NCBI GenBank assembly: GCA_937871435.1
Contig: CALMQM010000075.1
Coordinates: 1-57,880 of the forward strand
Source: an uncultured Bacteroidota bacterium
GTDB taxonomy: Bacteria; Bacteroidota; Bacteroidia; AKYH767-A; 2013-40CM-41-45
Direction: 5' to 3'
DNA: 57,880 bases
The notes beneath the pieces are model-generated. The model saw nothing but the letters and a program-made list of their open reading frames with translations, searched no databases and was not told where the DNA came from. Of the stretch, positions 1 to 57,880 are shown in pieces; the first letter of the stretch is position 1, and every line of letters begins with the position of its first letter. Made by a program: the position numbers and the translations under genes.

Positions 1-1350
1 TTGCGGTTATTGTGTATGTAATCTGAACAAATGTCGCGCTGATAGAATGTGAGGTTGTCACACCGGAGAATGTATAAGAACTAATTGCTCCCTGCGAAAC
101 TCCATCTACAATAACATCTTCGATCGCAAAACATGGATCAGGAGTAATGGAGTAGCTTTGGTCATTTCCACACAAAACAGTTGAAGTTCCTAGCGGAGTA
201 ATGCTTCCATTCGGACCCGCGGAAGAGGTTATGCTGTAACTCAACTGAACGAATGTCGCGCTGATCGTATGCGAAGCGGAAGTATTGGTGAATGTATAAG
301 AAGTAATTGCTCCCTGTGAAACACCGTCTACTACAACGTCATCAATCGCATAACAGGAATTTGGTGTAATGGTGAATGTCTGGTCGTTTCCACACAATAC
401 TGTATTAGCACCATTCGGAGAAATACTTCCATTGGCTCCGGCGGACGCAGTGATGGTATAGGAAATTCTTGTAAAGGAAGCACTGATGTTGTGTGTTGTT
501 GTAACATTTGAAAATGTGTAGGAAATAATCGCTCCCTGAGAAACACCATCTACAAGGACATCGTCAATGATATAACATAGATCCGGAGTGATAGTGTATG
601 TAAAATCTGAACCGCAATTCACTGTTGAAATTCCTGATGGAGAAATAGTCCCATGTGAGCCGGCAGTTCCTGACAGAACATAGGTGTTGAGTGTAAAACT
701 GGCACTAATTGTATGGTTCGCCCCAATTGTATTGAAAGTATATGATGAAATTGCTCCCTGAGATACACCGTCAACTAATACATCGGCAATGGAGTAACAA
801 CTGTTCGCGTTGATCAGATAAGTTTGATTACTTCCGCATGCAAGATTGCTGATTCCGGATGGAGAAATTGAGCCGTTTGATCCTGCTGATGCAGTAATGC
901 TATAGTTAATCTGTGCAAAAGTAGCACTGATAGAGTGTGAGGTAGTTACGTTTGTGAACGTATAAGAAGAAATAATTCCCTGAGAAACACCATCAACAAT
1001 CACATTGGCAATACTGTAACAAGGAGCCGGAGTAATTGTGTAGGTTATGTTCGTTCCACACGGAACATTGGTGATTCCCGGTGATGAAATGCTTCCATTC
1101 GAACCTGCACTGGCATTAACTGGATAATTGATTTGATTAAATGATGCACTGATCGCATGGTTCACAATCACATTTGTAAAAGTGTAGGAGCTAATTGCTC
1201 CCTGAGAAACACCATCTACTATAACATCAGCGATTGTGTAACATGGATCGGCTGTGATGTTGAAAGTTTGATTGGCTCCGAAATTAACAAGTGTATTTCC
1301 GTTAGGGGAGATACTTCCGTGTGCTCCTGCACTTGCAGTAATCGTAAGCT
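1..1350 (-). repeat. Six tandem 222-bp (74-codon) InlB-B-like repeats
   Basis: The core encoding VDGVSQGAI recurs on the plus-strand map at 83, 305, 527, 749, 971 and 1193, a spacing of exactly 222 bp each time. The units differ in sequence but show no indels. Each unit has the pattern ITASAG-NGSISP, a CG pair, ITP-xxCY, VDGVSQGAI, SYTF and HxISAxF. Two Cys about 13 residues apart are present in five units; the most N-terminal unit has Phe in place of the first. The array continues past the left edge. Confidence 0.92.
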
Positions 1351-4300
1351 GAATATTTCCGGAAACTGTCCACCAGTTTTTTATTGTAGACAATCCGTTT
1401 GCCTGGACGGAAAGTGTGCCGGGAGTTTGTGTACCCGGAGGCGGACTAGTCCAGGATGGGGGAGCAGTGATCCAGCGAATTGCGTTGAAGCTGGTAATTG
1501 ATCCTGCTTCGGTTGAACTGAAAGTATAATTCATGTTCATTGTCGGAGTGCCGGTTGTATTCAGGTACCAATACCTGTCAACGCAAATCGGACTGATATT
1601 TGTTCCTGAACCGTTTTGAATATGCGTCACTGTTGGTGGTAATGGCAGGTTGGCGGATGAAGTCCGATAAGTTCCGGCATAGAAATTCGCAGCGCTACCA
1701 CTACTTACTGTTGCCGTCAATGGAATGTAGGTAGTGGAGTTGTACCCAAAAGGAATAATATGATTTCCGGCAACAGTATTCATTGTCCATTTAACCAGAG
1801 CGCTTCCATTTTCAACTTCACTCCGGATGTAACCGGAAGTTCTTGAAATTGCTGTCACTGCAGAGTTTTCAATCACGATCATTCTTCCTCCTCCATTCGA
1901 AGGATTGTGGTCATTGTCGAGGTTCAACTCACCGGCAGTTAGAACCACTGAATTCCGGACTTGTACAGCACTGTCATTTGGACTATTCGTTGGGTAAACA
2001 AATTCTGCATCTGCGGTTCCTGTGAAGTTAATTGCCAGATTAAAATATTTATGGTTTGTCAACAGAGCCTTCCCGATGCCCATTCCTGTGATGATCTGGT
2101 TATCCACACCATTGTACTCAACAGTGGAACCGGAAGAAAGGTAGTAGTCGAAGTTATCCGTGATATTCGTCGCGAGCGCAGCGTTTACTGTTCCATTGTA
2201 CATGCCGTTTGTATGCTGCAATTTCAAACGTCCCAATACGGTGATTCCTGAAAAGGTATTCAATCGGTTACTTTGAATGCTGTTCGTTCTCATGTTCAAA
2301 ACACCATTCGGAAAAATGTTGAACCAATCGGGAAACGTACCGCGTGAATTGTTGTTGGATGAAACAATCAAATCACCACTTACCATGTCAAGCGTACAAT
2401 TATCCTGAATTGTCTGAAGAACCTGCTGGATATTATGTGTTCCTGTACGTGTATAAGCTATTGTTCCGGTTCTTGCAAAAGAGAGATTTCCGTACACATT
2501 TCCAGTACCCGCTTTTGTCATTGTTATTAACCCGCTTCCACCAAGTGTGTAATTCGGACTTTTTATGACGAGAGATAAAGTAAGTGTGCTGGGTGTTGTG
2601 GCTGAATTGTCATACGTGAAAGTTCCTCCGGTGTGTGTGAAATCCCCATTGTTATCGGCATTCGAATTCACGGTCATTGTAATGATCGCTCCGGTATTCA
2701 ATTCATCCGTTGGTGCATTGTGCAGATAAAAATTACCATTACTCTGGTTGTAAGCTCCCAGGATATTTACAACAGAAGTACCCGCATTGTCGCCGCCTTT
2801 AACCGAAGCTGTACCGCCACTAAGTGTGAAATCACCATTCACTGTAAGAGTTACACCTTGAGTAGCTGCAGAGAAAAAAGTTGTACCGCCAGAAATAGCT
2901 ACATTTCCTGTAACTGTAAAATTCACGGAATGTCCGTTACCAAAAGTAGTTCCCTGAACTGTGTTAAAGCTGTTGTTCCCGGCGCTGACATTAAAACTAC
3001 CTACAGAAATTGTTTCAGCGCCAAGTGACTGACTTGAGATAAATGTTCCATTAGCTCCGCTGATTGTAAAGCTTCCCCCGACCTGAAGATTAAGTGTGAG
3101 ATTATTGAGGTCGAATGCAGTTTTTGCAAGACCAATGAAGGAGAAAAAGTCGCTCGTTGATGCAAAATTTATCTTACATGCAGATGTAATTGTGAACACT
3201 CCGGATCCGCTGCTTGTGTTACAAGTATTGAAAGCGTTGAAATATCCACCGTCATAATCAATACTGTTTGCGGTGAATGTGATGGTGCTTGAGGTGGTTG
3301 TCAGGGTATTGTTCAGACAGGTAAAATTTCCCGCATTCACATCAACAATTCCGGTAACGTTAAATGTACAATTACCACTTCCGTTTACAATTCCACAGAA
3401 CAATCCTCCATTCTGTACAAAATTTCCTCCGACAGTAAATGTGAGATTGGAAGCTGATGAATCAACACAAATTACTCCCTGATTGCTCGCAGTTCCTGAG
3501 TTTTGTACAGTGAAATTAGAAGTTGTATTCACAATGGTTGGGCCGGAAGAACGATTTGCTTTAAAGTAATCTGAAGCAGTTACACTGTTAAACAAAAAGC
3601 TTCCTCCAAAAATTACGGAATCGGTATTCAAATTCTGATCATAGGATTGTCCGATAAAGCGGCCACTTGTTTGAGTGTACAGATTACTTGTCTTGAAAGT
3701 GAGCGCACCGTTTGTATTTCCTACGACAAATAAAGCACCTGCACCATTGAGGGTAGCATCATGGCCCACTGTGAAACGGATTTTGTTTGTATTCGAATCT
3801 GACCAGGCAACGTAAGTGTTTGAATTTCCATTTATCGTAAGATTATTGTTGATTGTGAATGTTCCTGATCCTTTTGGATAAAGAACTGATCCGGGCCGAC
3901 CGAACAGATAATTATTTTGCCCTGATGTAATGATAAGATCATTAGTAATGAATGTCAGATTGTAATTGCCACCATCGAGAAAAGAAACACTCCCTGCAGC
4001 GGTACTATTTAATGTTGTATTGCCGTTGACAGTTAATTTAGCGGGAGCGTCAGCTTTGGTTACAAGGTTAAAATTCCCTCCATTTATTGACAGGTTTCCG
4101 CCAACAGTAACTCTTGCTTCCGAACCCAATTGTCCCCATGAACCGGTGATTCCTGTGAAAGATGATGTGATCGAAAGATTGCCTGTGAGAGTAAACGTCA
4201 GAATTCCCATGGAGGAGTCCAGCAATGTCACAGGTGTGGTTGATGAACTGTTGACAGTAAAGTTTCCTGCAGTAATTGCAAGATCACGATCATATCCCCG

Positions 4301-5071
4301 TTGAAAAATCAGACTTCCTGTGCCATTGACTAATACATCTCCCAAAAAAATCTGGTTGGTGTTTCCTGTACCGTCATCCATCACAATTGTACTTGCAGAA
4401 ACAGTAAATAGTCCACGAATCCTGTTGAAGGAAGGGTAAGCAAAATTTCCATCCTGATCCCATACACCTCCCGGTACTGTTGCACTGAGTGTGAGATTCC
4501 CAAAATTACTTGTGGCTATTCGTGTTTGATCACCAAGTGGAATGGAGCCATCGTTCCATTTTTGAATAATCAGATTACTCGTGATGGAAAACGTTTCGTA
4601 AGAATTATAGAAAATACTCTCGTCAACCGAATCACTTAATAAGGGGTTGTGTGTATAGGTTGCAGTGCCATTCAGGAAAAATGTTTTGCCCAATACGAGA
4701 AATTCTATGCGACCATTATTGGTTAATGAAGCACCGGTATTGACTGTGATATTCCCGCCGGTTACTAAGTCAGCAGTAGAAGTGTTGTTAATCACAACTG
4801 ATCCATTGACAATCAAATCTCCAATTTGGGGTGTAATGCTGTCGATGCTCAAGGTGACCCCTGAATTCACAATAATGTATTGTCCGGCAGTAGGCGGAGC
4901 AGGAGACCAGATAGATGGATTGCGAAATTCGCCGTTGCTGATACAGGTTACCTGAGCAAGTATTGTGGAGGAGCTAAGAGTTAAAAGACTGAATAGAATG
5001 ATCCGGTTTAACAGGGAAATTCGAAGAATGAATATCCTGTTTCGGATAAGCAGAGTACGTACCGATTTCAT
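1..5071 (-). CDS. Giant secreted adhesin-like protein, beta-strand repeats plus InlB-B-like repeats (3' end off window)
   Basis: The frame is open on the minus strand from an ATG at 5071 to the left edge, giving at least 1690 residues with the C terminus missing. Residues 1 to about 40 form a long signal peptide ending LSSSTILAQ. The next ~1100 residues are Asn/Thr/Ser/Gly-rich with recurring short strands (GNLTVNG, GGNFTVNS type), as expected of a parallel beta-helix surface protein. From about residue 1240 the protein changes to tandem 74-residue units with a VDGVSQGAISSYTF core, resembling the divergent InlB B-repeat (Flg_new_2) family. Such Bacteroidota proteins usually end in a T9SS sorting domain; that end is not visible here. 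Its role as an adhesin or matrix protein is inferred from architecture only. The many short plus-strand ORFs inside are antisense shadows. Confidence 0.85.
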   Translation of the reverse strand, partial: MKSVRTLLIRNRIFILRISLLNRIILFSLLTLSSSTILAQVTCISNGEFRNPSIWSPAPPTAGQYIIVNSGVTLSIDSITPQIGDLIVNGSVVINNTSTADLVTGGNITVNTGASLTNNGRIEFLVLGKTFFLNGTATYTHNPLLSDSVDESIFYNSYETFSITSNLIIQKWNDGSIPLGDQTRIATSNFGNLTLSATVPGGVWDQDGNFAYPSFNRIRGLFTVSASTIVMDDGTGNTNQIFLGDVLVNGTGSLIFQRGYDRDLAITAGNFTVNSSSTTPVTLLDSSMGILTFTLTGNLSITSSFTGITGSWGQLGSEARVTVGGNLSINGGNFNLVTKADAPAKLTVNGNTTLNSTAAGSVSFLDGGNYNLTFITNDLIITSGQNNYLFGRPGSVLYPKGSGTFTINNNLTINGNSNTYVAWSDSNTNKIRFTVGHDATLNGAGALFVVGNTNGALTFKTSNLYTQTSGRFIGQSYDQNLNTDSVIFGGSFLFNSVTASDYFKANRSSGPTIVNTTSNFTVQNSGTASNQGVICVDSSASNLTFTVGGNFVQNGGLFCGIVNGSGNCTFNVTGIVDVNAGNFTCLNNTLTTTSSTITFTANSIDYDGGYFNAFNTCNTSSGSGVFTITSACKINFASTSDFFSFIGLAKTAFDLNNLTLNLQVGGSFTISGANGTFISSQSLGAETISVGSFNVSAGNNSFNTVQGTTFGNGHSVNFTVTGNVAISGGTTFFSAATQGVTLTVNGDFTLSGGTASVKGGDNAGTSVVNILGAYNQSNGNFYLHNAPTDELNTGAIITMTVNSNADNNGDFTHTGGTFTYDNSATTPSTLTLSLVIKSPNYTLGGSGLITMTKAGTGNVYGNLSFARTGTIAYTRTGTHNIQQVLQTIQDNCTLDMVSGDLIVSSNNNSRGTFPDWFNIFPNGVLNMRTNSIQSNRLNTFSGITVLGRLKLQHTNGMYNGTVNAALATNITDNFDYYLSSGSTVEYNGVDNQIITGMGIGKALLTNHKYFNLAINFTGTADAEFVYPTNSPNDSAVQVRNSVVLTAGELNLDNDHNPSNGGGRMIVIENSAVTAISRTSGYIRSEVENGSALVKWTMNTVAGNHIIPFGYNSTTYIPLTATVSSGSAANFYAGTYRTSSANLPLPPTVTHIQNGSGTNISPICVDRYWYLNTTGTPTMNMNYTFSSTEAGSITSFNAIRWITAPPSWTSPPPGTQTPGTLSVQANGLSTIKNWWTVSGNIQLTITASAGAHGSISPNGNTLVNFGANQTFNITADPCYTIADVIVDGVSQGAISSYTFTNVIVNHAISASFNQINYPVNASAGSNGSISSPGITNVPCGTNITYTITPAPCYSIANVIVDGVSQGIISSYTFTNVTTSHSISATFAQINYSITASAGSNGSISPSGISNLACGSNQTYLINANSCYSIADVLVDGVSQGAISSYTFNTIGANHTISASFTLNTYVLSGTAGSHGTISPSGISTVNCGSDFTYTITPDLCYIIDDVLVDGVSQGAIISYTFSNVTTTHNISASFTRISYTITASAGANGSISPNGANTVLCGNDQTFTITPNSCYAIDDVVVDGVSQGAITSYTFTNTSASHTISATFVQLSYSITSSAGPNGSITPLGTSTVLCGNDQSYSITPDPCFAIEDVIVDGVSQGAISSYTFSGVTTSHSISATFVQITYTITA

Positions 5072-5363
5072 GAAATTTGTAAAGAAATGCAAGTACTAAA
5101 TATATTGAATTTCCCTGAATTAAAAAGGCTCTAAACGCTTTATTTGACGCGCCTTTTCGGGGTTTTTAATGAAATTTCAAGGATTCGGATTTTGACACTT
5201 TTCTTATCAAAGCGGAAGATTGCTTTTGTACAATAATCTGTTCCATGTTTTTTATGCGTTTCAGTTTTAAATTGATTGGAAAGAATAGAATTCTCAGAAA
5301 AAAATGATCGAATTAATTTTGAAAAGATATGGACTCCGCTTGAGCCAAATTGGACCTTACACT

Positions 5364-6146
5364 TTAGGGAGTTATGAGTCTGCTGTCAAAATAAAAAGTA
5401 GAGGAATTGAAAATCCAGGGTGCGGAACAGACAGTGATTTCATAACTGGTGCCGGAAATTCTGTTCACATATATATCACTTCCTGATGAAAGGCTGCCAC
5501 TTATAAAGCCTTCAAAAAAGGAAATGTATACAAATCCAGCGGATGGAGAAGGATCATTGATAGTTTTGTAGATTCCGGTGCTGAGTGTGGAGCCAAATTT
5601 AAAAGTTACGGAAGGCCCGCTGAAGGAGGTTCCGGAAACAACATTGTCTGCATCAGGACCTGTGATTTGATTGTATGAATAATTCGGATTACCTCCGCCG
5701 ATGCTCACTCTGTTCATCGTCAGGTTACATGGAGGTGTTAAAGGAGTTGCTTCGATACTGTCAAGCCTCAGAGCGTTCCCAACGGAATATCCGTATTCAT
5801 TCGTCGCCCAGGCTTGAAAATAATAGACTGAATCAGCATTAAAGTCTGATGCCGGGTACAAACCAGAGAACCCGGTACCATAAAGAGAACATATAATTTG
5901 ACCTTCACTAATTTTCAGGTTGCTGTGAGTGCCCATACACACTCCGGAATATTCTATTTGGCTTCCGTCTGATTCTCCGGGAGAATTAATTTTGCCGGTT
6001 ACAAGAACATCTCCTGAAGACAGTTTAACTGCAGATACTGTTGTGACTTTTGGTAAGTAATCATTTACATCGCTCAAAGCTTTTTTGCAAGAATACATAG
6101 AAGCAAAGCAACAGAATGATAGAAAAATGGAAAGAAAAATTTTCAC
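5364..6146 (-). CDS. Putative lipoprotein, unknown function
   Basis: A ~260-residue protein with a hydrophobic N terminus followed by a Cys (MYSCKK) that fits a loose Bacteroidota lipobox, so it is probably anchored in the outer membrane. The mature part is Gly/Ser-rich with predicted strands, includes a segment resembling the FN3-like phrase YYFQAWATNEYGYS, and ends in a region with several Cys and aromatic residues. No catalytic motif is recognisable. The start is uncertain: a TTG at 6155 overlaps the upstream stop, while a GTG at 6146 gives the more typical start MKIFLSIF, which I prefer. It is translationally linked to the upstream outer-membrane protein gene, suggesting the two products act together at the envelope. 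Confidence 0.7.
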   Translation of the reverse strand: MKIFLSIFLSFCCFASMYSCKKALSDVNDYLPKVTTVSAVKLSSGDVLVTGKINSPGESDGSQIEYSGVCMGTHSNLKISEGQIICSLYGTGFSGLYPASDFNADSVYYFQAWATNEYGYSVGNALRLDSIEATPLTPPCNLTMNRVSIGGGNPNYSYNQITGPDADNVVSGTSFSGPSVTFKFGSTLSTGIYKTINDPSPSAGFVYISFFEGFISGSLSSGSDIYVNRISGTSYEITVCSAPWIFNSSTFYFDSRLITP

Positions 6147-6151
6147 AAAAA

Positions 6152-6772
6152 TCAATTAAAGTTTAAATGAATCCCTATGCCATATGTATTGCCTGCATTT
6201 GTTGATTTAGGTTCCGCATTCAGCCAACCCATTCGTTCCAGATTTGCGAATAGTCCAAGCGATTTGCTGAGTTTATATTCAACTCCTAATCTGCCTCGGA
6301 ATCCGGCCAGGATGCTTCCTCCACTGTAGGATTCATCACTGATTAATTCCATATAGCTTGTGTATTCAATCTCTGAAAATCCGGCTGTAATGTCAAGGCC
6401 CACATAAACAAAAAATGGATCTTTCTTTATAAATGGCCAGTCCATTCCACAATAAAGTAACAGTAAATTATATTTTTGATAACACTGATATCCTTGTACA
6501 ACCATTGATCCTGTTGATCCGCTGTAATAATAACCTGTTGTTGGAAATGTGTCTAAACGGGGAGTGAATGAAAGATACGTGATGGAAAAGCTGCTTCGGA
6601 TCGGATCCGCTTCATCGATCCCGTTAGCATATCCAAGTTCAGCGGAATATGCCGGTTTCATCACATAACCAAATTCTCCTGTCGGACGGAAGTTGTAGAG
6701 CATCAGTGAAATTTGTGCGGATGCGGAATAAAATGAAACAAACATCAGAAAGCTAAGTAAGATTTTTTTCAT
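6152..6772 (-). CDS. Putative outer-membrane beta-barrel protein
   Basis: A 206-residue protein with a cleavable signal peptide (MKKILLSFLM to about SASAQ). Alternating hydrophobic and aromatic strands follow (SLMLYNF, YVGLDITAGF, GFRGRLGVEYKL), and the last residue pattern GIGIHLNFN is typical of a terminal beta-strand of a small 8-stranded barrel. The size fits the OmpW/outer-membrane beta-barrel class, but no specific family is recognised. It is the first gene of a two-gene unit with the downstream lipoprotein, whose start region overlaps its stop. A -7-like box lies about 32 bp upstream. Function is unknown; a structural or docking role is only an inference. Confidence 0.75.
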   Translation of the reverse strand: MKKILLSFLMFVSFYSASAQISLMLYNFRPTGEFGYVMKPAYSAELGYANGIDEADPIRSSFSITYLSFTPRLDTFPTTGYYYSGSTGSMVVQGYQCYQKYNLLLLYCGMDWPFIKKDPFFVYVGLDITAGFSEIEYTSYMELISDESYSGGSILAGFRGRLGVEYKLSKSLGLFANLERMGWLNAEPKSTNAGNTYGIGIHLNFN

Positions 6773-6803
6773 AGAACATTTAAGTTTAGGGTTGCCCTGT
6801 TTT

Positions 6804-6811
6804 CAAATGTA
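6804..6811 (-). promoter_or_regulatory. Bacteroidota -7 box (TACATTTG)
   Basis: On the minus strand the sequence TACATTTG matches the TAnnTTTG consensus of the primary Bacteroidota sigma factor. It sits 32 bp upstream of the beta-barrel gene start at 6772. No clear TTTG -33 element was found at the expected distance, so this is a half-supported promoter. Confidence 0.45.
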
Positions 6812-7071
6812 GAAAAATAATGGATGTGACATCTCTCGTTTAAAATTCTTTCCTAAGTAACACAAATCGGTTGGAAGCAAGATGGAACAGTGTCTGATTT
6901 TTTATTAAAAGAATATGTAGAATTTGTTAGTTGAAGAAAAAACCTGAGAATATTTCAAATAAATTTAAGTATGAATAAAAGATAGAATTTAGTGTTCAGT
7001 ATGACAATACTTACTAATATTTAATACCAATTATTAATATTTTGCCTTGGATAAGAATGGGAACATTCACT

Positions 7072-9087
7072 TCATCTTTCGGCTTCTCTTTCGTCCATTC
7101 TATTCGGTTGCACTTTAATGAATTTACTCCGGAAAACCATGTCTCCTTTGGTTTCAAGACAAATTACGTAGGTGCCCGGTTTCAAATCATCCATGAATAG
7201 TGTTTTTTCATTTCCCGAAAAATTATCTTCTGCAATTAATTTTCCGCTGAGATCGAAAATTCGTAATTGTCCTTGAATTTTTTCAAGAGCAGAAACAGTT
7301 AGTTTGTCCAAAACAGGATTCGGATAAATGGATATGTCCTGATGTTTGATTTCTTCAATTCCTGTCACAAAAATTGAATTGCTGCAAGCCATACATCCTG
7401 ATGTGTTGATCACACAAGCATCATAATCTCCACCTACACCATTCGCGTCGATTCCCTGAGTAAAATAGGGCAGAGGATTTCCGTCCAGATGCCAGAGATA
7501 ACTATAGGCCGCTGACCCGCCGTAACATGTCATTGTATTGTTTGCGCTTTGATAGACAATGTTGGGTGTACCCGGATTTGCATAGGGATGATAAATAAGG
7601 TGAAAGAGTTGTGTGTTTTGATTGCCATAACTATCGGTTCCATGAGCAGTATAGGTAATTGTGCCTGTTGGAAATGCAAAAACTGATGAGCCTGTTGTTG
7701 CACTCAAGCCGACAGCCGGCGTCCAGGTATAATTGAAATTTCCTGAGGCTTTCAGTTGTGTCCAGAAATCATTGTTGTCGCAATAACTGATGGTGTCGTG
7801 TGTAATAATGTTTAAGGGATATGAAATCGAACAGGTATTGACGGAGATTTGGATCTGGCTCCCGACTTTATTCACTTCAGTCCAGGAGGGGCGAATCAAA
7901 TTTGCCGTGGCGTCAAGCATCATGTAATGGCCGAAAAAAGAGCCGGAGGCGTTAAAATAGAGCGGTCGGCTGTCTGTTATTTTCACATTGTTGAATGTGA
8001 TTCCCTGATCCGCGGAATAGGTCATATACACATTCGTCAGTTTGGTATAATCTCTCGTGTCGTAATAGGAGATAAATATATTTCCGCTGCTGTCATCAAC
8101 TGCAATTGCCGGGAGAAATTGCAAATAGCCGGTATCCCCGTCACTTATTTTTACGGGACTGCTCCAGGTGTTTCCTCCGTCAGAAGAGCGAAGAAAATAC
8201 ACATCTGATTCAAAATACAGATTTGATTTATTTCTTCCGTAGGTTACATAGATATTTCCTCTGCCTGGTCCATTACTCTTGTCACAGGCAACCTGAATCA
8301 ATGAACCTGTAGCATTGGTATAAAAACTTTCGGGTATGGTTTGTATTCTGCTATTGCTTGAATCAATATTGAGAGGAGCATTCATCCAGGTATTTCCACC
8401 ATCCATCGATTTGTTGAAGAGTATGCCTGAATCGGAATTGCAAATGACATACAGTTCACCATTCGGTCCTGTTGTGAGAGCACTGTAAGGATAGGAACGG
8501 GTTTGTCCCTGGTTAAGAAGAAGCTGAACCGGACTCCAGGTCTGACCTCTGTCTGAAGACTTACAAAATCCAAGTTGATATGTATTGCTGATCGGATAAG
8601 CCAGAAACCCGACATAGATATTATTTTTATACGGGCTACCGGGATTCTGATCAATACAGGCAAATGGCTTGTCGTGACCGTATGCGGTGTCATAATCAAT
8701 ATATGTTTCCTGAGTGTAAGTTACTCCATGATCAATTGACCGGTTGCAAATGAGACGATCCAGATTCACATAGGTACCGGAACCTCTGGCGTCGTGAATA
8801 AAATAAACGTAGCCGCTGTCATCTGTCAGCATGCAGGGATCACCGAATGGTTCCACCACGCTGTTCAATGTACTGGAATCCCAGGTGGATCCATAATCAT
8901 GCGAATAGTAAGCGCCAGCCCAGGCAGAACCACTATTCTGATTGCATCCCACATACATATTCGCCGGATTAGTCCGGTCGATACATATTGCAGGTTCATT
9001 GGAGTTGTAGAAGTTTGATATGCGAATACGTTGAGCTTCGGCACACAAACAGATCAAAGTAAAAAGGAATAGTAAAGTGTATTTCAT
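7072..9087 (-). CDS. T9SS-sorted secreted protein with BNR/sialidase-like propeller
   Basis: A 671-residue protein. A signal peptide (MKYTLLFLFTLICLCAEAQ) is followed by a beta-propeller with repeated Asp-box motifs: SHDYGSTWDS, SSDRGQTWSP, SMDGGNTWMN, SSDGGNTWSS and SADQGITFNN, spread over roughly residues 60-380. Next come an Ig/PKD-like region (about 430-570) and a C-terminal T9SS type A sorting domain that starts at IYPNPVLDKL and continues with the typical GxYxxxxxTKGxxxxxKFIK pattern. Sialidase active-site residues (the Arg triad) cannot be assigned, so enzymatic activity should not be assumed; many such proteins are non-catalytic. It should be exported by the Sec system and then by T9SS to the cell surface or medium. 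It stands alone, with no operon partner. Confidence 0.88.
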   Translation of the reverse strand: MKYTLLFLFTLICLCAEAQRIRISNFYNSNEPAICIDRTNPANMYVGCNQNSGSAWAGAYYSHDYGSTWDSSTLNSVVEPFGDPCMLTDDSGYVYFIHDARGSGTYVNLDRLICNRSIDHGVTYTQETYIDYDTAYGHDKPFACIDQNPGSPYKNNIYVGFLAYPISNTYQLGFCKSSDRGQTWSPVQLLLNQGQTRSYPYSALTTGPNGELYVICNSDSGILFNKSMDGGNTWMNAPLNIDSSNSRIQTIPESFYTNATGSLIQVACDKSNGPGRGNIYVTYGRNKSNLYFESDVYFLRSSDGGNTWSSPVKISDGDTGYLQFLPAIAVDDSSGNIFISYYDTRDYTKLTNVYMTYSADQGITFNNVKITDSRPLYFNASGSFFGHYMMLDATANLIRPSWTEVNKVGSQIQISVNTCSISYPLNIITHDTISYCDNNDFWTQLKASGNFNYTWTPAVGLSATTGSSVFAFPTGTITYTAHGTDSYGNQNTQLFHLIYHPYANPGTPNIVYQSANNTMTCYGGSAAYSYLWHLDGNPLPYFTQGIDANGVGGDYDACVINTSGCMACSNSIFVTGIEEIKHQDISIYPNPVLDKLTVSALEKIQGQLRIFDLSGKLIAEDNFSGNEKTLFMDDLKPGTYVICLETKGDMVFRSKFIKVQPNRMDEREAER

Positions 9088-9317
9088 ACATCCGCTTTTT
9101 GATAAAAGGAATATCAGTCAAGGTACAATGTAATCATTTTTCCAGAATCATTCTTGCAAACAGATTCGAAGAGTGATGAAGTTTGGTAATTGTGGTTCCT
9201 GCAGGTAATTTGATGGTTTTTAAAATTTGCTGTCTGTCTCGTAAAATAAAATGGAATTTTATAAGAGGAATAAAATGATTTGGGAGGGAAAAAAAGGTTT
9301 GATGATGATTGCAAAAA

Positions 9318-10157
9318 TCAGTGAGAAAAGACTAATTCCAGTTGAGTAGCCAATCGTTTGGAAGGAAGGGGTATTATTTTTCCTCTGACAGGATGATCAA
9401 TAGTAAATACAGGAGATTCTTCATCCCTGGATGCAATTGTAATCTGAACATCGCCGGCATGGGATTGAAACAATTGTTCGACCAATTCCGGACGATTGTT
9501 CATTTTTGAAAGGTGTGAAAGTAATAATTGTTGAAGGTGTGGAGATTTATGTTTCGTGAACAATTCCAGGGCCTGGAAATTGGAAATGTGTCCTCTTCCT
9601 CCGCGGATCCTTTTCTTTAAACGGGGAGGGTAGGAACCTTCCATGAGCATTTGTTCGTCGTAATTACTTTCCAGAAAACACGCATGACATTGTTTGAAAT
9701 AATGAATCACTGTTTGGCAAACTTGTCCGATATCGGTAATTATACCGACTTTGATTCCTTCATGTTCTACAATAAAACTGACGGGATCTTCAGCATCATG
9801 GTGTTTGTCAAATGGAACAATTGTAAGCTCTCCGATTTGAATTTTCTCATGATGAGTTAATGGAAAAAGCAATTCATTTTTTATCCGCAGACCAGAATGT
9901 CTGTGTGTGCCGGAATTGATGTATACAGGAATAGAATATTTTTTACTCAATTGAGATACTCCACGAATGTGGTCAATATGTTCGTGAGTAACGAAAATCG
10001 CTTTTACCTTTTCAATTTCGAGCTGAAGACGTTTCAATCGTTGTTCAGTATCCTTGCACGAAATCCCGACGTCAATCAAAACAGCTTCCCGACCATTCTC
10101 TAAATAATAGCAATTGCCATTGCTGCCGGAATTGATTGAAGCGATTGATAAAGACAT
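9318..10157 (-). CDS. MBL-fold metallohydrolase, WalJ/YycJ-like
   Basis: A 279-residue cytoplasmic protein of the metallo-beta-lactamase superfamily. The signature is THEHIDH (residues 57-63 from the chosen start), giving zinc ligands His58, His60, Asp62 and His63. It is preceded by the characteristic SGSNGNCYYLE segment near the N terminus and the VLIDVG strand. The order and length match the YycJ/WalJ single-domain hydrolases, proposed to act as a 5'-3' exonuclease in DNA repair in some bacteria. I chose the ATG at 10157 over a longer reading to 10217 because the family begins directly with the MSLSIASINSGSNGN strand and the extra 20 residues look non-coding. The gene lies downstream of a strong terminator and is therefore probably transcribed separately. 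Confidence 0.85.
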   Translation of the reverse strand: MSLSIASINSGSNGNCYYLENGREAVLIDVGISCKDTEQRLKRLQLEIEKVKAIFVTHEHIDHIRGVSQLSKKYSIPVYINSGTHRHSGLRIKNELLFPLTHHEKIQIGELTIVPFDKHHDAEDPVSFIVEHEGIKVGIITDIGQVCQTVIHYFKQCHACFLESNYDEQMLMEGSYPPRLKKRIRGGRGHISNFQALELFTKHKSPHLQQLLLSHLSKMNNRPELVEQLFQSHAGDVQITIASRDEESPVFTIDHPVRGKIIPLPSKRLATQLELVFSH

Positions 10158-10204
10158 ACACAAAGAAAAGTAAATTAATAATGCTTTCTCAAGCAAGATG
10201 GTAA

Positions 10205-10243
10205 ATAAAAAATCCATCTGTATCAGACTTATACAGATGGATT
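10205..10243 (-). terminator. Intrinsic terminator after the jelly-roll T9SS gene
   Basis: A perfect 13-bp stem (AATCCATCTGTAT at 10211-10223 pairing with ATACAGATGGATT at 10231-10243) encloses a 7-nt loop. Read on the minus strand it is followed directly by a T-run. It lies 26 bp after the stop of the gene ending at 10269. Confidence 0.85.
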
Positions 10244-10268
10244 AAATGAATTAATAAAATAAAATTTC

Positions 10269-11120
10269 TTATCTGTTCACTCCAAACAAGACGGAACTTT
10301 TGGTTTGGTTATCGGACATGACACATCGGTATATGCCGGATGAAAGACTGCTTACATCCGCGATCACTTTCCCATTAGTGACAACGGATGCTGTTGTTAA
10401 TACTTCATTGACCATTCGGCCTTGCATGTCATAAATTTGAATAGATATTTCGCCTGGATTTACAATCTGAAACGGAATGTTCAGATATTCTGCTGCAGGA
10501 TTTGGATATGGTTGTTTCAATTGATTTTGGCTGATCTCATGTACAGTTGTGGCGTTTGTCATGGATAATTCGTCAAGGATAAACCATGATCCAACACCAA
10601 TATTCGGTCCACCGGCATTAATGATGGAAAAGCTTAGTTCCAGATTTGTAGGATCCGGTCCGATATAATTTACAGGAGCAGTACCAAGGGTGAACACCGA
10701 TGTTGGATTCCCCAACATTTGAATGCCATTGGCTATGCCATTGCCATTGACATTCTGTACGTTTATATATGCATAAAGAGCGTCTCCCGCTATCGCAGGT
10801 GAAAATTTGTAATAAAACTCCAGCGTAGAATAGGGGACAGTCATCGGGAAACCACTTTGTGTTCCACTGGGAGCAGAATAAAGCACCGGTGCCAGCACTG
10901 TTCCCGCATTCATCACAACCTCTCCTTTGATTGCCGATACTCCTGTGTAACCTCCGTTTTCCTGCGTGAGAAGGGGAACAGATGAAAGCATGTTGTTTGT
11001 TAACCAATTGTCAGGTTCTCCCAGACTCCAGGATTCAAATGAATTGTTCAGAACCGGATTTTGAGCTACTGCTATTTGAATAAACAGGATGCAGCCTAAT
11101 AAAAGTAGATTTTTCATCAT
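10269..11120 (-). CDS. T9SS-sorted secreted protein with jelly-roll-like domain
   Basis: A 283-residue protein with a signal peptide (MMKNLLLLGCILFIQIAVAQ). It is followed by a carbohydrate-binding-like domain beginning NPVLNNSFESWSLGEPDNW, the usual opening of Bacteroidota jelly-roll/PCMD-type or CBM-like domains (about residues 20-190). The C terminus (about 200-283) is a T9SS type A sorting domain, with PYPNPAAEYLNI, IYDMQGRMV and SSGIYRCVM. No enzymatic residues are evident. A ligand-binding surface protein is the most that can be inferred. A -7 box lies upstream and an intrinsic terminator directly downstream, so it is monocistronic. Confidence 0.82.
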   Translation of the reverse strand: MMKNLLLLGCILFIQIAVAQNPVLNNSFESWSLGEPDNWLTNNMLSSVPLLTQENGGYTGVSAIKGEVVMNAGTVLAPVLYSAPSGTQSGFPMTVPYSTLEFYYKFSPAIAGDALYAYINVQNVNGNGIANGIQMLGNPTSVFTLGTAPVNYIGPDPTNLELSFSIINAGGPNIGVGSWFILDELSMTNATTVHEISQNQLKQPYPNPAAEYLNIPFQIVNPGEISIQIYDMQGRMVNEVLTTASVVTNGKVIADVSSLSSGIYRCVMSDNQTKSSVLFGVNR

Positions 11121-11146
11121 AGATAAGTTTTAAAGATTGATTCAAA

Positions 11147-11154
11147 CAAATATA
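11147..11154 (-). promoter_or_regulatory. Bacteroidota -7 box (TATATTTG)
   Basis: The minus-strand sequence TATATTTG matches TAnnTTTG and lies about 27 bp upstream of the start codon at 11120, a normal leader length. The -33 element is not convincing. Confidence 0.45.
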
Positions 11155-11237
11155 ATTAATAATTTTCCTGTAATTAACAGGTTTTCCGGATAAGATTTTT
11201 GGAATTCTTATTAATCCTCGTGTAATTGCACAAAAAC

Positions 11238-13262
11238 TTAAGCTGAACGCTGAACTACGCCTTCAACAAAGTACATATCAATCAAGCCTTTATTTTTCGC
11301 CTCTACTTTTCCGCGGTATTTACAGATAAAATGATCTTTAATTAATTCAAAAGTACTTCCACTAATATTTATCTTACCTGTTTCACTGCTGCTTTCCATT
11401 CTTGATGCAATGTTTACAGTATCACCCCAGATATCATAGGCAAACTTTTTTATGCCTACAATTCCGGCTACAACCGGTCCGGTATGAATTCCAATTCTGA
11501 TTTCGAATTGTTCTTTTCCCTTCATTCTTTTTTGCTCAACCATCTTATTTATAAAATCCTGAATTTCCAGTGCTGCCTGAATAACCTCAGATGCTTTTGC
11601 ATTGCCCGTATCAGTTAGTCCGCCAGCAGCCATGTAACTGTCACCGATGGTTTTAATTTTTTCAATTTTATATTTTGCAACAATCAAATCAAATGCTTTG
11701 AAACAATAATCAATTTCAGCTACCAATTCAGTCGGAGAGAGTTTCTCAGAAATACTGGTGAAATTTTTAAAATCAGTGAACATTACAGTAACCTCATTAA
11801 ACTGTTTTGCTTCCGCGCTTCCTTTTGCTTTTAATTCTTCCGCAACTTCTGCCGGGAGAATGTTCAGCAACAGTTCATCACTGTGTTTTTTACCCAATTT
11901 GATTTTATTTCTTTGTTTGAAAAATACGAAGGCAAATAACAAAACAATGATGAATCCGCTGATGAAAGTATTCCGGATAAATTTTTGTCTTTGTATTTCT
12001 TTTTTTGCAAGCGCTTCTTTTTGTTCCTGTTCCGCTTTTGCTTTTGCTTCCTTTTTATCAAACTCGAAGTTCATCTCCTTGCGGGTGATTTCGTTTGCTT
12101 TGTTCATGTTGAACAAGGAGTCCTTTGCAATTTCTGCCGCTTTGTAACTCTCCAGTGATTTCCGGTAATTCCCCATTCTGGAATAAAGTTCGCTGAGGTA
12201 TTGGTTGATTTCAGCGCGGCCCTGCAAGTCACCAATGGAGTCAGAAAGCTTCAGTCCTTCCAGCAGATATTTTTCTCCCAACCGATAATCATTCAGTGTT
12301 GTATAAAGTGAGCCAAGATTTTCTAACGTGTTTGATTGAAGTTGCTTGTCACCGAATTCTTCCGCAAGCTTTAAAGTTTGTTTATCGTATTCGATCGCAT
12401 TTGGATAATCATGCAGACTAAAATATACACTTCCAACATTACCTAAATCCATTGCTTTTCCCTGGTCATCTCCGATTTCTTCACGGATGTGAATGGATTT
12501 TAGGAAATTTTCAAGAGCTGCTGTAAATTCTTTCGTTGAACCACTGCTGTTTTTGGCGGAAACATTTTTTTCTCCTTGTTTGTAGTAGATGGTACCTATA
12601 TTTGAAAGAGTATTTGCTTCCAGTAGTTTGTATCCTTGTTTTTGCGCTAAGCGGAGTGCCTGTGTGAAATAATCCATAGCTTTTGGATTGTCGCCCTGCT
12701 CAAGGTAAATCAGACCGATATTGTTAAGCGTATTCGCTTCCATTTGAGTGTTGCTGATCTCTTCTTCGATTTTAAGCGCGTCAAAGAAGTTGTTAATTGC
12801 TTTCGGATAATCTCCGATGTTCCAGTAAACAAGTCCGCAATTATTCAGCGTTTTCAATTTGCTGTTTTTTACCTGAGAAAGAACACCGGCTCCGCCGTGG
12901 TGCAGCATTGAATCCCAGATAGCAAGTGCTCTCTGATTGAATTCAAGTGATTTGAAGTAATCTCCTTTCTGGTAATTTACCCAGGCTATCTGATGATATG
13001 AGGCTCCTGTTCCACGGGCCCAGTTAATTTTTTTTGACAATTCCAATGCCTGATAACAATACTGATTTGCTGAATCAAGATCTGTATAACTTAATTCCCA
13101 GGAAATTGTATTCAACGTCTTCACTTTGTTAGTATCCTCCCGACTCTTTGAAAGAGCTGTCCGGAGTGAATCCATTTTGTTGTCTACCGCGATTGAATTA
13201 TAAGATGAAAGCAGAATCAGGCTCACAAAAAAAGATGAAATGAGATTGTTTATTCGAATCAT
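11238..13262 (-). CDS. TPR-containing membrane class III adenylate/guanylate cyclase
   Basis: A 674-residue protein built in three parts. After a signal-like N terminus, about 400 residues hold consecutive tetratricopeptide repeats (for example the NNIGLIYLEQGDNPKAMDYF type), predicted to lie in the periplasm. One transmembrane segment follows at about 432-452, preceded by a charged Lys/Glu/Ala helix. The C terminus (about 485-665) is a class III cyclase domain. The two metal-binding Asp are visible: Asp497 in FTDFKNF and Asp541 in IGDSYMAAGG. The motif RIGIHTGPVVAGIVG and the DxWGxTVNxASRMES stretch are also intact. The enzyme should therefore make cAMP or cGMP; which one cannot be decided here. 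The TPR part may sense an envelope signal. No effector gene is adjacent. Confidence 0.9.
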   Translation of the reverse strand: MIRINNLISSFFVSLILLSSYNSIAVDNKMDSLRTALSKSREDTNKVKTLNTISWELSYTDLDSANQYCYQALELSKKINWARGTGASYHQIAWVNYQKGDYFKSLEFNQRALAIWDSMLHHGGAGVLSQVKNSKLKTLNNCGLVYWNIGDYPKAINNFFDALKIEEEISNTQMEANTLNNIGLIYLEQGDNPKAMDYFTQALRLAQKQGYKLLEANTLSNIGTIYYKQGEKNVSAKNSSGSTKEFTAALENFLKSIHIREEIGDDQGKAMDLGNVGSVYFSLHDYPNAIEYDKQTLKLAEEFGDKQLQSNTLENLGSLYTTLNDYRLGEKYLLEGLKLSDSIGDLQGRAEINQYLSELYSRMGNYRKSLESYKAAEIAKDSLFNMNKANEITRKEMNFEFDKKEAKAKAEQEQKEALAKKEIQRQKFIRNTFISGFIIVLLFAFVFFKQRNKIKLGKKHSDELLLNILPAEVAEELKAKGSAEAKQFNEVTVMFTDFKNFTSISEKLSPTELVAEIDYCFKAFDLIVAKYKIEKIKTIGDSYMAAGGLTDTGNAKASEVIQAALEIQDFINKMVEQKRMKGKEQFEIRIGIHTGPVVAGIVGIKKFAYDIWGDTVNIASRMESSSETGKINISGSTFELIKDHFICKYRGKVEAKNKGLIDMYFVEGVVQRSA

Positions 13263-13407
13263 GATTTAGGATTAAAAGATAGAAGAGTGGGGAAAATTAA
13301 AGCGAAAGTATTTTATTCAAACTGCATGAAAATGCAGGAGGCATTCTGATAAAAATGAGGCATGTTGAAATTGAAGAACAAAGAAAATCGGAAGTGCTAT
13401 ATATAAT

Positions 13408-13758
13408 TCAACCGCGGAGAATTTTATCCATCGCTCTTCCTTTTGCCAGTTCATCTATCAGCTTGTCAAGGTAGCGGACCTTTTGAACCAGGGGATCTTC
13501 AATTTCTTCCACCCGATAACCACAGATAACTCCTGTTATTTTTTTTGCGTTCGGATGGAAAGATGGAGCCTCTTTAAAAAATGTTTCGAAATCGCATTTC
13601 CTGTCTAATTGTTTTTTCAATCCACTGCTTGTGTATCCTGTCAGCCAGAGGATGATCTTATCGACTTCAGCTTTTGTCTTGCCCTTCCTTTCCGCTTTTT
13701 TCACGTACAAAGGATATACGCTTGAAACTAAGAGTTTATAAATTCTGTCGGAGTTCAT
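13408..13758 (-). CDS. DUF2200 family protein
   Basis: A 116-residue cytoplasmic protein that matches the DUF2200 family over its whole length. Recognisable blocks are [17 protein letters not shown] near the N terminus, the [12 protein letters not shown] helix, the FETFFKEAP segment, [16 protein letters not shown], and the terminal [21 protein letters not shown]. The family has no established function. The ATG at 13758 is followed by the usual family N terminus, so the start is secure. It lies between a cyclase gene and a T9SS cargo gene on the same strand, with gaps over 130 bp on both sides, so it is probably an independent unit. Confidence 0.88.
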
Positions 13759-13896
13759 GGTAATAAAAATGCATTGATGTTTGGTGAGTGTCTGATCAAT
13801 AAAGTATTATTTATAGAATCATCCGGGAGTATTATTACAATGAATCGAAAGACGGAATTCGTTCCGGGCAAATTTAAATATCTCTTACTTGAAGAA

Positions 13897-16242
13897 TTAC
13901 ATTCGTAATCCTTTCGTTTGATAAATTCTCTTATCCCCATCAAGTACCCGGATTTCATAAAAACCTGGAAGAAGTTTTTCAGTTTCGATTTTTATTAGTT
14001 TACCGGAAACGAATTTCTTCAGACATAATTTTCCCTGAACATCATACATCTCAACTGTTGCACTCAGCTCTTTTTCAAATTCCAGAACAAAATGATCTTG
14101 GAAGGGATTAGGATACATTGTGATTTTTGAACTGATGTTTTTCTCCGTAAGAGAAAGTGTAGGATCGAAATCGGCAGTCCATGTACCTCTGCCATAGGTG
14201 AAAATAAAAACTTTCATGTCTGATTCCCTGATTTTGATCTCCGTGATTTGAACATTTGGCATATTCAGCTCTTTTGTCCATGTAATACCTCTGTCTCTGG
14301 TGACATACAATCCGCCTTCCTTTGATCCCGCGAAAATCACCTGGTCATTTCCCGGATAAATGGCTAAACATTGTATAGTCACCCCGGCTAATTGAGCTGT
14401 AGGAATATCTGTCCACACTGCTGCAGGATTGAACACATTATCGCAATAACTGATTCTGTATGGCGGCACACAGTTTATTAGAAACAACGCAGAGTCACGA
14501 TTCGGATCTACGTAACAACGCATGGAATTGAATGGTGCAGGCCGTCCAAAGTCAGTCAGCGGTGAAGCATTGGATGCATTTGCAAATACAAAAACTGAAT
14601 CGCTGTTTGCCCAATAAACAATTGGATTGGGTTTGTTGTTGCACGCGATGTTTACAGTGTAATATTGATTTCCGTACCAATGTGACACCGGTGTCCAGTT
14701 GTCTCCGCGATCTGTTGATCGCCACAATCTGTGTAAAGTCGGAAAATACAATTGATTGTCATCCGCATTATTCATTACAAAAGGATGAATAAACATGGAA
14801 CCTTCATCCACATCGTAATTATTGTTCGTATCCAGTTGATTCAAAATGGAAGTGATACTTGGATTGCTTGCACTCAGATTGCTCGAACGATAAATATCTC
14901 CGTACTGCGCGCTAAAATAACCAAGATCGGGATTCTGTTTACTGAGCCATGCCCAGCCTCCATCACCGGATAAAACATATTTGGATTGCGTCAGATTCTG
15001 AATGAAACGAGAACCGAGATCCTGGTAACCGGCTATGGATTGAACTCCGCTTGCACCGCAGTCGCCGTTGTATGCTTCCTGAGAATACAAGAGTGAATCG
15101 AAGTGGTATTCGATGTTGAAGGAATTTGGTGTCACCGGATCCACTTCCAGGACCTTTATACCAAAATCACTTGTGATGTACACTTTCCCGGAACGGTTTG
15201 GATCAAAATTAAAACTACGGAGATCGTGTCCTCCGAAGGATGATTGCCAGGTCAGTCCTCCGTCCAGACTTACGCTGCTGGTAATTGTTCCTGCAAAGAC
15301 AAAATCCGGATTGTCCGGTTTCACAGCAATCTTGATTCCATAGGCTGAATGTGACATGTAAGTCCAGGTCTGACCTGTATCAATACTTTTGTACAGGTCG
15401 TATCCCGGACCCATGTAAACTGTTGAGTATTGAATGTTGGGTTGCGACTGACAAAATGCAAGTCGGGTATTGTAACCTGTTGTTCCCAATCCTGTGCTTT
15501 GAACAAAAGTACCGAAGTCGCCACTGTAGGATCTCCAGATAGAATGATTATAGCCGATTTCTAATGTTCCGTTTGGAAGCAGGATCATGTCGTCAATCGG
15601 ATTATTTACCTGATAGATCAGTTGAAATGTCGCGCAGTTGTCTAAAGTACGGTAAACTGATCCAACGCCGGCAGTAGAACTCTTCTGCAAAAAGTACATC
15701 GTGTTGCCATCCAGTTGGGATGGAAGAATTTTATCTACTCTTCCGAATCCGGGATTAGTAACCGGAGTTACGGGATTAAATGTTTGCCCGTTGTCGACAG
15801 ACCGGAAAATATCATATTGAAGATCACCATTGACAAAGATGTTTACACCGCTACAGTAATAAAATTCATTTGATCTGTAATAATTCTGCGCGATGGAAGT
15901 GACACACAAGGAATGAGCGGTATCATTCACCGGCTGCCAGGTATGTGCCGCATCGTGTGAGATCCACACTCCGCCGTTATTCGAACCTGCGAGCACAAGG
16001 TTGGAGTCGGTTCGGCTGACAACTAAACAATTGATCGCACCGGCCTGAAAGCGGAGGCCGATGTTTTCATAATTGATCAGAAGGTTTGAGAATGGAAGTG
16101 CGGTGCTGAGCCTCAGCTCAGTGATCGGATTTTCTTCCGGATTTTTTTCTTCTTCCAATTCCACTTTTTTGTGCTGGAAAGTGAGCATGGAAAGGGAGAT
16201 TGCAACGAGGCAATACGAGAGAATAGTAAGAAGTCGGGACAT
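13897..16242 (-). CDS. T9SS-sorted VPS10/BNR-type beta-propeller protein
   Basis: A 781-residue secreted protein. The N terminus is a hydrophobic signal (MSRLLTILSYCLVAISLSML), followed by a short Glu/Lys-rich linker. About 600 residues of sortilin-like propeller follow, with repeated motifs such as GGVWISHDAAHTW, SVDNGQTFNP, SIDTGQTWTY, STDRGDNWTP and TRDRGITWTK. The C-terminal ~80 residues are a T9SS type A sorting domain (MYPNPFQDHFVLEF, MYDVQGKLCLKK, LPGFYEIRVLDGDKRIY). This architecture is common in Bacteroidota exoproteins and includes both xyloglucanase-like enzymes and non-enzymatic proteins; no catalytic acids can be assigned. The gene is monocistronic as far as can be seen. Confidence 0.88.
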   Translation of the reverse strand: MSRLLTILSYCLVAISLSMLTFQHKKVELEEEKNPEENPITELRLSTALPFSNLLINYENIGLRFQAGAINCLVVSRTDSNLVLAGSNNGGVWISHDAAHTWQPVNDTAHSLCVTSIAQNYYRSNEFYYCSGVNIFVNGDLQYDIFRSVDNGQTFNPVTPVTNPGFGRVDKILPSQLDGNTMYFLQKSSTAGVGSVYRTLDNCATFQLIYQVNNPIDDMILLPNGTLEIGYNHSIWRSYSGDFGTFVQSTGLGTTGYNTRLAFCQSQPNIQYSTVYMGPGYDLYKSIDTGQTWTYMSHSAYGIKIAVKPDNPDFVFAGTITSSVSLDGGLTWQSSFGGHDLRSFNFDPNRSGKVYITSDFGIKVLEVDPVTPNSFNIEYHFDSLLYSQEAYNGDCGASGVQSIAGYQDLGSRFIQNLTQSKYVLSGDGGWAWLSKQNPDLGYFSAQYGDIYRSSNLSASNPSITSILNQLDTNNNYDVDEGSMFIHPFVMNNADDNQLYFPTLHRLWRSTDRGDNWTPVSHWYGNQYYTVNIACNNKPNPIVYWANSDSVFVFANASNASPLTDFGRPAPFNSMRCYVDPNRDSALFLINCVPPYRISYCDNVFNPAAVWTDIPTAQLAGVTIQCLAIYPGNDQVIFAGSKEGGLYVTRDRGITWTKELNMPNVQITEIKIRESDMKVFIFTYGRGTWTADFDPTLSLTEKNISSKITMYPNPFQDHFVLEFEKELSATVEMYDVQGKLCLKKFVSGKLIKIETEKLLPGFYEIRVLDGDKRIYQTKGLRM

Positions 16243-16695
16243 GCTTTTAGGGGAGGGGGATCCGAGATAAAAGTAGAAAATTGATTCGACTTTTACACCG
16301 GCTCACGGAACAATAATGCAGAATCTTATTTTCATTAAAGCCTGAAGTTTTCGGGATTCGGATGACGAGACTGAAAAGGAATCTTTATTCCAGGTTGGGG
16401 CGGTTTGTTTTATGCTGATGATCTGGAAGAAGGTAGATTTAATTGTGATTCTTATTCTCAATACAAATTTTGATATAGTTTCAGGGAATGGTAATTATTC
16501 TCATTCAAAATTTATTTCAGGCACTTCATTTGAATGGAATTATAGTACACTAGCCTATCAAATTTCATTGTTTACCATATTCTTTATTCGTTATTAGAAA
16601 TTATACACATTCCTTTGCATATTTGATTTATGGAAATTTGTTTTTGTTGGTTTTTAATAATGGATTTGTGAATTTCTTTTAATTCAAATAGTAAA
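16243..16695. other. Intergenic region between divergent T9SS cargo genes
   Basis: This AT-rich 453-bp spacer separates two divergently transcribed secreted-protein genes and must hold both promoters. No exact TAnnTTTG box with suitable spacing was found, and a 61-codon plus-strand frame at 16412-16597 has no recognisable product. Nothing else is visible. Confidence 0.5.
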
Positions 16696-18447
16696 ATGAA
16701 GAGAAGATCAGGAAATAAGCTTATCTGCCAATTGGTTGTTCTCTCATTTTATCTGATGAATCATTCTTCCTTAGCTCAGCAACCTGATTGGGCGTTTTAT
16801 CTTGAGAATTCTGATGGGTTATTTCCGAAAGGAAGCAGTGTTGCATCGGATCTGAATGGGAATATTTATCTCACAGGAACTTTTTCCGATACCATTGATA
16901 TGGATCCCGGATCTGGAGTAGTAAAATATTTATCTCCTGGAGCGGAAAACATCTATGTTGCAAAATATTCAGGGAACCGGCAATTACTCTGGTCATTCAG
17001 TCTTGCTTCGTCATTGAATAATAATACAAATTATGCTTATGATATTTGGTCTGACAATCACGGGTCGGTTTATATCACAGGATCCTTTACTGATTCCATA
17101 GATTTTGATCCGGGTCCGGCTGTTTTTCGATTGTATCCACATATGATAACAGATTTTTTTCTGGCTAAATATGATACTTCGGGTAATTTCAATTGGGCTT
17201 TCAACCTCGGTTCTTCCGCTTTTGGAACAATAAGAGGTTTGTCTGTAACAACAGATAATAATTTGAATGTCATTGTAACCGGAGATTTTGATCGGTCAAT
17301 TGATTTTGATCCGTCGGCAAATGCCAATATTCTGACAGCAATTGGTGATGAAGATGCTTTTCTTGCCAGTTATACCAGGAATGGAGATTTTCGTTGGGTG
17401 ATTCAAATAGGAGATACTTCTTCCTTGTTGTATCAACGAACATCTGCTGTTTGTGATCCTTCGGGAAATATTTATTGGTCCGGTGCATTTGAGTACAGTC
17501 CGGATTTCGACCCCGGTCCCGGAGCATACAATCTTGTGTCTTCTGGTGACCTGGATGTTTTTCTTGCTAAATATGATTCATCGGGAAATTTCTTAAGAGC
17601 ATTTAGTATTGGAAGTCCGCAATTGGAAGAGGGGAATTCAATTGCGATTGATAGTGCGTACAATATTTATATAGGAGGAACATTTGGTCTGACAGTAGAT
17701 TTTGATCCCGGACCTGCTAATTATTCTCTTACATCACTTACAGCGCTTAATGCTTTTGTTGCCAAATATGACTCATCGTTTCAATTGAAGTGGGCAAGAG
17801 TATTTCAAAGTACCGGAAATTCTTTTTTGTATGAACTAACCACTTTGAATAACGCAGATGTTTTGATTGCAGGAAATTTTTATAATACAATGGATGCGGA
17901 TCCTTCAGCTTCTGCTTTTTATGTGCAATCCATACAACAATCCATTGACGGAATGATTATTCAATTGGATTCAAGCGGACTCCTGAAGGCAGTAGTCAAC
18001 TATGGAGATATCGATAATGATTATGGCTATTCATTGGCCAGCATGCCCGGGAATTCCTTTGCGATTTCCGGTGGTTTCACCGGTACCATAGATCTTGAAC
18101 CTGGTTCCGGATCTTTTTTGTTGAGTTCTTCGGATCCGTTACAAGTCACATTTTTGGCAAAATATTCTTCGCTGATTACTTCCTCGTCCACAACTGCAAA
18201 ACAGGATTTGCAGCTGGTAAATTTTTATCCGAATCCTGTTATGAATGAATTGACTGTTTCAAATTCCACTGTGGAAATAATTTCATTTGAGATATTTTCT
18301 GTTGAGGGAAAGCTGATGTTTTCAGAAAATGAAATGACTCCTGGTAAACACAAAATTGTCTTTGATAATTTTTCGAATGGGATTTATTTTTTATCAATTC
18401 ATAAGAAACAGAATTTTCAATTTTCGAAGTTGGTGGTGAATAAATAG
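16696..18447 (+). CDS. T9SS-sorted seven-repeat propeller protein (SBBP-like)
   Basis: A 583-residue protein with a signal peptide (to about SSLAQQ), a repeat region and a T9SS type A sorting domain (FYPNPVMNELTV, IFSVEGKLMF, SNGIYFLSIHKKQN). The repeat region holds seven units of about 66 residues. Each carries an acidic loop of the form IDFDPGPA followed by a FLAKYDSSGNFxW strand pair; variants are IDMDPGSG, IDFDPSAN, PDFDPGPG, VDFDPGPA, MDADPSAS and IDLEPGSG. The count and length fit a seven-bladed beta-propeller of the SBBP (beta-propeller repeat) type, and the Asp-rich loops might bind calcium. No enzyme motif is seen. It is the last secreted-protein gene before the pigment cluster and is separated from it by 544 bp. 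Confidence 0.87.
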   Translation: MKRRSGNKLICQLVVLSFYLMNHSSLAQQPDWAFYLENSDGLFPKGSSVASDLNGNIYLTGTFSDTIDMDPGSGVVKYLSPGAENIYVAKYSGNRQLLWSFSLASSLNNNTNYAYDIWSDNHGSVYITGSFTDSIDFDPGPAVFRLYPHMITDFFLAKYDTSGNFNWAFNLGSSAFGTIRGLSVTTDNNLNVIVTGDFDRSIDFDPSANANILTAIGDEDAFLASYTRNGDFRWVIQIGDTSSLLYQRTSAVCDPSGNIYWSGAFEYSPDFDPGPGAYNLVSSGDLDVFLAKYDSSGNFLRAFSIGSPQLEEGNSIAIDSAYNIYIGGTFGLTVDFDPGPANYSLTSLTALNAFVAKYDSSFQLKWARVFQSTGNSFLYELTTLNNADVLIAGNFYNTMDADPSASAFYVQSIQQSIDGMIIQLDSSGLLKAVVNYGDIDNDYGYSLASMPGNSFAISGGFTGTIDLEPGSGSFLLSSSDPLQVTFLAKYSSLITSSSTTAKQDLQLVNFYPNPVMNELTVSNSTVEIISFEIFSVEGKLMFSENEMTPGKHKIVFDNFSNGIYFLSIHKKQNFQFSKLVVNK

Positions 18448-18715
18448 AACATTCTGCTGAAAATATTGAAGAGTTTTTTCAGATTGCCGTATGTTTACGA
18501 TTGTTTTTTTTTAAGAAATATATTTAACACATTTTTTGGATGTATTGATTTTTGGGTTAAAAAATGCACGGTTGAAGAATGAAGATGCATAGTGTGCCTG
18601 GATTTTTTTATAAATTGAAAGTGATTCATTTTGCAGAATCGGAGAACCACGGAATTTATTTTAATATTCTTTGAACTAATTAAAAAACATTTTTCCCTGC
18701 AGCTTTGTTGGCAAT

Positions 18716-18790
18716 CTAGCCCCGGCCGGAAGGAGGTACGACTGGAGGACGGGAATGGGGCTTGCGACGGAGGCGATGCTGTCGCTCCAA
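18716..18790. other. GC-rich structured intergenic element with two hairpins
   Basis: The block is sharply GC-rich within an AT-rich spacer. Its first half is bracketed by AGCCCC (18718-18723) and GGGGCT (18757-18762), with the internal purine-rich text GGAAGGAGGTACGACTGGAG. A second stem pairs GGAGGCGA (18769-18776) with TCGCTCC (18782-18788), with one bulge. There is no coding frame. The layout recalls the AGCCCC-bracketed intergenic elements scattered in many Bacteroidota genomes, but that match is from memory. Its function is unknown. Confidence 0.55.
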
Positions 18791-18847
18791 ATTTTTTAAT
18801 CCATCTTTGAAAAAAATATGCATCAGGAACTATGGGCTTTTGAGTGC

Positions 18848-18855
18848 TAAATTTG
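18848..18855 (+). promoter_or_regulatory. Possible -7 box (TAAATTTG) for the first cluster unit
   Basis: TAAATTTG fits TAnnTTTG and would give a leader of about 130 nt to the GT2-DUF2062 gene. No TTTG lies at the expected 19-21 bp upstream, so support is weak. Confidence 0.3.
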
Positions 18856-18991
18856 GCGTATCTTTAAAACCTGTTGATCCGAATACTTTCCGGAGCTTCG
18901 AAATTTGTGTCAATTAATTTGCTGAAGTACAGCCTACTAACTAAACCGGCGAGGATAGTTTTCCGCTCATTGCCTGAACATCCCGCATCCT

Positions 18992-20188
18992 ATGCCTGAT
19001 TTGAGTACATACCGTGACAGGTTTGATGCACATAAAATTTGTGTGTTGATTCCGACTTATAATAATGCTTCTTCGCTGTTGACTGTAGTGAATGAAGTAC
19101 TGGCATACACATCGAATGTGATTGTGGTGAATGATGGTTCAACAGACGGAACGGAAGATTTACTGAATGAAATAAAAGATATTCAGTCTGTTCATCTGAA
19201 AAAAAATTGCGGAAAAGGCATCGCGTTGAGAAGAGGATTTGCTGCGGCATTGGATTGGGGTTATACCGCGGTGATTACGATGGATGCGGATGGTCAGCAC
19301 AAAGCATCGGATCTTCCGGTGTTTCTGGATCAATGGGAAAAGACTCCTGAAGCGATTATTATTGGTGCGCGCAATATGTCGCAAACGAATGTTCCCGGCA
19401 AAAGCAGTTTCGGTCATACGTTTTCAAATTTCTGGTTCAAAGTGGAAACAGGAATTGAAGCAAAGGACACTCAATCCGGTTACCGTTTGTATCCGGTGCA
19501 ACGCCTGAAAGATTTTCGTTTTTTCACACGCAAATATGAATTCGAAATTGAAGTGTTGGTGCGTAGCGCATGGAGAGGAATTGCGATTGTGTTTGTTCCC
19601 ATCCATGTGTACTATCCTCCGGCGGAAGAACGTGTCACTCACTTCCGGCCCTTTCAGGATTTCTCACGCATCAGTGTTCTCAATACTTTTTTAGTAGTGA
19701 TCGCTTTTCTATATATCAAGCCTCGTGATTTTTTCCGGAATCTTTTCCGGCCAGGAAAATTCAGAGAGTTTTTGTATGAACATATCACCGGACCCAATCA
19801 CAGCGATGGAATGAAAGCGGCGTCAATTGGTTTTGGAATTTTTATGGGAATCGTTCCGATCTGGGGCTTTCAACTGGTGGTGGCGATTTTTCTCGCTGTA
19901 TTGTTCAGAATGAATAAAGCATTGGTGGTCGTTGCAGCGAACATCAGCATTCCGCCGATGATTCCATTGATTCTTTACCTGAGTTTTAAAACCGGCGGAT
20001 GGATGCTGGGTGAACGTGCAACTCAACTTGCATTCACTACCGATCTTTCTCTTGGCATGGTGAAAGCGCATATGCAGCAATATTTGTATGGTAGTATAGT
20101 TTTCGCATTTATCGCTGCTGTTGGAACAGGATTGTTATCGTTCCTGCTCATCAAAATCTTTAATCGTAAAACGGATTTGGCCGCTTAA
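18992..20188 (+). CDS. GT2 glycosyltransferase fused to DUF2062 membrane domain
   Basis: A 398-residue two-domain protein. Residues about 15-240 form a family 2 glycosyltransferase of the dolichyl-phosphate mannose synthase type. The nucleotide-sugar motif VVNDGSTDGT (45-54), the DxD motif in MDADGQH (97-103) and a DTQSGYRLYP segment (159-168) are intact. Residues about 260-390 are a DUF2062 domain with hydrophobic helices (GIFMGIVPIWGFQLVVAIFL, ISIPPMIPLILYLSF). It is the first gene of the pigment cluster, 11 bp ahead of the exporter fusion gene. Aryl-polyene clusters commonly carry a glycosyltransferase, so glycosylation of the polyene or its lipid anchor is plausible. The sugar and acceptor cannot be read from sequence. 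Confidence 0.85.
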   Translation: MPDLSTYRDRFDAHKICVLIPTYNNASSLLTVVNEVLAYTSNVIVVNDGSTDGTEDLLNEIKDIQSVHLKKNCGKGIALRRGFAAALDWGYTAVITMDADGQHKASDLPVFLDQWEKTPEAIIIGARNMSQTNVPGKSSFGHTFSNFWFKVETGIEAKDTQSGYRLYPVQRLKDFRFFTRKYEFEIEVLVRSAWRGIAIVFVPIHVYYPPAEERVTHFRPFQDFSRISVLNTFLVVIAFLYIKPRDFFRNLFRPGKFREFLYEHITGPNHSDGMKAASIGFGIFMGIVPIWGFQLVVAIFLAVLFRMNKALVVVAANISIPPMIPLILYLSFKTGGWMLGERATQLAFTTDLSLGMVKAHMQQYLYGSIVFAFIAAVGTGLLSFLLIKIFNRKTDLAA

Positions 20189-20199
20189 GTCTGGATACA

Positions 20200-23100
20200 A
20201 TGGGAGCTTTGTTCGTTTCAATTTATAATTTCTTCGAAAGACGACGACTTGTCTTTTTTCTGACCCTTGGAGGATTATTCCTCATCATGGCTTTCTTCGC
20301 AAGCCGTGTGAAGCTGGAAGAAGATATTTCCAAAGCATTGCCAAAGGATAAAAAAATTGAAAAGCTGAACGATGTTTTTCAGAATTCAAAATTTCTTGAC
20401 AAGTTTGCCTTTGCTGTGTCTTTTAATGACACGACTGTAGCTGCTTCTCCTGACAGTCTGATTGCTTATGCTTCCAGGCTGAATGATGAACTGACAGGAA
20501 AACTGCAGCCGTATTTCAGGAAGGTTACATTTCGTGTGGATGAGTCTGTTGTGTTGGAGTTGTTCAACAATATTCGCGAACATCTTCCGGTTTTTTTGAC
20601 GGAGAAAGATTACGCTGGATTTGATTCACTGATTTCTCCGGAGCAAATCCGACTCACTCTTGAACAAGACTTGCACACACTCAGTTCTCCTGCCGGACTG
20701 GTATTGAAAAATATGATCAGTCGTGATCCTGTAGGAATTTCTGTGCCTGCTTTGAAAAAATTGCAGCAGTTGCAGGTGGATGAAAATTTTGAACTATACG
20801 ATGATTGCATCATCACAAAGGATCACAAAACAGTTGTACTGTTTGCGACTCCATTGTATCCACCCTCACAAACAGGTAAAAACGGATACATGCTTGCAAG
20901 TGTCGACTCTGTCATTCGTTCATTACATGCGCAGAGTAACGGAAGAATTCATGCTTCGTATTTTGGTGCCACAGCTGTATCAGCGGGTAATGCTGTTCAG
21001 TTGAGAAAGGATTCATTGTACACTCAGGGAATCACGGTGATTTTTCTTGTGTTGTTCATCGGTCTTTATTTCCGGAAAAAAAGAGCACCATTTCTTGTAT
21101 TGATGCCGGTAGCTTTTGGTGCATTGTTTTCTCTCATGTGTATTTATTTTCTGAAGGGAAGTATTTCAGTAATTGCATTGGCAACTGGTTCTGTTGTCTT
21201 TGGGATCGCGGTGAATTATTCGCTGCACCTGTTTAATCACCACCGGCACAAACGAGATATCCGTGAAGTACTGAATGATTTGTCGATGCCTTTAACGGTT
21301 GGGAGTTTTACAACTATCGGTGGATTTTTCTGTCTGCAATTCGTGAAGTCTGAAATGTTACGTGACCTCGGATTGTTCACTGCCTTCAGTCTGATCGGAG
21401 CGTCGCTGAGTACTTTGATTTTTCTGCCGCATTTGATTGGATCCGGAAACGATACTGAGATTTACAGGGAGAAATCCCGAAGTCGCCTGGATGCATGGTC
21501 GGATTTTGGTTTGCATCACAACAAATTGCTCATCGGATTAATTGTTCTGCTCACAATTGTTTTTGGGTATACATCGCGTTATGTCAGTTTTGAAGCCGAC
21601 ATGATGAAGATGAATTACATGAAGGACGATCTTCGCAAAGCGGAAGCGGAATTCAACAGGCTGAATGCATTCTCCCTCCAGTCTGTATATCTGGTGTCGG
21701 AGGGAAAAAACCTTGATCAGGCCTTGTCAAACAATGAGCAGGTACTGAATAAAATTGAACAGTTACAGGAAGCCGGTGTGGTGAAAAAATATTCGGGAGT
21801 CTCGGCTCTGATTATTTCTGATTCTCTTCAACAGCTAAGGATTAAGCGATGGAATCAGTTCTGGACTGATGAGAAGAAGCAGCGTTTACTGAAGAATCTG
21901 GAAGAATCCGGAAAAGCATTGCATTTCAGTTCGACAGCCTTTCTGCCGTTCCGTGAATTACTCGAAAAGAGCTATACAGCAATGGACCGGCGGGAGATGG
22001 AAAAAATTAAGTCCGGTTTCCTGGATGATTTTATTACTGAACTGCCGGGAAAATCGACTGTTGTGGATGTATTAAAAATTCAGCCTGGAAGGAAGGAAGA
22101 ATTGTATGCTGCCTTTGAAAACGATGATCATGTAACAGTTATCGACAAACAATATCTCACGAACAGATTTGTAGAAATTATCAATTCGGATTTTAAACGC
22201 ATTGCCGTGATGACTTCCGTGTTGGTGTTTGTAGTCTTGCTGCTTACGTACGGAAGACTTGAGCTGGCTTTGGTATCATTCATTCCGATGTTCATCACAT
22301 GGATCTGGATATTAGGACTGATGGGATTATTCGGGATCCAGTTCAATATCATCAACATTATTTTATCCGCACTCATATTTGGATTGGGCGATGATTACAG
22401 TTTGTTTATCATGGATGGATTGTTGCAGGAATACAAAACAGGAAAAAGGAATCTTTCTTCTTACAAAAGTTCCATCATACTTTCAGCAATTACGACAGTA
22501 GCGGGATTAGGTGTTTTGATTTTTGCCAAGCACCCGGCCTTGAAATCGATAGCACTTATTTCTATCATCGGAATTTCCTGTGTGGTGTTGATTTCCATGG
22601 CGCTGATTCCTTTGTTGTTTCATCTGCTCATTACAAAGCGAACTTCAAAAGGTCGCTTCCCCTGGACGATCAAGGGAATTGTCTTGTCGTGGTTTGCGTT
22701 CGCATATTTTCTTCTTGGAAGTATTCTGTTGACTGTCCTTGGAATTGTATTTGTGAAACTGTGGATTTTTGGAAAGGAACGGGGAAAATATATTTACCAC
22801 GCGATTCTCGCCAGGTTTACATGGTCGCTGATGTACATTATGGGGAATGTGAAAAAGAGAATTATTAATCCGCAACATGAGCAGTTTTCAAAACCTGCTG
22901 TGGTGATTTGCAATCACCAGAGTTTCCTGGATATTTTATCAACTGTAATGTTGAACCCGAAAATTGTATTGCTTACAAATGAATGGGTTTGGAAATCGCC
23001 GGTCTTTGGAGCAGTGGTGCGCATGGCGGATTATTATCCCGTTGCACAGGGAGCGGAGGATAGCATTGAGCGACTTGCCGACAGAGTAAAACAGGGATAT

Positions 23101-24051
23101 TCGATTGTGGTATTTCCGGAGGGAACGCGATCGGTGGATGGTGTGATTAAACGCTTTCACAAAGGGGCATTTTATCTGGCGGAACAATTGAAGCTTGACA
23201 TACTTCCGATTTTAATTCATGGAACAGGTTACACAATGACCAAAGGAGATTTTTTGTTGAAAGACGGAACGATAACGTTGAAATATTTGCCAAGAATTAC
23301 TCCTGATGATAATGTTTATGGTCTTGCATATGCTGAACGTGCGAAAAAAGTGGGTAGATATTTCAGAGAAGAATATTCCAGATTGAACACCGAAATTCTG
23401 CAACCGAAATATTTCAAGGAGCAATTGACCTACGCTTACATTTATAAGGGACCAATCCTTGAATGGTATATGAGAGTGAAGGTGAGACTGGAAAATTATT
23501 ATCAATCCTTTCATGATTTGTTGCCCATAAAAGGAAAGATCCTGGATGCCGGCTGCGGGTATGGATTTATGTCAATGATGCTGAAATTTCTTGCGCCTGA
23601 ACGTGAGATTCTCGGTCTTGATTATGATGAAGAGAAAACTTCTTTGGCAGCTCATAATTTTAACAAGCCGGAAGGACTGCAGTTTCAGCATGCTGATATT
23701 ACGACATTTGAATTCGGTCATTACGATGGAATAGTGATCGCGGATGTGCTGCATTACCTGCAACCTGAAGAACAAAAAGATGTGTTGAGGAAAGCTATAC
23801 GTTCTTTGAATGTAGGCGGAGTGCTGATTGTTCGCGACGGGAATGCCGATTTGCAATCCAGACATCGCGGAACAAAGCTGACTGAGTTTTTCTCAACGAA
23901 AGTATTTTCTTTCAATAAAACTACTGCGAAAGGATTATCTTTCCTTTCCGGAAATACAATACGGGAAATTGCGAAATCTGAAGGTGTATCTTGTGAGGAA
24001 ATGGATGAAGGAAAGCTTACTTCCAATATGCTGTTTGTAATCAGACGTTAA
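20200..24051 (+). CDS. Trifunctional MMPL transporter / lysophospholipid acyltransferase / SAM methyltransferase
   Basis: One 1283-residue polypeptide carrying three enzymes or transporters in series. Residues 1 to about 830 are an RND/MMPL-type exporter with two membrane bundles, each preceded by a large soluble loop; ALATGSVVFGIAVNYSLHLF and LIFGLGDDYSLFIMDGLL are the typical MMPL helices. Residues about 880-1080 are a PlsC-type acyltransferase with NHQSFLD (His906, Asp911) and FPEGTRS (972-978). Residues about 1090-1283 are a class I methyltransferase with the SAM motif LDAGCGYG (1115-1122). The same fusion is known in flexirubin-type clusters of Flavobacteria. The exporter probably moves the polyene or its lipid across the inner membrane while the acyltransferase loads it. 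No frameshift separates the parts. Confidence 0.92.
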   Translation: MGALFVSIYNFFERRRLVFFLTLGGLFLIMAFFASRVKLEEDISKALPKDKKIEKLNDVFQNSKFLDKFAFAVSFNDTTVAASPDSLIAYASRLNDELTGKLQPYFRKVTFRVDESVVLELFNNIREHLPVFLTEKDYAGFDSLISPEQIRLTLEQDLHTLSSPAGLVLKNMISRDPVGISVPALKKLQQLQVDENFELYDDCIITKDHKTVVLFATPLYPPSQTGKNGYMLASVDSVIRSLHAQSNGRIHASYFGATAVSAGNAVQLRKDSLYTQGITVIFLVLFIGLYFRKKRAPFLVLMPVAFGALFSLMCIYFLKGSISVIALATGSVVFGIAVNYSLHLFNHHRHKRDIREVLNDLSMPLTVGSFTTIGGFFCLQFVKSEMLRDLGLFTAFSLIGASLSTLIFLPHLIGSGNDTEIYREKSRSRLDAWSDFGLHHNKLLIGLIVLLTIVFGYTSRYVSFEADMMKMNYMKDDLRKAEAEFNRLNAFSLQSVYLVSEGKNLDQALSNNEQVLNKIEQLQEAGVVKKYSGVSALIISDSLQQLRIKRWNQFWTDEKKQRLLKNLEESGKALHFSSTAFLPFRELLEKSYTAMDRREMEKIKSGFLDDFITELPGKSTVVDVLKIQPGRKEELYAAFENDDHVTVIDKQYLTNRFVEIINSDFKRIAVMTSVLVFVVLLLTYGRLELALVSFIPMFITWIWILGLMGLFGIQFNIINIILSALIFGLGDDYSLFIMDGLLQEYKTGKRNLSSYKSSIILSAITTVAGLGVLIFAKHPALKSIALISIIGISCVVLISMALIPLLFHLLITKRTSKGRFPWTIKGIVLSWFAFAYFLLGSILLTVLGIVFVKLWIFGKERGKYIYHAILARFTWSLMYIMGNVKKRIINPQHEQFSKPAVVICNHQSFLDILSTVMLNPKIVLLTNEWVWKSPVFGAVVRMADYYPVAQGAEDSIERLADRVKQGYSIVVFPEGTRSVDGVIKRFHKGAFYLAEQLKLDILPILIHGTGYTMTKGDFLLKDGTITLKYLPRITPDDNVYGLAYAERAKKVGRYFREEYSRLNTEILQPKYFKEQLTYAYIYKGPILEWYMRVKVRLENYYQSFHDLLPIKGKILDAGCGYGFMSMMLKFLAPEREILGLDYDEEKTSLAAHNFNKPEGLQFQHADITTFEFGHYDGIVIADVLHYLQPEEQKDVLRKAIRSLNVGGVLIVRDGNADLQSRHRGTKLTEFFSTKVFSFNKTTAKGLSFLSGNTIREIAKSEGVSCEEMDEGKLTSNMLFVIRR

Positions 24052-24136
24052 TTTTAAGCAGAGAATAAAGAAGCAACGTGTAGTGAGTTGCAGTATGTTC
24101 GGTGAGGAAGGATGATGAATAAAGCAATTGTTAATT

Positions 24137-24144
24137 TAGATTTG
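24137..24144 (+). promoter_or_regulatory. Bacteroidota -7 box (TAGATTTG)
   Basis: TAGATTTG fits TAnnTTTG, lies in the 132-bp gap after the exporter fusion gene and gives a leader of about 35 nt to the oxidoreductase gene at 24184. This suggests a second transcript start inside the cluster. The -33 element is not clear. Confidence 0.45.
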
Positions 24145-24183
24145 TAAAAATATTAGCGATTTAATTGGAATTGAATAAGAATT

Positions 24184-25707
24184 ATGCATCCCGGCGATAA
24201 AGAATATGACATTGTGATTGTAGGAAGCGGCATGGGCGGACTTGTTTGTGCAGCTATTCTCTCCAAGGAAGGATTCAATGTCTGCGTGTTGGAAAAGAAC
24301 AGACAGTTGGGCGGCTGTTTGCAGACCTATGTACGGGACAAAGTTATTTTTGACTCCGGAGTACACTATATCGGTGGACTGGAACCCGGTCAGAATTTAT
24401 ACCAGATCTTCAAATACCTCGGGATTTTTGATAGTCTCCATTTACAACGAATGGATGTGGATTGCTTTGATAAAATCATGATTGGCGATGATCCTGTGGA
24501 ATATCCGTTGGCACAGGGCTACGAAAATTTTATCGCTCAGTTGCTGAAGTATTTTCCTGACGAAGAAAATGCGATTCGTACTTATTGCGATAAAGTGCGG
24601 GAGTTTTGCGGGATGTTTCCCTTGTACAATCTTCGCACAGGAGATTTTTATACCGAACAAACAGGAGTACTCGAATTGGATGCGCAGACATACATTGCCT
24701 CACTCACCAACAATCAACGCTTGCGTGATATTCTCGCCGGCAACAATGCCCTCTATGCAGGTGTTGGAGATAAAACACCATTCTATGTGCATGCATTGAT
24801 TCTGAACAGCTATGTTGAAAGTGCATGGAAATGTGTGGATGGTGGTTCACAGATAGCGCGAGCTCTGGCACGAGTGATCCGAAAACATCATGGTGATATA
24901 TTCCGCAATGTGCCGGTGAAAAAATTTGTGGATGTGGATGGAAGAATAGCCTTTGTTGAACTGGCAGATGGTAAGAAAGTTTACGCGAAAGAATTTATCT
25001 CCAATCTTCATCCGACTCAAACGATGGAGATGACGGATTCGGATGTCATCAAAAATGCATACAGAAACAGAATGAAGAGTCTTGAAAATTCCGTTTCTTC
25101 TTTTACTGTGAATATTGTGTTGAAGAAACATTCCATGCCTTACTTTTCACACAACTATTATTATCACAGTGAAGGAACAGTTTGGTCAGGCGCCGAATAT
25201 ACTGAAGAAAGCTGGCCCTTGGGATATGCTTTGTTTATGCATGCCTTTTCGCGCGACAGTGAATACGCGCATGGTTTATCGATATTGAGTTACATGAAAT
25301 TTGAGGAAGTTGAAAAGTGGAAGGACTCCCACAACACTGTTTCTGAACACTGCGAAAGAGGAACCGATTACGAAGCCTGGAAAAAAATGAAGGCGGAAAA
25401 GTTGATTGATAAAGTGTGTAAGCAATTTCCTGATTTACGTAACTGCATCCAGTCGTATTACTGTGCGACGCCTTTGTCTTACCGCGATTATATTGGCAAC
25501 AGTGACGGTTCATTGTATGGTGTGATGAAGGATTACAAACATCCGATGAAAACTTTTATCTCGCCAAGAACGAAGTTGCCAAACCTGTATCTTACCGGAC
25601 AAAACCTGAATTTACACGGAGTGTTAGGCGCTGCGATGAGTGGCATTGTGACGAGTGCTTCATTGGTTGGCATAGAAGAATTAACGAAAAAGATAAAGGA
25701 TGCATAA
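24184..25707 (+). CDS. Phytoene desaturase/CrtISO-like FAD oxidoreductase
   Basis: A 507-residue flavoprotein of the CrtI/carotenoid isomerase superfamily. The N-terminal dinucleotide-binding fold is clear: VIVGSGMGGLVCA (12-24), followed by the acidic strand end VLEKN and the LGGCLQTY loop, then FDSGVHYIGG. The C-terminal FAD-contacting stretch is NLYLTGQNLNLHGVLGAAMSG. It is not a carotenoid gene in context, since no crtB or crtE is nearby. Flexirubin-type clusters carry such an oxidoreductase, where it may desaturate, isomerise or protect the conjugated chain. It overlaps the next gene by 8 bp. Confidence 0.85.
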   Translation: MHPGDKEYDIVIVGSGMGGLVCAAILSKEGFNVCVLEKNRQLGGCLQTYVRDKVIFDSGVHYIGGLEPGQNLYQIFKYLGIFDSLHLQRMDVDCFDKIMIGDDPVEYPLAQGYENFIAQLLKYFPDEENAIRTYCDKVREFCGMFPLYNLRTGDFYTEQTGVLELDAQTYIASLTNNQRLRDILAGNNALYAGVGDKTPFYVHALILNSYVESAWKCVDGGSQIARALARVIRKHHGDIFRNVPVKKFVDVDGRIAFVELADGKKVYAKEFISNLHPTQTMEMTDSDVIKNAYRNRMKSLENSVSSFTVNIVLKKHSMPYFSHNYYYHSEGTVWSGAEYTEESWPLGYALFMHAFSRDSEYAHGLSILSYMKFEEVEKWKDSHNTVSEHCERGTDYEAWKKMKAEKLIDKVCKQFPDLRNCIQSYYCATPLSYRDYIGNSDGSLYGVMKDYKHPMKTFISPRTKLPNLYLTGQNLNLHGVLGAAMSGIVTSASLVGIEELTKKIKDA

Positions 25708-27370
25708 GAAGAAGTGGTACAAACGTTGGTGGTTCATTTTGCTGGCAGGAATTGTTATCCTGTTCATCAGCGGAGCGATCTATTTGTACTACGTTGCTAT
25801 TGTATATCCACCAAAGGTGCCGGATACAACATCGCTGACATTGGAACGTAAAGAAATTTCACCCGGAGTGTATACTATTGGTGAAAACTGGTTTCGTAAA
25901 AGCAACAGTGGTTTGTTTGAAATGTATACTTCCGGCAAACCTTTCGAAAGAGGTGCGATCAATGGCAAACTTTCCAAAGAACTTGTGCAACGCCAGGAAG
26001 ATCATTTCAATGAACAAATCAGGAAAATGATTCCTTCGGATTTTTATTTGCATTTCCTTAAATATTTTGTTGCCTGGTTTAACAGAGATCTTGCTGAGAA
26101 TGTGACAGAGGAAGACAAGGAAGAAATTTACGGGATCTCCACATCGGCATCTGAGAAATATGAATACATCGGATCGAATTATCAGCGTATTCTGAATTAT
26201 CATGCGGCGCACGACATTGGCCATGCCCTGCAAAGTATGGCCTTGGTTGGCTGTACTTCTTTTGCTACATGGGGAAAAAAATCCGTAGACGGAACATTAA
26301 TTGCCGGACGAAATTTTGATTTTTACGTCGGAGATGAATTTGCTCAGGATAAAATTGTAGCCTTTGAAAATCCGGACCATGGATACAGGTTCATGACCGT
26401 AACCTGGGGAGGATTCATTGGTGCTGTATCAGGGATGAATGAAAAAGGACTAGCAGTGACTATCAATGCCGCGAAATCCGGAATACCTTCTGCGTCCGCG
26501 ACTCCGGTCTCGCTTGTTGCAAGGGAGATTCTTCAGTATGCAAAAAATATTGCTGAAGCATATGCAATTGCAGGAAAACGGAAAATGTTCGTGTCAGAAT
26601 CTTTTCTCATCAGCTCTGCATCTGATCACAAGGCCGCTATCATTGAAAAGACACCGGATTCCCTGAGTATCTATGAATCCGAACAGGATTATATCATCTG
26701 CGCGAATCATTTTCAAAGTAAAGAGCTTGGTGTTTCTGAACCGAACAGGGAACAGATGCAAAACAGTGCATCTGTTTACCGATACAACAGAGTTGTTGAA
26801 TTGTTAAAACAGGTAGATACCAACACTGTCGACAGAACTGTGAGCATTCTTCGCAATCAGCAGGGCATCGGTAATGCGGATATTGGCATGGGAAATGAAA
26901 AAGCTGTCAACCAATTAATCGCTCATCATTCCATTGTCTTTGAACCTGAAAAATTGAAAGTCTGGGTATCCACCTCACCATGGCAACTGGGACCATTTGT
27001 TTGTTATGATTTGCAAAAAGTATTTGCAATGCATGGCCTGAAAGCTGACCGGGAAATTGCAGAAGACAGTCTTACGATTCCCGCTGATTCATTCCTGACA
27101 ACTATTCAGTATCAGCATTTCGTTCGCTTCCGAGAGTTGAAAGAGAGAATGCGATCCGGTCAAGATATAGATGCCGACAGTCTCGTTATTCTCAATCCGG
27201 GATATTACCATGCTTATGTACTTGCAGGAGATTATTGGTTTAAACGAAATGATTTTCAGAAATCACAATCGTATTACGAAAAAGCACAAACACTTGTCAT
27301 CGCTACAAAAAAGGAAGAGATGTATATTGCAGCTCAGATAGATTTGTGCAAAAAGAAAAAGCAGTCCTGA
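25700..27370 (+). CDS. C45-family Ntn acyltransferase/hydrolase, membrane-anchored
   Basis: A 556-residue protein with an N-terminal membrane helix (about 9-33, after a Lys/Trp-rich cytoplasmic start), so the catalytic body should face the periplasm. The body matches the acyl-CoA:6-aminopenicillanate acyltransferase/C45 family. Cys185 in VGCTSFATWG is the expected N-terminal nucleophile after autoproteolysis, and the GRNFDFYVGDEF segment (203-214) follows as in the family. The C-terminal ~90 residues look TPR-like. In the pigment cluster a periplasmic acyl-transfer enzyme could attach the polyene acyl group to its partner or to a lipid; this is inference. The start overlaps the previous gene. 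Confidence 0.82.
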   Translation: MHKKKWYKRWWFILLAGIVILFISGAIYLYYVAIVYPPKVPDTTSLTLERKEISPGVYTIGENWFRKSNSGLFEMYTSGKPFERGAINGKLSKELVQRQEDHFNEQIRKMIPSDFYLHFLKYFVAWFNRDLAENVTEEDKEEIYGISTSASEKYEYIGSNYQRILNYHAAHDIGHALQSMALVGCTSFATWGKKSVDGTLIAGRNFDFYVGDEFAQDKIVAFENPDHGYRFMTVTWGGFIGAVSGMNEKGLAVTINAAKSGIPSASATPVSLVAREILQYAKNIAEAYAIAGKRKMFVSESFLISSASDHKAAIIEKTPDSLSIYESEQDYIICANHFQSKELGVSEPNREQMQNSASVYRYNRVVELLKQVDTNTVDRTVSILRNQQGIGNADIGMGNEKAVNQLIAHHSIVFEPEKLKVWVSTSPWQLGPFVCYDLQKVFAMHGLKADREIAEDSLTIPADSFLTTIQYQHFVRFRELKERMRSGQDIDADSLVILNPGYYHAYVLAGDYWFKRNDFQKSQSYYEKAQTLVIATKKEEMYIAAQIDLCKKKKQS

Positions 27371-27371
27371 A

Positions 27372-27749
27372 ATGATACACGGTATTGGTATAGATACGAT
27401 AGAAGTGGAGCGTGTCGGGGCGAGAGTTGCTTCCGAGAACGGATTTCGGGAATATGTTTTTTCGAAACACGAAATTGAATACTGTGAAGAAAAAGCGAAT
27501 AAGTATGAACATTATGCTGCCCGTTTTGCTGCGAAAGAAGCATTTTTAAAAGCACTTGGAACAGGATGGACAGGCGATACAGCATTTCATGAAATAGAAA
27601 TTGTACAACCGGGAATGACAAGACCTGAGATTCGTTTGTTCGGAAAAACTTTGGAGACCTTTAATCGTATTGCGCCGGGAAAAATTTTGCTTTCTTTGTC
27701 GCATCTCAAAAGTGTGGCCACGGCTATTGTTATTATTGAACTTGCATGA
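27372..27749 (+). CDS. acpS: Holo-ACP synthase (4'-phosphopantetheinyl transferase)
   Basis: A 125-residue AcpS-type transferase that moves 4'-phosphopantetheine from CoA to the active Ser of carrier proteins. The magnesium-binding residues are in place: Asp8 in GIGIDTIEVERV and Glu56 in FAAKEAFLKALGTG, with the catalytic Lys60 next to it. The length is normal for the family. Its position within the cluster, 1 bp after the acyltransferase gene and overlapping the ligase gene as ATGA, makes it the likely dedicated activator of the two cluster ACPs. It may also be the genome's only AcpS; that cannot be told from this window. Confidence 0.93.
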   Translation: MIHGIGIDTIEVERVGARVASENGFREYVFSKHEIEYCEEKANKYEHYAARFAAKEAFLKALGTGWTGDTAFHEIEIVQPGMTRPEIRLFGKTLETFNRIAPGKILLSLSHLKSVATAIVIIELA

Positions 27750-29056
27750 GAGATTTTACAGCTACTCCTTTTTTATCATCCACCGAAATCCGGAACATCC
27801 AGGAAAGAAAATTTCTCGAAACATTCCGTTTTGTTGCCGCACGATCTCCTTTTTACAGGAATCTTTTGACTTCAAAAAATATTAAACCGGAGTCTATCCT
27901 CTCGTTGAAGGATATTTCATTTCTGCCAACTATTTCTAAGACAGATATGCAACATTGGAACTGGGATTTTCTGTGCGTTCCAAGAAACCAGATTGTTGAA
28001 TACACCAGTACTTCCGGTACACTGGGCAGTCCGGTTACCATAGCGCTTACCGCGAATGATCTTGAGCGACTTGCATGGAATGAATATGGTTCATTCATGT
28101 GTGCGGATGGAAGCGCGGAAGATGTGTACCAGTTGCTGCTCACGCTCGACCGTCAGTTTATGGCCGGCATTGCCTATTACATGGGGCTGCGGAAACTGGG
28201 AGCTGGAATCATTCGTCTCGGTCCGGGTGCTCCTGCTATGCAATGGGAAAATATCAGGCGATTGAATCCTACAGCGATCGTTGGCGTGCCTTCTATGCTG
28301 TTAAAGCTTGTAGAGTTTGCACAGGAACTTGATATTGATCTCAATTCTTCTTCTGTGAAGAAAGCAATCTGTATCGGAGAAAATATCCGCAATGCTGATT
28401 TCTCTTTGAATAATCTCGGTAGGAAAATTCAACAAGCATGGAACATTCGCTTTTATTCTACTTATGCATCCACCGAAATGCAAACCGCTTTTACGGAATG
28501 CAAAGAAGGTGTAGGAGGACATCTTCAGCCGGATTTAATTTACGCGGAGCTTCTCGACAACAATGGAAATCCTGTTGAAGAAGGCGAAGAAGGTGAAGTG
28601 ACAATCACTACACTCGGCGTGGAAGGTATGCCGCTCATTCGTTACCGTACAGGTGATATTTGTATAGCACATTCTTCGCCTTGTGCTTGCGGACGAAACA
28701 GCATGCGTTTATCTCCTGTATTAGGAAGAAAGCAACAAATGATCAAATTGAAAGGTACTACTTTGTATCCGCCGGCATTGTTTGATTTGTTAAACAGCAT
28801 GGAAGAGATCAAAGATTATGTCGCGGAAGTTTTTTCCAATGACCTTGGAACTGATGAGGTGGTACTGCATATTCTGCCGCAACATATGGGAATGGATTTG
28901 ACCCAAAAGATCAAAACGGATTTGCAATCCAGACTGAGGGTTATTCCTCAAATCAGGTATGTAAGTGCTGAAGAAATTGTGCAACTTCAATTCCCGCAAG
29001 GCAGCCGTAAAGCACAAAAATTTAAAGATCATCGAAAAGAATCGAAAATGATCTGA
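27746..29056 (+). CDS. PaaK-like AMP-dependent acyl ligase (aryl starter activation)
   Basis: A 436-residue adenylate-forming enzyme related to phenylacetate-CoA ligase. The phosphate-binding loop YTSTSGTLGSPVTI (86-99) is present. So are the core motif FYSTYASTEMQTAF with its Glu and the IRYRTGDIC segment ahead of the C-terminal subdomain. The length is normal for PaaK. Placed next to the tyrosine ammonia-lyase gene, it most plausibly activates 4-coumarate and loads it onto an ACP or CoA as the starter of polyene synthesis. Substrate identity is inferred from context. It overlaps acpS by 4 bp and is the last gene before a 140-bp gap. Confidence 0.85.
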   Translation: MRDFTATPFLSSTEIRNIQERKFLETFRFVAARSPFYRNLLTSKNIKPESILSLKDISFLPTISKTDMQHWNWDFLCVPRNQIVEYTSTSGTLGSPVTIALTANDLERLAWNEYGSFMCADGSAEDVYQLLLTLDRQFMAGIAYYMGLRKLGAGIIRLGPGAPAMQWENIRRLNPTAIVGVPSMLLKLVEFAQELDIDLNSSSVKKAICIGENIRNADFSLNNLGRKIQQAWNIRFYSTYASTEMQTAFTECKEGVGGHLQPDLIYAELLDNNGNPVEEGEEGEVTITTLGVEGMPLIRYRTGDICIAHSSPCACGRNSMRLSPVLGRKQQMIKLKGTTLYPPALFDLLNSMEEIKDYVAEVFSNDLGTDEVVLHILPQHMGMDLTQKIKTDLQSRLRVIPQIRYVSAEEIVQLQFPQGSRKAQKFKDHRKESKMI

Positions 29057-29181
29057 AATAGTACCTTTCGGAAAATATTGATAAAGAATTTGTTAAGCGT
29101 TTTTTACCCGACAATTTTTCTTTTTTCAAAAAATTAACCGCAATCCGGGCGAATTCAATACTTCATGTTTGTGCTTATTTC

Positions 29182-29189
29182 TATTTTTG
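29182..29189 (+). promoter_or_regulatory. -7 box (TATTTTTG) immediately ahead of the ammonia-lyase gene
   Basis: TATTTTTG matches TAnnTTTG but ends only 7 bp before the start codon at 29197. If it is used, transcription would begin within or at the ATG and the mRNA would be nearly leaderless. No TTTG was found 19-21 bp upstream. The 140-bp gap has no other exact match. Confidence 0.3.
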
Positions 29190-29196
29190 GAAAGTA

Positions 29197-30735
29197 ATGA
29201 TACGATTTGCGCAAAGTCCCCTGACGCTGGACGATATTGCTGACCTGTTGACAGGCGGAAAAAAAGTAGCGATAGATCCTGCTGCGATTCAGCATGTGAA
29301 GGATAGTTTTGAGTTTCTGAAAAAATTTTCAGCGAACAAACTAATCTATGGAATCAATACCGGTCTGGGGCCAATGGCTCAGTACAAAGTGCGTGAAGAA
29401 AACAGCATGCAACTTCAGTACAACCTCATTCGCAGCCATTCTTCCGGGGCAGGTTCGGCATTGTCACCGGTGCTTGTAAAAGCTTTGATGATTGCCCGAC
29501 TAAATTCCTTGATGCAGGGATATTCCGGTGTTCATCCGGATGTTGTGGAATTGTTGCAGGTATTGATCAACAGAGACATCACACCTTTTATTCCGGAACA
29601 TGGCGGAGTTGGTGCCAGCGGAGATTTGGTGCAACTGGCGCATCTTGCTTTGGTACTGATCGGAGAAGGTGAAGTGATGTATGAAGGAAAAATGGAATCT
29701 ACTGCGGATTTATTCCGTCGTTTAAATATTTCTCCTCTGAAAATTTACCTGCGTGAAGGGCTCGCGATTGTGAATGGAACTTCCGCGATGACAGGAATTT
29801 CACTTGTCAATCTTATCCGTGCGAAAAAACTCCTGAACTGGTCAATACTTTTTTCAGCGATGACCAATGAAGTAGTCTCTGCATTCGACGATCATTTTTC
29901 GAAAGAGTTAAACGCGGTGAAAAAGCACAGCGGTCAGAATCTGGTAGCGCAAAGGATGCGCGAAATTCTGAACGACAGCAAAATGATTCGCAAACGATCA
30001 GATCATTTGTACAATGCCGAAAGCATTGAACAGGATATTTTCGAAGACAAGGTGCAGGAATATTATTCATTGCGTTGCATTACACAGGTACTCGGTCCTG
30101 TTTTCGACACGCTGGAAAATGCGGAAACTATTGTTCTGGATGAATTGAATTCGGTCAATGACAACCCGGTGATTGATCACAAAAATGAAAATGTGTACCA
30201 CGGTGGAAATTTTCATGGCGATTATATTTCGCTTGAAATGGATAAACTGAAAATCGCGATTACGAAATTGTCGATGCTGTCGGAGCGCCAGCTCAATTAT
30301 TTGCTTAATGATAAACTAAACAACAAGTTTCCGCCATTCGTCAACCTTGGAACCCTGGGAATTCATTTCGGGATGCAGGGAATGCAATTCACCGCTACTT
30401 CCACCGTCGCGGAAAATCAAACTTTGTCTTTTCCAATGTATGTTCACAGCATACCGAACAATAACGATAACCAGGACATCGTGAGCATGGGCTGCAACTC
30501 GGCTTTGATGACAAAAAAAGTATTGGACAATACTTTCCAGGTTCTTTCCATCCAGATTATGACTTTGGTTCAGGCAATTGATTATTTGTCTTGTTCCACT
30601 AAATTGTCCTCTGCCACCAAAATTGTATATGAAGAGGTGCGCAAAATTTTCCCTAAATTCGTTGAAGATCAGCCAAAATACAGAGACTTGCTGAAAATCA
30701 GTCAGTTCCTCGAAGATTCCCCTTTATCAAACTAA
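29197..30735 (+). CDS. Tyrosine ammonia-lyase (HAL/PAL/TAL family)
   Basis: A 512-residue aromatic amino acid lyase that would release ammonia from tyrosine to give 4-coumarate, the aryl starter of flexirubin-type polyenes. The MIO prosthetic group comes from Ala140-Ser141-Gly142 in GGVGASGDLVQLAHLAL. Catalytic Tyr51 lies in YGINTGLGPMAQY, and the late SIPNNNDNQDIVSMG block is intact. The whole sequence reads like the characterised Flavobacterium johnsoniae TAL, as I remember it, including LQYNLIRSHSSG. The substrate-selectivity pair in that stretch is Ser-His (80-81), which by itself would suggest histidine; the cluster context and the Flavobacterium parallel favour tyrosine. No hut genes are nearby. 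Confidence 0.9.
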   Translation: MIRFAQSPLTLDDIADLLTGGKKVAIDPAAIQHVKDSFEFLKKFSANKLIYGINTGLGPMAQYKVREENSMQLQYNLIRSHSSGAGSALSPVLVKALMIARLNSLMQGYSGVHPDVVELLQVLINRDITPFIPEHGGVGASGDLVQLAHLALVLIGEGEVMYEGKMESTADLFRRLNISPLKIYLREGLAIVNGTSAMTGISLVNLIRAKKLLNWSILFSAMTNEVVSAFDDHFSKELNAVKKHSGQNLVAQRMREILNDSKMIRKRSDHLYNAESIEQDIFEDKVQEYYSLRCITQVLGPVFDTLENAETIVLDELNSVNDNPVIDHKNENVYHGGNFHGDYISLEMDKLKIAITKLSMLSERQLNYLLNDKLNNKFPPFVNLGTLGIHFGMQGMQFTATSTVAENQTLSFPMYVHSIPNNNDNQDIVSMGCNSALMTKKVLDNTFQVLSIQIMTLVQAIDYLSCSTKLSSATKIVYEEVRKIFPKFVEDQPKYRDLLKISQFLEDSPLSN

Positions 30736-30756
30736 GGTTTTCAGGGAAATTTTGAT

Positions 30757-30764
30757 TATTTTTG
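30757..30764 (+). promoter_or_regulatory. Bacteroidota -7 box (TATTTTTG) ahead of the ketoreductase gene
   Basis: TATTTTTG matches TAnnTTTG in the 70-bp gap before the FabG-like gene and would give a leader of about 35 nt. It could start the long transcript that runs through the tightly packed genes to 43943. Confidence 0.45.
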
Positions 30765-30805
30765 CCTTTTTATCGGGGGGGATTTAACAATTCTTACGAT
30801 TTTAC

Positions 30806-31534
30806 ATGAAATGTGCACTGGTAACAGGTGGCTCAAGAGGAATTGGTAAGGCAATTTGCCTGAAAATGTCTTCCATGGGTTATCATGTTTTAATAAATTA
30901 TAAATCCAATATTTCAGCCGCTGAATCAACTCTTCAGGAGATCAAATCTCAGGGAGGTACAGCGGAACTGATGGCTTTTGATGTTGCCAATAAAATGGAA
31001 ACCGACAATGTGCTCGGTTCCTGGATTGAAAAAAATCCGGATCATCTGATTGAAGTGCTGGTGAATAACGCAGGCATCAAAAAAGATGTACTCATGATGT
31101 GGATGACTGAAGAAGATTGGGCAAGTGTATTGGGTACAAGTCTGAATGGTTTTTTCCATGTCACACGACTTGTACTGAATGGTATGCTGGTGAAAAAATA
31201 TGGCCGGATTGTAAATGTCGTTTCTCTTTCCGGATTAAAAGGTTTGCCAGGACAAACAAATTATTCCGCCGCAAAAGCAGGAGTGATTGGAGCGACAAAA
31301 GCTTTGGCTCAGGAAGTTGGAAGAAGAGGAATAACTGTCAATGCTGTCGCTCCCGGTTTCATCAGGACAGAAATGACAGAAGGAATTAATGAGAAGGATT
31401 TGAAAGGAATGATTCCCGTTCACCGTTTCGGAGAACCGGAAGAAGTAGCAGCAGCTGTTGGTTTTCTGGCTTCTCCGGAAGCTTCTTACATTACCGGTGA
31501 GGTGCTGTCTATCAATGGAGGATTGTATTCATAG
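30806..31534 (+). CDS. fabG: 3-oxoacyl-ACP reductase (SDR family)
   Basis: A 242-residue short-chain dehydrogenase. The NADPH loop VTGGSRGIGKA (6-16), NNAG (87-90), the catalytic Ser in VVSLSG (near 140-142), Tyr153 and Lys157 of YSAAKAG, and the C-terminal GxxxxINGGLYS end are all present. It matches FabG over its full length. In the cluster it should reduce each beta-ketoacyl-ACP after condensation, the first reductive step needed for a fully conjugated polyene when followed by dehydration and no enoyl reduction. No enoyl reductase gene is present in the cluster, which fits a polyene product. A gap of about 60 bp separates it from the next gene. Confidence 0.92.
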   Translation: MKCALVTGGSRGIGKAICLKMSSMGYHVLINYKSNISAAESTLQEIKSQGGTAELMAFDVANKMETDNVLGSWIEKNPDHLIEVLVNNAGIKKDVLMMWMTEEDWASVLGTSLNGFFHVTRLVLNGMLVKKYGRIVNVVSLSGLKGLPGQTNYSAAKAGVIGATKALAQEVGRRGITVNAVAPGFIRTEMTEGINEKDLKGMIPVHRFGEPEEVAAAVGFLASPEASYITGEVLSINGGLYS

Positions 31535-31596
31535 AAATTTCGGAAGTGGAAAAGATAAAATCAGTTCAATTAATTTAAGCGAGTCTCAATACAAAC

Positions 31597-32820
31597 ATGA
31601 ACCGTGTTGTAATCACAGGCCTTGGAATTTATTCCTGCATCGGTAAAAATCTCGATGAGGTTCGTGATTCTTTGTACCAGGGAAAATCAGGAATTATTCT
31701 CGACGCGGAACGTAAAACTTTTGGTTATCGTTCAGGACTCACCGGCTTTGTGGAGAAACCTGCATTGAAAGGTTTACTTGATCGCAGAGCACGGATCATG
31801 CTCCCGGAACAAGGAGAATACGCATACATTGCTACACTTGAAGCGATGAAAAATGCAGGCATTGATCAGGATTGGATTGATCAGCGTGAAGTAGGAATCA
31901 TCTATGGAAACGACAGTTCCGCGAAACCTGTCATCGAAGCCACTGATATCATTCGCACAAAAAGAGATACCATGCTGGTTGGTTCCGGTTCTGTGTTTCA
32001 GACAATGAACTCAACCGTCACGATGAATTTATCCACGATTTTTAAATTGAAAGGAATAAATTTCACTGTGAGCGCGGCCTGTGCAAGTGGTAGTCATGCG
32101 ATAGGTTTGGGTTATCATTTTATCAAAACCGGATTGCAGGACGTAATTATTTGCGGAGGAGCCCAGGAGATCAATATTTTTTCAATGGGAAATTTTGATG
32201 CACTTTCTGCATTTTCTATTAATGAAACAGATCCCACCAAAGCTTCCCGTCCCTTTGATCGCGACAGAGATGGATTGATTCCAAGCGGAGGGGCCGCCAC
32301 AGTCATACTCGAAAGTCTTGAATCAGCTTTGAAAAGAGGTGCACCGATACTTGGAGAAATTATCGGCTATGGATTTTCTTCCAATGGTGCCCACATTTCC
32401 AACCCTACAGTTGACGGTCCGGTACGGGCATTGAGAATGGCTCTATTGGATGCCGGTATTGATCCGGGCGTAATTGATTATATCAATGCTCACGCTACAT
32501 CCACTCCCGCCGGTGATGCCAGCGAGGCAGAAGCAATCTTTGAAGTTTTTGGGGAGAATAAAACGCCTGTAAGTTCAACAAAATCAATGACTGGCCATGA
32601 ATGCTGGATGGCTGGAGCCAGTGAAATCGTATATTCGATGATCATGATGCAAAATAGCTTTATGGCGCCGAATATCAACTTCGAAAACCCGGATGAACAT
32701 TCCGCAAAATTGAATGTTATAAAAACAACGACCGAAAAGGATATAAATGTATTTTTATCCAATTCCTTTGGCTTTGGAGGGACAAATTCCTCCCTTGTCG
32801 TCAGGAAATGGAAACCGTGA
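31597..32820 (+). CDS. Beta-ketoacyl-ACP synthase, intact (KS 1)
   Basis: A 407-residue FabF-type condensing enzyme. The Cys-His-His triad is complete: Cys162 in VSAACASGSHA, His299 in INAHATSTPAGD and His334 in SMTGHECWMAGASE, with the supporting Lys329. The second catalytic block reads HECWMAGASE rather than the usual HxxGAAG, a sign of specialised substrate use. It should extend the ACP-bound aryl chain by malonyl units. The stop overlaps the ACP gene start in a TGATG arrangement, implying translational coupling and stoichiometric use with that ACP. Confidence 0.9.
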   Translation: MNRVVITGLGIYSCIGKNLDEVRDSLYQGKSGIILDAERKTFGYRSGLTGFVEKPALKGLLDRRARIMLPEQGEYAYIATLEAMKNAGIDQDWIDQREVGIIYGNDSSAKPVIEATDIIRTKRDTMLVGSGSVFQTMNSTVTMNLSTIFKLKGINFTVSAACASGSHAIGLGYHFIKTGLQDVIICGGAQEINIFSMGNFDALSAFSINETDPTKASRPFDRDRDGLIPSGGAATVILESLESALKRGAPILGEIIGYGFSSNGAHISNPTVDGPVRALRMALLDAGIDPGVIDYINAHATSTPAGDASEAEAIFEVFGENKTPVSSTKSMTGHECWMAGASEIVYSMIMMQNSFMAPNINFENPDEHSAKLNVIKTTTEKDINVFLSNSFGFGGTNSSLVVRKWKP

Positions 32821-33083
32821 TGAACATGAAAAACGAAGAGATAATTGAGAAAATCAATGAATTCCTGACAGAGGAATTCGAAGTGGAGCCGGAGAAGATC
32901 ACTCCGGATGCAGTGCTGAAAGATACTTTAGGACTCGACAGCCTTGATTATATCGACCTTGTGGTAGTGATTGAAAGTAATTTTTCTTTTAAAGTGAAGC
33001 CTGAAGATTTCGTTGGTATAGTGACTTTTCAGAATTTCTATGATTATGTCATCTCCAAAGTAAATTCAAAAGAATTGATCTGA
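32820..33083 (+). CDS. Acyl carrier protein 1
   Basis: An acidic 87-residue ACP. The phosphopantetheine site is Ser41 in LGLDSLDYIDLVV. I prefer the ATG at 32820, which overlaps the ketosynthase stop; a start 12 bp upstream at 32808 would add four residues. It carries the growing aryl polyene chain between ketosynthase, reductase and dehydratases after activation by AcpS. It also overlaps the next gene by one base (TGATG), continuing the chain of coupled genes. Confidence 0.9.
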   Translation: MNMKNEEIIEKINEFLTEEFEVEPEKITPDAVLKDTLGLDSLDYIDLVVVIESNFSFKVKPEDFVGIVTFQNFYDYVISKVNSKELI

Positions 33084-33964
33084 TGCCTTCCTGGCAGGGG
33101 AAATCCAAAGGAACAAAAACCGGTTACCGAATTTTTGTTGCAATTCTCAGAACCTTCGGAGTTTATCCTGCTTATTTTCTCCTTCGGTTTGTTGCACTTT
33201 ATTATTTTCTTTTTTCTTTTTCATCATCCAAAGTTATCTTTTTGTACTTCCGGAAAATGCTTGCTTTCAGCAGGATTAAATCTTTGGTGAATTTGTACCG
33301 GAATTATTATCAGTTCGGACAAAGTCTGATCGACAAAATTGTTCTCATGTCCGGATTGCCCAATAAATTTACATTCAATTTCGACGGGGAAGAGTACCTT
33401 CGTGACATGGCGGCGGGTGGAAAAGGAGGCATGCTGATCAGTGCACATATCGGGAATTGGGAAATCGCCGGTTTTCTCCTCAAAAGACTTGATACTAAAA
33501 TCAACATCGTCATGTTTGATGGCGAGCACAAACAAATTAAAGAGTACCTGGATAAAATTGTTGGCGACAGACATGTCAATATCATTGTGGTGAAAGACGA
33601 TATTTCGCATATTTATGAAATCAATAATGCGTTGAGTAAAAATGAATTTGTGTGCATGCATGCCGATCGTTTCGTAGAAGGTAACCGAAAGATGAAAAGG
33701 ACTTTTCTTGGAAAGGAAGCAGAGTTTCCTCTCGGTCCGTTTTTGCTTGCTTCCCGGTTTGATGTGCCGGTGAGTTTTGTTTTTGCTATGAAAGAAAGCA
33801 GTTTGCATTATCATTTCTTCGCAAGTGAACCACATCATTTTCCTGTTGCAGATAAAAAGAAAAATCAGGATTTGTTGATGAATGAATTTGTTCGACAACT
33901 TGAAATGAAAGTGAAAGCTTATCCGACACAGTGGTTCAATTATTATAATTTCTGGTCTGCCTGA
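33083..33964 (+). CDS. LpxL/HtrB-like lysophospholipid acyltransferase
   Basis: A 293-residue membrane-associated acyltransferase of the lipid A late-acyltransferase superfamily. The N terminus has one hydrophobic helix (about 28-50). The catalytic HX4E motif is His122 to Glu127 in SAHIGNWEIAGFLL, and a MHADRFVEGN block follows. In aryl-polyene clusters an enzyme of this class is thought to transfer the polyene acyl chain from ACP to a lipid or sugar acceptor in the membrane. The same role is likely here because it directly follows an ACP gene, with one base of overlap. A housekeeping lipid A function is less likely in this setting. Confidence 0.86.
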   Translation: MPSWQGKSKGTKTGYRIFVAILRTFGVYPAYFLLRFVALYYFLFSFSSSKVIFLYFRKMLAFSRIKSLVNLYRNYYQFGQSLIDKIVLMSGLPNKFTFNFDGEEYLRDMAAGGKGGMLISAHIGNWEIAGFLLKRLDTKINIVMFDGEHKQIKEYLDKIVGDRHVNIIVVKDDISHIYEINNALSKNEFVCMHADRFVEGNRKMKRTFLGKEAEFPLGPFLLASRFDVPVSFVFAMKESSLHYHFFASEPHHFPVADKKKNQDLLMNEFVRQLEMKVKAYPTQWFNYYNFWSA

Positions 33965-34413
33965 TGAATCTCCCGTATACCAACATCATTGATTTGATTC
34001 CGCAAAAACATCCTTTCGTGATGATTGATCAGCTCGATTTCTCAGATGATTCAACAACAGTTTGTAGTTTTCGGGTAAAAGAAGATAATATCTTCACAGT
34101 AAATCATACATTCCGTGAAGCAGGCATGATAGAAAATATCGCGCAAACCGCTGCCGCTCGTGTGGGATACATTGCCATGCAACAACAACAACCTGTACCG
34201 GTAGGATTTATCGGTGCAATCAAGAACCTGGAAATTCTTGATTTGCCACATACCGGTGATGTATTGCGTACAGAAGTAAAAATAATCAATCAGGTTTTTG
34301 ATGTGACCATCATTTCAGGCGCTGTGTTTTGCAATGAGCGGCAACTCGCACACTGTGAAATGAAAATAGTAATTCAGCCGGAGAAAAAAACAGGCACAGA
34401 AAATCTGAATTAA
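33964..34413 (+). CDS. 3-hydroxyacyl-ACP dehydratase-like hotdog protein 1
   Basis: A 149-residue single-hotdog protein of the FabZ/ApeI type, beginning DLIPQKHPFVMIDQL like FabZ. The catalytic pair is probably His48 and Glu57 in VNHTFREAGMIENIAQTAA. The usual FPGxPxxPG loop is shortened, so the His-Glu distance is 9 rather than about 14 residues. It would dehydrate beta-hydroxyacyl-ACP to the trans enoyl form in each cycle. It overlaps the acyltransferase gene by one base. Confidence 0.82.
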   Translation: MNLPYTNIIDLIPQKHPFVMIDQLDFSDDSTTVCSFRVKEDNIFTVNHTFREAGMIENIAQTAAARVGYIAMQQQQPVPVGFIGAIKNLEILDLPHTGDVLRTEVKIINQVFDVTIISGAVFCNERQLAHCEMKIVIQPEKKTGTENLN

Positions 34414-34449
34414 ATATTGCATCGTACAGGCAGCTAAGAGAATATTGAA

Positions 34450-34911
34450 ATGGAGAAATCTACAGGAAGAATAATTCATCCGTCAAAAAAAAACGGACTC
34501 ACTGAGCGGATCGAAATTCATGTTCGGTTCAATGAGGCTGATCCTCTTGGTATCGTCTGGCACGGACATTATATCCGTTACTTCGAAGACGGACGAGAAG
34601 CCTTCGGACAAAAATATGGGCTCGGCTATCTCGATATGTATAAAAAAGGATATGTCGTTCCGGTTGTAAGCGTTGAATGTGATTACAAACGGTCCTTGCG
34701 ATATGGAGATAAAATGATCATTGAAACAACCTATATTCCCTGTGAGGCCGCCAAAATTCAGTTTCGCTACACACTCTACAATGCTTCCACTATGGAAATT
34801 GTAGCCACCGGATCCACAACACAGGTATTTCTCGATAAGGACAATTCTTCACTTCAACTTGTTAATCCGGCCTTCTTTGAAGAATGGAAAAGCCAACAAT
34901 CTTTTCATTGA
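34450..34911 (+). CDS. YbgC-type acyl thioesterase (hotdog)
   Basis: A 153-residue 4-hydroxybenzoyl-CoA thioesterase-like protein. The family signature with catalytic Asp31 is clear in RFNEADPLGIVWHGHYIRYF, followed by FEDGREAFG. Such thioesterases appear in aryl-polyene clusters and may release stalled or finished chains from ACP. The protein is small, cytosolic, of normal length for the family, and lies between a dehydratase gene and a ketosynthase gene in the same transcript. Its exact acyl substrate cannot be read. Confidence 0.86.
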   Translation: MEKSTGRIIHPSKKNGLTERIEIHVRFNEADPLGIVWHGHYIRYFEDGREAFGQKYGLGYLDMYKKGYVVPVVSVECDYKRSLRYGDKMIIETTYIPCEAAKIQFRYTLYNASTMEIVATGSTTQVFLDKDNSSLQLVNPAFFEEWKSQQSFH

Positions 34912-34952
34912 TTTTAATTTCGTTCAACTGAATCTTAATTGAACCCGAAAAA

Positions 34953-36101
34953 ATGCTGAAGCAGGTTTTTGTAGTCGCTGATAATATTTTCTCTCCGTTG
35001 GGATATAACACGGATGAAAATTTGGCTGCATTGCAAATGGGTAAAACTGCAGTCCGGCAACATCAGAATTTCAGATCGTCCGGACAAACTGTGGTTGCTT
35101 CACTTTTTGAAAATAATGTGGAGGAAAGATTAATTCATGACAATACATTTTCATTGTTTGAAAAAATACTTATAGCATCAATTCAGGATGCACTGCAAAA
35201 TGCAACCATTCAGAGTGATGATGCCAAAACTATAGTGATTATATCCTCCACCAAAGGAAATATCAGTGCGGTGGAAAACGGAATTAATCGGGAAGCGCTC
35301 GCGGAACAAACCTCATTGATAAATTCAGCCACTAAAATTTCTGCATGGTTTCGTAATTCCAATAAACCGGTTGTTGTTTCCAATGCATGCATTTCCGGAC
35401 TGGCTGCATTGGGTGTTGGAAAACGTCTCATCCAATCCGGCAAATATGATCATGCAATTGTCGCAGGAGCTGATCTCATCACACGGTTTATTCAAAGTGG
35501 TTTTGATTCTTTTCAGGCATTAAGCAATGAAGTGTGCAAACCATTTGACAGAAAAAGAAATGGAATCAATCTCGGTGAAGCTGCAGCAACGGTGATCTTG
35601 TCAAAACATCCCGGACAGAAAAATATCAGCACTACTATTTCAGGATTGTCTGTAAGCAACGATGCAAATCACATCTCCGGACCATCGAGAACAGGTGAGG
35701 AACTGGCACTTGCTATTCAACGGGCGATGCAGGAAGCATCCGTCTCCCCTGAAGATGTTGGATTTCTTTCTGCACATGGAACAGCTACTGTATACAACGA
35801 TGAGATGGAAGCAAAGGCATTTCGTCTTTCCGGTCTCACTCAAGTTCCAATGAACAGCATGAAAGGTTATTATGGCCATACACTTGGTGCAGCCGGATTG
35901 CTTGAAGCAATTGTAACAATCAGATCCATTCTCGGGCATACCGTGTTCCCCAGTTATGGCTTCGAAGAATCAGGCGTTTCGGTTGATTTAAATATTTGTC
36001 AAAGTCTTTTACAAACTGAAATTCTTCATGCTGTGAAAACTGCATCCGGATTTGGCGGCTGCAATGCCGCCATGGTTATTTCCAAAAATAAAACCGCCTG
36101 A
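34953..36101 (+). CDS. Beta-ketoacyl synthase, intact triad (KS 2)
   Basis: A 382-residue condensing enzyme with Cys146 in VVSNACISGLAALG, His275 in LSAHGTATVYND and His309 in GYYGHTLGAAGLLEA, plus Lys304. It is about 25 residues shorter than KS 1 and more divergent at the N terminus, where DNIFSPLGYNTDENL replaces the usual glycine-rich start. It probably works in the same extension system, perhaps on a different chain length or as part of a heterodimer with one of the nucleophile-less partners. It sits 3 bp ahead of the methyltransferase gene. Confidence 0.88.
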   Translation: MLKQVFVVADNIFSPLGYNTDENLAALQMGKTAVRQHQNFRSSGQTVVASLFENNVEERLIHDNTFSLFEKILIASIQDALQNATIQSDDAKTIVIISSTKGNISAVENGINREALAEQTSLINSATKISAWFRNSNKPVVVSNACISGLAALGVGKRLIQSGKYDHAIVAGADLITRFIQSGFDSFQALSNEVCKPFDRKRNGINLGEAAATVILSKHPGQKNISTTISGLSVSNDANHISGPSRTGEELALAIQRAMQEASVSPEDVGFLSAHGTATVYNDEMEAKAFRLSGLTQVPMNSMKGYYGHTLGAAGLLEAIVTIRSILGHTVFPSYGFEESGVSVDLNICQSLLQTEILHAVKTASGFGGCNAAMVISKNKTA

Positions 36102-36104
36102 ACT

Positions 36105-37184
36105 ATGAATGAAGTTATGGAGTTTTATTCCCATACCGGTGAAACCGCACTGGAAGCAAAAGAGAAAGCTCAAAGAATAGCGTTTGCTCCTGTTGTGTTC
36201 CAGGCTTCACGTGTCTTGCGGGATTCCGGAATTCTGTCTGCAGTTGAAGCAAGTGGAGAGGGTGGAATTGAATTGGATGATGTTGTCTCAAAAGTCAGTT
36301 TGCCATTGTATGGTGTCCGGGTATTGCTTGAGTCCGGATTGAGTATCGGACTCGTTTTATTTCGGGATGAAAAATATTTTCTTACCAAAACCGGTCATTT
36401 TATTTTGAATGATGAACTCACCCGCGTCAATATGGATTTTATTCATGACGTATGTTACCAGGGTTTGTTCTCACTCGATAAAAGTATCCGGAATGAAAAA
36501 CCGGAAGGACTAAAAGTATTCGGTACTTGGAACACAATTTATCAGGCATTGTCGCAACTTCCTGATCATGTAAAAAAAAGCTGGTTTGCATTCGATCACT
36601 TTTATTCTGACAATGCTTTCCCTGAGGCACTGAAAGTTGTCTTTCAAAATCCCCCGGTTCGTTTGCTTGATATCGGCGGGAATACGGGTAAATGGGCAAT
36701 GGCTTGCGCTGCTTTCAATGCGGACGTGGAAGTGACGATCATGGATCTTCCCGGGCAATTGGAAATGGCAAAAAAGAAAATAGCTGAAAACCAATTACTG
36801 GAAAGAGTAAAATTCTTTACGGCAAATATCCTCGATGAAAACCAGGCCTTTCCACAGGGATTTGATGCAATCTGGATGAGCCAGTTTCTGGACTGTTTTT
36901 CAGAGAAAGAAATAATTTCTATCTTAATGCGATGCCGGAAAGCCTTGTCTGCTAAGGGAAAGGTATTTATACTGGAACCTTTCTGGGATCGCCAGCGTTT
37001 TGAAACCGCTTCGTTTTGTTTGCAACAAACGTCGCTCTATTTCACAGCGATGGCAAATGGAAACAGCCAGATGTACCGGTCGGATACATTTCTGGAATGT
37101 GTGCAAAAAGCAGGGTTTATTGTTGAATCACAGGTCGATGACATAGGATTGAGTCATACTTTATTAAAATTAGCATTGCTATAA
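36105..37184 (+). CDS. O-methyltransferase-like SAM methyltransferase
   Basis: A 359-residue class I methyltransferase of the hydroxyneurosporene/O-methyltransferase type. The N-terminal ~110 residues form a helical winged dimerisation domain and the C-terminal part binds SAM: LLDIGGNTGKWAMACAAF has Asp189, the Gly-rich loop follows, and TIMDLPGQLE contains the second acidic residue. A catalytic His cannot be firmly placed. In the cluster it could methylate the aryl ring or its phenol; both modifications are known in flexirubins and aryl polyenes. It lies 3 bp after KS 2 and 11 bp before the flavoenzyme gene. Confidence 0.84.
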   Translation: MNEVMEFYSHTGETALEAKEKAQRIAFAPVVFQASRVLRDSGILSAVEASGEGGIELDDVVSKVSLPLYGVRVLLESGLSIGLVLFRDEKYFLTKTGHFILNDELTRVNMDFIHDVCYQGLFSLDKSIRNEKPEGLKVFGTWNTIYQALSQLPDHVKKSWFAFDHFYSDNAFPEALKVVFQNPPVRLLDIGGNTGKWAMACAAFNADVEVTIMDLPGQLEMAKKKIAENQLLERVKFFTANILDENQAFPQGFDAIWMSQFLDCFSEKEIISILMRCRKALSAKGKVFILEPFWDRQRFETASFCLQQTSLYFTAMANGNSQMYRSDTFLECVQKAGFIVESQVDDIGLSHTLLKLALL

Positions 37185-37195
37185 ATTATTCAGTC

Positions 37196-38440
37196 ATGAA
37201 TGCAGAAAAAATAGACGTGCTTGTTATTGGCGCAGGACCGTCAGGCACCATCGCAGCATCAATTGTGAACAAAGCCGGATTCAAAGTCAGGATTGTTGAG
37301 AAGATGAAATTTCCACGTTTTGTAATCGGAGAAAGTTTGCTCCCCCGGTGCATGGAAGCTCTCGACGAAGCCGGTTTCCTGGATGCGGTGAAAGCCAAAG
37401 GTTTTCAGGAAAAATTCGGAGCTAAGTTTGTTCGTAACGGAGATGTTTGTGATTTCAGTTTTGAAAGCCAGTTCACCAAAGGATGGAACTGGACCTGGCA
37501 GGTACCTCGTGCAGAGTTTGATAAAACTTTAGCCGATACAGTCGAATCCATGGGCGTCCGGATTGATTACGAAACAACAGTTACAGCAATAGAATTTGTG
37601 AATGGTGAATCATTCACAACTGTAGTCGATAAAAATGGAAAGGAAGAAAAAATCCATGCCCGTTTTATTATCGATGGAAGTGGCTATGGCCGTGTTATTC
37701 CTCGTTTGTTCAACATGGAGAAGCCATCCAGTTTGCCTTCGAGAAAAGCATTGTTCACTCACATGAAAGATACAAATCGTTCCATGGCAGATGAACCAAA
37801 CCGAATTACAATTGTAGTTCATCAGCCCGGCGTATGGATCTGGGTGATTCCATTTTCGAACGGACTTACTTCTGTGGGCTTTGTGGGTGATCCTTCTTTT
37901 TACAGCTCTTTGCAAGGAACTCCTGAACAACAATTGCGCACCCTGATTGAATCTCAGCCGGAAATAAGTAAACGCTTCGCCGGAGAAGAAATGGCATTCG
38001 AACCTCGTGTGCTTGAATCCTGGTCAGCTACAACAGATAAATTTTACGGAGAAGGATTTGTGCTTACAGGTAATGTAACTGAGTTTCTTGATCCTGTATT
38101 TTCGTCAGGTGTGACACTCGCGAGCGTGTCCAGTCAGCTTGCCGCTCATCTTGTAATCCGCAAACTGAATGGAGAAGAAATTGATTGGGATGCTGAATAT
38201 ATGCGGAAGATGATGAAAGGTGTGAACACCTTCCGGACGTATGTCATGGGTTGGTATGATGGAACTCTCGATAAAATATTCTTTTCCGAAAAACAAGATG
38301 TGCAGATAAAAAATCAAATCTGTTCTGTACTCGCCGGATATGTCTGGGACGATACAAATCCATATGTGCAGAATCATGAAAAAGCTTTGCAACGTTTAGT
38401 GCGTGTTATAGAATTGGAGAAAACAATAAACATGAATTGA
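37196..38440 (+). CDS. FAD-dependent halogenase-like oxidoreductase
   Basis: A 414-residue flavoprotein. The FAD fold VLVIGAGPSGTIAA (8-21) is followed by FPRFVIGESLLP, the signature found in flavin-dependent halogenases. The halogenase motif WxWxIP is present as W214-I-W216-V-I218-P219, and a KFGAKF stretch (73-78) supplies candidate active-site Lys residues. Flexirubins are often chlorinated on the aryl ring, so chlorination of an ACP-bound or finished polyene is the best guess. A ring hydroxylase of the same fold cannot be excluded. No flavin reductase gene is next to it. Confidence 0.83.
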   Translation: MNAEKIDVLVIGAGPSGTIAASIVNKAGFKVRIVEKMKFPRFVIGESLLPRCMEALDEAGFLDAVKAKGFQEKFGAKFVRNGDVCDFSFESQFTKGWNWTWQVPRAEFDKTLADTVESMGVRIDYETTVTAIEFVNGESFTTVVDKNGKEEKIHARFIIDGSGYGRVIPRLFNMEKPSSLPSRKALFTHMKDTNRSMADEPNRITIVVHQPGVWIWVIPFSNGLTSVGFVGDPSFYSSLQGTPEQQLRTLIESQPEISKRFAGEEMAFEPRVLESWSATTDKFYGEGFVLTGNVTEFLDPVFSSGVTLASVSSQLAAHLVIRKLNGEEIDWDAEYMRKMMKGVNTFRTYVMGWYDGTLDKIFFSEKQDVQIKNQICSVLAGYVWDDTNPYVQNHEKALQRLVRVIELEKTINMN

Positions 38441-38447
38441 TTCTGCT

Positions 38448-39059
38448 GTGCCTGAGAAAATTGTGATAGAACGATCTGTGTTGCTGGAAAAGAACAAAGC
38501 CTTTCTGAATGGAAACCTTTTGTTTGAATTTTCTCAGCCTGACAACAGCGCATTCCTGACTGCTTTGTACAAGCATCTGGAAATAAATTATCCGCGTTTT
38601 TACAAAATGGACAACATGTGTAAACTCGGGTTTTTAGCAGCTGAACTGTTGTTACACGATTCATCCGCTTATACCGGATATAAAAAAGAAGACGTTGCCA
38701 TCATTTTGCAGAACGAAAATTCCTGTCTGGATACAGATCTCCGGTACTATGAAACTGTTGCTGAAATTGCAAGTCCGGCTTTATTCGTTTATACATTACC
38801 CAATATTCTAATAGGTGAGTTGTGCATACGATTTGGCTTCAAAGGAGAAAGTATTTTTTTTCTTAATAAAAAAGGGGAAACAGGGGAGATGTTTGATTAT
38901 ATAAATCACCTGTTAGAAAATGATCTGGCACAAACATGTCTTTGCGGCTGGGTGGATTATCTGGATGAGCAGTACAAAGCTGTTTTACTTTGGGTCGGAA
39001 AAAACAGGAATGGAGAATTGTTTACGTTGAATACATTAGACAAATTATACAATCAGTGA
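38448..39059 (+). CDS. Truncated ketosynthase-like protein without nucleophile
   Basis: A 203-residue protein beginning at a GTG 8 bp after the flavoenzyme gene. The middle resembles the N-terminal half of a ketosynthase: a MCKLGFLAAELLLHD helix, then EIASPALFVYTLPNILIGEL, the position where ketosynthases have SPxxFxxTxxNxxAG. Where the active Cys should follow there is only FFLNKKGETGEM. The C-terminal half of a thiolase fold is absent. This is the layout of the short ketoacyl-synthase-like (chain-length-factor-like) subunits seen in aryl-polyene clusters, so a non-catalytic partner of one of the intact ketosynthases is likely. The family assignment is moderate. Confidence 0.65.
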   Translation: MPEKIVIERSVLLEKNKAFLNGNLLFEFSQPDNSAFLTALYKHLEINYPRFYKMDNMCKLGFLAAELLLHDSSAYTGYKKEDVAIILQNENSCLDTDLRYYETVAEIASPALFVYTLPNILIGELCIRFGFKGESIFFLNKKGETGEMFDYINHLLENDLAQTCLCGWVDYLDEQYKAVLLWVGKNRNGELFTLNTLDKLYNQ

Positions 39060-39060
39060 A

Positions 39061-39321
39061 ATGGAAAAACTCATGCACGATCTGAAAGTTCAGATCATCG
39101 CTCAGCTCAATTTGCAGGACCTGACACCGGAAGATATCGGAGACGATCAGGCTCTGTTCGTGGAAGGTCTTGGCCTCGATTCCATCGATGCTTTGGAATT
39201 GATTGTATTGTTGCAACAACAATACAAAATCAAACTTTCAAATGCCGAAGAAGGACCCAAAGTTTTTCGCTCCGTTCGTACCATGGCTGAATACATCACT
39301 GCTCATCAACCGAAAGCCTAG
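39061..39321 (+). CDS. Acyl carrier protein 2
   Basis: An 86-residue ACP with attachment Ser41 in GLGLDSIDALELIVLL. The helix II and III pattern is normal. It differs clearly from ACP 1 and sits just ahead of KS 3 with a 3-bp gap, suggesting that each ACP is paired with a different ketosynthase. Two ACPs are the usual number in aryl-polyene clusters, one often loaded with the starter and the other with extender units; which is which cannot be told here. Confidence 0.9.
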   Translation: MEKLMHDLKVQIIAQLNLQDLTPEDIGDDQALFVEGLGLDSIDALELIVLLQQQYKIKLSNAEEGPKVFRSVRTMAEYITAHQPKA

Positions 39322-39324
39322 TGC

Positions 39325-40527
39325 ATGCAAAATCCTGATGTTTTTGTAGCCGGTGTTGGTGTCATTTCCGCTTTGGGAAAAGACAGGGATGAAAATGTAT
39401 TTGCTCTTCAATCAGGTAGAAGCGGAATTGGGCCAATTTCTCTTTTGAAGACTATGCATAGAAATACTTATCCCGTAGCGGAAGTCAGGTATGCGAATGA
39501 AGAGCTCGAAAAATTAACCGGATTTACTTCAGGAATATCCAGGACAGCATTACTCAGTTGCATGGCAGCAACAGAGGCTATGCACCACGCCGGAATTCCT
39601 ACTCAGCATTCTTTTCGTATCGGATTTGTCTCCGCAAATTCTGTAGGAGGTATGGATAAGTCCGAAGATTTTTACGAAGCTTTTCATGATGATTCTACAA
39701 AAGGAAATCTTGAACAGGTGATTCATCATGAATGTGGAAGTGTGACAGAACTCGTTGCAGATAAACTTGGCATTCGGCATTTTGTTAGTACAATCAGTAC
39801 GGCTTGTTCTTCCTCTGCTAATGCAATTTTTCATGCAGCACGTTTAATCAAAAACAATATTCTTGATATCGTGATTGCAGGCGGTACGGATTCACTCACC
39901 CGATTTACCCTGAATGGTTTCAGCACCCTGATGATTCTGGATACATCTCCTTGTAAACCATTGGACGAAAATCGCAAAGGATTAAATTTGGGGGAAGGGG
40001 CAGGATATCTTGTCCTGGTTTCAGAAAATGCGCTGAAACAACTGAAGGCAACTCCACTTTGTAAATTGTCCGGATACCACAACGCGAATGACGCGCATCA
40101 TCAAACAGCTTCTTCTCCCGAAGGCATCGGTTCTTTTCTCGCGATGCAGGGAGCATTGAACAAAAGCGGAATCCAGCCACGTGACATCGGATATATCAAT
40201 TTGCATGGAACCGGCACTCAAAACAATGATCAATCTGAAGGAACAGCTATCCGTCGGGTGTTCGGTGACTCATTACCGAAATTAAGTTCTACCAAAACAT
40301 TTACCGGACATACTCTTGGTGCAAGCGGCGGCATTGAAGCAGTGTATTCAGTATTGTCACTGAAACACGGATATATTTATCCAAATCTAAGATTTGAAAC
40401 TCCGATGAAGGAAATTGCCTTACTGCCTGAAACGGAGTTTTCCATTGATCCTTCCATTAAACATGTATTGTCCAATTCCTTCGGTTTCGGAGGTAATTGT
40501 ACGTCATTGATATTTTCTGCCTGCTGA
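39325..40527 (+). CDS. Beta-ketoacyl synthase, intact (KS 3)
   Basis: A 400-residue FabF-type ketosynthase with full catalytic residues: Cys161 in ISTACSSSANAIF, His294 in INLHGTGTQNND and His329 in TFTGHTLGASGGIEA, with Lys324. It is the most canonical ketosynthase of the cluster and the likeliest main elongation enzyme. Its stop overlaps the start of the next gene as TGATG, which in type II systems is typical for a KS-alpha followed by its chain-length factor. Confidence 0.92.
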   Translation: MQNPDVFVAGVGVISALGKDRDENVFALQSGRSGIGPISLLKTMHRNTYPVAEVRYANEELEKLTGFTSGISRTALLSCMAATEAMHHAGIPTQHSFRIGFVSANSVGGMDKSEDFYEAFHDDSTKGNLEQVIHHECGSVTELVADKLGIRHFVSTISTACSSSANAIFHAARLIKNNILDIVIAGGTDSLTRFTLNGFSTLMILDTSPCKPLDENRKGLNLGEGAGYLVLVSENALKQLKATPLCKLSGYHNANDAHHQTASSPEGIGSFLAMQGALNKSGIQPRDIGYINLHGTGTQNNDQSEGTAIRRVFGDSLPKLSSTKTFTGHTLGASGGIEAVYSVLSLKHGYIYPNLRFETPMKEIALLPETEFSIDPSIKHVLSNSFGFGGNCTSLIFSAC

Positions 40528-41591
40528 TGCGTACTGATTTGTATATACTTTCATCCGCGGCTGTTTCTCCACAGGAATCATTTGAACTGAAGGATAGATA
40601 TGAAAACATTCGCGAATATCAGGGTACAAAACTCACGTGTATTGAACCTGACTATAAAAATATTCTCGATCCGAAGTTAATCCGGAGAATGAGCAGGGTC
40701 ATTCGTATGGGAGCGGCTACTGCTTTGCAATGTATGAAGTCTGCGAACAGACTTGAGGTCGATGGAATCATTACAGGAACTGCGTATGGTTGTCTCGAAG
40801 ATACGATCACATTCTTGAATCGTATGGTCGGGAATAAGGAGGAGATGCTTACTCCAACAGCATTCATTCAGTCTACACACAATACCGTCGCTGCACAAAT
40901 TGCATTGCTTCTTAAATGCAATGCGTATAACAATACATTTGTGCAGAAATCTTTTTCGTTCGAGGCAGCATTGACGGATGCCGTCTTATTGTCGCGGGAA
41001 ATGGAAAATTGTGTCATTCTTACCGGCGCTGTGGATGAGTTAACCGAAACCAGTCATGCGATTATTTCGCGTTTCAATAAATACAGAGAAAATGTTGTTT
41101 CATCCAAAATGTGTGAATCTCCGGCAGCTGGAACCATGGCCGGCGAAGGCGCTGCATTTTTTCTGTTGAGTAATCAAAATCATTCGGGAGCAATTGCCAG
41201 ACTTGACGGAATGAGTATGCTTTATGATCCCGGCAAAATTGAAGACAGGAAATACTGGTTGAATACTTTCCTGGATGAAAATGATAGCAGGAGGGAAGAC
41301 ATTGGCTTAATTTTAGTTGGAAGAAATGGTGATAGTTCTCACGATCAGCTGTATCCCGAATTGGAATCTGTATTCTCTCCTCTCGCAAATTGTTTTACCT
41401 ACAAAAATTTCTGCGGAGAATATCCGACATCAACTTCCTTCGCTATGTGGATGGCAACAGAAACCATTCGCACAGGCACATTGCCATTGTACAATCAACC
41501 TTTTAATCTCCAGGATGAGAAGAAAAAAATACTGTTGCTCTCTTCAGATATACACGGACATAATTCTGCATTCCTTCTATCCTCATGCTGA
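40527..41591 (+). CDS. Chain-length-factor-like ketosynthase lacking catalytic residues
   Basis: A 354-residue thiolase-fold protein that pairs with KS 3. The start at the ATG overlapping the KS 3 stop is preferred over a TTG 30 bp upstream. The fold is recognisable from IITGTAYGCLEDT, TPTAFIQSTHNTVAAQIA and TMAGEGAAFFLLS. The nucleophile position reads FVQKSFSFEAALTDA, with Phe/Ser instead of Cys, and neither catalytic His motif (HGT, GHxxGA) is present. This fits a KS-beta/chain-length factor, which forms a heterodimer with KS 3 and sets polyene length. It overlaps the next gene by 7 bp. Confidence 0.8.
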   Translation: MRTDLYILSSAAVSPQESFELKDRYENIREYQGTKLTCIEPDYKNILDPKLIRRMSRVIRMGAATALQCMKSANRLEVDGIITGTAYGCLEDTITFLNRMVGNKEEMLTPTAFIQSTHNTVAAQIALLLKCNAYNNTFVQKSFSFEAALTDAVLLSREMENCVILTGAVDELTETSHAIISRFNKYRENVVSSKMCESPAAGTMAGEGAAFFLLSNQNHSGAIARLDGMSMLYDPGKIEDRKYWLNTFLDENDSRREDIGLILVGRNGDSSHDQLYPELESVFSPLANCFTYKNFCGEYPTSTSFAMWMATETIRTGTLPLYNQPFNLQDEKKKILLLSSDIHGHNSAFLLSSC

Positions 41592-42358
41592 ATTTTAGAA
41601 TTGCCAACCTGATTCTTCTTTTTGTTCTCATGCTGATGGGTGTGCTATATAACCATTCCCCATTTTCACGTGCATATTTTCTTCTGCCTTTTTCAGGCTG
41701 GTCAATACTCGTATTTTATGGTTGTTATTTTATTCATTCCGGATTTTTCATCAGGATAAAATGCAAAGAGGAAACGCGGGAAAAACTGATGGCGCTTACT
41801 TTTGATGATGGTCCGGACGAAAGGAATACTTCCATGATACTCGATATCCTGAAAAAAACGGAATCAACTGCAACATTCTTTTGTATCGGACACAATATTC
41901 CCGGGAACGAATCCGTCTTGAAAAGAATACACATGGAAGGACATACAATAGGAAATCATAGTTATTCACATGCATTCCTGTTTGATCTGTTTTCTAAAAG
42001 GAAAATGCAGAAGGATCTTGAACAGATGGATAATTTGGTTGTTCAGATTCTTGGCAAACGGCCTAAATTATTTCGCCCGCCATATGGTGTAACAAACCCG
42101 GCAGTACGCGATGTTATCCTCCGGGGGAATTATTTTCCGGTTGGTTGGAGTGTACGTTCAATGGATACTGTGGCAAAAGAGAAAAGTAAATTCCTGGACA
42201 AAATATTCCGTTCCTTTGAACCCGGAGCAGTCCTGCTTTTTCATGATACATCTTCCATAACTTTACAAAGTCTGGAAGAAGTTATTTTAGCCGGACAACA
42301 AAAGGGATTCAGGTTCGTTTCTGTGGATCGTTTATTTCAAATTGAAGCATATGCGTAA
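41585..42358 (+). CDS. NodB-type polysaccharide deacetylase, membrane-anchored
   Basis: A 257-residue carbohydrate esterase family 4 protein. Two N-terminal hydrophobic helices (about 6-22 and 36-55) anchor it in the membrane. The NodB domain holds TFDDGP (72-77; Asp74 and Asp75), the metal His pair GNHSYSH (His125, His129) and RPPYG (164-168). These enzymes remove N-acetyl groups from amino sugars, and deacetylase genes recur in aryl-polyene clusters, where the acceptor may be a glycan or glycolipid. Here the substrate is unknown. It is embedded in the run of overlapping genes, so its product is co-expressed with the transport proteins. Confidence 0.85.
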   Translation: MLNFRIANLILLFVLMLMGVLYNHSPFSRAYFLLPFSGWSILVFYGCYFIHSGFFIRIKCKEETREKLMALTFDDGPDERNTSMILDILKKTESTATFFCIGHNIPGNESVLKRIHMEGHTIGNHSYSHAFLFDLFSKRKMQKDLEQMDNLVVQILGKRPKLFRPPYGVTNPAVRDVILRGNYFPVGWSVRSMDTVAKEKSKFLDKIFRSFEPGAVLLFHDTSSITLQSLEEVILAGQQKGFRFVSVDRLFQIEAYA

Positions 42359-42986
42359 GTTCTTTCTCATAGTTATTTTCGCGCTGATTTCAGAATTAGC
42401 ACTAAGTCAGATCCCTGGCTATAGTGAAATTGGTAATCTGGAGGTGTTTAAAAAAAAGTTTACTGAAGCTGCAAATAAAACTTCTTCGATAAAAAGTGAT
42501 TTTACACAGGAGAAGAATATGAGTATGCTCTCTGAAAAACTGGTTTCCAAAGGAAAATTCGAGTATAAAAAAGAAGATAAGGTGAGAATGGAATATTTAT
42601 CCCCATTCAAGTACCTGATGATCATCAATGGCTCGAAAGTCTATATACGGGACGGGCAGAAAGAGAATACACTTAGCACGAGCAGCAATAAAATATTCAA
42701 ACAAGTATCCGGAATTATGCTCGATTGTGTAAGCGGCTCTATGCTTACCAATCCGGATTTTAAAATTAAAATATTTGAGAACAAAACAGATTACCTGATC
42801 GAAATGATACCGGTGTCGAAAGGCATCAAAGACTTCTTTAGTAAAATTCATGTCATTGCCGACAAATCCGATTATGGTGTTAACCGTGTTGAACTGATAG
42901 AGTTATCCGGCGATGTTACTGTGATGCATTTCACCAACAAACAACTGAATACGAATGTTCCGGATACGGATTTTTATTTACATTAA
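42351..42986 (+). CDS. LolA-like outer-membrane lipoprotein carrier
   Basis: A 211-residue periplasmic protein starting at the ATG at 42351 (MRKFFLIVIF), which overlaps the previous stop; a TTG 9 bp upstream is less likely. A signal peptide is followed by the LolA fold, with characteristic segments SSIKSDFTQEKNMSML, SKGKFEYKKEDKVRMEYLSP and DFYLH at the end. LolA-type carriers ferry lipidated molecules across the periplasm. Aryl-polyene clusters carry a dedicated copy that probably moves the polyene lipid from the inner membrane exporter to the outer membrane. The downstream lipoprotein gene begins inside this one (32-bp overlap), another sign of tight coupling. Confidence 0.86.
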   Translation: MRKFFLIVIFALISELALSQIPGYSEIGNLEVFKKKFTEAANKTSSIKSDFTQEKNMSMLSEKLVSKGKFEYKKEDKVRMEYLSPFKYLMIINGSKVYIRDGQKENTLSTSSNKIFKQVSGIMLDCVSGSMLTNPDFKIKIFENKTDYLIEMIPVSKGIKDFFSKIHVIADKSDYGVNRVELIELSGDVTVMHFTNKQLNTNVPDTDFYLH

Positions 42987-43578
42987 TCTGTTGCTGATTT
43001 TCGTTGGATGCAAATCGGAATTCGCCTCATTGAAAAAGGTGGAGGCGGTCTCTTGTCCGGTTGAAAAATTCAAACCTGTTGTTCCATTCGCGATATATCA
43101 GGCAAGTGTAGATGTGTTGAATAAACACCTTAGCGGTTTGTTAGTCATCAAAACAATGGATGACAACAGTGTGCATACTTTATTCCAAAGTGAAATGGGA
43201 CTGACTTATTTCGATTTTGTCTGGTCCAACGATAATCATTTTGAAGTTATCAATGTAATCAAACAGATGAACAAGAAGGCTGTGATTAATACCCTGCGGA
43301 AGGATTTTGAATTGATGCTGATGAAAAATATGGATTTGAGTAATGTTGAAACGTTATCTGATTCAACCGGATTATTCAACAAAATACTCAAGGGGGATGA
43401 GATTATCTATATAGTTACTGATTCCGATTGTGTACAATTAAAAAAAATAATGAGTGCAACTTCGCGTAAATCAAAAGTGACTTTAACAATGAATACTCCG
43501 TCTAATGTTCCGGATTCAGTAAACATTCATCATGAAAAATTTAAATTTATCATTTCATTAAAAAAAATTGAGCAGTAA
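42955..43578 (+). CDS. Small lipoprotein of the polyene export module
   Basis: A 207-residue protein with a signal peptide and lipobox LIFVGCKSE, so it should be lipid-anchored, most likely in the outer membrane. The remaining sequence has mixed strands and helices with no recognised enzyme motif (for example FDFVWSNDNHFEVINVIKQM). Its reading frame begins inside the LolA-like gene and ends in a TAATG overlap with the next, so it is firmly part of the operon. By position it corresponds to the small lipoprotein next to lolA-like genes in aryl-polyene clusters and may receive the carrier's cargo, as LolB does for LolA. This is inference. Confidence 0.75.
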   Translation: MFRIRIFIYINLLLIFVGCKSEFASLKKVEAVSCPVEKFKPVVPFAIYQASVDVLNKHLSGLLVIKTMDDNSVHTLFQSEMGLTYFDFVWSNDNHFEVINVIKQMNKKAVINTLRKDFELMLMKNMDLSNVETLSDSTGLFNKILKGDEIIYIVTDSDCVQLKKIMSATSRKSKVTLTMNTPSNVPDSVNIHHEKFKFIISLKKIEQ

Positions 43579-43943
43579 TGTTGTCTCCATCTTTTTATTC
43601 GCATCATTCAAGTGTCGTCGCCGGTGAAAAATTGACTACTACACTTGTCTTGCAATCTCAACATGAAATATTTAAGGGACACTTTCCCGGTATGCCGGTT
43701 GTTCCGGGAGTATGCATGATGGAGATGGTAAAGGAGCTGATGGAAGAAGTAATCGGAAAACATACACGATTGAAAAAATCTACCAATCTTAAATTTTTAC
43801 ATATTCTGGATCCTGGAACAAATCCTGAAATTCAGGCAGAGTTAAAAATTATTGAATCTCCCCCGGAAGTATCAGTATCAGCTAAACTCTTCTATTCTGA
43901 TATCACCTTTTTTAAAATGGATGCAAAATTTATCGTTGAATAG
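43578..43943 (+). CDS. 3-hydroxyacyl-ACP dehydratase-like hotdog protein 2
   Basis: A 121-residue hotdog protein with an intact FabA/FabZ-type active loop: GHFPGMPVVPGVCMMEM, with His35 and the acidic Glu49 at the usual 14-residue spacing. It is shorter than FabZ at both ends. It is the last gene of the long coupled run and may be the second dehydratase of the system, acting at a different chain length from the one at 33964. Its final ~20 residues end in KMDAKFIVE, shared by small hotdog dehydratases. Confidence 0.82.
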   Translation: MLSPSFYSHHSSVVAGEKLTTTLVLQSQHEIFKGHFPGMPVVPGVCMMEMVKELMEEVIGKHTRLKKSTNLKFLHILDPGTNPEIQAELKIIESPPEVSVSAKLFYSDITFFKMDAKFIVE

Positions 43944-44111
43944 CACTTTTGAAAATAATTTGAAGCCTTTATCGCAAGCGTTTTCATATCTGAATGAAGT
44001 TGATTCATTCGGAATGAAAATTTCAGGAAAATAATATTTCCTTTGAAAAACTGAGCATCGGCGCCGGATCCTGATTTCACCGTCATTCATACTTTTTTCA
44101 AACTACTATTC

Positions 44112-44150
44112 AATCACTGTTTTTTTTTCATGTTAATAGAAAAAGTGATT
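44112..44150 (+). terminator. AT-rich hairpin, possible end of the polyene transcript
   Basis: AATCACT at 44112-44118 pairs with AGTGATT at 44144-44150, extended by the neighbouring T-run and A-run (TTTTT with AAAAA). It lies 169 bp past the last cluster gene. The stem is weak and the downstream text is not a clean T-run, so this is tentative. Confidence 0.35.
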
Positions 44151-44592
44151 TGATTATATCTTAAGAAATCTTCACCTGTTTTTAAATAGTTTTTAAATGT
44201 TGAATGCCAAATATTTTAGCATTTTTATGATAGTCTAAGTATCAATTTTATGTCATTTGTTGCTTTGGTTTTTAAGGGTCTTAGTTAAAATTCATGTAAT
44301 TGTTTGATGCTACCGTTAAACTTTTAGTTAAAAATTAACAAAGAACATACAGAGATAATTAGTTTTTAAATTCTGAATGACTACGAAGATTTAAAAGTCC
44401 GATAGGCTCATTGATAGTCGGATTGATAAAAATGTATTTTTCAATTATTTAATTCAGTATAATTTGTTCTTTCATCCATCGTGGAATTGAATTTAACAAA
44501 TATTCTTCATTTAACACTCGACTGTTATATAGTGTTAATGGAAAAATTCATTTGCTGTTTCGTGAAGAAAGGAATCGCAAATTTGGAGGGTA

Positions 44593-44761
44593 ATGTCCTG
44601 CCTTAACATGATTTCAGCTGGACGGGTAAGTCACAATCATTATACACAAGAGTAATGAGTAAAGTGTTTTTCAATTTTGATTTTGGTTACTGGCGTTTCC
44701 TGAAAATAGATGTCCTGTAAACATGATTGTATTGATCCTTCACAGTGACTTACCCGACCAG
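44593..44761 (+). repeat. Interleaved inverted and direct repeats in the susC leader
   Basis: A 17-bp inverted repeat with one mismatch: CTGGACGGGTAAGTCAC (44618-44634) faces GTGACTTACCCGACCAG (44745-44761). Each arm is preceded by a copy of an ATGTCCTG-AACATGATT direct repeat (44593-44613 and 44710-44728). The outer arm ends about 45 bp before the susC start codon. This could be a pair of operator sites in opposite orientation or a long-range RNA stem. Confidence 0.75.
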
Positions 44762-44805
44762 GTGAATAAAATGTAAAATAAACTGTCAAACCAAACTAAA
44801 CCATT

Positions 44806-47800
44806 ATGAAAAGAATCTTTACCTGGCTGATTTTATTCTGCCTGATTTCATCGGGATCCGTATGGGCTCAATCCCGAACCATCACCGGGAAAATTACTTC
44901 CAAGGAAGATGGTCAAACCATTCCCGGAGTTTCCGTGGTGGTGAAAGGAACCCTCATTGGAACAGTAACGGATATCAATGGTGCTTACACCATTGAAGTT
45001 CCGGCATCTGCCAAGATGCTCACTTTTTCTTCTCTCGGAATGAAAACAAAAGAAGTTGCAGTTCCAACCGGTTCTACCCTTGATCTGGTTATGGAATCTG
45101 ACGTTTTGAAATTGGATGAAGTAGTAGTGACTGCAAATGCTATTCAGCGGGAGAAAAGAAGTTTAGGTTATGCAGTTACTTCTGTTGGTAATGAAGACCT
45201 CACCAAAGGAAGAGACCGGAGCGTACTCAATTCTCTCCAGGGAAAAGTTGCAGGTGTTCAAATCTCCAATGGTTCAGGAAGTGTTGGAAGTTCTACTCGG
45301 GTTGTTATCCGCGGTGGTACTTCGTTCCTTGGGAATAACCAGCCGCTCTATGTTGTAGATGGTATTCCTATCGATAATGCTTCCTACGAAACCGGCGATA
45401 ACCTGAATCGTCAGGTTGATGCAGGTTCTCGTGCGAATGACATCAATCCGGAAGACATCGAATCAGTTACAGTGTTGAAAGGACCCGCAGCAGCTGCACT
45501 GTACGGATCACGGGCTTCTAACGGTGCGGTGATGATCACCACGAAGACCGGTAAGAACATGAAAAAAGGTTCAGGCAAAAATATGGAGATGGCTTTCACC
45601 AGTGGTATTTCATTTGAGTCTCCACTCAAATTACCTGAATTCCAAAATACATATGGACAAGGTTTGTTCAAACAGCCGGACCTGCGCGAGAATACAAGTT
45701 GGGGAGCTCCTTTAAACGGTGAAGTATTGCCATGGGGAAATACTGTGAATGGTGTTCAGTTAACAAAACCTTATTCAGCTCAGAAAGACAACGTAAAAGA
45801 TTTCTTTGATCTCGGAAGAACCTATACCAATGATTTATCATTGTCAGGTGGTGGTGAGAAGACAACATATTATATGTCTATCGGAAATAATAAACAATAT
45901 GGGATCATGCCCGGAACTCAATACAACAGAACTTCATTCAAAGTTTCCGGTACTACTCAACTGTCAAACAAGTTCAACAGCACTGCTTCTGTATACTATA
46001 TTAAATCAAAAGGAGATTTATCAATTCAGGGACAGCAAACAGGCTTATCAGCATGGGAAGATATCATTCAAACTCCACGTGATATCAATTTACAGGACCT
46101 GAAAGATTATAACAATCCATACAATAACCTCGATAATTTCTATAGTCCGTATACAACCAATCCTTATTTCGCCTTGCATGAAAATTCATACAAGAACAAC
46201 GTAGATCACGTGATTGGGAATATCATGGTAGGGTATAAGGCTACCGATTGGCTGGATGTAAGTTATCGCATCGGAACTGATTTTTATGATGATAACCGCG
46301 AGGAAATCAACGCCGTTATCGCTTTCACTCCTGGTTCTCCGAGCGATGTGCAGGGAGCTGCCACTTACCCCGGAAGATATGAGGTGACAAACTTCACCAG
46401 CCGTGAAATCAATTCTGATCTCATGCTCACTGCAAAAAGAAAACTTACTGATAAACTCTACATGAATGTTTTGTTGGGACAGAATGTGCGTGAGAAACGT
46501 ACCACCGGTTTAATCGCTACTGCCAATGCGCTTGTAGTTCCAAATTTCTATAACCTTGCGAATGCACAAGGAGCACCAACTGTTGGTAATACTCTCATTC
46601 TCGACAGACTGTATGGATTCTACGGTAGTCTGGATTTCTCCTATGATAATTATCTTTTCCTCGGTATTACCGGCAGAAATGATAAGTCCTCTACTTTGCC
46701 CATCGCGAACAATTCATTTTTCTATCCAAGTGTAAACGCTTCTTTCGTTTTCACGGATGCGTTTAAAATCAGCAGCAATACGTTCAACTTCGGAAAAATA
46801 ATGGCAAGCTATGCCAAAGTAGGTAAAGCTGCTGCACCTTATGTTCTGGAGAATACTTATCAGGCTCCTGATATCACAGATGGTCATGCGAATTCATTGC
46901 TCAATTTTCCTGTGAATGGTGTTGCCGGTTACACATTGGGTGATGTTGTTTCCAATCCGGATTTGAAACCGGAATTTACCAAAGCATTTGAGGTTGGTGT
47001 TGATCTCGCATTCTTCAATGACCGGATCGGTATCACCGCCGATTATTACAACAACGTGAGTGACGGTCAGATCTTCACTGCGCCATTCCCGGCTTCTTCC
47101 GGCTATCTCGGAAAAGTAATTAACGCGGGTATTTTTGAAAACAAAGGTCTGGAAGCTTTATTGCGACTGACTCCTGTTGATACCAAGAAAGGTTTGCGGT
47201 GGGATATCTCCTTCACCTATACAAAAAACACAAGCCTTGTAAAAGAGATCTATCCGGGATTGGATCAGATTTCGTTGAATGTTGGTCAGGCTCCTTTCAG
47301 TGCGAATCCGGGTAACTCATTCACAGGTGGTGCCATCGTTCTTCAAAAAGGTGAACCTTATGGTTCATTGCTCATGACCAGTTTTGAACGTGATCCGAAT
47401 GGAAACATTGTTGTAGATCCGAACACTGGTTATCCAATCATTGCAACAGATGATCAGATTCGTGGAAGTATTCAGCCCGATTACATCGCAGGAATGACAA
47501 ACAAACTGGATTACAAAAATTTCTCTTTGGGATTCACATTTGATGTGCGTAAAGGTGGAATGATGTATTCTCGTACAAAGAGTACAATGATCTTTGCCGG
47601 TACAGATCCTATCACTACCTATGGTGATCGCGAACCATTCGTGATCCCGGGAAGTGTTGTTCAGAATGCGGATGGTTCTTACAGTGCTAACACCACTCCG
47701 GTTCAGGATGTTCTTACATACTGGGCTAACTTTGTGAGTTCAACCGGTGGTGAATGTCTGATCGATGCATCATATATCAAATTACGTGAATTTAGCTTGT

Positions 47801-48015
47801 CTTATTCTGTTCCTTCTAAACTGATCAGCAAATCACCTTTCAGCTCAATCGTTGTAAGTGTGAGTGGAAGAAATCTTTGGATTAAAACAGATAAAGACAA
47901 TCACTACATAGATCCGGAAGCCAGCTCTTTTGGTAATGGCAACGCTCAGGGATTCGAATATGGTTCCCTTCCTTCAGTAAAAAGTATTGGCGCTAATGTT
48001 CGTTTAACATTCTAA
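44806..48015 (+). CDS. SusC/RagA family TonB-linked outer-membrane transporter
   Basis: A 1069-residue TonB-dependent transporter. The order is: signal peptide (1-22, ending SVWAQ); carboxypeptidase-D-like regulatory domain (23-105, TITGKITSKEDGQTIPGVSV); the linker LDEVVVTANA; a plug domain with GKVAGVQISNGSGSVG, the VVIRGG motif, PLYVVDGIPIDN and YGSRASNGAVMITTKTG; and a ~22-strand barrel ending SIGANVRLTF. This is the standard SusC architecture. It imports a bulky substrate with its SusD partner, encoded 13 bp downstream. No TonB-sensor (FecR/STN) domain precedes the plug. The substrate is unknown because no glycoside hydrolase or peptidase gene is adjacent. Confidence 0.95.
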   Translation: MKRIFTWLILFCLISSGSVWAQSRTITGKITSKEDGQTIPGVSVVVKGTLIGTVTDINGAYTIEVPASAKMLTFSSLGMKTKEVAVPTGSTLDLVMESDVLKLDEVVVTANAIQREKRSLGYAVTSVGNEDLTKGRDRSVLNSLQGKVAGVQISNGSGSVGSSTRVVIRGGTSFLGNNQPLYVVDGIPIDNASYETGDNLNRQVDAGSRANDINPEDIESVTVLKGPAAAALYGSRASNGAVMITTKTGKNMKKGSGKNMEMAFTSGISFESPLKLPEFQNTYGQGLFKQPDLRENTSWGAPLNGEVLPWGNTVNGVQLTKPYSAQKDNVKDFFDLGRTYTNDLSLSGGGEKTTYYMSIGNNKQYGIMPGTQYNRTSFKVSGTTQLSNKFNSTASVYYIKSKGDLSIQGQQTGLSAWEDIIQTPRDINLQDLKDYNNPYNNLDNFYSPYTTNPYFALHENSYKNNVDHVIGNIMVGYKATDWLDVSYRIGTDFYDDNREEINAVIAFTPGSPSDVQGAATYPGRYEVTNFTSREINSDLMLTAKRKLTDKLYMNVLLGQNVREKRTTGLIATANALVVPNFYNLANAQGAPTVGNTLILDRLYGFYGSLDFSYDNYLFLGITGRNDKSSTLPIANNSFFYPSVNASFVFTDAFKISSNTFNFGKIMASYAKVGKAAAPYVLENTYQAPDITDGHANSLLNFPVNGVAGYTLGDVVSNPDLKPEFTKAFEVGVDLAFFNDRIGITADYYNNVSDGQIFTAPFPASSGYLGKVINAGIFENKGLEALLRLTPVDTKKGLRWDISFTYTKNTSLVKEIYPGLDQISLNVGQAPFSANPGNSFTGGAIVLQKGEPYGSLLMTSFERDPNGNIVVDPNTGYPIIATDDQIRGSIQPDYIAGMTNKLDYKNFSLGFTFDVRKGGMMYSRTKSTMIFAGTDPITTYGDREPFVIPGSVVQNADGSYSANTTPVQDVLTYWANFVSSTGGECLIDASYIKLREFSLSYSVPSKLISKSPFSSIVVSVSGRNLWIKTDKDNHYIDPEASSFGNGNAQGFEYGSLPSVKSIGANVRLTF

Positions 48016-48028
48016 ATCTTAACCAGAA

Positions 48029-49501
48029 ATGAAATTATCAATCATAAAATCAATTGTTCTCGGATCATGCCTGATGGCATTTGTCTCCTGTGAGAAGAAT
48101 TATCTCGATGTGAACAAAGATCCCAATCATCCGCATGTGCTTGTTCCTAAACAAATCTTGCCGGCTGCAATAGGTCATACCGCGTATGTGATGGGAAATG
48201 AGTACCAGGTTATCGGTGGTTATTGGGCTCAGTACTGGACTCAGGGTCCAACAGGAAATCAATACAATGTGTATGATCAATATCTGATTTCAAATACAAC
48301 ATTGGATCGGCCATGGTCTGATTTGTACTCCTCACCACTTACTGATTTTCAGGACATCATTCGTTTGAGCAGTGGTACGAACAGCAAGTATGAAGGAATA
48401 TCCTGCATCATGCAGGCCTATATTTACCAGGTGCTTACGGATTTACATGGTAGTGTTCCGTTCTCGGAAGCATTGAAAGCAGAGTCTGGTGTGTATGCTC
48501 CGCATTACGATTCACAGCAAAGTATTTACGATGGACTGATTCCTCTTCTCGACAGAGGTATTGCCGCCATCAATTCGTATGCCGGTGATGACATCTATCC
48601 ACAGGAAGATGACTTCATATACGGAGGTGATATGGATTTGTGGATTCGTTTTGCGAACACATTAAAGCTTCGCATTTACATGCGCCAGTCTGAGATTCGT
48701 CCGAATGTGGCGCAAGCCGGCATTCAGGCTATGGTGGCCAATGGAGATCAGTTTATCAGCGACGGGGAAGATGCTGCCATGTTGTTCTACGATGCAAACT
48801 TTAATCAGAATCCTCTTTACATGCAGATTGTTTCACTGGGATCATTTAATATTCTCGCCAGCAATACTGCATTGAACTTCCTGAGAAATAACAATGATCC
48901 CCGCGTGGATGTGTTTTACCGTCATGCAACTTCCGGTGACAGTGCCGGAACTCACAATGGTATCAATCAGGGTGAAGGAAAATTACCAGGATATGGAGGA
49001 CAAGATGTCGTTTCAGGCTGGTTCTCAAAACCAAGCTTTACTGTCGCCGGCCCTGAATCACCGGTTATCTTCCTGAGCGCGGCGGAAAGTTATTTCCTCC
49101 AGTCAGAAGCTGTCATCCGCGGCTGGATGCCGGGAGACGCGAAAGCTCTGTATGAAAGTGGTGTTACCGCTTCCTTTACTTATTGGGGATTGGATCCGGC
49201 CGAAGCTGCTACATACATCGCTCAGCCTGCAATAGCTTTCCCTGATGCCGGCACACAAGCCGACAAAATCAAATCTGTGATAACACAAAAGTGGATTTCC
49301 ATGTGCGGATCTGAGTGTGCTGAAGCGTGGAATGAGTGGAGAAGAACAGGCTATCCGGATTTCTTTGTGGTATCCGCAACTTCTCAAATCGGAAACAACT
49401 TCCCAAGCATCATTTTCTATCCGAATTCAGAACAAACCCTCAACCCGAATACACCTCCACAACATGTCATTACCGACAAAGTGTGGTGGGATGTGAATTG
49501 A
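48029..49501 (+). CDS. SusD/RagB family nutrient-binding lipoprotein (SusD-like_2)
   Basis: A 490-residue outer-membrane lipoprotein. Its signal peptide ends at Cys21 in MAFVSCEKNYLDVN, the usual SusD start. Helical TPR-like segments follow, with WAQYWTQGPTGNQYN near the N terminus and the family-typical AAESYFLQSEAVIRGW and KWISMCGSECAEAWNEWRRTGYP region towards the C terminus (quoted in parts: KWISMCGSECAEAWNEW). This is the SusD-like_2 branch, often found with SusC proteins that import peptides or unknown nutrients rather than starch. It caps the SusC barrel and captures the ligand. A strong terminator follows directly. Confidence 0.93.
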   Translation: MKLSIIKSIVLGSCLMAFVSCEKNYLDVNKDPNHPHVLVPKQILPAAIGHTAYVMGNEYQVIGGYWAQYWTQGPTGNQYNVYDQYLISNTTLDRPWSDLYSSPLTDFQDIIRLSSGTNSKYEGISCIMQAYIYQVLTDLHGSVPFSEALKAESGVYAPHYDSQQSIYDGLIPLLDRGIAAINSYAGDDIYPQEDDFIYGGDMDLWIRFANTLKLRIYMRQSEIRPNVAQAGIQAMVANGDQFISDGEDAAMLFYDANFNQNPLYMQIVSLGSFNILASNTALNFLRNNNDPRVDVFYRHATSGDSAGTHNGINQGEGKLPGYGGQDVVSGWFSKPSFTVAGPESPVIFLSAAESYFLQSEAVIRGWMPGDAKALYESGVTASFTYWGLDPAEAATYIAQPAIAFPDAGTQADKIKSVITQKWISMCGSECAEAWNEWRRTGYPDFFVVSATSQIGNNFPSIIFYPNSEQTLNPNTPPQHVITDKVWWDVN

Positions 49502-49851
49502 TCCTTGTTTGTTTTCATTGTGTGATAATCCCGTATCCTGAACCAAAAACAGGATACGGGATTTTTAATTGAATACTATCCATTCTTTTATACAGATAAA
49601 TCAATTCTCCTTATTAAGAGAGGGATCGTTGATAAATAACAAAGATTAACTGTCAGAACATTCAAAGTATTGTAAGGCTTTTCTTAATTTTATAGTTGTG
49701 ATGGTAATTTGTAACGAAAAGAAATCCTGTGATCCAATTGTATGAAATAAAATATTAACGGATGTTAAAAGATTTCTAAGGGTCTCTCCGTTACTGTTAT
49801 CGGAATTACAAATAAATCCACCCCAAACTTTAGATTACTTCTCTCCTTTGT
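49502..49851. other. Intergenic region after the susCD operon
   Basis: Apart from the terminator at its start, the 350-bp region is AT-rich and without a gene. It should contain the promoter of the DUF5916 gene. The nearest approach to a -7 box is TATAGTTG (one mismatch) about 150 bp upstream of the start, which is not strong enough to call. Confidence 0.5.
49527..49566 (+). terminator. Strong intrinsic terminator of the susCD operon
   Basis: A 14-bp perfect stem (AATCCCGTATCCTG at 49527-49540 with CAGGATACGGGATT at 49550-49563) and a 9-nt loop are followed by a T-run. It lies 26 bp after the SusD stop. Confidence 0.93.
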
Positions 49852-52290
49852 ATGATAAAATATATCCTGGCCTCTTTGCTGTTATGGTCTTTTCTTGCCT
49901 TTGGAAATGATACAACTAAGGTGAGTGTCGCAAGCAGAATTACAGAAGCTCCTAAAATTGATGGAGTTTTGAATGAACCATGCTGGGCAAATATCTCCGC
50001 TGTCTCTGATTTTATTATGAACCGGCCACTGGAAGGAGGAACTCCTACTCAAAAAACAGAAGTAAAAATCGCATACGACAACAAAGCAATTTATGTTGCT
50101 GCAATGCTTTTTGATACGCATCCCGATAGTATCCTGCACGAACTTGGCAATCGAGATGACGGATTGAATGCAGACTTCTTCCGTTTTGTGATCGATCCGT
50201 ATAACCTCAGACAGGACGCATTCGATTTCGGAGTCTATGCTTCCGGCGTACAAGCGGATTCAAAATTTACTGACCCGACTTTTAATGCAGTGTGGGAGAG
50301 CGCCGTGAAAATACAATCACAAGGTTGGAGTGTAGAAATGAAAATTCCATATTCCGCTATTCGTTTTCCTAAAAAACCAATTCAGGAATGGGCCTTTCAG
50401 ACAACGAGGAGTATTAAAAGAAACCAGGAGTTTGATCAATGGTCGCTTACTCCATCCACAGCCGCAAATTCCCAGGTATATTGGGGAGTCATCAGGGGAA
50501 TTCAGGATATACAGTCTCCGCCACGTTTGTCCATCACTCCTTATGCATCAGGATATTTTGAGCGTTCACCGGATTATGCTTCGGAAACAGAGTACCATTA
50601 CTCAAATTCTGTTTCCTACAATATCGGTGCTGACCTGAAATACGGTATCGATGATCGTTTTACATTAGACATGACTCTGCTTCCTGATTTTGGACAAACA
50701 CAGTCTGACAACAAAGTAAAAAATCTGAGTTACAGGGAAATTAATTACAATGAAAACAGATCTTTTTTCAAAGAAGGAACTGAATTGTTTTCAAAGAACA
50801 GTCTGTTCTATTCCCGTCGTATCGGTAAAACTCCCACCTTCTTTTACAGTGTTATGGATTCATTGAAAGAAGGAGAGACAATCGAAGACAATCCTTCTCA
50901 GGTAAAATTGATCAACTCATTTAAAATTTCCGGAAGAAGTAATTCAGGTCTTGGTTTTGGTTTATTTAATGCCTTGACCAATTCTATGTATGCTGAATTA
51001 CAGGCAGCGGATGGCAGCAAAAGAAGAGTGCTTACAGAACCACTGACTAATTACAATGTATTAGTGTTGGATCAGCAGATCAACGACTATTCTAATTTTT
51101 ATTTTATCAATACAAATGTTACCCGGGATAAAAAATATAACGATGCCAATGTATCCGGGACCGGTTTCACCTTCGCAGATAAAAATAACCGATATGCTGT
51201 CGATGGAAGTTTTGCTCTGAGCCAGCAGTTGGAAAAAAGTACCAATGATCCCAATTTATTTACGGATTTATTCGGACATAAATACTTCTTCGGTGTAAGA
51301 AAAATCAGTGGGAAATTTCAGTATGGAGTCAGCCGCACGTTCACCGGTGATACATACAATCAGTTGGATCTTGGCTACTACACTTTACCGAATTACCAGA
51401 ATACCCGGGGATATTTCACATTTCTGTGGTTCAAGCCATGGAAAAAATGGCTGGAGGGAAATTTCAATTTCACTGTTGATTATTCTCAGAATCCACAGAA
51501 TGGAAAACAAACTTTGTTTCAACTCGGCATAGATGCCTATGGAAACAGAATAGGTTACAATTCTTATTACTTCGGTGGAGGTTATACACCAACCTCCGGA
51601 TATGATTACAATGAACCCCGTGTGCCCGGCAGATTCAACAAGACCATCAAAATCTGGTATGCATATGTCGGGTTCAGCACAGATTACCGCAAGAAACTTG
51701 CTGTCGATTTTAATTTTAATCCGAGTAACTTCATTGGGAAATTTGTTGGTGAGGGATGTGGAATTTCCGCGACAATACGATACAGATTCAGTGACAAATT
51801 TACTTTGAAACTGATCAACAGCTACAATTACGATCCATATAATCTCGGTGTAGCGGATTACTCAAATCCGGATTCTATCATTTATGGTTTGCGCATCATG
51901 AATACGTATGAAAATGTGTTGTCAGGAAAATACATCTTTAAAAATGACATGGCTCTCACATTAAATGCACGTCATTACTGGACAACAGGAAGATATCGCA
52001 AATATGTTTATCTCACCCCGGAAGGCGACTTTTTAGATAGCCCTGACTATTCACTAAACAATGATTTTAATTACAATGTGTTCAATGTCGATTTCGTATA
52101 CAGCTGGCAATTTGCTCCGGGAAGTAATCTTTCAATAGTATACAAAAATGCAATTGAAACACAAACCGATCAGGTAACCTCCGGTTTGTTTGATGATTTT
52201 AAAAAGACAATACGTGAACCTCAGTCGAATAGTATCTCTATTAAAATTCTGTATTATCTCGATTATCTTTCTATCAGAAGAAAAAAATAA
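49852..52290 (+). CDS. DUF5916 outer-membrane protein with CBM9-like domain
   Basis: An 812-residue protein. A signal peptide (MIKYILASLLLWSFLAFGN) is followed by a family 9 carbohydrate-binding-like domain (about 30-210: APKIDGVLNEPCWANI, VKIAYDNKAIYVAAMLFD, DDGLNADFFRFVIDP). The rest is a long beta-barrel region (DUF5916) rich in Tyr/Asn strands, ending YYLDYLSIRRKK. DUF5916 proteins are frequent in Bacteroidota and have no established role; an outer-membrane location is likely. The N-terminal region could bind a sugar or be only a fold relative. It is monocistronic, flanked by a terminator upstream and a GC-rich hairpin downstream. Confidence 0.9.
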   Translation: MIKYILASLLLWSFLAFGNDTTKVSVASRITEAPKIDGVLNEPCWANISAVSDFIMNRPLEGGTPTQKTEVKIAYDNKAIYVAAMLFDTHPDSILHELGNRDDGLNADFFRFVIDPYNLRQDAFDFGVYASGVQADSKFTDPTFNAVWESAVKIQSQGWSVEMKIPYSAIRFPKKPIQEWAFQTTRSIKRNQEFDQWSLTPSTAANSQVYWGVIRGIQDIQSPPRLSITPYASGYFERSPDYASETEYHYSNSVSYNIGADLKYGIDDRFTLDMTLLPDFGQTQSDNKVKNLSYREINYNENRSFFKEGTELFSKNSLFYSRRIGKTPTFFYSVMDSLKEGETIEDNPSQVKLINSFKISGRSNSGLGFGLFNALTNSMYAELQAADGSKRRVLTEPLTNYNVLVLDQQINDYSNFYFINTNVTRDKKYNDANVSGTGFTFADKNNRYAVDGSFALSQQLEKSTNDPNLFTDLFGHKYFFGVRKISGKFQYGVSRTFTGDTYNQLDLGYYTLPNYQNTRGYFTFLWFKPWKKWLEGNFNFTVDYSQNPQNGKQTLFQLGIDAYGNRIGYNSYYFGGGYTPTSGYDYNEPRVPGRFNKTIKIWYAYVGFSTDYRKKLAVDFNFNPSNFIGKFVGEGCGISATIRYRFSDKFTLKLINSYNYDPYNLGVADYSNPDSIIYGLRIMNTYENVLSGKYIFKNDMALTLNARHYWTTGRYRKYVYLTPEGDFLDSPDYSLNNDFNYNVFNVDFVYSWQFAPGSNLSIVYKNAIETQTDQVTSGLFDDFKKTIREPQSNSISIKILYYLDYLSIRRKK

Positions 52291-52672
52291 TTTTCTTTCT
52301 CTTTCTGTTAATCCATATTCTTATAACCAGAAACGCCGGCATTTCTGCCGGCGTTCATGTGTTTCATGCTAAGAGAAAAGATTGAATGAGTAGGGGCGTT
52401 TTTTTTCAGGAGGTGCCGGGGCCTTTGGATTTGATGATTCAAAGAAACATCAGAAATGATCTGATTGCCAATCATAATTTACAAACGGAAGTTATTCAGG
52501 ATAAGTGGTCCGGAAATGCGGACTGGTGGCGGATTTTCAAGGGTCTGAAAATAAAAGCAACACGGTACTTCTATATCTACTGATGCATTTTGAATCGCTA
52601 TTCACAGCTGTTCATATTTTTTACTTTTTATTTTGAAATTGAATGAGTTCATTGTGCTAAATATAAAGCAAT
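52291..52672. other. Intergenic region after the DUF5916 gene
   Basis: This contains the hairpin at 52332-52355 and an unconvincing 65-codon frame at 52386-52583. No other structure was seen. Confidence 0.5.
52332..52355 (+). terminator. GC-rich hairpin terminator after the DUF5916 gene
   Basis: A 10-bp perfect stem (AACGCCGGCA at 52332-52341 with TGCCGGCGTT at 52346-52355) encloses a 4-nt loop. The T-run after it is poor, so termination efficiency is uncertain, but the stem is very stable. Confidence 0.7.
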
Positions 52673-53431
52673 ATGACTGAAGCAATTCATTGGGATCACA
52701 TCGCAAAGACATACGAAGATGAAATTTTTGATGTTTTTAAATCCAACAAAAAAGGTAAGCTACAAAGCATTGTCCGGAAATATGCCGGCAAAGGAAAATT
52801 CGCGGTTGATTTCGGATGCGGAACAGGAAAAGCACTTCCCATGCTTTCGCCTCAGTTTTATAAAATCCTTGCCGTAGACATTTCACAGAAATGTATCGAT
52901 ATAGCTAAAACTGCTGGTTATCCTAATGTCGAATTTGATCGTGTTGATCTTGCTGCAAAGAAAAATTCAATTCCTCAGGCTGATTTTGCATTTTGTTGCA
53001 ACGTAGCCATCGGTGACGATAACAAACGAAATTTTTCAATCCTTTCGAACGTACTAAAGTCCCTAAAAAAAGGAGGTACTGCTGTCATCGTAGTTCCTTC
53101 ACTCGAATCAGCTTCTTTCTCTTCCTGGCAAATGATTAAAGTTTATGAGAAAGAAGGAGTTCAGTTGAATAAAATACCAGAAGAAGAATTTGATCACCTT
53201 ACTCCTGACCATCAGCAACTGATTTCAAAAGGTATTCTGCACATCGATGGACATCCGACCAAACATTATTTATTTGCAGAGTTGTTTTCATTTTTCAACG
53301 CGGGAAATTTCGAAGTGCAAAACATCGACCGACTTGAATACAGCTGGGATACAGAAATCGTCGCGGCACCAAAATGGCTTCGTGATCCTTACCCGTGGGA
53401 TTGGGTTATTGAAGTGAAACGAATCAGGTAA
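52673..53431 (+). CDS. Class I SAM-dependent methyltransferase
   Basis: A 252-residue cytosolic methyltransferase of the UbiE/Methyltransf_25 type. The SAM-binding motif is VDFGCGTGKALPML, starting at about residue 45, and the second acidic residue is in ILAVDISQKC. The segment ADFAFCCNVAIGDDNKRN corresponds to motif IV. The substrate is unknown and the neighbours give no hint: it is flanked by a hairpin upstream and a convergent T9SS gene 10 bp downstream. An unusual acceptor loop (ILHIDGHPTKHYLF) lies in the C-terminal third. Confidence 0.88.
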   Translation: MTEAIHWDHIAKTYEDEIFDVFKSNKKGKLQSIVRKYAGKGKFAVDFGCGTGKALPMLSPQFYKILAVDISQKCIDIAKTAGYPNVEFDRVDLAAKKNSIPQADFAFCCNVAIGDDNKRNFSILSNVLKSLKKGGTAVIVVPSLESASFSSWQMIKVYEKEGVQLNKIPEEEFDHLTPDHQQLISKGILHIDGHPTKHYLFAELFSFFNAGNFEVQNIDRLEYSWDTEIVAAPKWLRDPYPWDWVIEVKRIR

Positions 53432-53441
53432 GTTTTATCAA

Positions 53442-54818
53442 TTACAACTTGATAAATCGCTCCGTTTTGCCGGAACCATTGTCCAACAGATAAATTCCTG
53501 AGCTAAGATCGTTGAGCTCTACAGAATTATGTGTGCCATTCAATACCACACGTTGAATTTCTTTTCCGCAAATGTCTTTGATGGAATAAACTTTTTCTGA
53601 AGCCGCTATTGTTGTTTCAATATGCAGCTCATTCAGAACAGGATTTGGATATATTCTGAATACTGCACCCATCTTGTCGTCTGGCAATCCTGCAGTCATA
53701 CTACGCATATCAAAATACAAGGATGAAACTGATGCATCTTCTTCAAAGAATGTCACAGCTACATCCGATAAAATCTGGCATATCGATGGATACGTGTCGT
53801 CATCTGTACATGCAGGTGAAAAATCATGAAAGATTTCAGTGGTAGAAAAATTTGAAGGGTCAGAGGAAGAAGCAAATGTATAATTCATCTGTCCGGGTCC
53901 AAATCCGACTTCTGAATACCATACCAATCCAATTCCACTATCACCCGGTAATTTGACCTGTGTATAATCAAAACATCCTGCAAATGTGGTCGCGTTGCCA
54001 GTGAATACCGTTTCAGTGCTAAAATTGTTTCCACCGTCTGTACTGATCATATATCTTATTTCCTGTAGAGTATCACTCACAGAGTAAAAGAGCCATGCAG
54101 TCATGTTTGTAAGAACCACCCCAAACTGCGGACGATTTACCCCTGAATTCAGGATATGGGAAAAGCTATGAGAAATAATCTGACCAGGACTTGTCTCTTC
54201 CCACACAGAGGAAACTATTTCAGAGGTACTGAGAGATGATAATACCGGACCATAATAGGAAAGAAGTAAACGGGTTCCGTCCATCGTCGCTCTGGGTGAT
54301 GCGGCACTTACACTCACGGTTCCATGAATTCCTGTCCAGGTTGTTCCGCCATCCAATGTAGTTCTGTAAAACAAATAATCAGTTCCGGCTTCATCCACAA
54401 AAACATATAACACATTTGCGTTTGGCGAAGCAACAACATCAAAATCTGCCACTGTATGAAAGGTATAACTATGACGCGTGTGTGATTGTAAATTGTAAAA
54501 ATATAAATTGCCACCTGTCAGGTAAGCGCAGTACACGGAATCTGTCCCTGTAACCAGCATTTTAGATTTGGCTACAAGTTGTCCATTACTCAGATTGGTA
54601 ACAAGGTTCCAGCTTGCGCCGAAATCAGTCGACATCATAATATCAATTCCTCTTTGTCCTGTGGTGCCTGAAGGAACGCTGCAATAAAGGATTCCTGCTG
54701 AAGTCGCGATAACAGAACTTCTGCCAACGGGCTCAGTGTGGACAAACTGATCAGTACCCCAGCTGAATGCGCAAATGCAACTGAAGGCAAAGAAAACGGA
54801 TAGAAGAATTTTTTTCAT
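53442..54818 (-). CDS. T9SS-sorted BNR-like secreted protein
   Basis: A 458-residue secreted protein. A signal peptide (MKKILLSVFFAFSCICAFS) is followed by a predicted six- or seven-bladed propeller with Asp-box-like motifs: STDFGASWNL, TLDGGTTWTG and STDGGNNFST. The T9SS type A sorting domain (about 385-458) holds FRIYPNPVLNELHI, SIKDICGKEI and SSGIYLLDNG. Catalytic sialidase residues cannot be assigned. It belongs to the same architectural class as the propeller proteins in the left arm but is only ~60% of their length. The gene is divergent from the CvfB-like gene and convergent with the methyltransferase gene. Confidence 0.88.
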   Translation of the reverse strand: MKKILLSVFFAFSCICAFSWGTDQFVHTEPVGRSSVIATSAGILYCSVPSGTTGQRGIDIMMSTDFGASWNLVTNLSNGQLVAKSKMLVTGTDSVYCAYLTGGNLYFYNLQSHTRHSYTFHTVADFDVVASPNANVLYVFVDEAGTDYLFYRTTLDGGTTWTGIHGTVSVSAASPRATMDGTRLLLSYYGPVLSSLSTSEIVSSVWEETSPGQIISHSFSHILNSGVNRPQFGVVLTNMTAWLFYSVSDTLQEIRYMISTDGGNNFSTETVFTGNATTFAGCFDYTQVKLPGDSGIGLVWYSEVGFGPGQMNYTFASSSDPSNFSTTEIFHDFSPACTDDDTYPSICQILSDVAVTFFEEDASVSSLYFDMRSMTAGLPDDKMGAVFRIYPNPVLNELHIETTIAASEKVYSIKDICGKEIQRVVLNGTHNSVELNDLSSGIYLLDNGSGKTERFIKL

Positions 54819-54955
54819 TGGATCTGATCTTATCTAAAATCAATAGCTCAAGATACACATTACGCTCGAAATTTTACAGAGCAGGCTTAACTCAGTTTTT
54901 CCGGTTGGAAATATATCTATACTTCAAACCGGAAAAAAACATCTATTTTTACCCA

Positions 54956-55795
54956 ATGCTGGAAATAGGAAAATACAACAGATTACGAGTGAAAAGTTCG
55001 GCCACTGTCGGTCTTTACCTGACAAATGGAGAAGAAGATGTGTTGCTTCCTACGAAGTACATCCCGGAAAACACATCCGTTGGTGATCTCCTGGATGTGT
55101 TTGTATATCTTGACAATGAAAACCGTCCGGTTGCTACTACTCTGAAGCCCTATGCTTGTGTGGGTGATTTCGCGTTTCTGTCTGTAAAGCAAGTAAATGA
55201 ACATGGAGCTTTTTTGGATTGGGGTATCGCCAAGGATGTATTTGTTCCTTACGCAGAACAGAGAGTAGAAATGGAAACCGGAGAACGCTACCTCGTTTAT
55301 TTGTTGATTGATGAATTTTCCGGAAGAATTGCTGCAACCGCAAAATGGAGTAAATACCTTCATGATGCATCGAATCTGCAGGAAGGACAGGAAGTTCAAT
55401 TGTTGATTGCAGAAAAAACTCCATTGGGATTTAAAGCAATTATCAATAACGAATGCGAAGGACTTCTCTACGAAAATGAGATTTTCACTCCGATTCAATC
55501 AGGTGATAAAATCAAAGGCTTTGTACGACTGGTTCGGGAGGATGGCAAAGTAGATTTGCGTTTACAACAGGAAGGAGTAGAGGCAATGAATGATGCGAAA
55601 TCACAAGTGCTTAGTTATTTGAGGCAAAACGGCGGTGTATTGGCGCTTGGCGACAAAAGCAGTCCTGAAGAAATCTACAGACAATTGCAAATGAGTAAGA
55701 AGAATTTCAAAAAAGCAATCGGCGGACTGTACAAAGACCAGCTTATCAGTTTATCCGATCATGAAATTCGCTTGCTTGAATTGACTGAAGAGTGA
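54956..55795 (+). CDS. CvfB-like S1-domain RNA-binding protein
   Basis: A 279-residue protein of the CvfB/YitL family (S1-like domains followed by a winged helix). The ATG at 54956 is chosen because the family begins MLEIGKYNRLRV; the frame extends 46 codons further upstream to 54818, but that stretch does not look like the family and overlaps the divergent gene's start. S1-type strands include GAFLDWGIAKDVFVPYAEQ (about 90-108). The C-terminal ~60 residues (GVLALGDKSSPEEIYRQL) form the winged helix. CvfB-type proteins bind RNA or DNA and affect virulence gene expression in Staphylococcus; the role here is unknown. Confidence 0.86.
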   Translation: MLEIGKYNRLRVKSSATVGLYLTNGEEDVLLPTKYIPENTSVGDLLDVFVYLDNENRPVATTLKPYACVGDFAFLSVKQVNEHGAFLDWGIAKDVFVPYAEQRVEMETGERYLVYLLIDEFSGRIAATAKWSKYLHDASNLQEGQEVQLLIAEKTPLGFKAIINNECEGLLYENEIFTPIQSGDKIKGFVRLVREDGKVDLRLQQEGVEAMNDAKSQVLSYLRQNGGVLALGDKSSPEEIYRQLQMSKKNFKKAIGGLYKDQLISLSDHEIRLLELTEE

Positions 55796-55839
55796 TTTGC
55801 TTTTCCTGAATTTAGCAATGTCCAATTGTTTTTTTTTTG

Positions 55840-57276
55840 TTATTGAACAGGTGATGCTGTGGAGGAAGGATTCAATTCGAAAAATTTGATGTTAAATTCC
55901 TTATCGCCGAATTCCTTTATCTGCTTAAATTCCGGATGTCTCGCTAAATCTTCAAGTTTCATATTGCAGGACTGAACAGTGAACCCTGAGTCCCAGACAT
56001 AATATATGGTTTTGTCTTTGGGTAAATTCCAGTCACTGGGAAAACTAAAACACTCTTTGTTTTCCTCTGAAAATGGATCATAATCGCAATAAAAAACAAT
56101 ACTTACATGCGCATAATAAATGATACTGTTTGGTTTTCTGTATTGTTTGAACCACTCAGAAGCTTTTCTTTCTACAGCTTCTGAACCAAAAGTCTTTAGC
56201 GGATAAGAATAATTTTTAAAGGTTGCAGAAATAATGAAGTAACCGATGACCAGCCATACAGCGCCTTGCAAATATCTGTTTTTTGAGAAATTGTAGAGGT
56301 AATGAATAGTATGCATACACAATATAGTAGTCAGGGGAATAATACCGGCCATGACTCTCTCCAGTCCTGCTGAAGCAAATTTCCCCATTGCCCAGGCGTA
56401 CACGTGAAAAAAGAAAAAGCAGAAGGCAGGGATGAATACCAGAAAGAATATTTTCAAATGTTTTTTTTCAGTGTTTGCCCTGTAAACTTCCTTGTTTTTG
56501 AAGATTGCAAAAATTAATAATGCAATTCCGGAAAGCATTAGAATCAGATGTGGTAAGCCAAAAATATAGTCATAGCGTTTGAAAAAATAATTCCAGGGTC
56601 CATGACCGTAAACACTTGCTGCTTTGTATGGGTTTTCCGTAAAAAACCATAAAAAATCTTTGCCTGCGAGTTTCCCGATAAGCGAATAAATGATAAATGA
56701 AAAGCCTAATAAAGGAATGTATTTCCATTTACTAGTGATCAGTAAATAAAAAGCGAATAGTAGAATAATGAAAATTCCTTCTGTCCTTGAATACATCAAC
56801 ATGGATCCGATAATCGTTGCGGCAATATATTTTTCTTTGAATAGGAGGTAAGATGTACTGATAAGCAGCAAACTGAAAAGTGGTTCGGTTAAACCTGTTT
56901 GTAATACCAAAAAATAAACGGGACCAAAAAGAACAAGCAGGATGGCAAACCAGGATGGAGTATAATTTAATAACCGGCAATATTTGTAAGTAACATAAGC
57001 ACTACCCAGCCCGCAAAGGATATTGAATATATTCAATCCGTAGAATCCGAATTGAGAGAAACAAGTACTGAATAGAATGAATACAGGTTTTCCCCAATGA
57101 TGAAGAAAATATTTTGGATAAGTCGGTGCGTACCTGGAGAAATAATAATGCCAGGGATTGTCACCTCCTCCTTCCCATATTTCATTGTAGTATGCAATCC
57201 ATGAAATGAACACACCTAAAACGAGAAGTAAAGCAAACGGAAAGAGTTTTCTAAACCTGGTATTGACTGTCATCAT
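55840..57276 (-). CDS. Multi-pass membrane glycosyltransferase-like protein
   Basis: A ~478-residue integral membrane protein with about 10-12 transmembrane helices (for example PFALLLVLGVFISWIAYY and WFAILLVLFGPVYFLVLQTG) and a ~110-residue soluble C-terminal tail. The first loop contains the acidic residues of EIWEGGGDNPWHYYF, where GT-C enzymes carry their catalytic Asp/Glu. The overall layout fits a GT39/ArnT- or PIG-V-type mannosyltransferase using a polyprenyl-phosphate sugar. The start is one of two adjacent ATGs (57276 or 57273). The sugar and acceptor are not readable, and family assignment is moderate. Confidence 0.75.
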   Translation of the reverse strand: MMTVNTRFRKLFPFALLLVLGVFISWIAYYNEIWEGGGDNPWHYYFSRYAPTYPKYFLHHWGKPVFILFSTCFSQFGFYGLNIFNILCGLGSAYVTYKYCRLLNYTPSWFAILLVLFGPVYFLVLQTGLTEPLFSLLLISTSYLLFKEKYIAATIIGSMLMYSRTEGIFIILLFAFYLLITSKWKYIPLLGFSFIIYSLIGKLAGKDFLWFFTENPYKAASVYGHGPWNYFFKRYDYIFGLPHLILMLSGIALLIFAIFKNKEVYRANTEKKHLKIFFLVFIPAFCFFFFHVYAWAMGKFASAGLERVMAGIIPLTTILCMHTIHYLYNFSKNRYLQGAVWLVIGYFIISATFKNYSYPLKTFGSEAVERKASEWFKQYRKPNSIIYYAHVSIVFYCDYDPFSEENKECFSFPSDWNLPKDKTIYYVWDSGFTVQSCNMKLEDLARHPEFKQIKEFGDKEFNIKFFELNPSSTASPVQ

Positions 57277-57285
57277 TATAGCCAA

Positions 57286-57752
57286 AAATATTGAAAAAGT
57301 GGTTATTCCTTAGAGGTAGATAGATCGCAAATATAGAATGAAAACCGCTTCAAATTATATAGATCAGTTGGAGCTTCAACATTAATTGTTGAGGAATCAA
57401 TTTTGAGATGGCGCAATGAATATTTGAAGATTTGGAAAAGTGTAGAAATGTCGTCCTCTTCAATGTGAATTTAAGGTTCATAAAGCGCAATGTCGTAAAT
57501 GCACCGGATTGTGTATCAAAAGTCGGATTAATCAATACAAAGAGACCTTAAATCAGTTGATCTTCCAATCCTTTCACGGGGTAATCCTTCACATGAATTT
57601 ATCAACCAGCGGAACAATAAATGCTTTTCACCATGCTCAGGACTATAAATGATTCCTCTCTCAGTTAATTTGAATCGTGCAGGAGCAGACTGATTAACAT
57701 TTTTCGATAGAATATATCTGACATCTCCCGAACGATGCGGACCATCACCACT
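57286..57752. other. Right-hand intergenic region
   Basis: This AT-rich region has no convincing gene on either strand. A 61-codon minus-strand frame at 57350-57535 is not recognisable. It is probably the promoter region of the glycosyltransferase gene together with decayed sequence downstream of the GIY-YIG fragment. Confidence 0.4.
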
Positions 57753-57866
57753 TTATGCTTTTATCATTTGCGATGTTTCTTCGAACAAACGCCGCAAAGG
57801 ATCTTCCGAACTTCCTTTGTAGTACACATCATGAGAAGTGCTGTAAATGATATAAACGTAATACAT
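57753..57866 (-). pseudogene. Truncated GIY-YIG nuclease-family fragment
   Basis: A minus-strand frame of 37 codons reads MYYVYIIYSTSHDVYYKG and continues SSEDPLRRLFEE before a stop. This is the exact start of small UvrC-like GIY-YIG proteins (YVYI, then YYxGxxxDPxxRL), which normally run to 80-100 residues. The second half, with its conserved Arg/Tyr and Glu, is absent in this frame and was not found clearly in the others. A frameshift, a truncation or a sequencing error would all explain it. Confidence 0.55.
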
Positions 57867-57880
57867 AACAGGAAAGCATA

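Follow-up and report, generated by a model that had tools for sequence, protein, structure and literature searches.

A susC leader as a possible stem-clamped antisense RNA against a second susC gene

We analyzed a 57,880-nucleotide stretch of DNA (the window) from contig C75 of an uncultured Bacteroidota bacterium (genome G000) and found that the leader of one susC gene, susC-B, carries a long inverted repeat around a conserved block that is complementary to the start of a second gene, susC-A. SusC-A is the sole other full-length SusC of this genome, and the same holds in G009, a relative with a matching leader. Our folding and pairing models suggest that the susC-B leader is probably an RNA, clamped by the long-range stem P1, that pairs with the susC-A mRNA and blocks its translation. 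On the broader proposal, in which the leader of one susC targets another in trans as an antisense RNA, was born by inverted duplication and forms a stem-clamped, porin-replacing switch, we are evenly divided. The antisense reading fits the data better than a pair of operators, an inverting promoter or a switch that acts only in cis. Table 1 lists the features of the locus.

Table 1. Features of the susC-B leader and downstream genes (window positions)
Feature	Position	Strand	Basis or remark
Direct repeat, left copy ATGTCCTGCCTTAACATGATT	44593..44613	+	Sequence; missing in G009
Left arm, 5' strand of long-range stem P1	44613..44634	+	Repeat search; compensatory changes versus G009
P2 hairpin TCATTAT...GTAATGA	44637..44658	+	Predicted in the folds of G000 and G009
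Antisense block extension, reaching over the start and first codons of SusC-A	44662..44680	+	AAGTGTTTTTC pairs with GAAAAACACTT
Antisense core TTTTGGTTACTGGCGTTTCCTGAAAA	44681..44706	+	Complementary to the SusC-A 5'UTR, G000:C23:47868-47895; nearly unchanged in G009
P3 apical hairpin GGCGUUU[CCUGAAAAU]AGAUGuCC, loop within the antisense core	44692..44715	+	Predicted folds, both genomes
Direct repeat, right copy ATGTCCTGTAAACATGATT, within the spacer	44710..44728	+	Only the ATGnCCTG part conserved
Right arm, 3' strand of P1	44745..44766	+	Ends ~40 nt 5' of the susC-B ATG
susC-B, SusC/RagA TonB-dependent porin, 1069 aa	44806..48015	+	Owner of the leader
susD-B, partner lipoprotein (SusD-like_2)	48029..49501	+	

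The original prediction described a 17-bp inverted repeat with one mismatch and arms 110 bp apart, and this repeat is present. The core arms, CTGGACGGGTAAGTCAC and GTGACTTACCCGACCAG, lie in an 862-bp intergenic gap upstream of a susC/susD pair and can be extended to 22 nt with 91% complementarity. Among 200 dinucleotide shuffles of this gap, no 17-bp repeat with at most one mismatch arose (the maximum was 16). The core of the second arm ends 44 nt ahead of the susC-B ATG, in agreement with the predicted distance of about 45 bp. The arm motif is found nowhere else in the genome, where 1-mismatch matches stay at the control level, and a whole-genome motif search returned no further exact copy of CGGGTAAGTCAC.

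Each arm was also said to be preceded by a copy of a direct repeat. This is correct, with the second copy lying inside the spacer and the two copies differing by 2 nt in length. This half of the symmetry is weak, because a gapped direct repeat of this kind arises in 69 of 4000 Markov-1 sequences (1.7%) and the left copy is not found in the G009 leader. The arms are thus unlikely to be due to chance, and the direct repeats are marginal in this respect. Folds of partial transcripts contained no alternative pairing through the left copy. The direct repeats appear incidental, and we rejected them as a defined element on the grounds of their chance rate and lack of conservation.

We searched 61 relatives with the leader by BLAST and recovered one matching leader, in G009, and one further place each in G000 and G009, which is the start of susC-A. 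G009 belongs to another genus of the same family. Its leader precedes the orthologous susC-B (SusC-B proteins 76% identical), and the genes upstream of the leader differ between the two genomes. The G009 arms are 19 nt long, 89% complementary and 114 nt apart. Two arm pairs have changed on both sides with pairing kept, from C-G to U-A and from U-A to C-G (alignment columns 7/151 and 20/138), and 0 of 30 base pairs of a covariance model are broken between the genomes. When this model was run against 395 genomes of the class, only G000 and G009 were recovered; the design is known from two genomes, one of which is a metagenome bin. SusC-B orthologs outside the family are at most 51% identical and lack a comparable leader. 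The original prediction named two grounds for abandoning it, namely no recurrence of the motif and no conservation in orthologous leaders. Only the first applies, because the G009 leader, which is orthologous, has kept the architecture.

Two other groups of candidates were set aside. A pattern scan of genome contigs beyond the two G009 contigs gave six scattered matches in unrelated genomes, which we judged to be chance. A 17-bp inverted repeat in G006, located before a SusC frame that lacks an N-terminus (L085 1176-1325, reverse complement), consists of ATACGAAT repeats and is unrelated.

The predicted fold of the + strand has the same outline in G000 and G009, comprising P1, a small P2 and P3, with an apical P3 hairpin of the common form GGCGUUU[CCUGAAAAU]AGAUGnCC. 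Fold z-scores of -5.7 (G000) and -4.9 (G009) are due to P1; without it, the spacers score -0.5 and -1.3 and fold no better than shuffles. The compensated arm changes and the shared predicted fold support one of the two originally suggested explanations, a long-range RNA stem. Sequences 5' of the left arm contain a candidate promoter that is at best one mismatch off consensus, and the right arm of G009 is followed by a T9 run. Rfam covariance models gave no riboswitch or leader family match in the window, and no terminator was recognised there.

The best-conserved part of the leader is a 38-nt block of the spacer rather than the arms: 36 of its 38 positions are conserved between G000 and G009, as compared with 24/47 and 11/30 in its flanks. 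In both genomes, the + strand RNA of this block would be complementary to the SusC-A 5'UTR and start-codon region. Its reverse complement reads TTTTCAGGAAACGC(nn)GT(TT)AACCAAAA, and the full element has exactly two copies each in G000 and G009 and none in any other of 11 family genomes. One copy is in the susC-B leader and the other lies in sense orientation directly before the SusC-A ATG (G000:C23, G009:C12). Within a 28-nt match, both leaders share the same 2-nt deletion (GTAACC versus GTTTAACC), and a single site of the core shows leader-target covariation, being A in both for G000 and T in both for G009. The similarity also covers the generic TAACCAAAA and reaches into codons. The alignments suggest that the spacer probably derives from a susC-A 5' end by inverted copying, a putative copy in which the susC-A promoter has been lost and, in G000, the start codon as well.

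Computed pairing energies single out the same target. With a model that leaves out kissing pseudoknots, the net cofold energy of leader and susC-A is -22.2 kcal/mol in G000 and -17.7 kcal/mol in G009, and the next-best gene starts reach -3.7 (G000, n=107) and -3.8 (G009, n=23). Specificity between genomes is modest, in that each leader also pairs well with the susC-A of the other genome, almost as well as with its own.

The size of the unit (about 150 bp) and its terminal inverted repeats are also what a MITE-like small mobile element without function here would show. However, there is one copy per genome, always ahead of the orthologous susC-B, no target-site duplication was seen around it, and conservation is found inside the unit and not at its ends. 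We regard a mobile element as extremely unlikely.

We compared the target locus across the family. At least eight genomes of the family share synteny at the susC-A locus, with the same divergent beta-barrel gene alongside. Several of these loci carry a promoter of the form TTTG-N21/22-TAnnTTG, whose end lies about 44 nt 5' of the ATG, and TAACCAAAA before the start. The leader match sits 3' of this promoter and its -7 box, and therefore within the transcribed 5'UTR. TTTTCAGGAAACGC occurs in the susC-A 5'UTR solely in the two genomes with the antisense leader; the matching 14 nt are absent from other family members that have the same SusC-A locus but no leader. The SusC-A proteins of G000 and G009 are 41% identical (over the half compared), and the G000 protein is nearer to those of G003 (62%) and G007 (54%). 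Their susC-A 5'UTRs nevertheless match at 27 of 28 nt, with an alignment score of 58, whereas no other pair in the family exceeds 37. Such likeness of the 5'UTRs between diverged proteins is not what free drift should produce, but it is what selection for a match of leader and target should. SusC-A itself looks like a fast-diverging or replaced porin at a fixed syntenic site.

The 38-nt block could be conserved as DNA, and we weighed a shared operator in which a transcription factor at TTTTCAGGAAACGC co-regulates both susC leaders and the arms form a second pair of sites. The TTTTCAGGAAACGC core (TTTC-AG-GAAA) is nearly palindromic, and its opposite orientations in the two leaders would be tolerable for a DNA site. 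A regulon for it is lacking, however, because exact copies of the core number just two in the genome and the six copies with 1 mismatch are all within coding ORFs. The extension of similarity into codons and the position of the susC-A site beyond the -7 box also speak against an operator, and the shared 2-nt deletion suits a bulged RNA duplex better than a rigid site. We consider such an operator unlikely. The other explanation suggested at the outset, a two-site operator with DNA looping, is not supported: its motif does not recur, and conservation is highest in the spacer block and not in the arms.

We return to RNA pairing. In the proposed mechanism, the leader would be transcribed together with, or just ahead of, susC-B, and its RNA would be closed by a P1 of 17-22 bp enclosing hairpin P2 and the irregular stem P3. 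The apical loop of P3 and its flanks would be antisense to the susC-A 5'UTR, start codon and first codons. We infer that pairing in the cell would mask the entire initiation region of susC-A and keep ribosomes from loading on the susC-A mRNA. Expression of porin B would therefore lower porin A, and B would replace A. The original prediction had the stem controlling translation of the SusC downstream. The stem is supported, but since the block is antisense to the genome's other susC, its action is most likely in trans on susC-A and not in cis alone.

A leader acting only in cis, with P1, P2 and P3 as an RNA switch for susC-B, would account for the three-part predicted shape and compensated arms that the two genomes share, and would make the similarity to susC-A a relic of the leader's origin. 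A relic, however, would not hold 36 of 38 positions while the flanks drift. It also leaves unexplained why two strongly diverged susC-A genes have the same 5'UTR solely where the leader is present. We find a purely cis-acting role improbable.

Invertible promoters of Bacteroides (Jiang et al. 2019, cited in PMC10994844) likewise have inverted repeats, spaced by about 110 bp, ahead of a gene for a surface protein. By analogy, a recombinase might flip the spacer between the arms, and the window would show the OFF orientation. The length, spacing and placement of the arms resemble those of invertons, the spacer reads like the 5' end of a susC in reverse, and the genome encodes four tyrosine recombinases. 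Flipping the spacer in silico argues against this model, because neither genome then shows a TTTG-N18-23-TAnnTTTG promoter at up to one mismatch, whereas susC-A controls score. Both genomes are in the same orientation, the arms are not repeated elsewhere, and the window contig has no tyrosine recombinase gene (the search covered recombinases of the tyrosine type). Invertibility, moreover, needs no match to the 5'UTR of a second gene. We judge inversion to be very unlikely.

Listeria SreA, a terminated SAM riboswitch, is a 5' leader that acts in trans on another mRNA. The susC-B leader is proposed to share this action, but it differs from SreA in having no riboswitch family match and no recognised terminator.

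Closer parallels to the antisense reading come from the same phylum. FopS sRNAs of Bacteroides thetaiotaomicron pair near the start codon of a susC mRNA and block its translation, and the RRM protein RbpB relieves this repression (PMC11697453). Our computations likewise predict, in both genomes, that the leader pairs across the 5'UTR and start codon of susC-A. FopS/GibS RNAs are 65-70 nt long, multicopy and mostly intergenic, with a short shared 5' seed (R1/R1'), whereas the present RNA would be about 155 nt long, single copy, clamped by a long stem and complementary to the whole 5'UTR, and it is situated in a leader that belongs to a paralogous susC. Its single copy in G000 and G009 and its lack of an Rfam match argue against membership of the FopS/GibS family, as that family is described. 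G000 encodes one small RRM_1 protein (L099 1471-1716), a candidate RbpB-like RNA-binding protein by analogy. DonS-type PUL RNAs in Bacteroides are also antisense to the 5' part of susC (PMC7366714). DonS, however, is cis-antisense and divergent to its own target, whereas the leader on C75 would act in trans on a target on C23.

That SusC porins are controlled post-transcriptionally has become known only recently, from gut Bacteroides, where separate sRNA genes are responsible. If our proposal is true, porin cross-regulation would be written into the mRNA itself, with the leader of one porin silencing its rival, and this in Bacteroidota only distantly related to Bacteroides. The leader would also be a clear case of an antisense regulator that apparently arose by inverted duplication of the start of its target. 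The pairing between leader and susC-A is explicit enough for a compensatory-mutation test.

Upstream of the susCD pair, the window (37196-43943) encodes ketosynthase-like proteins, LolA and a FabA-like domain protein, a set of genes that resembles an aryl-polyene or flexirubin pigment cluster. The G009 assembly is interrupted inside the start of susC-B, where contigs C24 (end, L058) and C7 (start, L006) overlap by roughly 120-150 nt and their ends differ as T8 versus T9. This difference is probably strain variation at the poly-T run, and local heterogeneity is also compatible with it. The G009 sequence 5' of the left arm contains two palindromes that are not in the window, TTTGATAGCTCTTATCAAA and ATGTAGTACACCTACAT (L006, about 315-385), which are possible operator sites of another regulator.
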